DNA of 64,000 nucleotides from Sycon ciliatum (lineage: Eukaryota > Porifera > Calcarea > Leucosolenida > Sycettidae): positions 81,454,699 through 81,518,698 of the forward strand of contig NC_088643.1 in the NCBI RefSeq assembly GCF_964019385.1, in the 5' to 3' direction. A program made the translations under genes and the position numbers. The notes under the pieces were generated by a model. It did not search any database and was not told the origin of the DNA. It saw nothing but the letters and a program-made list of their open reading frames with translations. Positions 1 to 64,000 of the stretch are shown piece after piece. Within the stretch, counting starts at the first letter, position 1. Each line of letters starts with the position of its first letter.

Positions 1-718
1 TCTCTCTCTCATGTGCGAGCGCTCCCTCTCGCTCTTCCCCCCCCCCCCCCCCCCCCCCCCCCTCTCAGCTTTAGCTATGTGCACCATTCTAACACTGGCT
101 TTTCCTTATTCCGAGAATTTGCTGGGTCGCTGGAAATCCAAGATTAACCGGCCAGTTGACCCTTTCACTACTGACTTGATTCTGGCAAATGCATGCACTA
201 CTTATGTTTCCTGTTTGGATCATGACCTTGGTTTCCTTTCATGAATTTTGACAATCTTGGGCTTCCTGGAAAGCTCTTGGCAAGAGGAGCACACAGTGTA
301 AATTCCACCAGCCTCAGTTCAGCGACACTGGTGATTGCCATGGGAGTACATATGAAACACGGGACTGAGCCAATTTGCTAAAACCCCTGGTATCATCGTA
401 ATGTTTTCCATAGAGCGCTGCTTGTATTGTAGCTGACAGCTAAAGATCCGAGCCTGACGTCACACTGGTCTGTGGCTTCCTGGATTGTAATTCAACGGAG
501 GGAAATCCCTTGAATGACACTATGCGCTGAAGTAAAAGTTTGCTGCAGGGCGTAAAATACCTGTCGAGTGCCGTAACTCTACTATTCGACCTCGGATCAA
601 CTTCGGACTTGCTTGAGCCGACAACTGAGAACTTTTTAATGCGACTAGACCTTTCGATTGCTCAATTCGGTCCAAGGAAAGCCGAGTTATGGATCGGAGT
701 GTCTTCCGTCTGCACTGC
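1..718. other. Unassigned left edge
   Basis: No exon, RNA gene or transposon end was recognised here. The only clear structure is a C homopolymer at about 40-62. The stretch lies upstream of the first TBC-gene exon that I can support and could be intron of that gene or intergenic DNA. Confidence 0.4.
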
Positions 719-721
719 ACA

Positions 722-1090
722 GTCATGATGGATAGATCCATCACTCTTTTACTCTGCCAATCTGTATTGCATGGATAGATCCGTCACTCTTTTACTCTGC
801 CAATCTGTATTGCATGGATAGATCCATCACTCTTTTACTCTGCCAATCTGTATTGCATGGATAGATCCGTCACTCTTTTACTCACTTACCTGCCAATCTG
901 TATTGCATGGATAGATCCATCACTCTTTTACTCTGCCAATCTGTATTGCATGGATAGATCCGTCACTCTTTTACTCACTTACCTGCCAATCTGTATTGCA
1001 TGGATAGATCCATCACTCTTTTACTCTGCCAATCTGTATTGCATGGATAGATCCATCACTCTTTTACTCTGCCAATCTGTATTGCATGGA
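722..1090. repeat. 43-bp minisatellite, about 8 copies
   Basis: About eight head-to-tail units start with GCATGGATAGATCC and end with CCAATCTGTATT. Units differ by C/T at one site (ATCCATCAC or ATCCGTCAC). Two units carry an extra CACTTAC-type insertion and are about 50 bp. The short and long forms are interspersed, which suggests expansion of a higher-order unit. The open frame across it is a by-product of the repeat. Confidence 0.9.
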
Positions 1091-1270
1091 GTAACTACAG
1101 TAGTTAGTTTTGGTGTTTGTCTAGTGCATGACATGTGTGTCTCCCTGACTGTTAGTTTAATGCCTGTGTACATTCTTCATGTACGCCGCCGGGGGATTTT
1201 AGTTGTGGTTTGCCCGTGGACCTAGATGACATGTTGGTGTCGAGTCTGTCGACCTGATTGACTTTTGATA

Positions 1271-2189
1271 CAGTAAAAACCTGTAACTAAAGACCACCGT
1301 GACTAGCGACCAGCCTGGTTCTACCGACCACTTCGCCAGGCATGGACGGTCTCATACTCAAAATGCACTGTGACTAGCGACTACCTGCTGAACACAACCA
1401 GCGACCGCCTTTTCTTGCCCCAAAGACGATTATTGACCCGTAACTAGCGACCGCGATGTTTGAAGTCAAATGTTGCTCGAAGCTCCTTCTTGAAAATTTG
1501 CTGATTTTCCATGGTCCTGAAAGGACTCTTTCGATACTACAGCTGAACAAATGAACACAGGTCATTTTGACTGTGGAATCGGTGTGGACTGCACTACACC
1601 TGTCCAAATTTCACTCTCTGTCAAGAATAAACACGATAGGAACCGTCTTGGAGAGCGCACCGAAAGCGCCCTCTGATCGATGTTACTACTCGGAGGAGAA
1701 ACGAAGACAGAGCGGCTCTGCCACCCCAGTCATACAGACGAATCGACGATGGCATCAAAGAATCCAGAAACAAAGCAGCACCGCAAGGTCCTGATGCTGA
1801 AGGATCGCGTTCAAGCAATCGAGAAGTTACAACAAGGACAGTCGGTACGATTGATCACATGAACAAATTTGAAGCCCAGCGTAAAACGAAACTTCTACAG
1901 GGACCGTTTGACTCCTGGTTTCAGAGGTAGCAGCTGAATTTGATGTCTGCAAAAAGTAGTCTTCTTCCTCGGTCTCTCTCCGTCTCTCTCTCTCCAAGTG
2001 TTGTTCGACCTGAAATAAGAATGGCATTGCGCAAGTCCTGGGGAATCGTATTAGCTGCATTTTGACATACATATCATATACGGGATCCATATATGGTCGC
2101 GCAGTGCAAACCTCTAACTAAAGACCACCTGCCACTAAAGACCGCTTTTGCTGGCACCAAGGGGTGGTCGTTAGTTACAGGTTTTACTG
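1271..2189 (+). mobile_element. pogo/Tigger-like DNA transposon remnant with TA target site
   Basis: The ends are inverted: CAGTAAAAACCTGTAACTAA at the left and its near complement ending GTTTTACTG at the right. TA dinucleotides flank both sides (1269-1270 and 2190-2191), as in the IS630-Tc1-mariner superfamily. Inside, the plus frame from ATG 1749 to about 1855 encodes a peptide with KVLMLKDRVQAIEKLQQGQS, which resembles the N-terminal CENP-B/psq helix-turn-helix of Tigger transposases. The frame then stops and no DDE catalytic part is present. At 919 bp this is an internally deleted, non-coding copy. Two shorter relatives occur at 8540-8731 and 41652-41848. Confidence 0.75.
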
Positions 2190-2253
2190 TACTTCAAAAT
2201 ATGAAGATCACATGGCAAATCACGCCAACACAGTGTGGTACTAATTTCCGAGT

Positions 2254-2292
2254 GTGTGTATGTGTTTGTGTGTGTGTGTGTGTTTGTGTGTT

Positions 2293-2335
<43 letters not shown>

Positions 2336-2343
2336 GTATGTGT

Positions 2344-2379
<36 letters not shown>

Positions 2380-2398
2380 GTATGTGTGTTTGTGTGCA
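2254..2398 (+). repeat. Imperfect (TG)n microsatellite before a 3' splice site
   Basis: A run of TG dinucleotides interrupted by TTTG and CGTATG ends about 20 nt upstream of the acceptor of the exon at 2420. Cysteine/valine and histidine/threonine open frames over it are artefacts. Confidence 0.9.
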
Positions 2399-2419
2399 TA
2401 CTGTCATTGTGTCTTGTAG

Positions 2420-4216
2420 AAAAGAAGGAGGAGGGACAGATGGTGCGTGAGGCCAACGATCGCATCAAGCGAGAGGAGGAAGAGTCGTCTCGTCTCTCGT
2501 ACTGGCTGAAGGATGTCTTACCTCATTGGGAAACAATGTACGTACATTTTTACTTGAAGTAACAAAACTGCTTGTTTCATTACACTCAGTTTTTAAAATG
2601 TCTGCTATGCCTTCCTATGTGCTGCAGGCATGGTGTACGCAAGACAAAGGACCTTTGGTGGTGTGGCCTACCAACAAGAGTTCGGGGCCAGGTCTGGAAG
2701 CGTGCACTTGGAAATGACCTTCAAATCACACATGGTATGTGTCATGGATAGCTTTCGCCGCCTACAATTTCAATAAATACTTCCTGTGTAATCCATGTGC
2801 AGCTGGCTTGCTGCAGCCGTGTTAAAAGTTGTTTTAGATGCATGCCAGTGACTGATAATGTACTCTATCTCCCTTGTATTCTTTGTGACAAGTACATGGT
2901 CATGGTCATGATTTTGTTGTACCCATCGTTTTGTGTATGCGTGTTGTGTGTGTGTGTTGTGCGTGTGCGTGGTTCAGATCTGTTTGAGATATCTCGTGCA
3001 CGTGCTACAGAAATGATTAAACTCGGCGTGAAGACGAAGTCGGACGACAAGGAGACATCAAGTTCCACAAACTCTGGAGGTAAGTCCGAAGTCAGCAACT
3101 GTTCAATATGTGCTGGTTTGTCTGTGAGTGGATGCATGACTAGTGTAGACTCAAGATGTACAGTTGAGCATTGATTGTCCGAACCGTTCTGGACAGCTAC
3201 ATAAAGTGCTCGGATACTAGTAAGGAGATTGCTGGATAATGGAGAAGTCTACTATGTGCATGCCGTGTGATAGTAATACAGTCAACCTTGGGCATATCAA
3301 CAACTTGCTAATAACAACACTATCTTCAGACCGTTCCAATCAGTCTAATGACGTTTGCCGATACTTGAATTCTATTTCACATAATTATACACACATACAA
3401 ACACAGCTCTACATATCTTTCCCTCCCTTTGTCTCGGCTCACTTCGCCAACACTCCTGCTCTCCATGCGCACTTCTTAGCTGACACATGTTACCACGCTC
3501 ATAATCTTGTCGTTGCACGATAGGGACACAGCGCAATGACAAGTTGATGAACGTGGCAACATGTGTTATATATCCACTGATAAGAATGGGTTAAAAGCCT
3601 GTGAAGCAATCACTGAAATTCGTCTTGACATTGAGTTGTCTGAGTGTATTGTGTTGTGTGACTTTGTTTGGCTTTGAAGTGCAAAGTACGATTGTTTCTT
3701 TCTTGTCGTTCTGTGAAAAGAATCCGGATCAGCTTACTTGGTGTCGGCGAAAAGCCGGGAAGCCAGCGTCCAGCTGATTCATTTGGATGTGCGGCGGACT
3801 TTTCCACTGCTGGGGATATTTCAGGAGGTACGTTCTTGTACTGTTACCACTGCTGAAGGTTGGCTGTAAGGCAAACTAAGAATGCTTGAAGCGAGATGAT
3901 GCGTGCAGAGTTTTCCAGTAGAACACGAATATCGCATTTTCAAGAAGGTTACCTGAACAGAACATTCATTTTTCTTACCATTCCTTCCCGTCGTCATAGC
4001 TAGCTCTGTCAAAAATCGGTGTAGAGATTCTCTTCTTTTGGGTCCGACAGGCAGCCATCCTGGAGCAAGACTACCCTACGAATTGTTTCTATTTTCCTTT
4101 TATTTCGGAAACCACCTTCACAAAATGTGGTACTTAGCACATGGGCATCACACCATTTGTGCAGTGCGATGTGGGACGGTGACGGCACCTGGTCTGGAGT
4201 CCTAATCATCGCTCTG

Positions 4217-4281
<65 letters not shown>

Positions 4282-4534
4282 TGTGTGGGTCTGATTGTTC
4301 TTGTTGACAGGGTGGTCCGCTTCACAAAGACCTACACGATGTGCTGTGTGCCTACTCGTGTTATCGGCCAGACATGGGATACGTGAGTTATGAGTTCTGA
4401 ACATATCTGCTTATTTTGCTGATGCCGGTGCCTTGGCTGCGCTGTGGGCACCGATTTACTGCTAGTCTGAAGCCATTCGATGATTCTTTGTTTGAATACC
4501 GGCACATGCACAAAGTTTTTCCTAACATGTCCGT

Positions 4535-4601
<67 letters not shown>

Positions 4602-7425
4602 GTATGTCATCACCGCGTTACAATATAGGTGCAAGGTATGTCCTTCCTGGCAGCCGTCTTCATCCTGAATATGGAGCCGTCAGATGCGTTTGTGTGCCTA
4701 GCCAACCTACTCTGCAAACCCATTCACATGGCCCTGTTTCGCATGGACGCAACGCAGATCTCTCTGTACTTCAACACTTTTGCCATACTACTTGATGAGA
4801 CATTACCCAAGCTGGCGTCCCACTTCAAGACCCAGGGTGTTGAGCCAGCCACGTTCTTGGTGGAATGGTGAGTGGAGTACTGCTGCTGCTGCATGTGTTT
4901 GTGAAGGGACCCCACCTGTGTGTGTATGTGTGCATGTATACTCGTTGCTGGAATTATTTCAAGCAGTACAATAATGGCACATCGTATGCGTCTTCCCGTC
5001 TTTAATTTGTTGGCGGGGCAAGTTCATTTCAGCTGCACCCACTGTGGTTCTAGCCCAGTGTAGAATGCCAGCCGATATGTTAACATTACAGCTGGCTCAG
5101 TGGCTGTGCCTGTCTAATACTGGTATATCACTGATAATTACCCCCCCCCCCCCCCCCCCCCCCCTCCAGCTATAGTACAGCTTGGTACCATGTACTGGAG
5201 TCTAGTGGCCTTTGGACCTGTGCTGCTGTTGCCTTTTGATGGCGGGAGTTTATCTTAGCCATGTTCCTTTCTTGAGTGTAGTGTGTGTCTCTGCTCTCAC
5301 GTGTCTCCCGCCTAGGTTCTTTACATCGTTTAGCAAGTCTCTGCCGCTGGACGTTGCGTCTCGAGTGTGGGATGTGTACTTTCGCGATGGTGACGAGTTT
5401 CTGTACAAAACTGGTCTCGGTGAGTTTTGTGGCATGCTTGATTGTTGTTTTCATTGTTGTTCTCGTTGCCGTTGGGTTTCGTCAACTTTCGTACCTCGCA
5501 TTCCACTGAGCTGTGCAGCGTATTGCTACTGCTTGTGTCATTGTGATGTAACTCATTCACTTGCCCATGGCACATGTATGCTCTTTGGTCAATGTTAATA
5601 GCTGGCCACGCCATGATCTGGCTATCTCTGCTGTGCTATCGTCGCAGTACCGCTTGCACAAGGTGGACAAACACTTTGCATGCCGTGGCTACTGGAACAG
5701 GCGCTGACACCGCCGCCGTGGCCTGTAGTCAACACGGGTTGTGGGTGAACCAATCAGTCAAACTCACTCCTTCCACTCTAGGCCACACCACAGTCACGCT
5801 CGCAGACCATCAGGTCAGGCAGTTTGGTTCAAACTGAACGATTGAAGATTACAAAAATGGAATGAAGGTAAACATGGTAAAGGAACCACAAAGCTGAAAG
5901 GAAAACTACAGAATCATCACCGTGAATGCTCAAAAACTCGTGTCTCTTGACAACTCTAAAAACTACATGCGCATCAAGAATACTTGACAAAGTGGCGATC
6001 GCAGTTCAAGCCTTCCTGGTTGCCAAAGCAACAGAATTCAAACTGTGTTAACACGTGCAAGCACAAAGAATCAAAGAAATAAAATTTACGCGAAGCGATC
6101 AAGTAAGGGGCCGTCCAAGGTTACCAATAATATTTTCAAAACGAAATGTTTTCGTTTGTGGGTGGGTGGGTTTGACGGAGTTTCGTTTTGAAAATAATTA
6201 TTGAATGCTGATGGAGAATGCCCAGTTACTTCTGGGTGTCGAAAATTAACATCAATATTTTATTTAAATAGGCGTCGAGGCGACAATAGTTTTAGAATTG
6301 CGATCAACAGAACGAGCTGAACCGACATTTCACAAAGGCTTTTATTGTTTTCAAAAAAACGAGTGGATACGAAGGCAGTGAAGAACATGGAAGAAAGAAA
6401 AAATGTGATATGGAAAAAAATGATGAACAAAAAATTTGTACTTCGAACTAGTTTTCGCACAACACTCCTCAGGAAGCTACGTTGTACTAATGAAAAACAA
6501 TCCAGAAAGATACTAATAAAGAGAAATGGAGTGAGAAGAAACAACACCTATGAAAATGATAATCCTAGCACTAAGGTAATAACAGGAAAAACTGCGAAAG
6601 CACTTAACGAACTTGTAAGGACTACTAGTATACTGTGACACAAGATATGACACCATGTTTTATTGGAATTCGTTTTACCTGCAGAAAAGGTGGGTGGGTG
6701 GGTGGGGGCTGAAAAATACTAAAACATTTCGTTTTGTAAAAACAATCGGTAACCCCGGACGGCCCCTAAGCAGAAACCTGAATCGAAGAATTGCAGATAA
6801 GAATTACAAATTAGGGGTCGTCCATAAATATCGAACTTTTTTCACAAAACGAAATAATTTCGTTATGGGGTGGGAGGGGGTTGACCAATTTCGTTTCAGA
6901 AAACATTGATTCATGTACATGGCCGTTGTATATGCATGTATGTCAACATTTTTTCGTTCTGAGGGGGAGGGAGGGAGGGGTTGAGTCTAAACTAAAATAA
7001 TTCGTTTGGTGAAAAAAAGTTCGATATTTACGGACGGCCCCTTAGTGAGAATAATTGAGTGTTCAATGCAAGTAATAATTGTCACCAGTCATGACAACTC
7101 ATGATGACACAACAGCTAGGGTGCAAACCGGAAAGTAATTGATGCAGCATGCGTAGAGCTCATGCATAATGATGGTGAATGCATTTTGCTTTCGTGTGTG
7201 TGCGTGTGTGCGCGCCTGTGTGTGTACTGATCAGGTATTCTTCATTTGTACCAGCCGCGCATGCTGGAGATGGAGTTCAGTGACCTGGCGCAGTTTTTCA
7301 CACATCTTCCGGATGATATTAACGTTGACGAGCTCTTCCAGAGTATCGCGGCCATCAACCTGCCAAGTAAACGCTACCAGCAGGTGCTGGTGCAGCAGAA
7401 AGACAAAGCCACCGCTTCATGCTGA
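2420..7425 (+). CDS. TBC1D12/14: TBC-domain Rab GTPase-activating protein, TBC1D12/TBC1D14-like (3' exons)
   Basis: Eight exons join in frame: 2420-2537, 2628-2734, 2978-3079, 3721-3827, 4311-4382, 4629-4867, 5316-5419 and 7235-7425 (stop TGA 7423-7425), about 345 residues. TBC domains activate GTP hydrolysis by Rab GTPases; the vertebrate TBC1D12/14 relatives act in recycling-endosome and autophagy traffic. An N-terminal charged helix leads to [15 protein letters not shown]. The arginine-finger region is [10 protein letters not shown] and the glutamine-finger region is [13 protein letters not shown]. These are followed by [19 protein letters not shown] and GILHLYQ, the usual order in this subfamily. 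Exon 1 begins with two bases of a split codon, so more 5' exons exist and were not found. All introns are GT..AG. The protein ends soon after the domain, as in the family. The choice between TBC1D12 and TBC1D14 cannot be made from this part. The neighbouring formin is convergent. Confidence 0.9.
4219..4288 (+). repeat. (TG)n/(GTGC)n tract upstream of TBC exon at 4311
   Basis: About 44 bp of pure TG is followed by GTGCGTGC units and ends about 22 nt before the acceptor. Confidence 0.9.
4537..4609 (+). repeat. (TG)n tract upstream of TBC exon at 4629
   Basis: A pure TG run passes into TGTATG units and ends about 20 nt before the acceptor at 4627-4628. Confidence 0.9.
5142..5164. repeat. Poly-C run in TBC intron
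   Basis: A homopolymer of about 23 C residues. Similar C or G runs occur at about 40-62, 9173-9188, 15540-15557, 24629-24642, 39031-39090, 42001-42016 and 57906-57937. Confidence 0.85.
6107..6766. mobile_element. Harbinger-like non-autonomous element, TAA target duplication
   Basis: The left end GGGGCCGTCCAAGGTTACC mirrors the right end, which closes with CGGACGGCCCC. TAA flanks both sides (6104-6106 and 6767-6769). A TWA 3-bp duplication with G-rich ends is characteristic of PIF/Harbinger elements. Both subterminal regions carry AACGAAAT and GGGTGGGTGGG motifs. No transposase was seen. It lies in the last TBC intron. Internal sequence near 6250-6310 resembles, in reverse, a segment near 31566-31630. 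Confidence 0.75.
6814..7041. mobile_element. Harbinger-like MITE, TTA target duplication
   Basis: The 228-bp element starts GGGGTCGTCCATAAATATCG, ends with the complement (CGATATTTACGGACGGCCCC) and is flanked by TTA at 6811-6813 and 7042-7044. It shares its ends and the ACGAAAT/GGGGTGGGAGGGGG subterminal layout with the 6107-6766 copy 47 bp away, so both belong to one family. Confidence 0.8.
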
Positions 7426-8539
7426 TAGCTCCCCGTACCATGTACGGAGTAAGTTATTTTTTTATTCCCGTCTTGTAATATCATCCCTGGACTAGCGCGT
7501 CATGTTGCGACGGCCTCGGCCATTCCCAGCACATTCCCTCCCCGGGCATGGGATCATACCGTAGCCATCTTCTCCCCGTGATGTTCTCATTGGTTTTACT
7601 CCACACTGATTCCTCCTGGCCTGGATGTCGGTGGATTAGTGCTAGGAATGTACTGCCCTGTTTAGTGCCAAGACAGTAGTAGTGCTTTGCGCCACCACCC
7701 GGTGCCTTTCCTAGACAGCTGCAGGTGGGTGTTCGTCCTTGTGCATTACCTGTGGATCTTCAAACTCCCTTTTATCAATACGCATTCTGGACATGCGTGA
7801 AGTATGGTTTTATAATATTATAGTTTTTGTCGTATTTTGTTTTTATGCATGTAGCATTGTATTTTATCTCACTTCACCCTGAATTCTGCCCCTGATGGGG
7901 ACTTCTTTCCACTCCCCAATCGTCCAGGCAACGTCGTTTCATGTGTTTCTTTGTCCTGGAATTTAGCAGAGGGAGCTGAACTGTCCTCTATTCTGCTTTC
8001 ATGTAGCTACTGTGAAAAGGGACGGCTGAGCCCATCCACATCACACTTCTTACCCTCCCCATATTAGGCTGAATGTTGCCAAAGTTGACAATTCCTGTGT
8101 TCGTGAGACACGTTCTGATTCGGTTGCGCTCAGTTTACTAATATTATTCTTGAATATGATCATCATTTCTACCAGAGCAACCCCCACTGCTGCTGCCGCC
8201 ACTGTTGCTGTATGTGCAATTACTGCACATGATGTAGTTAAACATAAACACACACATACACACACACACACGCACATGCACATACAAGCACGCTATTTTG
8301 TACTGAGGACCGCTGGATGGCTTCTTGGTTAGTGCTCGGCCGACTTTGGCAATTATTTTCTTTTTGAGCACGAGTTTAACGCTATCATGTTGGACATTTT
8401 CTACTGAGTGCCACTGACTCAGAGTCGTAGACTGCGACAGTCGTGTACTGGATGGCTATGTGGTGGCAAGCTAACGAAGTCTGACCCGTGCTTCACATTG
8501 TTTGGTGCCAGCACAAAAAAAAGCGCAACATCCCAATTA
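7426..8539. other. Intergenic DNA after the TBC gene
   Basis: No coding exon was recognised. It should contain the 3' untranslated region of the TBC gene. A short (CA)n stretch lies at 8248-8285. I saw no canonical AATAAA close to the stop codon. Confidence 0.4.
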
Positions 8540-8731
8540 CAATAAAACCTGTGAGTAACGACCACCCCTTTGGGCCCAGTGTTTGCCGTCTTTAGTGGCA
8601 GGTGATCCTTAGTATAATAGAGGTTTGCACCACACAACCATAATAATGTGAGACCGTCCGTGCCTGGCGAAGTGGTCTGTAGTACCAGGCTGGTCGCTTG
8701 TCACGGTGGTCTTTAGTTACAGGTTTTACTG
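8540..8731. mobile_element. pogo/Tigger-related MITE, copy 2
   Basis: The left end AATAAAACCTGTGAGTAACG and the right end TTAGTTACAGGTTTTACTG are inverted repeats. They match the ends of the 1271-2189 element, including the GACCACC subterminal block and a CTGCCACTAAAGAC-type interior in inverse orientation. The flanks are degenerate (TA at left, CA at right). At 192 bp it is a deletion derivative. Confidence 0.75.
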
Positions 8732-8758
8732 CATCTGAACTTCGAGTCCTCATATTAA

Positions 8759-9146
8759 GGTGGCTGGGGCGGTACAACTTTTTAGGGGTCATTTTGATCA
8801 CATTTTGACTGCATTTTTGAGTTTATCGGCAAGGTGGAGATGAAATTTGAAAATGTTTTCTGGTGAATCTCTGGAGAAGAGCCTTCTCTAGCCTCCTATA
8901 GTTTTATTTTTACTTTTGGACAAAATTTGAAAAAGTTTTATGAAAGGTCCGTGAAAAAATAACACGAACCTTTCATAAAACGTTTTCAAATTTTGTCCAA
9001 AAGTAAAAATAAAACTATAGGAAGCTAGAGAAGGCTATTCTCCAGAGATTCACCAGAAAACATTTTCATATTTCATCTCTGCCTTGCCGATAAACTCAAA
9101 AATGCAGTCAAAAATTTCCCAAAAAAGTTGTACCGCCCCAGCCACC
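8759..9146. mobile_element. Foldback MITE with TTAA target sites
   Basis: An almost fully palindromic 388-bp element. The left half from GGTGGCTGGGGCGGTACAAC is repeated in inverse order up to GTTGTACCGCCCCAGCCACC, with few mismatches. The centre is near CCGTGAAAAAATAACACG. TTAA lies on both sides (8755-8758 and 9147-9150), the target used by piggyBac-type elements. Each arm is about 185 nt, so the transcript could form a long hairpin. Confidence 0.8.
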
Positions 9147-9355
9147 TTAAAGTACAACAAGAAGCATAATTACCCCCCCCCCCCCCCCGCTATGAATACC
9201 GGTACCTTTTTGCATCTGACGGCTCATTTCTGGGGTCTATGCATGCTAGAGAACAACTCACAGCACAAAAAAAGCATTTCATGCGCCTCTAAAGAGGGCT
9301 ATTACTGTACACGAAATAATTGCTATTAGCTATTAGAAAACGAATAATAGTATAC

Positions 9356-9361
9356 TTTATT
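9356..9361 (-). terminator. Possible polyadenylation signal of the formin gene
   Basis: AATAAA on the minus strand, about 305 nt past the formin stop codon. Only the hexamer supports it. Confidence 0.3.
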
Positions 9362-9665
9362 AGGGCAATCCCAGATGGACTCTTGGTATACTACAATGTC
9401 ATGTAATTCTTGGTTGAATTCAAGGGATGATATCTTTATGTCTGTATAGTTTTGTTTTGAGAGAGAGAGTAAGATGTTCTGGATAGTCCTACACACAGAA
9501 GGTATGCCGCATGCATAGAAAATAAACTAACTTGGGACAAACGTGACAGCTATGATGTACATTGGGTAGTTCAGTATTAAAGACTGCTTGACTCAACGAG
9601 GCATGCATATTCACATGTAAAAAGATCAAAAACAGATTGAGTGAGCGAGAAGGAGGCATGTATAA

Positions 9666-12600
9666 TCACTTGTAGTAGAGCATATCCCGCAGCCAGGCTG
9701 AGGCCTCCTCGCGCGTTTTGCTGACCAGCTGCCACTTCTTGCCCTCCACAAAGAACACGATCATTCCCGTGTGCGACTCGTCCAGTGCTGGAGGCGGCGA
9801 CATTCCGCGCAGGTAGACACTGCCGAGAGGCTTGCCACCCTCCTTCTTGTAGTAATAGATACTGCCAGAGTCGTCCAGTTCAAACCAACGTTTGTCGATC
9901 TTGACAATACCGGCACCAGTACCCAGCTTGTCCATCCAGCCAGACCGGGTTGGTTTGATAGCCGATACGGCATGGCTTTGAGGGCCAACGCTCTGCAAGT
10001 GGACAAAGAGAGGACTTGATGATCAGTTGTAATTGTAAACAGCAGTGTTGCACCTCAGCAAGCATGTCAGTACATGAACATAATACATGATTGTACTATT
10101 ATAGGAAAGAAAAAGGACCAAGGAACTACTGAAGTACAAGTTACGCTATACATGTAATGTCCAATGTAGTTCCTTGGTCCTTTTTCTTTCCTATAAACTT
10201 ATCCTTGGCTCTCCACCCGAGTCCATTATTGTACTACTACTGTATTATACTTCAAAGTAAGAGGACATAAGTAGGGTGTTCGGACGATTTTGAAAGTTGC
10301 TCCGACCTCCTCGATTTTAGTCTCATTGGAAAGAGTAGGATAAACTAGCCGGGAAATATATAAGGTTTGTCTAAATCCGACCAGACGTTCAAGAGTTATG
10401 ATCGTTTGAAGTGCGCTTGTTGGCACTTTTGCTGGAACAGTTTTGATGCAGGCCAGTGGCACAAAACCGGGAAATTCAAAACCAACTAGAACAAGGTGAA
10501 AATCAATTTCGTTCAGGGTCTTTCAAATTTTCACAGATGATAGCCAATAAGGCAATAGAGAGCTTCCATCACTTGACCAATTTTTTTGGTATTCCATCTA
10601 GCCAAATTCAAATTACGCCCATAGCAACCACCATAGCAACGCATACAAATTAGTCGAAATAGATGCGAAAGATGTAACCCTTCACAGGCTGAAGCTAATT
10701 GGAGTACGGGTACTACAAAGACGCATCACCAGGAGGAGATTACAGTTATCTACCCCATGTAGATGAAGCATCCAAGAAAATAACATACGCACTGAGCCGA
10801 GACGGCACCCACACCCGGGCATGTTGCGCCGCGGGACCGGATGCATGCAGCCAATTAACAGGTATGCTGCACCATTGCAACACGATGTAAGCTTCAGCCA
10901 GGCCAAGGCAGCAGCAGTCCTGCTAATCATCAGCTTTAGAAGGACAACTTGTTCCCAGTCATATACGGCGCGTGCAGCACTCCGGGGCAATTGGTGTCGC
11001 ACGTCACATGTAATTCATTCATACGATTTGCACAATCAACAGACAGTTCATTTATCGGATGATTGTGCAAGCGTAATTTGGATGTAAATTATAAAGTCGA
11101 CAAATACACTGGCCCTACATTGCCCATGCTATGTGGATGACAATGTACTCCAGACACGGTGCATACGGCATTGCATAGCTGCACTGCGTTAGCGCGCTGC
11201 AATTTTGCAAATCCTCAGTGTGTCAATTCTGTGCAGATTTTCAGCTGCATATTGAACGCAGTATTGGCAGGAAATCTGTTCTTGACCAATTTGTCTGCAC
11301 AATGGCTTTCTTCACTCTCCAGATACAGCGACCAGAGGTTTATCTGATGTGGTAGCTCAGCGAACTTACTACTACAAATAAACAGCACTACAGCCAAGTC
11401 CACCAACTCCATGTACATGTACATGTACTCCATACATTAATCCTGGCGCAAATCGATCGCTCATAGAACAAGAAGACAGCATCGTACAGCCTCCAAATTT
11501 CACACACTGCGTAGTTTTCGACGCTGAAGACGATGGAATGGTCGCCGGCGTTGCGACCGGCCCAGAACAGGCCGAAATCGATACCCTGAAGTTGCGCAGG
11601 GCGTAACATTGCTAAAATTCGTCGTGTGGAAACGGGACTTACGGTCTCAACAGCAGAGACATCTCCTCTTTCCAACAAAGAAACAAACTCGTCCTGAGCT
11701 GCTAAAATTTTACCTTGCCAAGGCAAGAAGCACAGTGCAGTGATGTACGATTGTGCCACGGACCCCGTACAAAACTGTTTCCGCTCAAAATGCGCCTGGG
11801 TTCGAGGCACCGAACACCCTAACATAAGCCCCAATCAGGGAGTCGTAAAATGACAACCTGCACGAGCTATTTCAGCACGACGTTGGCCCAATGAAACCAA
11901 AGAAATTTGAATAAAATTGCCAAAACACACCCGGATCCTCTGTAAATTCGATATTTTGCTCGGAATTTGCCAGCAATTTCTTTTCGTTGGAAAATTCGAT
12001 ATTTTGCTGGAAGAATTGCCGGCAAATTTGGGCTAGGCCTAGCACCCAGGGAGGCAGGGCCTAGGGCTAGGGACTGATAAACCTGTACTCGTTCATTTCT
12101 CATGCAAACAGGCCCTAGGTCGTTTTTAGCTACCTGGTAGAGTAGAGTAGAATCACTCTACCAATAGAGGTAGATAGTAGAGGTACGTGCACGAACGCTG
12201 TTCTACCAGATTTAGTAGTTTTTCACGATAATGTACATGAAATGTTTTTCTTCTGTATGGAGTTGTGTACAACTCCTTGATTTGGCTGGAAATCCCGTAG
12301 CTCTACCAACTTCTACCGGCTTCTACCAACTTTTCCTGGTAGAGCCGGTAGAGGAAAGTAGAATCTACCCTTTTGATAGGGATTCCAGTCAAAATTTCAA
12401 ATTCATAATTCAAGCAAGCTTGTTCTTGGACAATGTCACCGAGGTAATGAGAAATCCTATGGTACCAATTTTATCAAAATCGGTCCAGGCATTCGAAAGT
12501 TATAGCCATTTTTCTACAGCGAAATGGGTATATTTTTCTCTGGCGATCAAATGGGAAATCGGCTCAAAACATGGTCAAACTACTGCATAGCCACCACCTA

Positions 12601-15600
12601 CTTGTAGCTACATACATTTTCACACGGATCAGATGAAATTTTGTTCACAGCCGGCCTCTTATCCTTGCCTTGAGCAGATGACATATGCACGCTTCGATTC
12701 GGCGAACCTACCCCTCTTCTTCACACGGCTTTGGCCGACAAGGACGTCAAGTCACCAGCACGGCTTTGGCCATTGCCGACAAGGACGGCAAGTCACAAAC
12801 ACGCCAATGTTGATGTTGCCGTCCTCTGCAGAGCTTGCAAGTTGCGAACCAAATCCAGAAGACGCTGTCGATGGGAGCTGGGATCAGGCTGATCATGGTG
12901 AGAGATACGGCATCAGCTCCAACACCAACCAGTTCGATTGACTGATCGCAATGGCCTAATTTCGCCGCACGGCGATCAAAAACCCCACATTGGACAGCTG
13001 AAAACCTCAGGAAGCCACTGGTGACTTCAAAAACCCTCCAGAACTTACGATATCCCAGCGCACTGGACTAGAATGAGCCGTCATCGCGCGACCAAACTTT
13101 TGTGTGTAGCGCGTGGAGAAAGTCCTCGAACCCAGTCGGCCAAATCCTGGAACCCCTACTTTTGAGTAGAAAAAACGAATACCTCTACCGAAAAAAGTAG
13201 TTTCTACCAAGATCTGTAGATCAAAAACGAACGCCCCGTTAGCTACTCCCCACCCATTCTGGTTCTTTTTGGTGCACAAAAGGTCAACTTAATTCGAAGT
13301 ACAAACGGTGAAATATGGTACAGTGGAGTTGTACAGTGGAGTTGTACAGTGGAGGTTTAACAACCACATACATGTACATGGAACCCTGTGAACGTGTACT
13401 GTACTATCCCCAATATATGCACACATATCTAATACTATTGCATCTCCAACATTACAGTTGCGCTCTGAAACCCGACCCAAAGCGCCCAACTGGCGTCCTG
13501 GACCAGTTCCGGTTACATCACTGTACTTGTGGCTGTACTTGTACAGGTGTACGCCCAGCCACATTCGTACTCCGTTCCGGGCGTCAAGAGCTGTGCAAGC
13601 CGAGGGCGCCAAATATGCACGTTGAGTCGGATTTCACCGAGCGCAACTGCACATGCAGAGTGTTACAAAAGAACTTCTATAGGTAAATGTTAGATGCACT
13701 TGCTTGTAACAACGTCATGCCCTACCGGAAGTGAAGTTTGTGAGACTGTGGCTGAGGCTACTCCATCACCGTTGCCACCGGTTGCCTTCGCGCTCTTTAC
13801 TGATGCTCTACAGGTTGGGCGAAACAGAAGAAGGCGCGGAAAATAACAAATAAAAATAGATATTGAATGAACTGAAGTCTTGGGGAATTTGCAGTGTGTG
13901 TATTGCCAATACGCACAGTGATACATGTACACTGTACAGGTGGAATCCTGATACCATAGTGTCTTGTGTAAAAGCCTGTTTCTTTTAGAAGCCTGTTTTG
14001 AATACAAGCCTGATGTTTCGAGATGCACTGTTGGTACATACGTCTGGTTTTAGTGTTGACATACATAGACATACCTGTCTTGTATAGAAGCCTGTCTCAT
14101 AATTTACACAAAGAACTTTAATAGAAGCCTGCAAAATTTCCCAAAAAAGTCATATAAGCTGCGGCTTTTATACACGACTTTACGGGTAATTCCAACCCCA
14201 AATTGCCGAGGAAGAACATCTGATTATCTGGACAATCTAATTATCCAAATAAGTGCCCACAACACAATATGCATGCCAAACTGCTCACACTGTCCGGAGA
14301 GTTGCAACGTGCACTCTGAACTGGTCAGTACAGTCTGCTTGCGCACACTAAACTGACGTGTACAGTGAACTTAGATGTTATCAGCACAAATCCCATGCAT
14401 GTTCTATGTACGCAGATTTCGTGGGACTTTTAATTAGGCGCACTTGACGTGTTCGAGGTTCGAACTACGACCCAATTCTCAGATACTGTTACGCCCGGAC
14501 CTCTCCCGGTGGTATGTAGTTTGTGAGTGGTGCAATGCGCGCACCTTAATCGTGCAGAAATAACCTGCAGCTGGCACCAGGGAGTTGGGCGATGTTCAGA
14601 TGGGGAGAGGTTGCACAATGCACTCCTGGCCCCAACCCCGGTGCATACCAGCGATACGTGACACAACTTGTTGAGCCCCGTTACCGTCTGTACAGCGGTA
14701 ACAGTGCGTAGAAGTATGTATAATATGTATGTTGTAGGGTAATTGAATTGTCATTAGCAAGAGAAGAAGCTACGTGCACTCATAAACAAGCTATCTATAG
14801 TCGACGTGCTCAGCAGCAGCAGCAGTGTGTGTGTGAGAGAGAGAGAACTGCATGACATACTACTAGTATTGGACCATTCCTTTAAATTCAACTGGCGTAG
14901 AAGTACCATAAAGTACCGCCAGAGCGCCCCACCTTGATTTTACAGCCATTGAAAGGAACGTTGTATGGCAGAGTGCAACGAAGTTTGTACGATGTGAGAA
15001 CCTTAGTGTACTCAGGGCACACTTGGCAGGTTTTTGTGTGGAGCTTGTGTCCGCTCGAAGGTACGGATTGACTGCAAAATGTGGAATATGTGTACAAGGT
15101 TCGTGTCGTATGACCTACAGACAGCAGACCACCTCCACACTAGGACCACGAAAGGACGAAACGGTGGGGCGCTCTAGCGGTACTTTACGGTACATGTATT
15201 TCAAGACCCTGAGTACATGTAATAGGGTGTGCCATGTGGCCAGCACCAGAAGACAATCACCATCCCATGAACCACAGACAGCTAAGAAATCAGGCTCCAA
15301 TGGATAAGCCTGTGCTAGCCTTTGGCCTATTAGCACCACTTCGTAGTACTTTCAGCTTGCAAGCTGAGATCTCTGTTTTATGTGAATAATCAGCTCTAGG
15401 CTCTCCTGAGTAACTCCGTGTTGGTGCTTGCCCAGACATCACAACAAATCAACCCTTCTTTCCCATTGCTCTTGCCTGAAATGACACACCAGTCACAACC
15501 AGAGAGCACCAAAACCAGTTTGTACTTTCTAACCTCCTCCCCCCCCCCCCCCCCCCCATCCTCCCGTCACAACTCACGCTCGAGTTGCTGTTGCTTTAGC

Positions 15601-18588
15601 TGCTTTCTCTGTTGCTGTCTCAAGCTCCGAGAGAAATTGCGCAATAGGGATGAACAACTCCGCTGGGTCATCATCAGCCACTTCTCCAAGATAGACCTAT
15701 ATGCAAACACAAGACATGATGACATCATGACATGACGTGGTGTCATCAACACACGTACACACGTACACAGTACTACACACACACATACTTTTAAATGCTG
15801 TATGTGTGTGTGTGAAAAGCCATGACATGTGCTGACACGCCCCATCTTTACTTCAAAGATTCAAGAAAGATTCTGTCCGGACACCACATCATTAAGCCAG
15901 CAAATGGACTACCACCCAAAGACGTGATTTTTTGAAAATTTCATTTGCCTTACACATGGTATATCAACCTTTACTGCATGAACCTTGACATCAGCTTATT
16001 GGCCAGATGGGCACTGTGACCCAGACCTATCAGAATCAAACATGCACTGGGATATTTGGTGATGATTTGAAAGCAGATCATGGCAAGGCTCTGGTTCAAC
16101 ACTCACCGCCATCTTCATCAGTTTGGCCACCATCATGTCCCTCTTCTTCGTCAGCTTGGACGTCATGACGCGATACGTCTGGCCAACTTTCTACACGTGA
16201 AACACAGATAAAAACAGCGCAGGTGGAAGATTATTAATTTTGAAATTGAGAAATTCTCAGAATTGTTCAAGGTAGCGTGGATATTGTAGCCTTCGCTCAG
16301 CAGTCACAATCCACAAAACCTGACTCATGACAGATACGGTAATGCTGTGCATAACACAATGACTCTAGGGAAAGCATGATCTGACGAGCTGTATGGAACT
16401 GTGAAGACCTCTGCATGAAGTTGCGGCTTGAATACACCCTTGCCTCCAATGCAAGCAGGGTCTGAGCGTGGGCTTACAAGACCACAAGCATTGCCTTTAC
16501 CAGTGACGTTGTCGTATGCAGGGTAAAGAAGCTGAGAGAAATGTGGACAACGCACTGTGCTGTGATACAGCGAAGGATGATCGAAGTGTACGCAAACCAT
16601 CTGTTCCACTCAATGCATATTGGCCATGGTGCTGCACCTACCAGAATCTTGGTGCAGAAGGTTTGCTGAGCAGGCGATGGTTTTCCGGCCATTATTTGAT
16701 TGGCACAAGACAAAATCCTGTCCAAGCTCGATTCGAGTTTTGTCACGTCCATTGCAACGTCTCTCATTGACACTGAAGAGGGTCGCAGTGCAGGTGGGCA
16801 AGCACAAACACAGCCATAGGACACACCCATGCACACATCATATTCACAGTTACACACAGAAAGTACATGTATTGTGTCCACTCCTATACTGCACACACTT
16901 CATACTCCCTAAATCGTGCATGTACACAGCCCGTGCCTGTACAACAGTACAAAGGCACTTGTTTTCCAGACACCGTCCACTACCGTACTGCATAGCAGTG
17001 TGATGCCCTCAGCTAGGACTTCTACCCGAGTGAAGACTAGTGATAGCAATTTGAAGAGTCCACATGCAGTCTACCTAGTCTGTGTATAATGGTGGCCAGT
17101 ACAAGGAGTGTGATGTTTGGGCTGTAGACTACCATTTCACAGGGTACTACCAGTGACAGATAAAATCAGTTTATCAGCTGCTGATTACTAGTACTCTGAT
17201 ACATGCACACTTGATAGGTCACACGTACACGTCGCTTACATCCTGCAGCATCACGGGCATTGCCCATTATCCTGGGCAGCCTCTCGAGTTCTTTCTCGTG
17301 GGGAAAGATAGTGTCGATGAGGTAATTGAGCACCGTGTAGCCCTTCACTTGCGATTTCATTGTATAGATCTGGAAATGAGAGGGCACAAGAGACCAGGAG
17401 CATATTCTAAACAAGGCCACAGCTCCTCCAGATACATGCACAAAGATTACAGAACAGGGCATGAACGTGTGCTAAGACAAGATGCATACAACAATACTTG
17501 TACAAGTGTACAACATTACAAGTGACACTCTCGGAATGCACACAGGGCATTCAGCTATTCCAAAGTACTTTGGGCTGACCAAGAATGATAATACATGTAG
17601 AATATGCGCAGATACAAGACCAGAGAAAGCAAATGAAACCAGGTTCACCGTCACTTGTAATACCCGGCTGTGTTTGCTTCACAGACCATGATCACGATTC
17701 ACGATGGCACATTCAAAGACATAAACGGTGATCACTGTGACCCTCACCTGTGCCAGAGAAGATATCTTGAACCCATAGCAGTTTCCTCTGGGCGTGCCCG
17801 AGTTGACATAGTTACCAACTGCCAGCATGTACTCCAACATGCGCTTGAAGGCCGGGTGGAAAACTTCTTCACAGGCTGAGATCATCAAATCCATCAGCTA
17901 GAACATACACAGACAGACAAACAAACACATACAAACTCTTGGTTTAGTGAATGATTTCAAAGATTAGGCTGGTTTAGTGAATGATTTCAAAGATTAGGCT
18001 GGTTTAGTGAATGATTTCAAAGATTAGGCTACTTGGCAGCAGAGCATGTTTCTGAGAATTACGCGACATATGATGTCCACTGGCATTGTGCAGTGCTGCA
18101 GAACTTGTGGTTGCAGGCGCCAAGGAGGAGGTTCGGTGAGGTTCTGTTTCGCAACAGATCAGGCATCCGTCTCTACAGCCCCGGCAAACTCCAAGCTATC
18201 CACTGACTCTACTCTGTAATCTATTTGATCTAACCCATAGCTGATAGCGCACTGGTATTGTACACGGTATAGCACATTGGTTTTACACACCAGTATGTAC
18301 CAAGGATAGGGTGATATCTCTCTGTGGTTGCTACATACTGAATGAGGCAGAGATCCTGCATTGTTGCACTCAACTGACTTCAACTCACCGGAGGAATACT
18401 GGCGAGATGATGTGGGATTTCCTGTACAAGCTGCTGCACCTCCAGGAAATGATGAAGGTTGTCGATCTTGCACAGCTGCGAGACACAGGTAGCGGCAACA
18501 GTGATCAGAATTGCACAACCCATGAATGCTAACAATGACATGCATGCACTTACATGCAAGCGAACGTGCACATATGCAAACATGCACG

Positions 18589-18622
<34 letters not shown>

Positions 18623-19733
18623 TACTTGCTCACTGCCAAAACTGGTCACGTGGGTCTCCCCGGGAGAGGGGAGAGAGACTCAAAAGGAATCTTGGAAAGA
18701 TGACTCAATTGGCCATTGAACCACCCAACGGCCGACACCCCCTGAAATCCCCAAACTAGGGTGGACTTGAAATGATCCCACTTATGGGCTCACCACACCT
18801 CAGTAAGTGGGTGAGGACAAGGTGCAGAAAAAGGATTGACGGCATCAGGGTATCCGTTCCGGGATCCAACTGCAGGTACCCCTGCCCCCAGTGAAGGTAA
18901 TACTTGGTACTAGTGTGGGTGGCTAAATCAGAGTGGATCTGATATAAGCTTCACTAGCACCATTGATTACACAAGAGTTAATCTAGCCAGAAGCAGTCCA
19001 TGGTTAACAGGTATGTATACTTCAAATAGAAAGTATATGAACCCTGAAACCAACAAAGGTGGTAGGTACAACAATACACCTTCAAGCAGCCGAGCCCGTT
19101 GGCAACAGGCCCAACACTATCTGGCATAAGTGTACCCACCAACCGAACTAGCTGGCACCACACACACACACACACGCACACACACTACTACTACTACCGG
19201 TACTACATGTACTACTACTACTACTACCGTAAAGTACCGCCAGAGCGCCCCACCATCTCATCCTTTCGTGGTCGTATTGTGGAGGTGGTCTGCTGTCTGT
19301 AGGTCATACGACATGAACCTTGTACACATATAGCACGTTTTGCAGTCAATCCGTACCTTCGAGCGGACACAAGCTCCACACAAAACCTGCCAAGTGTGAC
19401 CTTAGTACACTAAGATTCTTACATCGTACAAACTTCGTTGCACTCTGCCATACGATTTTCCTTTCTCTGGCTGTAAAATCAAGGTGGGGCGCTCTCGCGA
19501 GACGGGGCGCTCTGGCGGTACTTTACGGTACTACTACTATGTGCAGCTACCCTATCGGGCCACGCCGCTCCCAGAAGCGGGAGACAATGACAAGAAGAGA
19601 GAAGAGAAGAGAGAGAAATCGCAAAGTCAACAGAATTGGGCATGGCGTTGCAAGTCCTGTGGCCTTGAGAACCGCCTTTCGCAATGCTCGCATTCATGAC
19701 GGCAGTTGTTCCTGGCTGCACGTGACATCCGTT

Positions 19734-19795
<62 letters not shown>

Positions 19796-22700
19796 CTCAG
19801 ACCTGCCCATCGCGGAAGCGATGATAGCGAACAGCTATATTAGACATAGCAACTTGTGCTGGAATTACGCCATTCAACAGCTTGCAAGTCTGATGAATTG
19901 ACCGCCACTAATTTTAGCCTGGTAGCCACTACACAGCTGATTGAAGTGGCTTATTCTGGCCAGTGAATCCCTTTTTTCATTTTTCCCTTTTTTTTCATTT
20001 TTTTGGACATACATGCCACACCACATACTCCGGCATACACTGGCTGTTGGTAGCCACCCAGGATTATGAAAGAAGAGCTATGAGAATGAGAAAGAGAAGA
20101 AAGACGTGTGCGACCATAATCCACACACATACACACACATACACACACAAGCTGTAGAGTTGCACGCTCTTATTAAATGACTGTAGTCTTGATTAAACCC
20201 ATGATGGATCACCATGCACATTCACCTCTCACTGAGTACCAATAGTGTATAGTCACACAGCTTACCTCCAGCATGAAAGCGTCCACAGAGTGCATGTCGG
20301 TATTGACACTTCCAACCTTTTCGTACTTTTTCCGCTCCTCACTGCTCGGCTGGATCCTGTACAGCATCCCAACACACCAGAGGCCAAGAAACAATGAACA
20401 TCCATGGAAAAGGCAGAGAGGCACACAGCACTACAAGCATCTTTCTGTATTTCGAGTTTGACAATTGCAGATGTGTTGGGTGGTGCAGTGCTGGCGCTGG
20501 ATTGTTTACACAGCTAGAACTAATACATTGCAGAATTTGGAGAGCAATATTCTGCATACCGTGTGACACTCAATCAGCAGGGCCCAATTACATGCCCAAA
20601 ATGAAGTTGGTTAACCCCTAGTGCAAGAAATAACTCCATGCGTCACATGCGTGTTTTCGTTAGCTATCATTTCTGGGCCCCTCTTCCCCAAAAGTTGAAA
20701 TTGTGTGACAACTTTCTGCATCTTTCCATGATCTCTCTGGAACCTACTGCAATCCGACTATCTTTTCCGTGTATTCGCCGATAACCGACGCGGGGAAGCG
20801 TGTTGCAACGGCAAGTGAGGTTGCGAAATATAAATTAAGGGCTCGGAGACAAAATCCAGACGAATCCATTCCATTAGTAACGGATGAGTTGTGATAGTTG
20901 GTGACTCAGGCTTACCCGACAGCTACAAAGGATTTGAGAGAGGAACTGGTTCACGGCCTGGCTTAGGACTCGGCTCCTAGAATTAGCTGTAGTTACCACA
21001 TAGACTGCTGAAGAGCGGGCCCTACACCTGGAAAGGGTGTGGGAGTCGGGGACACACACGATATGGGTGCACCACGTCATACTACGATACCAGAGAGAGA
21101 TAACTCTCCCATGTTAGTGGCTGCGGCATACTGGGAGGATCCCTGGAGCTGTATGTCACGCACTCTGGACAAACTAGCCGACAGGTTAGACAGATTGGAA
21201 GTCCGCGAACGCTGACCACGTGGACCATTCAGGGCGGAGTGGTTCGGATGTGGGGGAAATGGCCACATGGTACGTGACTACCCAAACACAATACGGAAGG
21301 ATAAGCCGGGCTTAGGCCAGGCGGGAAACGGACATTGACCAGGGTGCGGGATCAGCCCTCGGCCAAGTATTGCATGGATCCCAAACCAGGCCCGTCCGCC
21401 AGTGGTCCTCAGCAACGAGGAGCCTCACGCATGACGGTTACAGGCTTCCTGAACGGAAGAAAAATCCAATTCTTGATGGACACAGGTGCGTCAATAAGCC
21501 TGCTTGCCGCACACTGCTTGGATGATTATGATATCGAACAGAAGGATGATTACTACCTCCTCCAGAGAACCCGGTATTTGATGTTGAAGGAGGTACTCTC
21601 CAGTCCATTGGTCCTAGTATTGTAAGACTGGATCCAGGCTGGACAAGTTACGTGCTTGCATGAAATAAGGATTATGGTGAAAAAAAGGAGGACAAAATGT
21701 TACGAGTTCTGACTAACTGTCCACCAACGTAACCGCTTTCCTTCCCCTCTTGGACCTTTCCGAACCTAAGCCTTCCAAGTTGGAAGGTTGTTGGTTTGCG
21801 CCTTGGAGAAGTGTTGGAGCTAGGTGTCAGGTCGCCAAATGTCTCAGTACTCCTTGTTAGTTTTGTGCCATTTTGTCGCACTCGCTGACTGTATAAGATC
21901 TGGTTACGTTGGTGGACAGTTATTAGTCATAACTCGTAACATTTTGTCCTCCTTTTTTCACCATAATTTAATTGGCTCACCATCTGAAATAAGGATTGTG
22001 AAACATTTGCATCAGGGATGCGATACTGGTCCCAACATGGCTGCAGAACATGTTCACTACGCTACAAATAAATCTTGATACAATCATATGATCCGAGTCA
22101 TGGAATTTTCGAGAGATTACCACTGCCCAAAGTCCTTTAAAACTAGATTGCCCACGCAAAAAAACCTTTTTGAGTAAACTCACCAAGATCCACTGCTTTT
22201 CAGTTTTCACCTACCTTTGTAATGCGGTGATCTGGTCAAGAGTTAGCCGTGTGGATGTATCAGTATCCAGCAGACGATGTGCAATGTCCTTCACGGCCAT
22301 CTTGCCACTGCTCAGGAAGATGCCTGGCAGAAGCAGGATGTAGGAAAGCACACAGTCATGTACATTGCACACCGTAGAAAGCAAGATCAGATGTATGCAG
22401 TAGTGTAACAAAAACGTTAAAAAAGTAAACAGTGGGTGAACTAGCACAAGAGTTCTGCAAGGACTTCATATAACCAATCAGCGTAGCACTTACCAACAAT
22501 TCGTGCCTTGTCGTTGTCCATGATGAGGTCATTGTTTTTGCTGCCAAGGAAAGCTGGCGAGAAGCAGAGGAGCGCAGAACAACAACTTACAGGCTTGCTT
22601 AGCATAGCTCATCCTGCACACAGTTATGGATGGTGTTACCAGTCAGACATGTAGTTGATGCAAGGAAGTGACAGAATGTGGCCCAGTGTGCACAATTCAA

Positions 22701-24109
22701 TAGGTGTGTCAGCAAGAGACCTGCTTAAAGTATGCTGCTATGCACCTCATCAGTGAATGGATATTCTTCGAAGTAATGCACTGTCTGGCAATGGCCACTC
22801 CAGCACACAATGAGCACACACTGAGCACATCATGTACATTGCTATCTCCACATCTGAAGGTCTTTACACTCTAGCACTTACTTGAGGCTGCCTGCTTGAC
22901 GACCATGGTTGACGCAAAGTACTGCTTCAACTGCTGGCCATTGATGAGGTTGATCCGATCGTCAGCTGCTTTCCATATAGACTCTGTCAACTGCGGTAAC
23001 AGCGTCATCATAAAAACACACATACACACATACACACACGCACATGCACATGCAATGTGCACAGACATACATGTATACAGGGACACGTAAGTGCGCGTGC
23101 ACACACAGTGGTCCAAAGAAAACAAACTGACACATTGACAAGAATCTTCACCGAAAATGTACAATTGACATCGGAGGAATTCTTCATACCAAGAGTACAT
23201 AACTACACAGTGTGTAGTTATGTACTCTTGTTCATACTGACACCGACGCCACACCTAGCTACCAATGTACATACGCATATGTACGCACCAGAGGTGTGCC
23301 CATTACCAAGACAACAAGAAGAGGCGTGCCCATTACCAAGACAACAAGAAGAATCTTCAATACCGTAGTGACAAGCCAGTCATCACTGACCTTGGCAAGA
23401 GCACATCACGATACTGGTACAAATATACACATAGTATTTCATGTGGTGACGGCGGTTTTTCACAGCTACCCCATGTTGTGTTGTACCCCATGTTGTGTTG
23501 TACCCCATGTTGTGTTGTACCTCATGTTGTGTTGTACCCCATGTTGTGTTGTACCCCATGTTGTGTTGTACCCCATGTTGTGTTGTACCCCATGTTGTGT
23601 TGTACCCCATGTTGTACAGAGAACAAGCCTTAAAAGACAACCAGTGACCTTCATTCATGGCATGAGTTCATAAAGAGTTGTCCTACTTTGTTTTAAAATC
23701 TTGTAGGACGCATCACGCAGCTTCATAAGTAAAAAATTAGTTGTGAGCAAAACTGGTGAAAAGCAGTGATTTGAGTGTGAGCCAGTGTTGCTCACAACTA
23801 ATTTTCTACTTTGTTTTATTATTATTATTACGCACACACTCATGGCCAAGGCCAATCAAGGAGGAGGTGTTTAAAAGTGAAAGAACTCTTATTGGTGTCC
23901 GTGATGGAATTGAGCACCTACCCTTTGGTTGGGCACACGTGTCCAATGCAGCGGGCGTAGCTTGATACCCGGTGTCACCTGACGCAGCTTGTTCATGCCC
24001 GGTGGCACGGCACTTCCCGCCTGCACGTTGCCTATCGACGGCGATCCGGGCAGGTTAGGCGCAACTGGCGGTGGTGCGGGTGCTGGCGGTGGTGCCCCGC
24101 CCGCCGAGT
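9666..24109 (-). CDS. Formin with FH1, FH2 and C-terminal PH domain (PHCF class), 5' incomplete
   Basis: Formins nucleate and elongate actin filaments through a dimeric FH2 ring fed by profilin-actin bound to FH1. Minus-strand exons in order: 24109-23922 (short proline-rich FH1 APPPAPAPPPVAP, then LRPLHWTRVP, the FH2 lasso start), 22990-22882, 22553-22494, 22323-22215, 20356-20266, 18475-18389 (LCKIDNLHHFLEV), 17897-17748 (MLAVGNYVNSGTPRGNCYGF, the hallmark GNYxN block), 17369-17240 (VKGYTVLNYLIDTIF), 16772-16642, 16190-16107, 15696-15578 (VYLGEVADDDPAELF) and 9992-9666. The last exon encodes a PH domain (GWMDKLG, KRWFELD, YYYKK, terminal WLRDMLYYK) and the stop. Phases agree except between 15578 and 9992, where about one exon must be missing. 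The FH2 segment between IPP and the CEEV helix is also short. Upstream exons (regulatory N terminus) were not identified. FH2 plus C-terminal PH is the layout described for PHCF formins, absent from vertebrates. Confidence 0.87.
10100..10195. repeat. Perfect 30-bp inverted repeat (hairpin)
   Basis: Arms at 10100-10129 (TATAGGAAAGAAAAAGGACC...) and 10166-10195 are exact complements separated by 36 nt. It lies in the last formin intron. Confidence 0.85.
10272..11821. mobile_element. Terminal-inverted-repeat element with 7-bp target duplication
   Basis: The 12-bp ends TAGGGTGTTCGG and CCGAACACCCTA enclose 1,550 bp. The heptamer ACATAAG stands directly outside both ends (10265-10271 and 11822-11828). 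Ends of the form TAGGG recall hAT-like elements, but those normally duplicate 8 bp, so the superfamily is open. No transposase domain was recognised inside; a 148-codon minus frame overlaps the right end but has no recognisable similarity. Confidence 0.6.
11829..14905. other. Formin intron DNA without recognised exons
   Basis: No exon is supported. Visible traces are ATATTTTGC-type motifs at 11940-12015 (related to the 36189-36537 element), repeated CTACCA/TAGAGGTA tracts at 12130-12370 and 13145-13215, three GTACAGTGGAGTT-like units at 13318-13350, and several TAGAAGCCTG motifs at 13970-14135. These look like decayed mobile elements. A missing formin exon could also lie here. Confidence 0.35.
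14906..15190. mobile_element. MITE family with CCGTAAAGTACCG ends, copy 1
   Basis: The ends CCATAAAGTACCGCCAGAG and CTAGCGGTACTTTACGG are inverted, with TA on both sides, and the inner block GCGCCCCACC is mirrored by GGTGGGGCGC. The interior matches the 19227-19528 copy in opposite orientation, for example around ACAAGCTCCACACAAAA. Confidence 0.8.
17941..18030. repeat. 30-bp tandem repeat, 3 copies
   Basis: Three identical units beginning GGTTTAGTGAATGATTTC, in the formin intron just upstream (minus sense) of the exon at 17897. Confidence 0.95.
18590..18620 (-). repeat. (CA)n tract, (TG)n in the formin sense
   Basis: A dinucleotide run about 115 nt upstream, in gene direction, of the formin exon at 18475. 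Confidence 0.85.
19227..19528. mobile_element. MITE family with CCGTAAAGTACCG ends, copy 2
   Basis: Flanked by TA at 19225-19226 and 19529-19530, with ends CCGTAAAGTACCGCC and GGCGGTACTTTACGG. It is the inverse of the 14906-15190 copy over most of its length. Near the right end the GGGGCGCTCT block is present twice, a small internal duplication. Confidence 0.8.
19738..19792. repeat. (CA)n microsatellite
   Basis: About 27 CA units in a formin intron. Confidence 0.95.
21090..21640 (+). pseudogene. LTR-retrotransposon gag-protease relic
   Basis: One frame shows a zinc-knuckle-like WFGCGGNGHMVRDYPN near 21238-21285 with the last metal ligand changed. Another shows the retropepsin signature FLMDTGASISLL near 21469-21505. 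Stop codons interrupt the stretch, and I found no reverse transcriptase or flanking LTR. It lies on the strand opposite to the formin, in its intron between 22215 and 20356. Confidence 0.6.
21672..21966. mobile_element. Foldback MITE flanked by a 13-bp direct repeat
   Basis: Inverted arms of about 60 bp: the left reads TTATGGTGAAAAAAAGGAGG and continues to CCACCAACGTAACC, and the right is its near complement. TGAAATAAGGATT occurs immediately outside the left arm (21661-21673) and again at 21985-21997, suggesting a target duplication plus about 18 bp of extra sequence on the right. No coding capacity. Confidence 0.65.
23190..23230. repeat. 41-nt perfect palindrome
   Basis: Two 20-nt arms, CAAGAGTACATAACTACACA and its complement, around one G. 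A related palindrome lies at 30551-30587. Confidence 0.85.
23287..23352. repeat. Short direct duplication
   Basis: GTGCCCATTACCAAGACAAC is present twice about 32 bp apart, in a formin intron. Confidence 0.85.
23470..23617. repeat. 17-bp minisatellite, about 8.5 copies
   Basis: Unit CCCATGTTGTGTTGTAC, nearly perfect, one unit with CTCATG. It lies between formin exons 23922 and 22990. Confidence 0.95.
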
Positions 24110-25060
24110 CTGTAAATATTCACAACGCACACAAGTCCAGCCAACCATCAACACGGCTGCGAGAAGCAAGGCTACAGAAAGAGGCTAATTCTGGATATGC
24201 AACGGAGCAAGCAATGTACAGTCATCTTTGAGAATAACAACCCTCGATCGGACATGAGAAACTGCTGTTATTCACGAGTTGTGGTTATTCGTGAGGTTGA
24301 ACCCTTATCAAATACCAATCGTATTCATAGTACATGCACAATGACTGCATGCAGCTCACTGCAGCACTGACATTGTGACAAGTGGCATGATCACAACGCA
24401 AGTACCGCAGCGTTTGCAACAATCAACAATCTTCACTACATGTATACAGTGCAACAAGTCTACGAAACATCTAAAAATGAAATTCCACCAGCGCTCACCA
24501 ACATCTACACCCCTTTTTTGCACGAAGACGGATTTTAAAATTTTCGATAATTATATACGACCACTAAATGAGTTTTGGGCATAGCCTATCATCAGAGTAA
24601 AAGTAAAGAATTGACATAAAAAAAGACGGGGGGGGGGGGGGGGATAGGTAGAGATATGAGTGGTTTGTAAGTGGCTGCATCGGAGTCTGCAAACAATTCC
24701 AAAAAGGACAGTGTCAAGAAAGACTCACCCTGTTGCCGTTGCATCGGCAGAGACATCAATGTGAACATACAGACAGACAGACACACACACACACACACAT
24801 GTACGCACAAACACACACACACACACACATATACAAAACACACACGAGTATTAGGAGTTGAACGGGTCATGCCATCCGATCCCAGAATGTCTAGCACATG
24901 CTAGCATGCTTTGCTGTTTACCTGTATTAGTAGTAGTAGTATTCTTTTATTTTCCATCTGTATTGCTGACAATCACACAGTAGCCTGCTACTAGTCACTA
25001 CCAAAATATTCTGTTTGACATGGACGGAATACGCATCTTTCTGGCAGGCTTTCTGGCAGG

Positions 25061-25066
<6 letters not shown>
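24110..25066. other. DNA upstream of the first recognised formin exon
   Basis: No convincing exon. A poly-G run lies at 24629-24642 and two (CA)n tracts at 24781-24830. A minus-strand donor-like CAACAG/GTGAGT lies near 24729, but no acceptor precedes it. The true 5' exons of the formin must lie here or further right. Confidence 0.4.

Positions 25067-25133
<67 letters not shown>
25067..25133. repeat. (TG)n microsatellite at a LINE junction
   Basis: About 33 TG units directly before the LINE reading frame that starts at 25134. Confidence 0.95.
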
Positions 25134-25137
<4 letters not shown>

Positions 25138-26084
25138 ACGGCTCCGAGTGTTGGCCAGTCCTGCGGCGTGACGAATTCCGCATTGATGGTTTCCACCACT
25201 CTTGCTTGCGTATCATCTTGGGTGTGTCTTGGCGAGATCAACAGTCAGATTCGGTGACCAATGAAGAGTTGAGGCGACGATGGGGAAAGCCAGAATTGTT
25301 ATCCACCTGCATCCGCAAGCGGCGCATGGAGTGGCTTGGACATATTGCACGTATGCCGGATACCAGGCAACCTAAGCAGTTGTTGTTTGGATGGCTTGGC
25401 AAGGCTCGTCCGGCACAAGGTCCACGCCTTCGGCTCAAGGACCGTGTTCATCACGACCTACGCTCCTTGGATACACCATGGTTTGCAACAGCCCAGGATC
25501 GACCTTTGTGGAGATCGAGTGTCGTTGATGTTGTGCCTCCACCACCACCATCTAAGCCAACTGTGCACTGCAGTGTTTGCGACCATCATCTTAGTGCGTC
25601 TGGGTACAAGCGGCATAAGTGCAGTGCAGCGCGTCAACTTCCTGTCAGCCAACAGCCTGGTGCAAAGTCGTGTCAGCGTTGTGGTAGATGGTTCAAGAGT
25701 GCTGGTGGGCTGAAGGTACATAAGTGCCCTCTCGCAGGTTCCTCCCAACAGCCTTCGGACTCTGTCGATCCTGCACCTCGCCTAGTGCTTCAACACCAAC
25801 AATGTTGCCCATTCCACTGCCCGTCATGTAACCGGTGCTTTCGATCTGCTGCTGGGTTTAAACGGCACAATTGCGAGCGTGGCAAGCGACCAACAGCGAG
25901 GGAGCGTCTTGAGTTCAAGTTCTGCTGTGCGTGCGGCGAGAGATATCGCAGACAGCAGGATCTGCAGCGGCATGAGGCTGGATGTTCTGCCGCGACGCCG
26001 TGATGCTACCCCTTTGTTCCCCTCCTCATGAGGGCAGCTTAGCCGTTTAACGGCAGCTGTTTGTCAAGGTCAAGGTCAAGGTCA

Positions 26085-26088
<4 letters not shown>
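25134..26088 (+). mobile_element. LINE 3' fragment with C-terminal C2H2 fingers, copy A1
   Basis: An open frame from 25134 to the stop near 26003 encodes the post-reverse-transcriptase part of an APE-type LINE: LYGSECWPVLRRDEF, then RRMEWLGHIARMP, then a Gln/Leu-rich segment. After a proline run come repeated Cys-x2-Cys...His...Cys fingers, for example CQRCGRWFKSAGGLKVHKC and CPSCNRCFRSAAGFKRHNC. Reverse transcriptase and endonuclease are missing, so the copy is 5'-truncated. After the stop the sequence ends in four CAAGGT units and then (TG)n, a tandem 3' tail typical of RTE-like LINEs. The clade is not certain. Confidence 0.8.
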
Positions 26089-26157
<69 letters not shown>

Positions 26158-26172
26158 ACGTGTGTGTGTGTC
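26088..26172. repeat. (TG)n microsatellite
   Basis: A TG run that continues directly from the CAAGGT tail of LINE copy A1. Confidence 0.95.
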
Positions 26173-26399
26173 GGTGACTTGAAACAAAACCTTCCCCTGG
26201 GAGCACCGGTATTCAATAGCGATTTCATTGAAAGACCTCTGTTGAAGCTCACGGAAGTTGAAGCGTGTCAAGTACTAGTAAGGGGAAAATTGACTACCGG
26301 TAACTCTACTGGGGTACTGCTACTTGTTACTCTACTGTATCTGGAGAACTTTACGATCACTCTTATCTACTACAACTCAGAACTGAGTCTGTCCTGGTT

Positions 26400-26478
26400 G
26401 TGTATGTATGTGTGTGTGTGCGTATGTATGTATGTATGTATGTATGTATGTATGTATGTATGTATGTATGTATGTATG
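26400..26478. repeat. (TATG)n microsatellite
   Basis: About 14 TATG units at 26424-26478 after an imperfect TG stretch, just before the LINE derivative A2. Confidence 0.95.
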
Positions 26479-26584
26479 TGAGTTTCAGGGAAGGAAGCAC
26501 TTTTCGGAGCTCCCTTCGTAGTAAGATTTTTTGTGCCACGGGCTGGCTTAGTTGTAGACATACATAATAGGTCTCCTAGGAAAG

Positions 26585-27080
26585 ATGACGCCCAGCTGTC
26601 GTCGTGAGACCGGGGCTCAGAGAAAAGTCGATCACTGGTTCGCGCCCGATGCGAACAATCGACTTTCTCCCGCCTCACCTGGATGTAGAGGAGTTGCGTT
26701 CCCTCGTCCAGAACACCCACCTAGGAAGGCCAACGCACCAGCAGGTTGTGGTACTGTGCTCCCTATTGCGTCGTGGAATGTCAGAACCCTTGTTGAGAAG
26801 GAAGGAGACGAGCTGACAAGTAGACGGGGCAGGTTTGACGTGCCTTGTATGCCAGCGAACCTTCACGTCCATCAGTGGAAGGACTCGACACAAGTGCAAA
26901 CTGACTGACATCCAAACTACAGCGGCACCACCCCTGGAGTGCTCCGCCTGTCACCGGACCTTCCGCTCGACTAGCGGCCGGACACGCCACCGATGCAGCA
27001 GGGTGACTAGTACCATTTGACTTGTCCCTGTAGGGACTGCGTAGCCAGACTTGGCAGTAGGATCAAGATCAAGATGTATG
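26585..27080 (+). mobile_element. Internally deleted LINE derivative, copy A2
   Basis: The 5' part encodes the start of an APE-like endonuclease (IASWNVRTLVEKEGDE, near 26768-26815). Within about 30 bp the sequence switches to a frame with two C-terminal fingers (CLVCQRTFTSISGRTRHKC and CSACHRTFRSTSGRTRHRC) and a stop near 27018, then a GATCAA tail. All of the reverse transcriptase is missing. The 5' leader contains complementary GTCGAT/ATCGAC segments around 26628-26664. Confidence 0.7.
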
Positions 27081-27102
27081 TATGTATGTTTGTATGTATG
27101 TA

Positions 27103-27455
27103 CAGTTGTGGCAAGTGAAATCCGACACTTGGCATAAGGGACTGCACCATGCAGTCTGCAGCCCTGCATGCGTACAGTACATGTGTTACATACAACTTTA
27201 TCTGTCCGATGACAAAACTCGTACTCATCACAGTCAAGGTTCAAAAGGTGCTGGCAAAAATGAATGGGGATTGGATACCAATACTCCTTATGTGTACCAT
27301 GTTTGTGAACTATGTGTATCTAGCTTGTGACCTTTCGATGTTTTTGGGATGTATACGGCTCTGGAGTACAAATTAGGTGCAGTGCATTACAACATTGGTG
27401 TCCATTTGTGGCGCTGTCCCCTATGGCAAGTGTAGGATTTCACTTGCCACAACTG
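27103..27455. mobile_element. Tc1-like MITE with TA target site
   Basis: The ends CAGTTGTGGCAAGTGAAATC and GATTTCACTTGCCACAACTG are complements, with TA on both sides (27101-27102, 27456-27457). It is 353 bp with no coding capacity, inserted next to a TATG tract. Confidence 0.85.
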
Positions 27456-27457
27456 TA

Positions 27458-27502
27458 TATATGTGTATGTATGTGTGAGTATGTGTGAGTATGTGTGAGT
27501 AT

Positions 27503-27590
<88 letters not shown>
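27458..27590. repeat. (TATG)n/(TG)n microsatellite
   Basis: TATGTGTGAG units pass into about 40 TG units directly upstream of LINE copy A3. Confidence 0.95.
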
Positions 27591-28690
27591 CTGTGTTCCA
27601 ATGTTAGCATTCCCAAAACGAAGTTTATTGTTGCGGGTCATTTTTGTCTCTGAGGCGGATTGTGCTCCTATTCTGGTTGTTGGCGACCAAGTCAAATGTG
27701 TACCATCTTTTGTTTATCTCGGAAGCGCCATCACACCTGACACCAGATCTTGTCGTGATATCGCTCATCGCGTTGCTAACGCTGCTAAAGCATTTGGTGC
27801 ATTGTTGGAGGTGTTCCGTGATTCAACATCGTCTCTGTCCACCAAGAGTGCCTGTGTCATGTCAATACTGCTGTACGGTGCTGAACATAGGACCCAACTC
27901 CAAGCCGATCTCAGACGTATACACCTACCACTATTACCACCATCGATGCTTGCGGGCTATCCTTGGTGTGTTCAGAAACGCTCAGTGGAACCATCACAAT
28001 CTCTCAGCAGCTGCGGGATCGCTGGGGAGATCCCATTACGCTATCAGAGAAGATCCGGCATCGGCGCCTTGAGTGGCTTGGTCGCGTGGTGCATCTTGAA
28101 CCTGAACGTGCGCTGCGACAGCTCTTGTTTGGGTCCCTGGAAACCACCCGGCCTGCCCATGGTCCTCGTCGGCGCTGGAAGGATGTGTTGCGTGGTGATC
28201 TCCAACGTCTTCCAAACTGGTTCGACATCGCCTCAGAGAGGTCTAATTGGCGCCAGTTTCTGCATGCCTTGAGCAGTACCCAACTTGACGTGTGGACACC
28301 TCGTCTGACGAACACCGAGGTACTGGCAGTTTGGAACTCCGCCAGACAGGATGATATACCGACCTGTCTAAAGCACCGTCGGATGGAATGGCTAGGCCAT
28401 CTCTGTAGACTGGAAGAGTGCACTCCGCGTCAACTGCTGGTTGGTTCCCTCTTGCCGACTCACCCTGCCTGTGGCCTTCGGAAAAGATGGTGTGATACCA
28501 TGGGTTTCAGATGTCCGTTGTCTCGACCCGGGTGGTGAGAACTGGTTTGCTCTGGTGCAGGAGTGTGGTGAATGGCGAGGGACATACTCCAGCACTACTG
28601 CATCTGGACCATGCAAAAAACAACGCACACCATGTAAAATCTGCGGGAGGTCGCTTTCGAGAAGTGGCATGGCCTGACATAAATGCAAGC
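27591..28690 (+). mobile_element. LINE 3' fragment, copy A3, with frameshifts
   Basis: Pieces in successive plus frames form the end of a LINE protein: FVYLGSAITPDTRSCRDIAH and LLYGAE (thumb region), CLRAILGVF, RRLEWLGRVVHLEPERALRQ, and then a second RRMEWLGHLCRLEECTPRQ block. A C2H2-like CKICGRSLSRSGMA is cut by a stop at 28677 before its HKC. The repeated EWLG block within one copy suggests an internal duplication or two joined copies. At least two frame changes make it a pseudogene. It is the same family as A1 and A2. Confidence 0.75.
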
Positions 28691-29094
28691 AGGAGTGCAG
28701 CAAGCCGCTATCAGGACGGCTTGGGAGCAGGAAAGGCTCTACATGTCAGTGTTGGCTCCAAATCCCCAGAGGTGCTCATACGTGCCCAGCATCGAACTCT
28801 CCTTCTTCTACTACACGCGACTCAGTCGCAGTAGTACCCATGCCGGGGAGGACTCAGATCTCACTACCTTGCTGTCAGGCTCATTGCAGCGCCTCTGCCA
28901 GGTGCTGCCGGTCGAAGAGAATTTTTCAACTTCACAGTTGTGCCAAGTGTATGAGAACTCTTGCTGGACGCTAACCTGCGGAATGCTATTGTGCTGCGTA
29001 CAGTGCTCGACCAGTCTACCCTGTGCCTGTCGGCCACTCGTACGAAGGGACATGAGGCCGCTTTACAGCACTGTTCATGACAGGACAGAACAGC
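28691..29094 (+). other. Open but unrecognised stretch between LINE A3 and the giant TG array
   Basis: A plus frame stays open from 28683 into the TG repeat. Its non-repeat part (about 135 residues) has several cysteine pairs, but I recognise no family. It may be 3' LINE sequence or unrelated DNA. Confidence 0.3.
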
Positions 29095-31435
<2,341 letters not shown>

Positions 31436-31548
31436 ATGAAGAAAGTCAAGTTCCATAACGTTTTCTTGTGACTGTCATCAGTGGAACGCCGTCACATAAA
31501 AACTGATGACAGTCACAAGAAAACGTTATGGAACTTGACTTTCTTCAT
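31436..31548. repeat. Perfect 47-bp inverted repeat
   Basis: Arms 31436-31482 and 31502-31548 are exact complements (starting ATGAAGAAAGTCAAGTTCC) with a 19-nt loop. It lies just past the 3' end of LINE copy B1. Confidence 0.9.
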
Positions 31549-31699
31549 TTTTGCTGTTGTTATGAGTGTACAATTTATCTTATTTATTGCCATTTTACGA
31601 CTATTGTCTCCTCGTCGATTGTTTAAAGAAGAAAGAGTTAGGCCATCAGCTAGTAATAGTATGCTGTCTGTGGTGTACACGTCGACGGCAGTCCCACAA

Positions 31700-32643
31700 G
31701 TTTGCTCGAGGAGGTACTTGTAAACTGCTACTTGAAGCGTTGCAGCGCTGCCTTGGATGGGGGAGCGTTCAGGATGGCAGAGGGTAGAGCATTCCATGTT
31801 GTGAGTAGGCCGAACGGGAAGGATCGGTGTAGGATGTCAGGACTTGTGGCGGGGAGGGGGTTTGACAACTGGAAGGCATGGGAGTGTTTCACTTGATGTT
31901 GGTGGCGGGTTCTGGGGCGGGCGGGCTCAGGGGCAGCAGGTGGCAGCATGTCTGTCAGCTGAGACAGACCGGAAATGTAGTGCAGCTTGAAAAGGTAGCA
32001 CAGTCCCGACACTTGCCGACGCACTGATAAGCTTGGGAACATGGCCCCAGCGCCAATGCTGCGCATACACCGTTCCTGAATGTGGTCAAGCTTCGCCAGG
32101 TTGGACCGGGCTGCGCCTTGCCAGACTAGGGGAGTATATTCCATGGTTGGGCGGATGAAGCCTTTGTATACGCTGAGGCAGCCGTTGCGGTCGAGTACTG
32201 GGCACACCTTCCTGAAGAAGCCAAGGCGCTGGCTGGATCTGGCTGCAACCTGGTGGAGATGGTTGCGGAACAGCAGTTTGCGGTCGAAGGTCACACCGAG
32301 AAGCTTAACATCGGTTTCCTCTCTGATCACGGTACCATCGAAGCTGAGAGAAGAGGGTGGGAGGGGTATTGATGTTGATCGTCTGCTCATCGACATTCCT
32401 TGGCACTTTGTCGGCTCAAACTGGACCTTCCATCTCGATCCCCAAGCTTGGAGCTCATCGAGGGAGGCTTGCAGTGAGTTTAAACTTTAAAGTGGCGGGG
32501 GAAACGTCATCGGCACGGATCAGGCAGTACAGTGTTGTGTCGTCTGCATACGACGCTAGCTGGCATTCTGGGGAGACACAGTCAGAGATGTCGTTGACAT
32601 AGATAAGGAAGAGCGTTGATCCGAATATACTGCCTTGCGGCAC
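31700..32643 (-). mobile_element. CR1/Jockey-like LINE, 5'-truncated copy B1
   Basis: The minus frame at 32643-32455 has MPQGSIFGSTLFLIYVNDIS and YADDTTLY, the reverse transcriptase palm motifs. A frame change leads to 32396-31728, with LLGVTFDRKLLFRNHL, PTMEYTPLVWQGAA and the terminal TTWNALP tail common in this LINE group. Upstream reverse transcriptase and endonuclease are missing, as in target-primed 5' truncation. One frameshift shows that it is inactive. Confidence 0.85.
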
Positions 32644-32704
32644 ACCGGCTTGGATTGGGAAGTGCGAGGAGGTCTGACCACCAACAACAGCCCTTATCTT
32701 CCTT

Positions 32705-32890
32705 GTGTGGTTGGTGTTGTTGGTGTGGCTGTTGGGGCGGCTGGCGGTTGTTGGTGCGGTTGTTGGTGCGGCTGTTGGTGCGGCTGTTCAGTCGGTGTGG
32801 CTGTTCAGTTGGTGTGCTGTTCAGTTGGTGTGGCTGTTCAGTTGGTGTGGCTGTTCAGTTGCCTGTTGGTGTGGCTGTTGGTGCTGCTTA
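32705..32890. repeat. 15-bp minisatellite
   Basis: Variants of GGTGTGGCTGTT with TCAGTT spacers repeat about 12 times. Confidence 0.85.
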
Positions 32891-33019
32891 GTGCTGCTGA
32901 ATGAGTGATTGTGTGGGTGAGGGTGAGCACGGGCGTGTGTTGTGTAGTAGGACGCCATCGGCGTACAAGCATCTTGTTTCTCATTCTGATTGCTGTATGG
33001 TAGTGGTGCTGAGCCCGAT

Positions 33020-33150
33020 TCACAATACAACTTTCTGCGACGCGACACGCGATCTGCGACAGTTGCGACAAGAAACTGCCTGTCGCGAGCTGTCGCAAGC
33101 TGTCGCAATGCACCTGTCGCAGAAGTTGAAGAAAGTTCAACTTTTGCGAC
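33020..33150. repeat. GTCGC-rich palindromic cluster, left copy
   Basis: Repeated GCGACA in the first half (ACTTTCTGCGACGCGACA...) and TGTCGC in the second half, enclosed by AACTTTCTGCGAC and CGCAGAAGTTG. The inverse of its left part recurs at 37765-37856. Confidence 0.7.
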
Positions 33151-33163
33151 ATGCGACACAACA

Positions 33164-36100
33164 TACTTATTATTATTATTATTATTAGACACAATCTCAT
33201 AGCATGTGACAAGCATAGCTAATGCAGGGACAGAATCCCCTGAGACAAGGGCGTTGAGCCAGCCACGGCAATAGTAAGCTAGGAAAACAAAGCAAATATG
33301 AGTTAGAGCAGAAAATGAATGGAAAATTACAAAGAAAAACGATTAACGGAAGTGAGCACTATCAAAATTCGTGCATCACCCAGGTATTCGAGAATGTTCT
33401 TCGATGATAATTATTGCGTCTAGTTCAGTTGTGATAGTAGATCTTTAAACTGACCAATAGAAGAACAAGTTTTCAGACCGTATGGTAATGATAACCAATG
33501 AGAGTAGCCGGAAAACAAAGGGGACTTTAGATACTGGGCTGACTTAACAAGAGGCAGGATGAGCGCGTTACGGGTTGAGCTTGTCGTTATTGTACTTCAT
33601 CATGTGTGAAGGGGTTTTATGAAGAAATATTTTATGAACCAGTGTACAGAGATGGTGCTTATGACGAACGGAGAGAGGAGAAGTGTGTGCAAGTCGATAA
33701 AGGGCATCCGAAGGAAAACATCGATCCTTGTTGTAAAGAATTTTAAGTATAAATCTATGGTGGACTTCTAATTGGTTCAGAGTTGTGTCAGAAAGGCCAC
33801 ACCAAGCGGTATCGCAATAGTCGAATATAGGGAGAATATAGCACTGATAAAATAATAGTTTACACTGGATGGGCAAATGAGTGCAATGTGGTTGTAGTAC
33901 CCCTAATGCTGAACTGGTTCGCTTGCATACACAGTTGACATGTGCAGCCCAAGAGAGTTTGCGGTCAAACATCACACCTAGATGTTTGTGCTGAGTAACA
34001 ACACGGATAGGCATAGTCGAGTCAGGGAAGTATAATGGTTGATCAGGAGGGGATGAAGAAATATACATGGCTTCTGTCTTGTCTAAATTGGGCTGGAGTT
34101 TCCACGTTTGCATCCACATGACAGTGCTGTTGATGCGATGCTGCATGGTAAGGAGTAATTGTGCAGGGGAGGAATCAGAACAGATCAGGCCAGTGTCATC
34201 CGCATACAAACTAACATCGGGGACAACTGAAGGTAGGTCATTAACGTAAAGCAAGAATAACAAAGGACCCAGAATGGAACCTTGGGGCACTCCAGACGTT
34301 ACAGGGAGGGGATCAGACAAGAAATAAGACAAGCGAACAGCCTGAGAACGAGCAGACAGATACGAGGATATCCAACGCAAGGCAGCATCCTCCACCCGGA
34401 AGGTGACCTCCAACTTGGCAAGTAAGCCACGATGCCAAACGGTGTCGAATGCCTTAGCCAAGTCGAAAAACACCATTCCCACATGCTCCCCACAGTTCCT
34501 CTTTGTCGCTATGTCTTGGACAAGTCGAGTCACCTGGTATTGAGTTGAGTCACCACGGCAGAATCCCGACTGAGCTGGTGAGAGAGCCGGAGCGATGTGC
34601 AGGTAGAGGGAATCGAATACAATACGCTCACAAAGTTTGGAAACTGTGCGCAGCAGAGAGATGGGGCGGTAGTTTGCCGGGCAAGCACGGGAGCCTTTAT
34701 TCTTGTAAAGCGGTGTCACGATGGCGGATTTCCAATCCTGTGGGAATGTACCAGTTCGAAATGACATATTAAAAATAATGGCGAGAGGATAGGCTATTGA
34801 TGGTGCAAGAGACTGCAGCACTTCATTCGGGATCCCATCTGAGCCGGGAGACTTTCCACATTTCAGGCGCTTCAGATATTTCCGAACTTGAAACGTAGTG
34901 ACAGTGATTGTACGGAACGGAACAGATATGAAAGGCGACTGGGACAAAGGGGGAATGCGCCACAAAGGATCATCAGGTAGCCCAAATGAGGTGAACTGAG
35001 TGTTCAGAACATCAGCTATGCTCTTGGGGGACGTGGCGACCGTACCGTCGGATGCTATCATCGTTTGGGGCATGACACGGCCGGAAGTGTGCCGCTGTGC
35101 TCGCACAAACTGAAAGAGTGTAGGTCGATTCGGTGACGTTAGTGATGCTTGGATGGAGCGTATATATTGACGATGTGCTTGCCGAGACAGGTGCTTTACA
35201 GCATTCCTTTGTCGGTTATATTAAGCTGCATGATTTACTGCTGTCGGATATTTTTTGTACACACTGTATAGATCACGCTTGCGTTTTACAGCAGACCTGA
35301 GCTCAGCAGTAACCCATGGTGGAGATTGCATGCGGGGTCGTGGAGATGTCACAGTGTGGGTGGCTCCGAATGAGGTGAGGTGACGACGGAAGGCGGACTG
35401 GAGCTCACAATCAAAGTGATGAAGTGCGTCATTAACATCAGTGTACGAGTTCAGAGAGGACCAGTTGTAGCCAGCTAAATCAGCGTTGATTAATTGCCAA
35501 AGGTGCGAAGGTACTTGTTTGAAGCGATACAGTGAAGAGGGAGGACCAGTGGAAGAGTTGGGGAAGTAGTTCGAAATAGGGGCGTAACATAAAGTGCAAA
35601 CAATCTGTATATGGTCAGACATACCCAAGGGAGGTGCTTGATCAATTGAGCGCACGAGGCGTGGTCGGTTGGTGATCACCAAGTCCAGACACGAAACAGA
35701 GCCATTAGGCGAGGAATGAGTGGGGAAGTCAACCATCTGGTGGAGCCCAAGAGCAGAAAATACTGTGCTAAGGAGATCACCAGCCTTCGAGGTAGAATCG
35801 GTGGGACACCAGCTTGAGTTGTGGGCGTTGAAATCGCCAGTCACTAACAGATCATAAGAATCTAAACAGACTGACTGTAATGCCTCAACAAACATGTCAC
35901 AAAAGTACGACAATTGCATTGTGCTCTGTGAGGGTGGTCGATACATGCAGCATAGTAAGATGGGATTCTGAGATTGAGTAGAGGGGGAGCCAAGTTCAAG
36001 CCACACAGACTCGCAGCCAGGGCGTTGAAGGTCGGCACGAGGGGAGACGTACGGAAAGGAGTCCGAACGGACAAGTACGGCAACACCCCCATACCCACGG

Positions 36101-36188
36101 CTACAATGCGCTGACCGATTGTCTTCCGGAGGTCGATCTCTATACAGATACACAAATGGAGTTACAGCTTCGACCCTGCAGTAGACAT
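33164..36188 (-). mobile_element. CR1/Jockey-like LINE, nearly complete copy B2
   Basis: Reading from 36188 down, one minus frame covers an APE-type endonuclease (VTGDFNAHNSSWCP, GMSDHIQIVC) and continues into a reverse transcriptase (GKSPGSDGIPNEVL, FFDLAKAFDTVWHRG, SGVPQGSILGPLLFLLYVND, SLYADDTGL) to the stop at 33568. A single in-frame TAA at 35223-35221 separates the parts, with no frameshift between them. The 3' untranslated part ends in an (AAT)n tail at 33187-33164. The 5' end is cut inside the endonuclease at the junction with the 36189-36537 element. It is the best preserved LINE here. Confidence 0.9.
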
Positions 36189-36537
36189 AGCCCGATTTTG
36201 CTAGCAATTCTGCTGGCAAAATATCGAAGAATTTTGACGAGAGAATTTGCTGGCAAAACGGAGCAAAATATCGGTATGTTCGCTGGAAGTTGGGAGATTT
36301 TACACATACGGTGCATGTGACTCATTTTCGTACATTTTTGCGAACACGTGACTCATTTTTTTCTCATTTTGCCAACACGTGACCCACTTTCGGTCAGTTT
36401 TCCTACACGTGACCCAAGTTTGGCCTTGTCTTGGAGCAAAATATCGAGTGACCTGGCAAAATGAAAGCAAAATATCGACGATGAGCAAGCAAAATTTTGC
36501 GGCAAAATATCGACATTACCCCGGCAAAATCGGGCTT
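36189..36537. mobile_element. MITE-like element with AGCCCGATTTTGC ends
   Basis: The 13-bp ends AGCCCGATTTTGC and GCAAAATCGGGCT enclose 349 bp filled with GCAAAATATCGA motifs in both orientations. A middle array of four units contains CACGTGAC followed by CATTTT/CCACTTT. No target duplication could be read. It sits exactly at the 5' edge of LINE B2. A related ATTCGATATTTTGC sequence occurs at 11945-12010. Confidence 0.6.
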
Positions 36538-36668
36538 TGCCTACCCTGCAGGCCTGGCGCACAAGTAGTACTATGCACGTACACTGCACGTACGTGCACC
36601 CAGGCTAGGTCACGTGCATGAGGTCGAGGATGCAGATGTCGCAAACATGAAGAATATTGTGAACCGTG

Positions 36669-36670
<2 letters not shown>

Positions 36671-36697
<27 letters not shown>
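36671..36697. repeat. Poly-T run
   Basis: About 27 T residues, or poly-A on the minus strand. It could be a retroposon tail, but no body was recognised. Confidence 0.85.
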
Positions 36698-36700
<3 letters not shown>

Positions 36701-36907
36701 AAGGCCACAGCTTCCGGTTCCAATCATGACATGCAAAGCAGCGGTGCAGCATCGCAGGCATGAATCGTGGACGTGGTGATCGTGACGGGGTCTGATGTGC
36801 TCCACCGACCTAGCGTCCTAGGGTCTCGGCTTCACTGCACAGCAAACGCGTCGAAAGAAAACGGGGGCTAATAATTATCGGGAGATGGGGGGGGGGAAGA
36901 AGAAGAG

Positions 36908-37293
<386 letters not shown>

Positions 37294-37376
37294 GAGAGCT
37301 GGGAGATAGAAGAGCACAGTGCTCTTGGTGATGGGGGCTGCGAAGGATAGCAGGTTCTGGGATATGTGCATGAGAA

Positions 37377-37740
37377 TCAGAATATTGGTGATGATGGCAG
37401 CAGGGTTATAAGGTAAGCAGCTGAACACTCATAAGAACAGGGAAAGCGTTGGCGAGCAGATTCAAAGTGCATCAGTAGCAGAGAGCCAGTCCTGAGCAAG
37501 AAGGTGACGGTACACCTTTGCATGTGGGGCTGGGCGGGTGGGTGGTGGAACAGGTCTGGTGGCAGGGCATTCCATGTTGCAACGGTGCAAGCAGGGAATC
37601 CTTGGAGACAGCTATTCCGGGTGTTGGCAGGCAGGCCAGTTGTCATCTGCCGTGATCTGGTATGGATGGGAATCCTGCAGCTGGAGAGACTGACGGGTAG
37701 GTCTTGTCTCGGGGGCACGGTGAGTGGCTGGTTTAGGCAG
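37377..37740 (-). mobile_element. LINE C-terminal fragment, copy B3
   Basis: The minus frame encodes MTTGLPANTRNS, then FPACTVATWNALPPDLF and a short tail. This resembles the terminal WNALP segment of copy B1. Only the last 110 or so codons remain. Confidence 0.5.
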
Positions 37741-37759
37741 CATCTGCTTCAGAGGGCTG

Positions 37760-37858
37760 GACGCGTGTGTCGCTGTCGCAGCTCGTCGCATGTGTCGCAA
37801 GTCGCTTGTCGCGTCGCAGAAAGTACGTACTCGTAGTTGATGCGTTGTGAATCGGATC
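37760..37858. repeat. GTCGC-rich cluster, right copy
   Basis: TGTCGCTGTCGCAGCTCGTCGC continues to GTCGCAGAAAGT and GTGAATCGG. It is the reverse complement of the left cluster beginning CCGATTCACAA at about 33010. Confidence 0.65.
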
Positions 37859-38536
37859 GTTGCCTAGTATCTGCGTTGCCGTGGTAGTGGCATCACCGCG
37901 ACACTCAAATAACTGCCAATGGTATTAGCGCATTGCCATGACATGTCTGCATGATGATCACACAACTGTTACTTCGCAGGTGACGACCAAGACAGTTATC
38001 ATGGTTATGTCTGGACTGACTGACTTGAGTCTGTACTACTGACATAGTTCTGTAGCCCTGCCAGGCTGCCACTGGACTGGCATGATTGCTAGCGAGTAGC
38101 GTGCTTGCTGTTCGCGTTCGTCAAAATGAACATGAATCGTCCCCTTTCTCCAGCCTTGAGTCAAGGCTCAATATTATTCAGCGTCACAAGCACAAATACC
38201 CAAGCGATTCCAATCCCCACTGCATTCACTAGACCGGACCCTGTCTCCACGAGCAGTGTCGCTGCATCGGGGCTATCCAGCATTCTCAGCGGCTTGTAAA
38301 GACGTATCGTCCATCGTCGCATCGAGGTCGATGAAGGAGCAGCACAGTCCGTTGGTGAGCTGACGTATTTGAATTTGTCTTGCTGAACGCCCATACGGAT
38401 TCCTCGAGAAACCCTTTATCTAGCTTCTAATACTGACGCCTGTTGGTAGAGTTATCTGATTAGACCAAAGACTGAGCACCGGTACGGGTACATGTAGTAG
38501 TAGTAACGGAGAGCAGCAGCAGCAGCAGAAGCAGCT
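37859..38536. other. DNA upstream of DRC1
   Basis: This should hold the DRC1 promoter. A CAG trinucleotide run precedes the ATG (38512-38536). No TATA box was convincing. A 77-codon minus frame at 38394-38161 is open but not recognisable. Confidence 0.4.
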
Positions 38537-41500
38537 ATGATATCGCCAGAGGAAGACGATGTGGCTTTCTCGACAAAATCTACCGATCAATGGGAGCGCA
38601 TCGAAGCTCGACGGCGGCGCATTGCTGCGCGGCTGGAAGAAGCAAAGAAGTGAGTTCTGCAATTATCAGTATACTTGTACATGTACATGTAGATGAGTTC
38701 ACTTCCAAGTAGTCTATTGATTAGAATTAGAGAGCGTATTAACGATTTTTCATACACTGATGTGAAATATAGTGTATTCTCAGTATTGAGTAAAAGATTC
38801 ACACAATACCATGTGAGACAATACGACAATACATATACGAATACTAGCAGTGGCGGTGGTGACCGTCAAGTCCAGAATCGTCCTCATAATCAGTACTGAG
38901 TAGAGGTCACTGTGCCGTGTACTGCAACGCAGCACGTGCACGCCACAGTTGTCACCTATTACTTGAAGCTGGACCCCAGGACGTTTCTGGATACTAATAG
39001 CAGCTACTGCATATACCAGTACCTCATACCCCCCCCCCCCCCAAGTACCTCATACCCCCCCCCCCAAGTACCTTATACCCCCCCCCCCCAGTACCTCATA
39101 TCAGTACCTCATCATGACCAGTACCTCATACTAGTAGCTCATAGCAGTACCTCGGAGTCAGACTTGCTTAGTGGCGAATAGTAGCACTGCACTGCTGCCT
39201 GCTTCATTGATTACACACGCACAAGGAGGTGATGAGCGATACACGTAAATACCGTGGCAGTCTACTGATACTGTCGCGAAGTCACGCACTCCGTCCTAGT
39301 ATAGTAAATTATTATTTGGTGCAGCTTTAGCGCTATGTGGTTTATTATTTCCTTTTTCTTAATTTCGTATTTAGCGCTTTTGGGCGTCATTATTTTCTTC
39401 TCATTATTTCGCACCAAGTTATTATTTGTGGTATTCTCCAGCTTCTGTTTGTTTTGCAGTTGTTCTTGTGCAACCCCCCCCCCCCCACACACACACACAC
39501 ATTTTTCGATGCCTAGTTGCAACGCTGACGCCGAGACCTCTGGTCGGTTGAGTTGCTCCCAGCACATCAGCACGTCGTCCCTACATCCCCTATGTTTTGT
39601 CCTTTTCCTCGTTTCTTTTTGTTCTCCACCTGTTTTCCAGTAGGGATGTGTCAATAGTAAAAAAAAAAAAAAAAAAGTATATTCGCGGGATCCGCGTCGG
39701 CATCGTTTGAATGTTCAGAAACACACAAACTAGCCTTCGCACCCGCATGCCACCACTATGCCTGTTCACCTTAGTGGCGAATGCAGACCTCACTCCGTGC
39801 TGGGGCCAAAATTGCACGACTTGTCGGAAGTGCGAAGACGTGCAGACTCTGTATATATCGTACATGTTGCCTGACACACAAGAAGAGTGCGTTGCGTATT
39901 GCAAGTGTGCGCGACTTCTAAGTGCTTGACTCATCACAAGTCGACACTTTTCACCTAGTCAGTCCTTGCTACAGCCCTACAGTCCGGAGAGAGCAACGAG
40001 CCTCCTCTAGATCCCCTGGGCTCAGTGCATTCAACCGCAGCTACTGAAGGTGGGCACAGGACATGTACATGTAGGACTGCCACTCTCAGATTGAAGAAAC
40101 CAGTACAGTACTATCTATTGTGCAGTTTATAATATACATTTCAGTCCTGCATTGTGCGATCGGTTTCAAAGGGAACTAAAGGAAAACCATGCGGTCACAA
40201 GGTATTCATCCAGGCTTGTAAATCCCAGGTGTGTTAGAATTGGCCCGGCACATTTGTAGTTTTTTAATTTGTACATTTGTAGCAAAGATGCAATGTTTGG
40301 CCTTTTTGACAGGGCCAACAGACTGACAAATATCAGCTCACCTACTGTATGCAGTCAGAGTCATAATTTTCACATCAGCACGTCATTGCAACTTGTTTTT
40401 CTTGTGCTTATCAGAGTGGTGCAAGGTAGGCGCGAGCTGAACGAAGACGACCTGAGGGCGCTCCGTGAGAAGAACAGAAAGAGTGTGCAACAGAAGATCG
40501 CCTCACGACTGGTATGTCCTTGCGAATGCGCCTTTGTGAATGCATGCACATCTCCACGTCAGTGATGCAGAGGTGGAATCCCTGCCATCCAAGACTAAGA
40601 TTAAGAGATAGGTAACATTTCACTTGTTTTTGCACCTTTAAGCAACTACAAGCAAAGGCGGGAGATAAAGACTTTAAATAAGCAGGGTGTAATGGCTTGA
40701 TTGTTTCAATTCTTACACATCTCACTGGTCTGAAAACATCTGATCTCAGTCATAGCCTGGTTCTGAACCGTAGGCAGGTTTCAAGACCATATCTAGTACT
40801 CGTACATAGTGAGTCTTGCATGTGGTCACTTTGAAAGTCAAGTCACCATCATGGCTTGCCGGAATGTACAGTTACTTATTGTGCTGGTATCTTTGCCATT
40901 TGCTACTCGAATCCATGACACATTTGCTACTCGAATCCATGACACTCGTTTGACCTGCAGCGTCTTTACAAGCTGAAGAAAGATGGAATGGATATGTCGG
41001 AGAACGTGCGGGTGGCGTTCACCGCACGGGAGCTGCAGCGCCGTGGAGACGAGACTGACAACTTAAAAGCGCGGTCAGTGAAGAACAGTCACCCGTGTGC
41101 GATGTAGCACACCACATCCCTAGAACTGGACAGAACACACAGTCCTGGACAAAGTCACGCAGTCCTAGTATAGGATTTTTGTATGCTGCCTTGTTAAGAC
41201 ATGTTTGCACCTTGCATGAGGCTTCAGCGAGACCAGGGCAAAGGGTGGCACATACCATGTATGTTCATGCCAGAGGTTAGTTATACAGTCCAGACTGCAT
41301 ACAGAGGTTAGTTATACAGTCCAGACTGCATACAGAGGTTAGTTATACAGTCCAGACTGCATACAGAGGTTAGTTATACAGTCCAGACTGCATACAGAGG
41401 TTAGTTATACAGTCCAGACTGCATACAGAGGTTAGTTATACAGTCCAGACTGCATACAGAGGTTAGTTATACAGTCCAGACTGCATACAGAGGTTAGTTA

Positions 41501-43183
41501 TACAGTCCAGACTGCATACAGAGGTTAGTTATACAGTCCAGACTGCATACAGAGGTTAGTTATACAGTCCAGACTGCATACAGAGGTTAGTTATACAGTC
41601 CAGACTGCATACAGAGGTTAGCTATACAGTCCAGACTGCATACAGACTGTACAGTAGAACTAAAACCTGTAACTAAAGACCACCGTGACTAGCAACCAGC
41701 CTGTTACTACAGACCACTTTGCCAGACACGGACGGTCTCACATTCATGTATATGGTTGTGCGGTGCTAACCTCTAACTAAGGACCACCTGCCACTAAAGA
41801 CCGCTTTATCTGGCCCCAAGGGGTGGTCGTTAGTCACAGGTTTCAATGTACCTGCACTTGGCCACACAGGTATTGCGTTGATGTATGCGTGCAAAGTAAT
41901 AACGATTATAGTACATGTATGTCAGTGCGTCAGTTTGTTGACTCTTGTATGCGCATGCTTAGCAATTTTGCGTGTGTGTGTGCATTTTGTGTGTGTGTGT
42001 GGGGGGGGGGGGGGGGCATGCACATATTCATTTTACTGCTTTCTACATGGCTGTACTTCTTCTCTCCATTGCATTCCACAGAAACGAGAAGATCGATTCG
42101 GAGCAGATCGCATCTTTTGAACGCATATTCGAGGTACATGCAGGGCCGCAAACGCAAACACCTTGTCACCCACGTCAGGACAATGTATAGTACCACGTAG
42201 CTGCTCGTGCAAGGGGAGAGTGATAATAATAAGTTGCAAAGCACCTGGCATGATGGATACTGTCCTGTCTCCCCAGCAAACTAGAACTGTGCTGTGTACA
42301 TTGGGGCATGCATTATCAGTTTGATTATCACGGTCGGAGTAACCCGTTACCAATTTACTTACCATGGTAGTACATGTATAGTCATGCCTGCTGTTTGGTA
42401 GTCAGAGAGTGTGCTTCACAGCACTACCAATACTATTACAATACTGTGGATGGTGCTCTGTGGATGGTGCTCTCAGGGCTGTGCTCTGTGGACAGTGCTC
42501 TGTTGGTGGTGCTCTGTGGGTAGTGCTCTCAGGGCTATGCTCTGTGGGCAGTGCTCTGTGGACAGTGCTCTGTGGGCAGTGCTCTGTGGGCAGTGCTCTG
42601 TGGACAGTGCTCTGTGGGCAGTGCTCTGTGGACAGTGCTCTGTGGATGGTGCTCTGTGGGAAGTGCTCTGTGGACAGTGCTCTGTGGGCAGTGCTCTGTT
42701 GGTGGTGCTCTGTGGGTGGTGCTCTGTGGGCAGTGCTCTGTGGACAGTGCTCTGTGGATGGTGCTCTGTGGTAAGTGCTCTGTGGACAGTGCTCTGTGGG
42801 CAGTGCTCTGTGGACAGTGCTCTGTGGGTGGTGATTTTCTGCTTCATTTCTTTGTAAAGAATGCATGCTGGGCTGGAATGTTTTTGTGCTAACAGGTCAC
42901 AAAGAAATGGGACGTTGCAAAGACAAAGGTCTTGGCGCAAGAGCTACAGGATGTGAGTCGGCCTGTTCGTTGCGCTCTCTGCACATGTTCATCTTAACCC
43001 GGACATTGGCCTCTAACCCGGTTATTGGTCTATTACCATGGTACTCTAGAGAAGTACTCAGTCAAGCAGGTTTCACATCATGACCAAGCATACCCCTCTT
43101 ACCAATATTTCCACCGAACAGAACACGACGCACTGTAGCCATTCATTTGTACAGCACATGATAATAAATCACAAACACACAAA

Positions 43184-43267
<84 letters not shown>

Positions 43268-43274
43268 ACACACA

Positions 43275-43319
<45 letters not shown>

Positions 43320-45482
43320 ACGTACGCACGCACACGTTCAGAATTTCGGGTAACGTCAATTCTGGGATGCTCATTGCCTCATGATCCCATCTCTACGGAA
43401 TGCAGCTCCTGGTGCAGCAGAAACAACAGTGCGATGCAATCATGGAGGAAAAGGAGAAGCTCATTGGCGACTTCCAACAGGTAAGCAACTGCAGTACCGT
43501 TTGTCGAGATGATCACCGTAGGTTGTCATCATGTTGATGCAGGTACACCACTCATACCTAGCTTATCCGGGCGGTCTGGGTCTGGGTAACTCCGAATCAC
43601 ATACATTTTGATAGGGAAAGGCCACAGATATGGGATATGACGTCACTATTTCCGCGAAAGTGACAAAAGAGTAGTATTCTCTGAAACTTGCCCAAAGGGT
43701 GCCCGGTAGACCAAAGTGCCTGTAACTAGTTACTTCGGGGTCCGGATTTATTTTATTTATTTATTTATTTCTGCACCTCGTGGCATGTCAAGACAGCCAA
43801 TTGAACTGAGGAGAGGGTGAGACCAACCACGGAAGAAGAGAAAAAAAAGAAAATTAAGAGCACGTACACAAAGTGGGAAGGGATTAGCAACTTACAAAGC
43901 AATGGGATGCTCAGCGAGCTATGCAGCGGAAGTGGTGACTGTGACTTTGTTTACTGGGAGATACTGAAGTGCTGTCTGACGAGGGTACGGAATTTGGGCA
44001 TATCTGGAGCTTGTCTAATACTGGGAGGCAGTTGGAGCCACGTGGAGTAGGAGGAAAAGAAAGGGGAATTTACGAATAGGGTAGACCTAGCTAGGGGGAG
44101 ACGAACGCAGCTTCGGGTGGTGCCACCTGAATTGAACCAATTAAGGGACTGTAAATGAGCAGGGTGCTGGTCAAGGAAAATTGAATGCGCCAGGGTGCAC
44201 TTGGAAGCATCAAGGTAATGTTGCAGAGTGGTAGTGGATGCAGCAGCATACAAGTCTAGATTTGAGGTATAACGATCAGTACGGAATATGATTCGCAGTA
44301 TACGGCGATGGAGAACTTCTAATTTACCTATGTGGGTTTTGTTAATGGTGGACCAGGCAGGGAAGCCGTACGTGAAGAGGGGAAGAATGTATGATTTATA
44401 AAAATTAATCCGGCAATTTTTGGGCAAATGGGACAAGTGACTTGACATTATGCCGACAGATCGGCATACTTTGGACGACACATGATCAGCATGGTGAGAC
44501 CAGGAGAGGGCGGAATCTATGACAATGCCAAGGTGTTTATGGTGGGGCGCTACAGAGATAGGGTGACCGGGATCATCGGGAAAGTGGAAGATGGGCACTG
44601 GATCTGTGGGAGGGGGAAACAGGAGGAGCTCGGTTTTGGTCACATTTGGCTTTTAAGGTACCAAGTGCTCATCCAGTGAACAATGTCGTTGATACAGGTC
44701 TGAACTTTGGGGTACAGGGTGGCGTGAGATGGGGAGGAAGCAAGGACAGTGGTATCATCTGCAAACAAAGAAATATTGGGAATTGAATAGGGGAGGTCAT
44801 TAACGTATGTGAGGAAGAGCAGGGGACCTAAAATGGAGCCCTGGGGCACTCCGGATGTCACAGACTCGGGGTCAGATAAGGTTCCATTTACTGTGACGCA
44901 CTGATTTCGGTCCAAGAGGTAGCTAGTTATCCAGGCGAGTAGGGAGCCTGGATACTATGATGAGTGTAGTGAGCGAGCTACTACAGTAAGATCGGGCGCC
45001 GAAGAACGCAGGGGCTCGAGCGCACCCTAGGAAAGTTCTTAAATTTTTGATTCTAGCCAGACCGTTCTTATTCACACGCGCGCGGCGAGTCAAGTGACGC
45101 CATGACGTTTGTCATGTACATGTACATGTACATGTACATGTACATGTACATGTAGTGCAATGTAGTACTTCTAAACTAGTGGGTGTAAGGGTGGCCACAT
45201 CATGCGAATTATTTTGTCCAAAATTGAAATTCAAAAAGCGAAAAAAACGGTCAAAATGTTTTAAGAAAATTCAAAAAATCCCCCAAAATGCAGAAAAAAT
45301 TCGATCCGTTGCCATGGTTTTTACAGTACTCGTACCCAATAGTTCCAAAAAAACAAAAAATCCACAAACTGCTTATCATGTGTGTCTGTGTGCTTCCAAA
45401 TTCGGGGATGGGTGTCAAAAGGTCGAAGGTCAAAGGTGTGTGTGTTTGAAAGTACTGTTTTCACATGTCAAACTTGGTAATA

Positions 45483-45547
<65 letters not shown>

Positions 45548-48500
45548 TTTATTTTATTTACCATCGGATGCCTCAACAGTGATACACACAACTCTTAAGA
45601 GGGCCGATAACGGGATAAGTGGAAAGGAAAGGAAAAGAAAAGAAAAAATAGGAAAAAATTGGAATTCAGACATCAAGCAGTACAGTAATCAAACACCAAA
45701 TATATTGAGCAGCACATGTACTCTCCTGATGTGACATCACTGTCGTTCTCCAAAAACGGCCAAAATTCAATCCTGATGGGGACAAAATTCCAAAAAAATT
45801 CAAAGTGCGAAAATCCAACCAAAATTCAAAAATAATTGAAAACATTTTATGGACAAGCCTACAGTCCATTCAGAAAAAAATGAACTTCTAGCTTTTGGCC
45901 ATAAATGGGTCAAACGTTGAGTTTTTTTAGAATTTTTTTCTGCAATCCCATATGGAATCCTCTTCCAATTATGTTTCTGAAGTTTTTTTGTCCAAAAAGC
46001 AAGCCATAGCAAGAATAGGATTTCGGCCAGGTTTTGCCCCAAAAGCACTGAATTGGGAAAAACCATCAAAATCCAGGCCGTTTGACCCCGCCTGCAACAG
46101 TGCATTCTGCGGTTCGAACCCCAGTTCAGGCACCCTTTTTGGACCCTTTTTCAAATTTCAAAGTTCGCAGCACTGCACTGTGTACGATGAAATCACGAAA
46201 AATCGCCAAATACGGGAGCTCGCCAGAGCCAGGACCCATCTTTTTATAAATGGACTGTAAGTGGGTGTCGTAAATGGGAATGACTGTACATGTAGCAGTT
46301 ACTGTTTACACGTGTACATGACATGTACTCACCTGTAATACTGTGCATGTGTGTTATGTCCCCTTGCGGACTAACATTCCATTACACTCATGCATTCTCA
46401 CTGACACACACAAACAGTTACACTAGCTTTTGGAAGACATTCCTCTTGGTCAAGTAAAATAACAACAACAACCATATGCGAGCATGCGCAGTCAGTAGCA
46501 AACGGTGTAGTAGATATATAATGACTAACTTGCATACACAACAACTGCCCCCTTTCAAGAATGTTCCAGGGAATATTCTACCACAATTAAATACCTCAAA
46601 AATCGTTGAAGAAACACATAAAATAAGTTCATCAATCCACCGTACGTGAATTCTTAAACTTTGACACAGCACTACAATAACATAATCTGACGCAGGAATC
46701 CGTCAGTCAATATTAGCAATACCAAGGATCTTGCACACTATTGTACATGGTAATAATTACTAGTTCGCTAAACAGTCCAGCAATGACATCAGGGAACGGC
46801 TCAAAGCTGTTCAATCAGTCTATCCGGACGAACACTACGCCGAGACGAACGTCTAACAGTGGTTTCACAGGGAGTATTCTCGACCTGTGGTAAACCAACT
46901 TCAGGAGCAGACTGCTCACAAGGAGGATCCGCCTCAACTTGTACAGTAGCAGACTGTGGCGAGACGCTAGCCGGAAAATCACTGGACAGTGACGACTCTC
47001 CTACGTCTGACAGCACTGGTGACGGTGACGTCTGATCGATTGTATCCAACAGTGGTTCTGGCAGCGATGCACTCAAGCTTGCCGGAACTGACCGTAGACG
47101 CAACTGATCTCGGTGACGCTTCCACAACACATCACCCACTTGTACTTCATAGTTGTAGTCACTGAGGACACGCACAATTCGTCCCGGGACCCAACGATTA
47201 CCTTTGCCGAAATTCAGCGCAAACACAGAGTCACTCTCTGTGAACGCTGGCTTGACGCGATTGCCGTCCTCATAAGCCTTTGCTTGTTGACGTACCTGCG
47301 AGGGACGCAGAGCACTGAGCCGCGTGCGTGGCTGGCGTCCAAACATCATCTCCGCAGGTGTTCTGCCGGCATGGTTGGGTGTCGTGCGGTACGTTAGCAG
47401 AAACCTGTCGAGCCGAGCTTGCAGTGGTTCGCTCGTTGCACCCATTTCCTTCAACTTCTGCTTAAACACACCCACATAGCGCTCAGCAAGTCCATTCGTA
47501 GCCGGATGGCCTGGAGCCGTCAGGGTGTGCACAATGTCGTTGGCACGGAGGAAAGCCTTGAATTCCTCGCTCGTGAATTGGGTTCCATTATCTGAAACAA
47601 GATGCTCCGGCAGACCAAACACAGAGAACACGTGCCGCAGAGCCGCAATAGTGGTTGCAGATGTGGCATTAGACATTGCAATTACATCCAGATACTTTGT
47701 GTATGCATCCACCACAACCAGGAACATCTTGCCCATGAATGGTCCTGCAAAGTCGATATGCACCCGTTTCCAAGGACCGTTTGGCCATGACCAGGTTCCC
47801 GACTTGGCAGGTGGACATTTCGCACTTTCTTGGCATTGAGCACATGCCTTGATTAACATTTCAATCTCTTGATCCACGTTTGGCCACCATAAGTACCGTC
47901 GTGCCATTTGCTTGGTTTTGACCATGCCAAAGTGCTCCGTGTGCAAATCACGTAGCAATACCATTCTTAGTGATTTGGGTATGACAACTCGTTGTCCCCA
48001 CAATAGGATACCATCTTCCGCAGACAGCTCATCCCTCTTATTGTGGTAAGACCGAAACGATTGGGGTACTGAGCTAGGCCAACCATTCACCACATAGTAG
48101 AGCACCTTAGATAGCTCAGGGTCACGAGCTGTTTCCGATTTCACTACGTCTGCTTTGATTATCGTATCTTCCTCCACTAGCAAGACACGAACCGTAACCA
48201 TTTCCTCTGCAGACGGACTGATATTCTCACATGGTTGCCTAGACAGGAAATCCGCGTAGACATTTTCCTTGCCTGGCAAATACTTGATCTCATAATCATA
48301 GCCAGCTAGCATTAGTGCCCATTTCTTGATGCGAGCTGATGCAATTGTAGGAACTGGTTCGTTGTTTCCCAGTAACTTCAATAGTGGTTGATGGTCGGTT
48401 TGAAGCGTGAAGTGGCGCCCTAGCAAGTATTTCTGGAACTTCGTAACACCGAAAACCACAGCTACGGCTTCCCGTTCGATTTGTGCATAACGCGATTCAG

Positions 48501-51500
48501 CCGGTGTCAATTTCCTTGACACGTAAGCAACCGGCAAAACATCACCATTCGTTTGCCTTTGCAATAGTACGGCACCTAGACCCATTGGAGAAGCGTCCAC
48601 CTGGAGTGTGACTGGCTTCTTGACATCGTAGTGTGCTAATAGCGTATGCTCACACATTGCATCTTTCAAGGCCTGGAATGCATCTTCCTCTGCCTTGCTC
48701 CATTGCCATTTCATTTCTTTCCTGAGCAGGTTGTACAGTGGTGCAGCAATCTCTGCGAACCGAGGTACAAATTTCCGTTGAAAATTGGCCGCACCCAGAA
48801 AAGAGTACAATTCATTCACGTTGTTAGGCGGCTTTGCGACTTTCAAGGCGTTCACTCGATCAGGCGAGGGTGCGATTCCCTGCGCGGTTACCTGATGACC
48901 GAGGTACGTTAGCTTATCCGCCATGTAGCTGAACTTCTTAGGATTGAGCTTGAATCCTTTCTCATTTAGGCAAGATAGCACTTGATCCACATTTTTCTCA
49001 TGGATCTCCTCATCACGACCAGTACACAACACATCGTCGATGTAGCCCCCGCATCCTGGCAAATCGCTAAGGGTTTCTTCCATTACCCGTTGGAAAATAG
49101 ATACGGCGCTGTGAAAACCAAAAGGGAGTCGTTTGTACTGATACAACCCCTGCATGGTATTGATCGTGGTGTACTTCCGACATTCAGGTGCTATCTCTAG
49201 CTGGTGGTAGGCTTGCGACAAATCCAGCTTCGTGAATTTAGACCCCGGGCCCAATTTGTGCAATAGCTCCTCAAGAGTGGTAGCTCTCCCGAATTGACAG
49301 TGGTACCGGCCTGGCCTTTCGGTAAACAGGGCTCTCATCAGACACATGCAATTTCACCTGCACGCCTTTCACCTTTCCCACTTCTGAGGTGTCGAACAAC
49401 CCTGGGTATTTCTCAATGAATTTAGCGCCAGACTTTTCGACCTGGTGCACTTCGAAAATTGATTTCCAGGGGAGTTTGAACAAAGCCATTGCATCTCTGC
49501 CCAGAATAGATGGACGGTTTCCATTTGTAACCCTCACCAATAGTGTGTGCAATTGTGTGCCCATTCGGAACTCCATTTCCGCTTCCCCGAGACAATTAAT
49601 CACATCTCCAGAGTAGGACACAAGGTTGATACTGGATTCCATCAGGTTACTCAGCACACCATTGCATTGCAAGAAATCTGCGCTGCTGAGAATCGTGACA
49701 GCACTTCCTGTATCAATCTCCATTTGGATAGTGGTACCCATTACATCTAATGATACAGTGTACGGTAGTCGCCCCATTGCATTTACACTATACATGGTGA
49801 CATCGGGTTTACTAGCACATGGAACGAACTCACCAATTTCTTCCGCGATGTGATGGACGGTTTGTCCAGACTTCTTCTTGCGGCAAGCTCTCTCGATGTG
49901 ACCCACCGTACCACACGCGTGACACTTCACACTCTTGAAGCGGCACTCTTCCGGTTTGTGACCAGCCTTGTCACACCGAAAACATTTCTTGTCGTGCGAC
50001 TTGAAAGTTGGAGTTGGCTTGCTCGTCGACTGGCGCGAACGAACGGCGTGGACGGACTGCGCCGTCAATTGTTCCGACTCTCTCGATGCAGTTTCATAGG
50101 CTGATGCCATCGTCACAATGTCCGCCAAACTTGAGGTCTCCTTTGCTTTCGACAATATCTCCTTCGTAACACTGATCGACTTCAACCCACTGACAAACTG
50201 GTCTCGGAGTGCCCTGTCCAAATACGCCTGAAACTTACAGTCCATGGCTGCTTGCTTTAGTCTAGCTGCATACTGTGTTGCTGACTCTCCATCCTTTTGA
50301 CAAATCCTCTGGAATCTATGAGTCGCCGCCAACACACTGACATTAGGCTTGAAGTGCTCTGAAAGCAATTCTCCGAGTTCCTCAAACGTTTTCTGCGCTG
50401 GTTTGTCCGGCAGGCAAAGACTCTTCAGAATCGAGTAGTTCTCAGCAGAGAGTTGACTGATCAGGACAGCTGCCTTTTGCGTGTCTGCCGCTCTCTCCTG
50501 GTCCGCGGTTGCCCCAGCTGCGACTTGTCCAATACTGTTGGCGATAAAATAAAACGTGAGTCTCTCTACATACTCACGAAAATCACCTTTTTCAAATATT
50601 TCAAGCTTCGATCGCGACATCTTCGTCTTTTATCTTCGTCGCCAAATTGTTATGTCCCCTTGCGGACTAACATTCCATTACACTCATGCATTCTCACTGA
50701 CACACACAAACAGTTACACTAGCTTTTGGAAGACATTCCTCTTGGTCAAGTAAAATAACAACAACAACCATATGCGAGCATGCGCAGTCAGTAGCAAACG
50801 GTGTAGTAGATATATAATGACTAACTTGCATACACAACAATGTGCTATTACTATTATTATTATTATTATTATTATTATTTTAAAACGAAGGTAAGTTATG
50901 GGTCGCAAATATCCACGCAAACACACATCCAGTCATAATAAGGCACTTGTCATAAGTATCCGAACGTTTTCGGTCCCTTCTCATCAAGGATTATACAGGG
51001 AATGGCTCAAGCTGGAAAGACTAAAACTTGCCGTTAAGTTGTGTTCCGCTTGATGCGCGCGATTGTCGTCCTCGCCGTGGTCGTCCTCCGAAATGTGCTG
51101 TCCAGTCCATCGGTGGATCTTCCTCTTCCCGTGAAGATGTGACTGCATGCCCGTCCTCCTCTGCGTGTGTAGGACACGGGCCAGCTGAGAACAGCATAAA
51201 AGATGGTGAAAGACCCACACGTAAACCACCGAAACTGACAAAGGATCTGTCGGCATCGGAAAGGGTGACGAGAAGCCAAGTGAAAATACGGACTGATGAG
51301 GACGAACATACAACGACAACGGAAGTGACAACAACAGTCAATATTCGAAAACGTGGTAGACCGCGAAAACTAACCTCAATATCGGACACCGGACAAGTTG
51401 GAGTAAGAAGCTCAATAGAAATCCGCAATGGAGGAGACGTAACGGAAAGGACACCGGGTATCGCGCACCCAACGGTTAGTGTCAAGAAACGCGGAAGGCC

Positions 51501-53854
51501 GCGGAAACGCGAAGAGACAGATAGTGGTGATGCCACGAAGAGGCAAGATGACGGGACATTGGAGGAGACAACACCCAATGGAGCTAGGAATCGCACTTCG
51601 TCAATCAAGCAACATCTGTCAGCCCGTACCAATTATCGTGAGTTGTACAGTGATAATGTTTTCTCAATATTGTCACGTGGTAGATGTGCGTTACATTTGG
51701 CTGTGTTAGAAGCTTTGTATATCCGTAAGTTAGATCCTGAACTTTGCGTACAGAAAGAAAATGTGTTGTCGCTACAATTGTTTGGTGTTACTCCTCGTCG
51801 AGGTGGTAACAATGTAACTTAATTTGCTCACTATGTTGTTGTCACTATTATTATTATTTTCCTTCGAGTTTTGTGTCGTGCTAAACTTGATAATTTTCCA
51901 CGTTGTCACGAGTGTTGTTATCTAATTATCTTTACGCTATATAAGTTTTAGTCTTTCCAGCTTGAGCCATTCCCTGTATAATCCTTGATGAGAAGGGACC
52001 GAAAACGTTCGGATACTTATGACAAGTGCCTTATTATGACTGGATGTGTGTTTGCGTGGATATTTGCGACCCATAACTTACCTTCGTTTTAAAGTATTAT
52101 CCGCCTCCGACCTCTTTTAAAAAATTATTATTATTATTATTATTATTATGTACAGGTGTTGTGGCGAGCTCAAAGCCGATCAGTTAAATACTGCACTCAT
52201 GTGGAAATTCCAAATTTTAAAAAGTGTTCTTAAATCTGATAATTCTAGCCTGGACTGTTCTTAAATTTTGCCGGTTTTCCAGCCTGGGTGTTCTTCGGCG
52301 CCCGATCTTACTGTAGGGGTACCACTGGGGTCAGGACTGACTGAGCTCAGGGCCGATTGAGCAGTACAAGGACTATGATATGGGTCATAATACAGCGACT
52401 ACTGCCGTGTTTTCCTGCCTTGCATATGATCGATCATTATTATTATTATTCCCGTAGCTATGCAGAAGACGTTACTTCAGTAACGTCTGGCGCCAGCCAG
52501 GGTCCACACAGCTTTAATTTGGTGTTTGTTTGTTTGTTTGTTTGTTTGTTTGTTTGTTTGTTTGTTTGTTTGTTTGTGTCACGGCTGGAGCTATCCCGTA
52601 TCTGTCCCGTATCTGTCCCGTATCTGTGACTACAAAGGCTCTACAGGATTGTATATAACAGCTGTCCACAATCTTTGCGGGCCCCTGTATCTGTCCCGTA
52701 CAGTTACAATATTCGTCGTATTATGTATACGACTCCCTGATGTAGAGGGAAATTTGGAAAGAAAAAGGGAGACGAGGAGGAAATTAAATTAGAATACACG
52801 CCGAATAGGTGATAGGATGCGTCAGCATAAACATGCTTTGGAAGAGAGATCCCGTCGTCTCCAAAATAAGCGTGAACGAGCGATTCAGCGCCGGTCACAG
52901 GAAACGTCGGAAGAGAGATCCCGTCGACTCCAGAACGCCCGTGATCGGCAGAGTCCGCCGGTTCCAGGCAACGTCAGGACAGACATCCCGTTGAGTCCAG
53001 AACGCCCGTGATCGGCAGAGTCTAAGCCGGTCCCAGGAAACGTCAGGACAGACATCCCGTCGAGTCCAGAACGCCCGTGATCGGCAGAGTCTAAGCCGGC
53101 CCCAGTAAACGTCAGGACAGACATCCCGTCGACACGCAGAAAAACTAAATCTGCAGACTCTTTTGCCGTCTGACAGGATACGTATTTTAGGAGACTGCTA
53201 ATTTATGTAATGTGCTCCACAGGCAACCATGCATTAGGTAGGCGTCGTCATTGGCTCAACAGGTCAATGTACTTGTATTCCTACAAAAAGGCCAGAAAAT
53301 CCGATTACTGTATTAAAATCAACTAATTTTCGCTGGCGATTTAATTTCGCTGATTTCGCCGCTTGGTAATAACCGGCCAAAGTAAATCGCGGGCCAAAGT
53401 TTGTCATAGGCAAATGATGCATGATTGAGCAATGGATGCATGTGAGAGCAAAAATACCGATCGATTTCAAACTTGACGTGAAATTGCGCGTCACGTCGGA
53501 AATAACGTGCATCTTAACCTCTTTAATAGAGAGGTTTCTATTTCTCATCGGCCAAAATTTGCTGATTTACAGTATAAGGAGATAAAAAGAAAAGAAGAAG
53601 CAAATCAAAAGTAGATGATTATTAGAGAAATAACAATCCGCAATAAATTCTGCAAATACTTTTGCCTCAGTTCTTATAACATGTACGATGAGCTAGGCAA
53701 AAAAGCATAAAAGCATAGCGTAGGGCCCTGAGCTTCCAAGCTCTCTCGTCTGTACTCCTGCATAGCGGATTTGCTCTCGGCTGAGCTCAGTACCATGGTG
53801 CTTATCCCCTGCCTCTGACTTGTGTATATGCATGTGTGTGTGTGTATGTATGTG

Positions 53855-53912
<58 letters not shown>

Positions 53913-56900
53913 GACCTGTAGGAATTGCGACTCAAAGATGATCGCTATGTGAAGGATCTGAAGAAGCAGGTACAGCTGCAGTACTAGAGTAGAGTGTAAC
54001 AGTGCATCGTGTGCTATGGTAGATACTACCTGGCTTTGGATCATTCAGAGCAGCAGCTGACTGACAGAGACTCACCTGATTCACATTATTGTATTCACTA
54101 GCACCACTATTGGCACAGTGACAAACATATCTTCGTGGAGAGCATGGTCCTTCCTTCGTTGTGCAGCCTGACACCGACCACAGCGTATTTCGCAGTACTT
54201 ACGATCACATGCGCCTATATGTAGGATGTTGATGATTGGTATTCATACCATGTGTATCATGTCACAAATGCAAAATGGCATGATGGGGAGAACATGTTAC
54301 AGTTATGTGTATTGTGTGTGAGACAAACTGTGATCCGCTGCATGTTCAAAGTCAGTGCTATCATAGTTGTTCGGCATGCTGTTGGCCCTTATACAATCAA
54401 TGGTAAAGGCTGCTCAATTGGTCAGTGTGGAACAAATTGCCTTTGCACCTTTTGCAAGCCATACTAACCGTTATCATTAGCATGACTTCCATACAGCAAC
54501 TCAGTGACCTTGAGCCCGGTTGAGGCTGCGAATACCTACTATCTACAGTCAGACCTCGCTTATCCAGTCCTCTTTTATCAAGATCCCTTTTACCCGGATC
54601 CCTCACCATCTGGAAGAAAATGGCTGGTTACAGATTTACAGCATACGTGATGCATCCAACATAACCGGTGTTCGGTTATCCGGTTCCCTCGCTAATCCAA
54701 TAATAGCCTTTATTTCCAGTCATGGATGCGGGCACTTGTACGTTGTAATGCTGCAGGGTGATGATGTCGCTGGGTATGTACATTTCTATGTTGAATGCTG
54801 TTGAATGCTGTTGAATGCAGGGTGATGATGTTGATATGATCCTGGAGCGAATGGAACAGCAAGTACACACCTGGACAGATAGCTATCTAGAAGAACTTGC
54901 ACAGATTGAGGTTAGTTACACCCAAATAACGATTAGCATTCATTACACGTTGCGGTTGTACATGTTCTCCTAGTACAGTGCCGAACCCGTGAGTCAGGTT
55001 CGCGCCCTGCACCAATTCACATCCCAGTATTCGTAGGTCTAGGGCAGCACAGCGTCTGGTGTGGCATTAACTCACATGATCGGATTTCATTGGGCACAAC
55101 TGTACGTGAACTGCAGTACCAGACACTTGACTAGCAGCTCCGAGCCGCTACTGGTCAATACAATGATTGATGACTACATGTACTTGTAGTGTTATAGTCC
55201 TATCACTCAGCTCAATGTGCTACGTTACACATCAGCATACATGTAGGTGGATGCTTATTATACCATATTCATTATTTGCCTGCCAATCGTATCTTTGATT
55301 GTATAGCATGCCTATGTTTGGTATCATGTATGACATGTTTGTCCTCGTAGGTTGCGTTCGAGAGTGAACGAGGTGCCCTGGTTCAGGAGCAGAGAGAAGA
55401 GTGGGAGGAAGCCCTGAAGAAGAGGCGTGCCATGGAGGTAAGCATGTGTGTGTGCACGTATGTGCGCGGGCGTGGGTGCGCGCGCACGCGCGTGTGTGTG
55501 TGTGTGTGTTTGGGTGCAGGCGTGGTTGCGTGTGAATTTTGAAGCCAAGTATTGCTGTCAAATCATTACTGTAAGACAAGTCTTGAGATTCCTAGGGACG
55601 AATGGCCCTGCACTCATTCTGCATAGGGACAAATGGCCCTGCACTCATCACTGATCAAGTTCTGCATAGGGACAAATGGCCCTGCACTCATTCTGCATAG
55701 GGACAAATGGCCCTGCACTCATCATCAAGTTCTGCATAGGGACTAATGGCCCTGCACTCATTCTGCATCAGCATGATTGTTACATGTGATTTTTCTAATT
55801 CCTCTTGTCATCTATCACACATACATGTGTGCTCAGCTGGAGAACTTAAAGGTGCAGCAGAAACGCATACAGGACAACCAACAGATGCTGCACGACATTC
55901 GCAATCACGATGGCGAGGAGATGGCGCAGCTGAGAAATCGTCTGGAGAATGAGATACAGGTATGTAGCAACCTTGGGATAGCTATCTTTTGGCATTCGGA
56001 CACTGCTTGATTCAGTGGGAAATAGTCTGGACCAGATCAGCTACTGCATTCACATTTTGATGAGTTGCCGAAATGCGCAGAAGACAATTATTTTGTTTAT
56101 CTGTACAATCATCTTGTACACGTATGTACCCAGTGATAGTGATGTGCTATGTTATACAGTAAACCTGTATTAGAGGCCAGTAACCTGTATTAGAGGCCAG
56201 TAACCTGTATTAGAGGCCAGTAACCTGTATAGGGCTTGAAAGTGCTACGTCACAGCATAGCAACAATTTCAAAAATTGGATCCACTTGGATCCAGTTTTT
56301 GTATGGATCCAAGCACATTTCAAGCGGTCTTACCCACAGCATGGTGATGTAGCCAGTGAAACTGACTGATTTGGCTACTGGGGGCGGGGTTACAACTGGT
56401 GGCGAAATAAAAGTCACACCTGCATGCGACATGAGTGGGTTGCTATGCACCCACATACTTAGGCAATAGCAAAGTCACACCTTAGTGGATCCAAAAATAG
56501 AAATCTGATGTCAACTTACTACTCCCTGGCCGTTTTGACGTCATCACTTTCAAGCCCTATTAGAGCGGGCCAGTAACCTGTATTAGAGACCAGTACACCT
56601 ATATTAGAGATTGACTAACCTAAGACCGGCCACCGTAAATCGCACTGGCGACTATTCCTAGACTCCTGAGTCACGTACAGTAAGGAACGGCTTACGTGCA
56701 CCACATGACGACAGCGTTGCTAAGCCGTACAGAGCTTCCTGTGCACGGTGCGCCAGTGACTGTTGATTTTACCGGTTCATCCCCTGCAGGTTCTCCAGCA
56801 GCAGATGGAAGCCACCAAGGCCAGCTATCAGCTGAACACGGAGAAGCTCGAGTACAACTACCATGTGCTGAAGAAGCGAGACGAAGAGAACACCGCCATG

Positions 56901-59900
56901 CGTAATGCACAGAAGAGACAGCTGAGCTCGTAAGTGTTCCGCTCTCAGCAACACACTCCATGCATGGTATAGCATATTGTTTACACACTCCATGCATGGT
57001 ATAGCACGGTATTGTCTTTATCATCAGCTTGATACTGATGGTATAGCACAATAACAGTTTTAAAGTTACACTGAGCTTGTCCCAAATTTGACTTTTAGCC
57101 CTAGAAAGTACTTCAAAATAGACTGCCTGCCAATCTCATCTATGGCTGATGTATTCAGGCGCGCTTCCTGATCCCATTCCCTGTCTATTTATTGAAGTTA
57201 TTTTAGTGGCAAGCCATCCCGCCATTTTAGTAGTGGCAAGCCATCCCGCCATTTTAGTAGTGGCAAGCCATCCCGCCATTTTGCATGTGACCTGCATATA
57301 ACTGCTGCATACATGGTGTTTTGTGTTTGGGACACAGGCTAAATGATCAGTACATGAACCTGCGTAAGAAGTTGGAGAAGGCCAAGCAGCAGTCAGCAAC
57401 GGCCACACAGCAGCTCTCCGATGACTATCGCCGCATCACGGAGCAGTTTCGCGATCTGGAAGCCAAAGCCAAGTAAGCGGTGGATAGGAAACAATGGCTA
57501 AGCTGCATGCTCTGTTGGGTTTGGTTTCTCAAAGTATAGTGTGTGCTTCAATGAAATCTGATCGGGTTAGCCCGGTACGTGCCCGGCTCCATGCAGCCCT
57601 AGACCTGCAAGAACTGGGATGTGAATTGGTGTCACGGGGCGCATACTTGGCTCTCACGATCGGATTTTACAATTGAGCAGCACTGTATTCTTGAACATAC
57701 ATGAACCAAGCGCGCCCCTTTGGTGTTCTTCCAGGACCTGAACGGAATCCAACTGAGGTGTTTTCTGATGTGAAATCACCAACATTGCTGTTGTAGAGCC
57801 ACGTGGTTGGCTCTGTGGCAATGCGATTCATGGCTGTTTTAGCATATCAGTGAGTTGTGCAAGTGATGCCAGGCCCATGGTGACTACCGTAAAGTACCGT
57901 TGATCCCCCCCCCCCTCCCCTCCCCCCCCCTCCCCCCGACGCCATATCGCTTCCCAGCTGGGTTTTTGGCAGGGAGCAGGAGATCAAGGCTGTCAAGTGC
58001 AGTACGATGTACAACAACGTGGAGGATCAGACTCGATGTGCTGGATTGTGCACATTTTCATCCTGGATTGGCATGTTTTGTGTACAGCAGTGCATGCGTC
58101 GGTTCAACATCATATTTCGTTGTATACGCCGAAGTCGCTTGACAGGTAGAAAATCGACAGGGGGCGAGAAGTAGAGAGGGGGCGGATCAACGGTACTTTA
58201 CGGGATTTTATGAGTTCATAGGCTATGTATGACTGTATATGTGCTCTGTGCATGTCCCGGTGATGTCATTAAATAATGACACTGTACCAATGATGTCATA
58301 ATTCCCATAAATATGACTGTGCTTATGTTATCAGGCACTTTTCAGAAGTGGACAAGTCACGTTATAGTGGCATCTGGAAGATGAACGAGGAGATAGCCCG
58401 AGGAAAGGTTGAGAGGCAACTGGCGATCGATAGGGTACTCCAGGAGCAGCAGCTTGGTGCGACATGGCAAGCTCCACCGGAGTAAGTTTAATGTGCATTG
58501 GTCAGCTCCTCTGATCGGTCTAGTCACACTATCTATAGCGGTTTATGGTGTATTGGCTTCCAGTGCTAGGTTTCAGACATAACACCCCCCCCCCCCCTTA
58601 GTAGGCCTTACCTTGGCATTGCAGCATTCCAGGTGCTTGGTCATGTGTATACCGATGTGATGGTGAAGGATTGTATTTCACAAGCATCTATCTAGTGTAC
58701 ACTGTATGCTATTCTATGTTGTTTTGGCTAAGGATTCCCACACCGACTCTACTCGACGATGGGCGTATTGTGAGGGCGGGAATGCGCACAGCACATGACC
58801 TTGTCAAGTCCATCATAACCCCAACAGGTAACGTGAGCCCCCAATGTTACAGTATGTATGTTGTCTTTTTCTGTGAGGCTCACACTGTGCTCACACTGTG
58901 CTCACACTGTGCTCACACTGTGCTCACACTGTGCTCACACTGTGACTTCGCAATCTACTACAGTGCTGTCAGCACAGAGACAACCCCTCACTGCACCATA
59001 ACCCCTCACTGCACCATATTCCGAATTTCTTCATCACCCTGCACACTCATGTTCTCTCCACCCATAACTGCCAACAATCTTGACAAAGGATCCTGTTTAA
59101 CGTCCCCAAGTTTTCTATGTCGCTCTGTTTTCAGCCTCAATGGTGTCCTTGGCGGCTAGTGAGCAAGCAGCAGGTCAGTTTGGTCGACCTGCAAAGCAGT
59201 CAACTGGTGCAGGACCACAGGGGAAACCGTTGGTAAAGGGGAACTCAGAAGACGTATTTGGTTCGACTATTGATGTAGCGACAACGGCCACCGGTGTCGG
59301 TGAGGAAGTAACCACGCTGCCTTCGTCACAGGCGCCACAGCAGATGTCGCAGGTGCAGCAACAGCAGCACCTGCAGCAGCAGCTGCAGCAGCGGTCACTT
59401 GGGCAGGCAGCCTTCGAAGCGGCAAGCGGCAGTGAGGATCCTCGCGATGCCCAGCTGCAGCGTATTCCCGAGCAGGTGATACGGGACGTACTGGAGATGC
59501 TTGTGGAGGAAGTGGTAAGTTTACAACAATGTATGCCGGCAGTGCTTTGTTGCTGACTGGTCGACACTGCTATTGTATGAGGAGTGGGTCAGGCCACGTA
59601 CATGTAGTTGGCAGTGTTTCAAGGTTCCTGGAAGCCCCTGGACAAGGGCGTAACACAGGTGCCAAGACACATTGCTGAACTATGCTGGAGTAGCTTGAGA
59701 GAGTATGACCTGTCCGCAAGCGAAACGTGTTGCTCACACGTTCCCGGTCGGATGGCTCATGCTATGAGTATACGCCGCATGCACATTGTCCCTAGTGCAC
59801 TGCCTAAGTGGACCCCCTCCCCCCTCCACCCCTCCACCTTCTATAGCTCTGGAACACACATACTCTCTGCTTAATAATACTATTATTTCTTTCTTCTACA

Positions 59901-62900
59901 GGACTATCTGATGGAGCCGAAAATCCTTCAGATGGTAACGACATTGGAGGCTGATGAGCAACTACTGATGAAGGTCGACTCTTTATTCAAGGTACAGCCC
60001 CCCCCCCCCCCCACACACACACCTGTGCTCAGAATTTGCATTGAAAGGCACATGGCCTGTGTTGCAGACATCTGGTGCAGCCAAGTGCAGCACCATGACA
60101 GCGGTGTATTAACTTGTTTTACAGCTTTGGCTGGATGATGGGTTCTCGAGAAGTCTTTGGTTCTCGCAATATTTGCCTTCAATCATACTCACGGCGGTCG
60201 ACAGAGCAACGATCAGTCGTTGTTTGGCACATACTGGATACCATTGCAGTTTAGCTGTGGATGCTGTTGTAAGCATTAGCATGCAAAAAGCCGTTTGAAT
60301 TCTCTGCTTTGCACTGTCTACAGGCATTGTTCATAGAACATGAAGACGATGTACGTAAGCTAGTGAGCTACTTCATCGAGGAAACATCACCATCCCCGGG
60401 TCCAATGCTCGGTTTTCCGGACGCGGAAACTAGCTCAGCCACCGCCGGCATTGGCAAGCAGTCACGCACTTCGCAGGAATCTCGCTATGCGCAATCCGAC
60501 ATGGCGAGCGATGCGCTCATGCGGGGCACTCGTCGTTTGAGCAGCAGGGGCTCTGGGCTGCCTAGCAGTGGCGACGGCACTACGTCACCGTCGGTGGCAG
60601 AGTCAAGACCTGCATCTGAGCAATCGCCGGGTAAGCTGTTTAGGTTGAAGGCAGATAAGCAATCCACACGCAGTTGGTTATCATTGATTGTAGGAGGCTT
60701 ACCTCGCCTTCCTTTGCCAGATTACTAACCCAATGTACTGCTCAGATGGTGCAACCCATACCGTGGCACAATGGATCGTGCAGTGTAGTACGATGGATTG
60801 TACCGGTGAACAAGTTACGATCATTACTCTTACTTTGACTGGGCAGGCCGCCACTAGACCCACACAGCACATAGCCTGACCCACACAGCTCATAGCCTGA
60901 CCCGGAGAAGTGCATGCGTACTCCACGTTTACGTTTCCGCCTACATCAGTGACGGTACATGTAAGCTTTCTTGAACTCATATCTTCATTGGCTACTGCTG
61001 CTGCTGCGTGTACTGTTTTCTTGTTTCCTCGGTCCCGGGGTCCCTGGCACTATGACAGTGTCGTATGCCGTAGTGGATATCGACAAGGTGCAGGGCAGGT
61101 TGAATCGATTTGTCAAGGATCACAACACGGCAATGCCAGCGGAGAGGTGAGTGTTAGCTCAGTGATGCCAGTCAGCATGCCACACAAACATACATACAAT
61201 GACCAGAAACGACACCGACTGAAATACTGCACTCTGACTGTAGTAGCCCTTGCGCCATGCAGCTCTCCTGCCTGTTCGGATTGGCTGGCGCCAGAGAGTC
61301 ATGCCTAAATCACAACCACTTTGAACGCGACGATTGTATGTATGATTGATTGCAAATGCTATACTGATACTTAAAAAGTTGTTTCTTCGTTTATCTAGCT
61401 CACTGTGATCTTCCTCTTTGACTCATTAAAAGTTCATAACATTGCAGGCTGTTTTAAATTTAACTGGGTAAGGGAAGGACAAGGGAGTGTTTTCCAAGTT
61501 TTCATTGTATTTTTGGTCACACAGATTGGTGTGGAACTGATATGGATCGCAGCATTCTATTGAAGTAAGGCATAGCGGTTGATAGCTTGGAGCTGGGCAG
61601 ACATTAATATTCTTTGTTGTGTGCTTGTCCACAGGTCTTTCTGGAGCACATCCAAGCTGGCATCGAAGGCTACCGTACGGTGAGTGTGTGAGCAAAGCAA
61701 TGCGGCCAGCAGGTGTGGTCGTGCACCGTGGCATCGGCCTACATGTATACATACAATGATAGGTCACGGCTTGCCGCTGAGTGAGCAATGGGCATACTGA
61801 GTGAGCAATGGGCATACTGAGTGAGCAATGGGCATACTGAGTGAGCAATGGGCATACTGAGTGAGCAATGGGCATACTGAGTGAGCAATGGGCATACTGA
61901 GTGAGCAATGGGCATACTGAGTGAGCAATGGGCATACTGAGTGAGCAATGGGCATACTGAGTGAGCAATGGGCATACTGAGTGAGCAATGGGCATACTGA
62001 GTGAGCAATGGGCATACTGAGTGAGCAATGGGCATACTGAGTGAGCAATGGGCATACTGAGTGAGCAATGGGCATACTGAGTGAGCAATGGGCATACTGA
62101 GTGAGCAATGGGCATACTGAGTGAGCAATGGGCATACTGAGTGAGCAATGGGCATACTGAATGGGCATACTGAGTGAGCAATGGGCATACTGAGTGAGCA
62201 ATGGGCATACTGAGTGAGCAATGGGCATGCTGAGTGAGCAATGGGCATGCTGAGTGAGCAATGGGCATACTGAGTGAGCAATGGGCATATTTGCACATTC
62301 AACGTCGGCAAAGCAGTGCTGGCATGTCTGTGTTCATGTAGCGAAGTTTGAATTTCACGTATACCAGTATAACTACTTTTACATGTACATGTACTTCGAA
62401 GTACCTATTTTCACATATCCAAACATCTTATTGCATGGCTCAGGGGGAGGGTTAATCAGGGGACTAACGTTCTGCCTTGTAGTGATCCACCCTGGTAGGA
62501 AGAAGCAATATTTACGATGATGTCCCACCTCAAGCTGAATACATGCAACTATTCTAGCAAAGAGTAGAGTCTAGTTTGTCCTCATGCTTTATGATCTTGA
62601 CCATGATTCCACTGTTATCAGAGTACTAGTATAGATAGATTTTTGAAGTGTACAATACCCAAGTGTACATGCCGAAGAAGCACAGGGCAGGGAAGCACAG
62701 TGCCGGGAAGCAGTCCCATGCACTACATGTATCCTGGACTAGTGAAATGTATCCAACGATTTGCTCCCGACTGTTTGCTACAGTGGACGTGGCTTAGCAG
62801 AGAACTGAGTGATTTAACACCACGCACTCATGCATGTAATGCGATCTCATATCTCTGGACCTCTCTCTACACAGCGTCGATGAAGAGTTCTGGAAGAAGC

Positions 62901-63708
62901 TCTCAATGCGCGTCCCAGATAGCAGCATACAGACCTGGAAAGGTCTCCGAGATGGCTTCCAGAATTATCTGTAAGGCATGAATGCTGCTGTTGTGTTCAT
63001 TCTTTGCTGCTGCATTGCTGCAGGTACAGCTAACTTCACACTAGTCATGGTTATCTGGTATTCTCCAGATGTACATGACTGTACATTCTTCAGACATGTG
63101 CATAGGGTACACACAGGCTTGGAGAAGTGGCTTCCTCTGTAGGACACCATGTTTGTATTAAAGACTGTTCTTTTCGGGGTTTTTTTAGTTTGTTAGGCAC
63201 TCCCAGCCGGATAAATTATTTTTTAATAATTCACTGTCATATCAGCACATTGCATTTTTGACGATTCGAACTGTCATCTTGCACTCACTTGCCAGAGTAG
63301 ACTAACTACTTTCAGTATAAGGACTTCAGTTATGTGAATATGTCAACAGATGCGTTGCTGGTGTAATGGTCAGCATAGTTGCCTTCCAAGCAGTTGATCC
63401 GGGTTCGATTCCCGGGCGACGCAGTTTTTTTTCTTTTGACTTTTTGATACCTATGATTGTTATGTGGGGAACACTCTAATTTGGGCATGACTCACGAAAT
63501 GTGAATGTTCGAAAGTCATGCATTTTGTTCTCTCCCTGTTGTGAACTATAAATTATACATTTTGTCATTGACTTGCTCCTTTTCCAACCCTGCTGTGACT
63601 CACAGGGAGACGCTAAAGCATCGCAAGCACCAGCAGGAGGCGCTTGCAGCAGTTACACATCAAAACCAAGAGCTAGAGTTTCTGCTGAAAGAGTACAGAG
63701 GCTCAGGG
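38537..63708 (+). CDS. DRC1: DRC1, dynein regulatory complex subunit 1 (CCDC164)
   Basis: DRC1 is a coiled-coil scaffold of the nexin-dynein regulatory complex of motile cilia. Exons: 38537-38649 (ATG), 40415-40511, 40961-41073, 42082-42133, 42896-42952, 43406-43480, 53922-53969, 54821-54910, 55351-55437, 55837-55959, 56790-56929, 57338-57472, 58335-58481, 58733-58827, 59135-59514, 59902-59991, 60324-60630, 61059-61146, 61635-61679, 62875-62970 and 63606-63708. All phases match, giving 827 codons without a stop. Markers are RRRRIAARLEEAKK at the start, RLYKLKKDGMDM, LRLKDDRYVKDLKKQ, ILERMEQQVHTW, YQLNTEKLEYNYHVLKKRDE, IWKMNEE and, near the end, VDEEFWKKLSMRVPD with ELEFLLKEY (NYD-SP28-associated region). 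Exon 15 (59135-59514) inserts a glutamine-rich, probably disordered stretch, so the protein is longer than the human one (about 740 residues). The stop codon is not assigned. The 43481-53921 intron is 10.4 kb of nested retroelements. Confidence 0.93.
38650..40414. other. DRC1 intron 1
   Basis: Holds C runs alternating with AAGTACCTCATA units at 39015-39130, a short CA run at 39487-39501, and an A run at 39658-39676. No further exon was recognised. Confidence 0.5.
41272..41646. repeat. 31-bp minisatellite, about 12 copies
   Basis: Unit AGAGGTTAGTTATACAGTCC plus AGACTGCATAC, almost identical between copies; one late copy has GCTATAC. It lies in the DRC1 intron between 41073 and 42082. Confidence 0.97.
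41652..41848. mobile_element. pogo/Tigger-related MITE, copy 3
   Basis: It contains AAAACCTGTAACTAAAGACC at the left and the complement GGTCGTTAGTCACAGGTTT at the right, with TA on both sides. The interior matches the ends of the 1271-2189 element (GACTAGC, CCACCTGCCACTAAAGACCG). The left tip carries a small insertion. It abuts the minisatellite. Confidence 0.75.
42440..42835. repeat. 14-bp minisatellite, about 28 copies
   Basis: Units of the type TGCTCTGTGGACAG, TGCTCTGTGGGCAG or TGCTCTGTGGATGG. The variants alternate in blocks, consistent with unequal exchange. Open frames over it in several phases are artefacts. Confidence 0.97.
43176..43330. repeat. (CA)n microsatellite
   Basis: Two CA runs separated by CACCACACACACGCACATA, then CGTACGTACGCACG. 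It ends about 75 nt before the DRC1 exon at 43406. Confidence 0.95.
43745..44955 (-). mobile_element. CR1/Jockey-like LINE, 5'-truncated copy B4
   Basis: The minus frame at 44915-44640 has TSGVPQGSILGPLLFLTYVN and SLFADDTTV. A frame change leads to 44643-43951 with HLGIVIDSALSW, RINFYKSYILPLFTYGFPAW and a C-terminal tail. The 3' end is an AAATAAAT-type tail (43770-43748 in plus numbering). It is similar to B2 in the palm motifs and tail style. It is 5'-truncated and frameshifted. Confidence 0.85.
44984..45075. mobile_element. Left half of a split TA-flanked element
   Basis: Starts CAGTAAGATCGGGCGCCGAA next to TA. A 24-bp exact complement ends at 52313 next to TA. The following block GTTCTTAAATTTTTGATTCTAGCC recurs in direct orientation near 52224-52262. 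Confidence 0.6.
45076..46346. other. DRC1 intron stretch with simple repeats
   Basis: (TACATG)n at 45115-45153 and (TAG)n at 45484-45547, then A-rich sequence with recurring CAAAATTCAAAAA and CCAAAAA words. I recognise no gene or element family. Confidence 0.4.
46352..46543 (-). repeat. LTR of the Gypsy element (3' LTR in element sense)
   Basis: 192 bp, read as identical to 50648-50839. Preceded by the target copy ATGTG at 46347-46351. Confidence 0.93.
46801..49347 (-). CDS. Gypsy pol fragment: reverse transcriptase, RNase H, integrase
   Basis: About 830 coding residues after the junction. The frame enters the reverse transcriptase at LEELLHKLGPGSKFTKLDLS and contains the catalytic GYIDDVL. 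An RNase H region follows (LQVDASPMGLGAVL, QTDHQPLLKLL). The integrase has HTEHFGMVKTKQMARRYLWW with CAQCQE (HHCC zinc module), VHIDFAGPF, SDNGTQFTSEEF (core aspartates) and GLAERYVGVFKQ (glutamate). A C-terminal tail ends near 46801. The first roughly 20 residues of the open frame belong to the gag-protease region read in another phase. The N-terminal fingers of the reverse transcriptase are missing, so this copy is unlikely to encode an active enzyme. Confidence 0.9.
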   Translation of the reverse strand: MCLMRALFTERPGRYHCQFGRATTLEELLHKLGPGSKFTKLDLSQAYHQLEIAPECRKYTTINTMQGLYQYKRLPFGFHSAVSIFQRVMEETLSDLPGCGGYIDDVLCTGRDEEIHEKNVDQVLSCLNEKGFKLNPKKFSYMADKLTYLGHQVTAQGIAPSPDRVNALKVAKPPNNVNELYSFLGAANFQRKFVPRFAEIAAPLYNLLRKEMKWQWSKAEEDAFQALKDAMCEHTLLAHYDVKKPVTLQVDASPMGLGAVLLQRQTNGDVLPVAYVSRKLTPAESRYAQIEREAVAVVFGVTKFQKYLLGRHFTLQTDHQPLLKLLGNNEPVPTIASARIKKWALMLAGYDYEIKYLPGKENVYADFLSRQPCENISPSAEEMVTVRVLLVEEDTIIKADVVKSETARDPELSKVLYYVVNGWPSSVPQSFRSYHNKRDELSAEDGILLWGQRVVIPKSLRMVLLRDLHTEHFGMVKTKQMARRYLWWPNVDQEIEMLIKACAQCQESAKCPPAKSGTWSWPNGPWKRVHIDFAGPFMGKMFLVVVDAYTKYLDVIAMSNATSATTIAALRHVFSVFGLPEHLVSDNGTQFTSEEFKAFLRANDIVHTLTAPGHPATNGLAERYVGVFKQKLKEMGATSEPLQARLDRFLLTYRTTPNHAGRTPAEMMFGRQPRTRLSALRPSQVRQQAKAYEDGNRVKPAFTESDSVFALNFGKGNRWVPGRIVRVLSDYNYEVQVGDVLWKRHRDQLRLRSVPASLSASLPEPLLDTIDQTSPSPVLSDVGESSLSSDFPASVSPQSATVQVEADPPCEQSAPEVGLPQVENTPCETTVRRSSRRSVRPDRLIEQL
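49271..50620 (-). CDS. Gypsy gag and aspartic protease
   Basis: 449 residues from ATG 50620. A capsid-like helical part is followed by two CCHC knuckles, CFRCDKAGHKPEEC and CHACGTVGHIERAC, that bind nucleic acid. A retropepsin with EIDTGSAVTIL follows. The frame runs to KARPVPLSIRES and then stops at 49271 after a few out-of-frame codons. This and the 77-bp overlap with the pol frame mark a deletion junction, not a normal frameshift site. Confidence 0.9.
   Translation of the reverse strand: MSRSKLEIFEKGDFREYVERLTFYFIANSIGQVAAGATADQERAADTQKAAVLISQLSAENYSILKSLCLPDKPAQKTFEELGELLSEHFKPNVSVLAATHRFQRICQKDGESATQYAARLKQAAMDCKFQAYLDRALRDQFVSGLKSISVTKEILSKAKETSSLADIVTMASAYETASRESEQLTAQSVHAVRSRQSTSKPTPTFKSHDKKCFRCDKAGHKPEECRFKSVKCHACGTVGHIERACRKKKSGQTVHHIAEEIGEFVPCASKPDVTMYSVNAMGRLPYTVSLDVMGTTIQMEIDTGSAVTILSSADFLQCNGVLSNLMESSINLVSYSGDVINCLGEAEMEFRMGTQLHTLLVRVTNGNRPSILGRDAMALFKLPWKSIFEVHQVEKSGAKFIEKYPGLFDTSEVGKVKGVQVKLHVSDESPVYRKARPVPLSIRESYHS
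50648..50839 (-). repeat. LTR of the Gypsy element (5' LTR in element sense)
   Basis: 192 bp, read as identical to the other LTR, followed by the target copy ATGTG at 50840-50844. Confidence 0.93.
50879..52093 (+). mobile_element. Inverted-repeat retroelement unit, Penelope-like derivative suspected
   Basis: Two arms of 151 nt, 50879-51029 and 51943-52093, are exact reverse complements as I read them. Outside both arms are (ATT)n runs (50849-50878 and 52125-52149). Between them is an open frame with AT-hooks. Each arm carries TTGATGAGAAGGGACCGAAA, in opposite directions, which resembles the CUGAUGA...GAAA core found in Penelope-associated hammerhead ribozymes but lacks a good stem II. Penelope elements are known to carry terminal repeats in inverted arrangement. 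Assignment is an inference. Confidence 0.5.
51028..51822 (+). CDS. AT-hook protein fragment with possible GIY-YIG-type tail
   Basis: Open for 264 codons after a stop inside the left arm, with no in-frame ATG at the start, so it is probably the C-terminal part of a longer protein. Three AT-hook cores are visible: RRGRPPK (about residue 17), RKRGRPRK (about 107) and KKRGRPRKR (about 153). AT-hooks bind the minor groove of AT-rich DNA. The end, CALHLAVLEALYIRKLDPEL followed by a leucine-rich stretch, resembles the tail of the GIY-YIG endonuclease of Penelope-like elements, where a conserved glutamate precedes a (Y/H)I...P motif. No reverse transcriptase and no GIY or YIG motif are present. It could instead be a separate chromatin-type protein captured by the element. 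Stop TAA at 51820-51822. Confidence 0.5.
   Translation: MPLSCVPLDARDCRPRRGRPPKCAVQSIGGSSSSREDVTACPSSSACVGHGPAENSIKDGERPTRKPPKLTKDLSASERVTRSQVKIRTDEDEHTTTTEVTTTVNIRKRGRPRKLTSISDTGQVGVRSSIEIRNGGDVTERTPGIAHPTVSVKKRGRPRKREETDSGDATKRQDDGTLEETTPNGARNRTSSIKQHLSARTNYRELYSDNVFSILSRGRCALHLAVLEALYIRKLDPELCVQKENVLSLQLFGVTPRRGGNNVT
52224..52313. mobile_element. Right half of a split TA-flanked element
   Basis: Ends with GCGCCCGATCTTACTG and then TA. It is the exact complement over 24 bp of the start at 44984. See the left half. Confidence 0.6.
52516..52577. repeat. (TTTG)n microsatellite
   Basis: About 14 units. It is followed by repeated ATCTGTCCCGT words. Confidence 0.95.
52815..53140 (+). repeat. About 65-bp tandem repeat with relic coding potential
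   Basis: Units contain GAGTCCAGAACGCCCGTGAT and CGTCAGGACAGACATCCCGT. In the left part the plus frame reads EERSRRLQNKRERA and ETSEERSRRLQNARD. Such short arginine-rich repeats are familiar next to Helitron/PIF1-helicase-type proteins of invertebrates, but no helicase is present. Further right the frame is lost. Confidence 0.5.
53829..53910. repeat. (TG)n tract upstream of DRC1 exon at 53922
   Basis: TGTATG units then pure TG, ending about 12 nt before the acceptor. Confidence 0.95.
55586..55770. repeat. 27-33-bp minisatellite, about 5 copies
   Basis: Unit GGGACAAATGGCCCTGCACT with TCATTCTGCATA or TCATCATCAAGTTCTGCATA spacers, in a DRC1 intron. Confidence 0.9.
56156..56232. repeat. 20-bp tandem repeat, 4 copies
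   Basis: Unit AACCTGTATTAGAGGCCAGT. Two diverged units recur at 56562-56610. Confidence 0.9.
57203..57285. repeat. 27-bp tandem repeat, 3 copies
   Basis: Unit GTGGCAAGCCATCCCGCCAT plus TTTAGTA, in the intron before the exon at 57338. Confidence 0.92.
57887..58203. mobile_element. MITE with CCGTAAAGTACCG ends, divergent copy 3
   Basis: The ends CCGTAAAGTACCGTTGATC and GATCAACGGTACTTTACGG are complements. TA stands at the left only. The interior differs from copies 1 and 2, starting with a C/T-rich run, so it is a related subfamily sharing only the tips. Confidence 0.65.
58878..58945. repeat. 11-bp tandem repeat, about 6 copies
   Basis: Unit GTGCTCACACT in the intron between DRC1 exons 58827 and 59135. 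Confidence 0.95.
61780..62290. repeat. 20-bp minisatellite, about 25 copies
   Basis: Unit ACTGAGTGAGCAATGGGCAT, nearly identical throughout. One shortened unit lies at about 62158-62170 and two GCATGC variants at 62225-62248. It is in the DRC1 intron after 61679. The 60-nt period (three units) keeps frames open in all phases, which creates false proteins. Confidence 0.98.
63352..63423 (+). tRNA. tRNA-Gly-TCC: tRNA-Gly (anticodon UCC)
   Basis: 72 nt. The acceptor arm GCGTTGC pairs with the 3' GCGACGC. The A box is TGGTGTAATGG and the B box GGTTCGATTCC. The anticodon loop CTTCCAA (63383-63389) has TCC at 63385-63387. No intron and no encoded CCA. A T-rich run starting at 63425 serves as RNA polymerase III terminator. 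It decodes GGA. The gene lies in the last visible DRC1 intron, same strand. Confidence 0.95.
63424..63432 (+). terminator. Poly-T terminator of tRNA-Gly
   Basis: Eight consecutive T residues directly after the tRNA 3' end. Confidence 0.85.
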
Positions 63709-64000
63709 GTAAGAATCCATGACCGTAATGTTATTCGTTGTACATAACTTTTAAAATGAAAACAACACCATTCAAACTGTATACAACAAATTGTATTTTC
63801 CTGGAATACTGTGACTTGTGCACGCTTGTTAGAGTTCCAGCCCTGACTTTCATATCTCATGACTGAGACAACATCATACTCTGTAGGTCACAGTGCAATG
63901 GATTGCAAGGAAGAGTGATAACTACTGGTACCTCGATCGAGCTCTGTGTACGAGTTAAATTGAAAGACGGCGCGTTGCATTTTCTGTTCAACTTGTTGCT

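Follow-up and report, generated by a model that had tools for sequence, protein, structure and literature searches.

The inverted-arm unit described here, located in a 64,000-nucleotide window of the Sycon ciliatum genome (the whole stretch of DNA analysed), is very probably the product of a single insertion event, in which an endonuclease-bearing Penelope-like retroelement (PLE) entered an ATT microsatellite and left two head-to-head copies of its end. As such, it is an ordinary copy of a known kind of element, from a variant family whose GIY-YIG endonuclease carries AT-hooks.

The window unit and its parent element

The unit comprises two head-to-head copies of one element end, 151 bp on the left and approximately 1.09 kb on the right, the latter including a 25-nt tail (Table 1). 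As reported in the sequence-only reading, the arms are exact complements (151/151 positions) bounded outside by (ATT)n on both flanks; complementarity reaches 6 bases further, into the ATT repeat, at 99% identity, and the right-hand repeat (52124-52147) lies beyond the 25-nt stretch and an A-run. The same reading was also borne out in its description of the interior, which holds a frame of 265 codons with three AT-hook cores and zero methionine codons, ending in the C-terminal portion of a Penelope-type GIY-YIG endonuclease (EALYIRKLDPEL...NVLSLQLF), and in the missing polymerase, no reverse transcriptase being present inside the unit. The Pfam AT_hook model scored 13.2 bits on the window frame, below its cut-off of 17.4, and a search of solved structures with this frame returned no match. 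Having no ATG in its frame, the window copy is, judging from its sequence, incapable of moving on its own.

Table 1. Positions of the features of the unit within the window; E numbers refer to the reference copy of the element.
Feature	Positions	Strand
(ATT)n microsatellite, left flank, target	50852..50878	+
Left arm: second copy of the 3' terminus of the element, inverted, without tail (E3715-E3865)	50879..51029	-
Open frame lacking methionine; leftover of the RT-endonuclease frame, corresponding in alignment to L013 residues 761-1025 (of 1025 aa)	51025..51822	+
Head-to-head junction, microhomology of 1 nt, unique in the assembly	51029..51030	
Right copy: 5'-truncated Penelope-like element (E2804-E3890)	51030..52118	+
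AT-hook 1 (PRRGRPPKC)	51070..51096	+
AT-hook 2 (RKRGRPRKL)	51346..51372	+
AT-hook 3 (KKRGRPRKR), absent from the two other subfamilies aligned	51484..51510	+
GIY-YIG endonuclease, C-terminal half	51595..51819	+
Right arm: element 3' end (pLTR part), up to E3865	51943..52093	+
Tail extension (E3866-E3890), only on the right copy	52094..52118	+
A-run followed by the right-flank (ATT)n microsatellite	52119..52147	+

The proposed derivation from a Penelope-like element was confirmed by longer copies, which continue upstream through the junction point by up to 2.8 kb and, in L013 and L010, reach a single 1025-aa frame combining reverse transcriptase (RT) and GIY-YIG domains. The longest observed copy of this parent measures approximately 3.9 kb; the 1025-codon frame is uninterrupted in six listed copies, and one more copy has a frame of 1040 codons. 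The motifs YGLPKIHK and FVDD are PLE-like. RVT_1 matched L013 (E = 7.6e-4, 19.7 bits) and L059 (E = 1.2e-5, 25.6 bits), in both cases under the cut-off of 29.6, and the GIY-YIG match in intact proteins was likewise sub-threshold, covering only profile positions 3-31 or 3-30. Once the AT-hook insert was removed, the GIY-YIG match spanned profile positions 3-72 to 3-74 and exceeded the cut-off in two of the three such tests. As both Pfam models, RT and GIY-YIG, match the native proteins below curated cut-offs, the putative assignment to endonuclease-bearing Penelope-like elements is based on the whole anatomy of the family.

Genome matches to the unit indicate that copies are abundant and mostly 98-99% alike, with 130 exact forward-strand matches to the insertion ends in the assembly. 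It had been considered that all copies might sit in longer standard Penelope elements with direct repeats. The longest copies are indeed standard, as in L013, where an inverted segment (E3344-3836) is followed by a direct pLTR (E1-156 matching E3734-3889) and then by the remaining copy, but inverted arms are real and common. Of 35 further arms that span this stretch, 22 are identical to the window arm, so the perfect arms do not require gene conversion or the recent origin that had been suggested for them.

Insertion ends, junctions and the origin of the inverted arms

Exactly one arm bears the 25-nt tail in 27 of 29 pairs, including that of the window, this count leaving out L016, which sits in a larger, multi-kb palindrome, and L019, which is complex. 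The two exceptions are L023, in which neither arm has a tail, and the pair at C2:46.3 Mb, in which both do. No partner end was found for C14:24.08 and C9:1.10, and L083-L086 were considered as single ends. Four ATT-type units occur within 45 nt of 51 of the 58 outer ends, as against 0.4% of the 45-mers of the window.

Where the no-tail arm starts varies with the direction in which the target ATT repeat runs. In a table compiled by hand reading of the listed ends, starts at TTTTAAA (E3865) versus elsewhere numbered 17/0 in one orientation and 0/10 where the flank reads ATT. The second pair of L019, which is ambiguous by one base, has TTTTAAA with an ATT flank, contrary to the rule, and its inclusion changes the counts to 17/0 and 1/10. 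L023, without a tail, and the two-tailed pair at C2:46.3 fall outside this table; at one end of L023, the AAA at E3865 is directly followed by an ATT flank. L027a, scored as elsewhere, stops just two bases before E3865 and belongs to a subfamily whose sequence is altered there. One tail per pair, together with a no-tail start site that depends on orientation, fits priming from both sides of the target.

The head-to-head arrangement was found in all 20 regions examined, which were picked from genome matches, many because a second match lay near; L019 and L023 are complex. The 30-mer spanning the window junction occurs at one place in the 538-Mb assembly with up to two mismatches allowed, while the uninterrupted element crosses the junction point at 197 places (95 + 102). 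Among the 19 junctions read, 10 show an overlap of 1-3 nt, three show none and six contain 1-35 extra nt, and all 19 arm overlaps compared differ in length. The difference between arms was lower within than between loci in 15 of 19 comparisons, equal in three and higher in one (Wilcoxon P = 0.001; 20 pairs entered, L014 left out for short overlap), a likeness that might also be due to gene conversion.

On the preferred reading of a two-sided insertion, the PLE endonuclease would cut both strands within the (ATT)n tract, and each freed 3' end would prime reverse transcription of the PLE RNA inside the pLTR. One cDNA would start at the tail site E3890 and the other at the no-tail site E3865, or, for a primer reading AAT, at an ATT-like site close by. 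Both growing cDNAs would then halt at arbitrary points and be joined end to end, giving inverted arms whose length is that of the shorter copy. The PLE PAc of Anolis carolinensis was shown to cut both strands, preferring ATT, and to use two internal start sites that match the tail (PMC11167929).

The same element could also have acquired its inverted arm when a single cDNA primed itself or switched template, which we regard as unlikely. For Adineta vaga, palindromic junctions are described, and an antisense template that primes itself is proposed as the source of head-to-head PLE arms (PMC3846280), and the strong likeness of arms within a locus is compatible with one template. Against this, the two arms of a pair have separate RNA start sites, at which they meet the target microsatellite, usually with one tail and one no-tail end, as expected of two priming events. 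The breakpoints of the two copies are moreover mostly far apart (E3715 and E2804 in the window), and 13 of the 19 junctions have an overlap of 0-3 nt rather than foldback loops, the first pair of L022 being an exception with nearly mirrored breakpoints (E2697 and E2693).

Derivation of the unit from a hammerhead-ribozyme retrozyme or satellite based on the pLTR is very improbable. The pLTR does contain a conserved, hammerhead-like TGATGAG...CCGAAAACGTTCGG block and forms tandem arrays of units of approximately 302 bp at C8:16838237-16842901. The TGATGAG...CCGAAAA motif noticed in the arms was verified and seen again in the other copies inspected, but its identity as a hammerhead found no support from covariance models or folding: the Rfam hammerhead covariance models gave no match on 50850-52150 at E up to 10, nor on six related loci at E up to 1, and arm folding was not better than that of shuffled sequences (z = 1.18). 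The hammerhead core consensus is CUGAUGA; in our reading, UUGAUGA stands in its place and stem II is almost missing.

Perfect inverted arms are a known signature of assembly artefacts, and L016, in its multi-kb palindrome, belongs to the same assembly. Even so, a palindrome made by the assembler or a chimeric read join, a possibility raised in the sequence-only reading, is extremely unlikely here because the arms stop at two distinct positions of the element, one with and one without the tail. The (ATT)n of both flanks lies on one and the same strand, and 26 further pairs show the one-tail architecture, their breakpoints differing wherever they were read. Finally, the perfect arms and the open 265-codon frame with three AT-hooks had been taken to suggest a distinct compact non-autonomous retroelement, moving as a unit with 151-bp terminal inverted repeats and keeping a DNA-binding protein; the chance of this is close to negligible, and such an element was ruled out within this assembly by the single-copy junction and variable arm lengths, the frame without ATG being the 3' part of a larger frame that other copies carry 5' through the junction.

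The AT-hook insert and related elements

An insert of 148-187 aa bearing AT-hooks splits the GIY-YIG domain and is common to three subfamilies, whose endonuclease alignment omitted L063 (stop codon) and L065 (truncated end). As part of this insert, the AT-hooks probably help the enzyme to hold AT-rich target DNA. From a search for insert-free relatives, in which 150 of 9567 candidates were scored, L089-L091 were rejected and classed as truncated copies, no N-terminal half of the GIY-YIG domain lying in front. Another PLE-type GIY-YIG, L088, does lack the insert, and L087 gave a full-length GIY-YIG match. No description of a Penelope element with an AT-hook was found among the matches listed from the open-licence PMC literature, in which one paper mentions each term once; both the insert inside the GIY-YIG domain and the orientation rule are apparently new.

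Among known systems, PAc, of the Penelope/Poseidon type, shares with the Sycon family one frame with RT and C-terminal GIY-YIG, pLTRs, a tail that corresponds to the interval separating two RT start sites, a preference for 5'-ATT-3', and, as proposed for the Sycon family, the cutting and extension of both target strands (PMC11167929). The Sycon family differs in its GIY-YIG domain, split by an AT-hook insert, and in its target, an (ATT)n tract; the no-tail start depends on repeat orientation in Sycon, while in PAc the start is reported to lie at a site non-homologous to the cut DNA, alike for both strands (PMC11167929). The Penelope families Pen1-Pen6 of Adineta vaga share an inverted pLTR beside a direct one, head-to-head arms, an optional tail (31 bp in Adineta), simple AT-rich targets and in-frame ORF inserts (PMC3846280). 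Their inserts are, however, asparagine-rich and located between RT and endonuclease or between core RT and thumb, whereas that of Sycon lies inside the endonuclease and carries AT-hooks. The definition of the tail used here, as an optional extension of one inverted end, follows that source (PMC3846280).

It is possible, although we lean slightly against it, that a PLE lineage built an AT-hook module into the middle of its GIY-YIG nuclease, which clamps (ATT)n and cuts both strands, the tail arm starting from a constant position on the RNA irrespective of the primer and the no-tail arm starting where the cut ATT repeat matches the RNA with its 3' end. The usefulness of the family lies firstly in the AT-hooks it carries within a retroelement nuclease domain. 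In addition, the steps of PLE cDNA priming and joining are termed yet to be experimentally validated in PMC11167929, and the abundant, close copies of this family, inserting into one simple repeat, have ends that can be read as a record of these steps. If the proposed mode of priming is true, the tail/no-tail asymmetry would preserve, in Penelope elements, a trace of the target strand from which each arm was primed.

The compact unit and its parent element

The compact inverted-arm unit of the window is an ordinary truncated insertion of a Penelope-like element (PLE). Exact inverted arms around an AT-hook frame with a GIY-YIG tail, described in the sequence-only reading, were borne out: the arms are complementary at 151/151 positions, and the frame comprises 265 open codons, none of them methionine, with three AT-hook cores and a Penelope-type GIY-YIG endonuclease-like end. 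Using the parent element and its protein as queries, no further parts of the parent PLE were found in the window.

Features of the window containing the PLE insertion
Feature	Position	Strand	Basis
Left arm	50879-51029		
Right arm	51943-52093		
AT-hook and GIY-YIG-tail frame	51025-51822		
Ty3/Gypsy-like retrotransposon frames, just left of the PLE insertion	46801-50629	-	
gag, including a zinc knuckle and a protease-like part	49271-50629	-	Pfam matches under cut-off
pol, including RT and integrase-like parts	46801-49353	-	motif reading
Non-LTR retrotransposon frames	33568-36321	-	motif reading
Non-LTR endonuclease-like frame	35221-36321	-	motif reading
Non-LTR RT-like frame	33568-35220	-	motif reading

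In the 538 Mb assembly, at least 41 rows of the unit search (window included; a lower bound, scoring being limited to the best candidates) span the interior and right arm wholly or lack no more than a few bases of them, identity being mostly 98-99%. Other copies continue upstream past window position 51029 by up to 2.8 kb, and the longest (L013, L010) carry a single 1025-aa frame with reverse transcriptase and a GIY-YIG domain, the Pfam scores of such intact proteins lying under the cut-offs for both. This frame is uninterrupted over 1025 codons in six listed copies and over 1040 codons in one more. The proposed Penelope derivation stood, the window frame aligning with residues 761-1025 of the 1025-aa parent protein, whereas the compact unit as a family of its own is ruled out: the junction between left arm and interior occurs at one site in the whole assembly (up to two mismatches allowed), against 95 forward and 102 reverse matches where the intact element crosses the same point. 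The compact unit is thus one event.

The inverted arms are the overlap of two copies. Mapped on one observed copy (E1-E3893, E1 being the start of L013), head-to-head copies occur in 20/20 regions, each with its own 5' truncation points; these regions were hand-chosen from unit-search matches, many for a nearby second match, and the share of paired insertions is not derivable from them. Among 19 junctions read, ten have a 1-3 nt overlap, three have none and six contain 1-35 extra nt. Arms differ within loci at 59/12757 positions and are more alike within than between loci in 15/19 pairs, equally so in three and less in one (Wilcoxon P = 0.001; 20 pairs entered, L014 left out for its short overlap). 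This test is silent for the window arm because 22/35 other arms are identical to it. At locus L016 (G000:C1:1887000-1896000), the two PLE arms lie, together with their flanks, inside a near-perfect multi-kb palindrome, either a real duplication or an assembly fold.

The block TGATGAGAAGGGACCGAAAACGTTCGG is conserved in the terminal repeats (pLTRs) of the family copies inspected and in tandem pLTR arrays, with a few changes in locus L036. For the possible hammerhead, a search for which in the arms had been suggested, Rfam gave no match in the unit or related loci; the core of the block deviates from the hammerhead consensus. One tandem and inverted array (G000:C8:16838237-16842901, L039-L050) consists of ~302-bp units corresponding to the PLE pLTR (E1-288), and a similar array of 280-bp units lies at C132:11496-12203.

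The AT-hook insert of the endonuclease

What makes this family a variant is its split endonuclease: the GIY-YIG domain is interrupted after RQHVP by 148-187 AT-hook-bearing residues. Against the Pfam GIY-YIG profile (cut-off 22.6 bits), intact proteins match over positions 3-31 or 3-30 only (13.2-14.8 bits), and proteins without the insert over 3-72 to 3-74 (21.7-24.9 bits). Two AT-hooks are retained in 7/7 aligned endonucleases from three subfamilies, with variable linkers and a third hook that the subfamilies do not share. dS is high, at 0.8-1.4 over the linkers and 0.3-0.4 across the short N-terminal half. The dN/dS ratio, in figures that are rough and close to saturation, amounts to 0.36-0.45 in the insert, 0.05-0.21 in the N-terminal half and 0.04-0.09 in the C-terminal half. 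By these figures the insert is not recent and is under some constraint.

The insert may serve (ATT)n targeting. The hooks are probably not the sole source of the ATT preference, since the Anolis PLE, PAc, prefers ATT and AT-hooks are not described for it in the portions of its report covered (PMC11167929). Nor was any description of AT-hooks in Penelope elements found in the portions of the literature covered. The same genome also has an 807-codon frame whose PLE-type GIY-YIG domain lacks the AT-hook insert (L088, G000:C1:2909220-2909900).

Insertion ends and repeat orientation

There are two main classes of outer end, one lying directly after CTTCGTTTTAAA (E3865, no tail) and the other 25 nt further on (E3890, tail), where an A-run follows. 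Four ATT-type units lie within 45 nt at 51/58 outer ends, versus 0.4% of window 45-mers. Exactly one arm is tailed in 27/29 pairs, the exceptions being L023 (no tail) and a pair at C2:46.3 Mb (two tails).

Across the 27 one-tail pairs, the no-tail end varies with the orientation of the target repeat. With ATT flanking the tail, the partner ends at TTTTAAA (17/17), and with AAT it ends elsewhere (10/10), a 17/0 versus 0/10 table that rests on a hand-corrected reading of the ends. The rule was derived on 20 pairs (14/0, 0/6; P=2.6e-5) and tested on seven later ones (3/0, 0/4; P=0.029), for two of which the end positions, not the flanks, were known beforehand. With the second pair of L019 scored as a counterexample, the table becomes 17/0 and 1/10 (P=8e-7). 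The ten elsewhere ends have a mean of 5.4 nt in common with the ATT repeat, versus 1.3 for random joins at best phase, and their seven distinct sites a mean of 4.9 nt (P=3e-5).

Exact patterns were also counted assembly-wide, on forward-strand matches only because reverse matches count several times per site, and with duplicated regions included. The tail occurred with ATT in 40 matches and with AAT in 36; TTTTAAA occurred with AAT in 39 and was followed by ATT within five bases in 15. These 15 comprise one direct join, 12 two-base spacers and two five-base spacers. A GT spacer would denote an end at E3872 and TT one at E3865; L019, the sole two-base case with its letters read, has TT, contrary to the rule, and both reverse-strand cases with known letters (L014 and L079) have GT. 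Fisher's test gives P=8e-9 if the direct join alone is assigned to E3865, and P=0.007 if all 15 are.

Proposed paired priming in ATT tracts

In PAc, cutting and extension were shown to take place on both strands of the target, with 5'-ATT-3' preferred, and reverse transcription to begin inside the RNA, the tail being the stretch between two start sites (PMC11167929). PLE arms arranged head-to-head, and pLTRs in inverted orientation that may or may not have a tail, are described in PMC3846280. The window unit fits such a scheme of paired priming in one tract. Two primings would take place in a single (ATT)n tract, one with and the other without the tail, and the two incomplete cDNAs would then be joined end to end; from the end structures we infer that priming was two-sided. 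The orientation rule differs from PAc, whose start site is stated not to be homologous to the cut DNA (PMC11167929), and was not met in the portions of PMC11167929 and PMC3846280 covered. The insertion ends of this family are a testing ground for models of how PLEs are primed.
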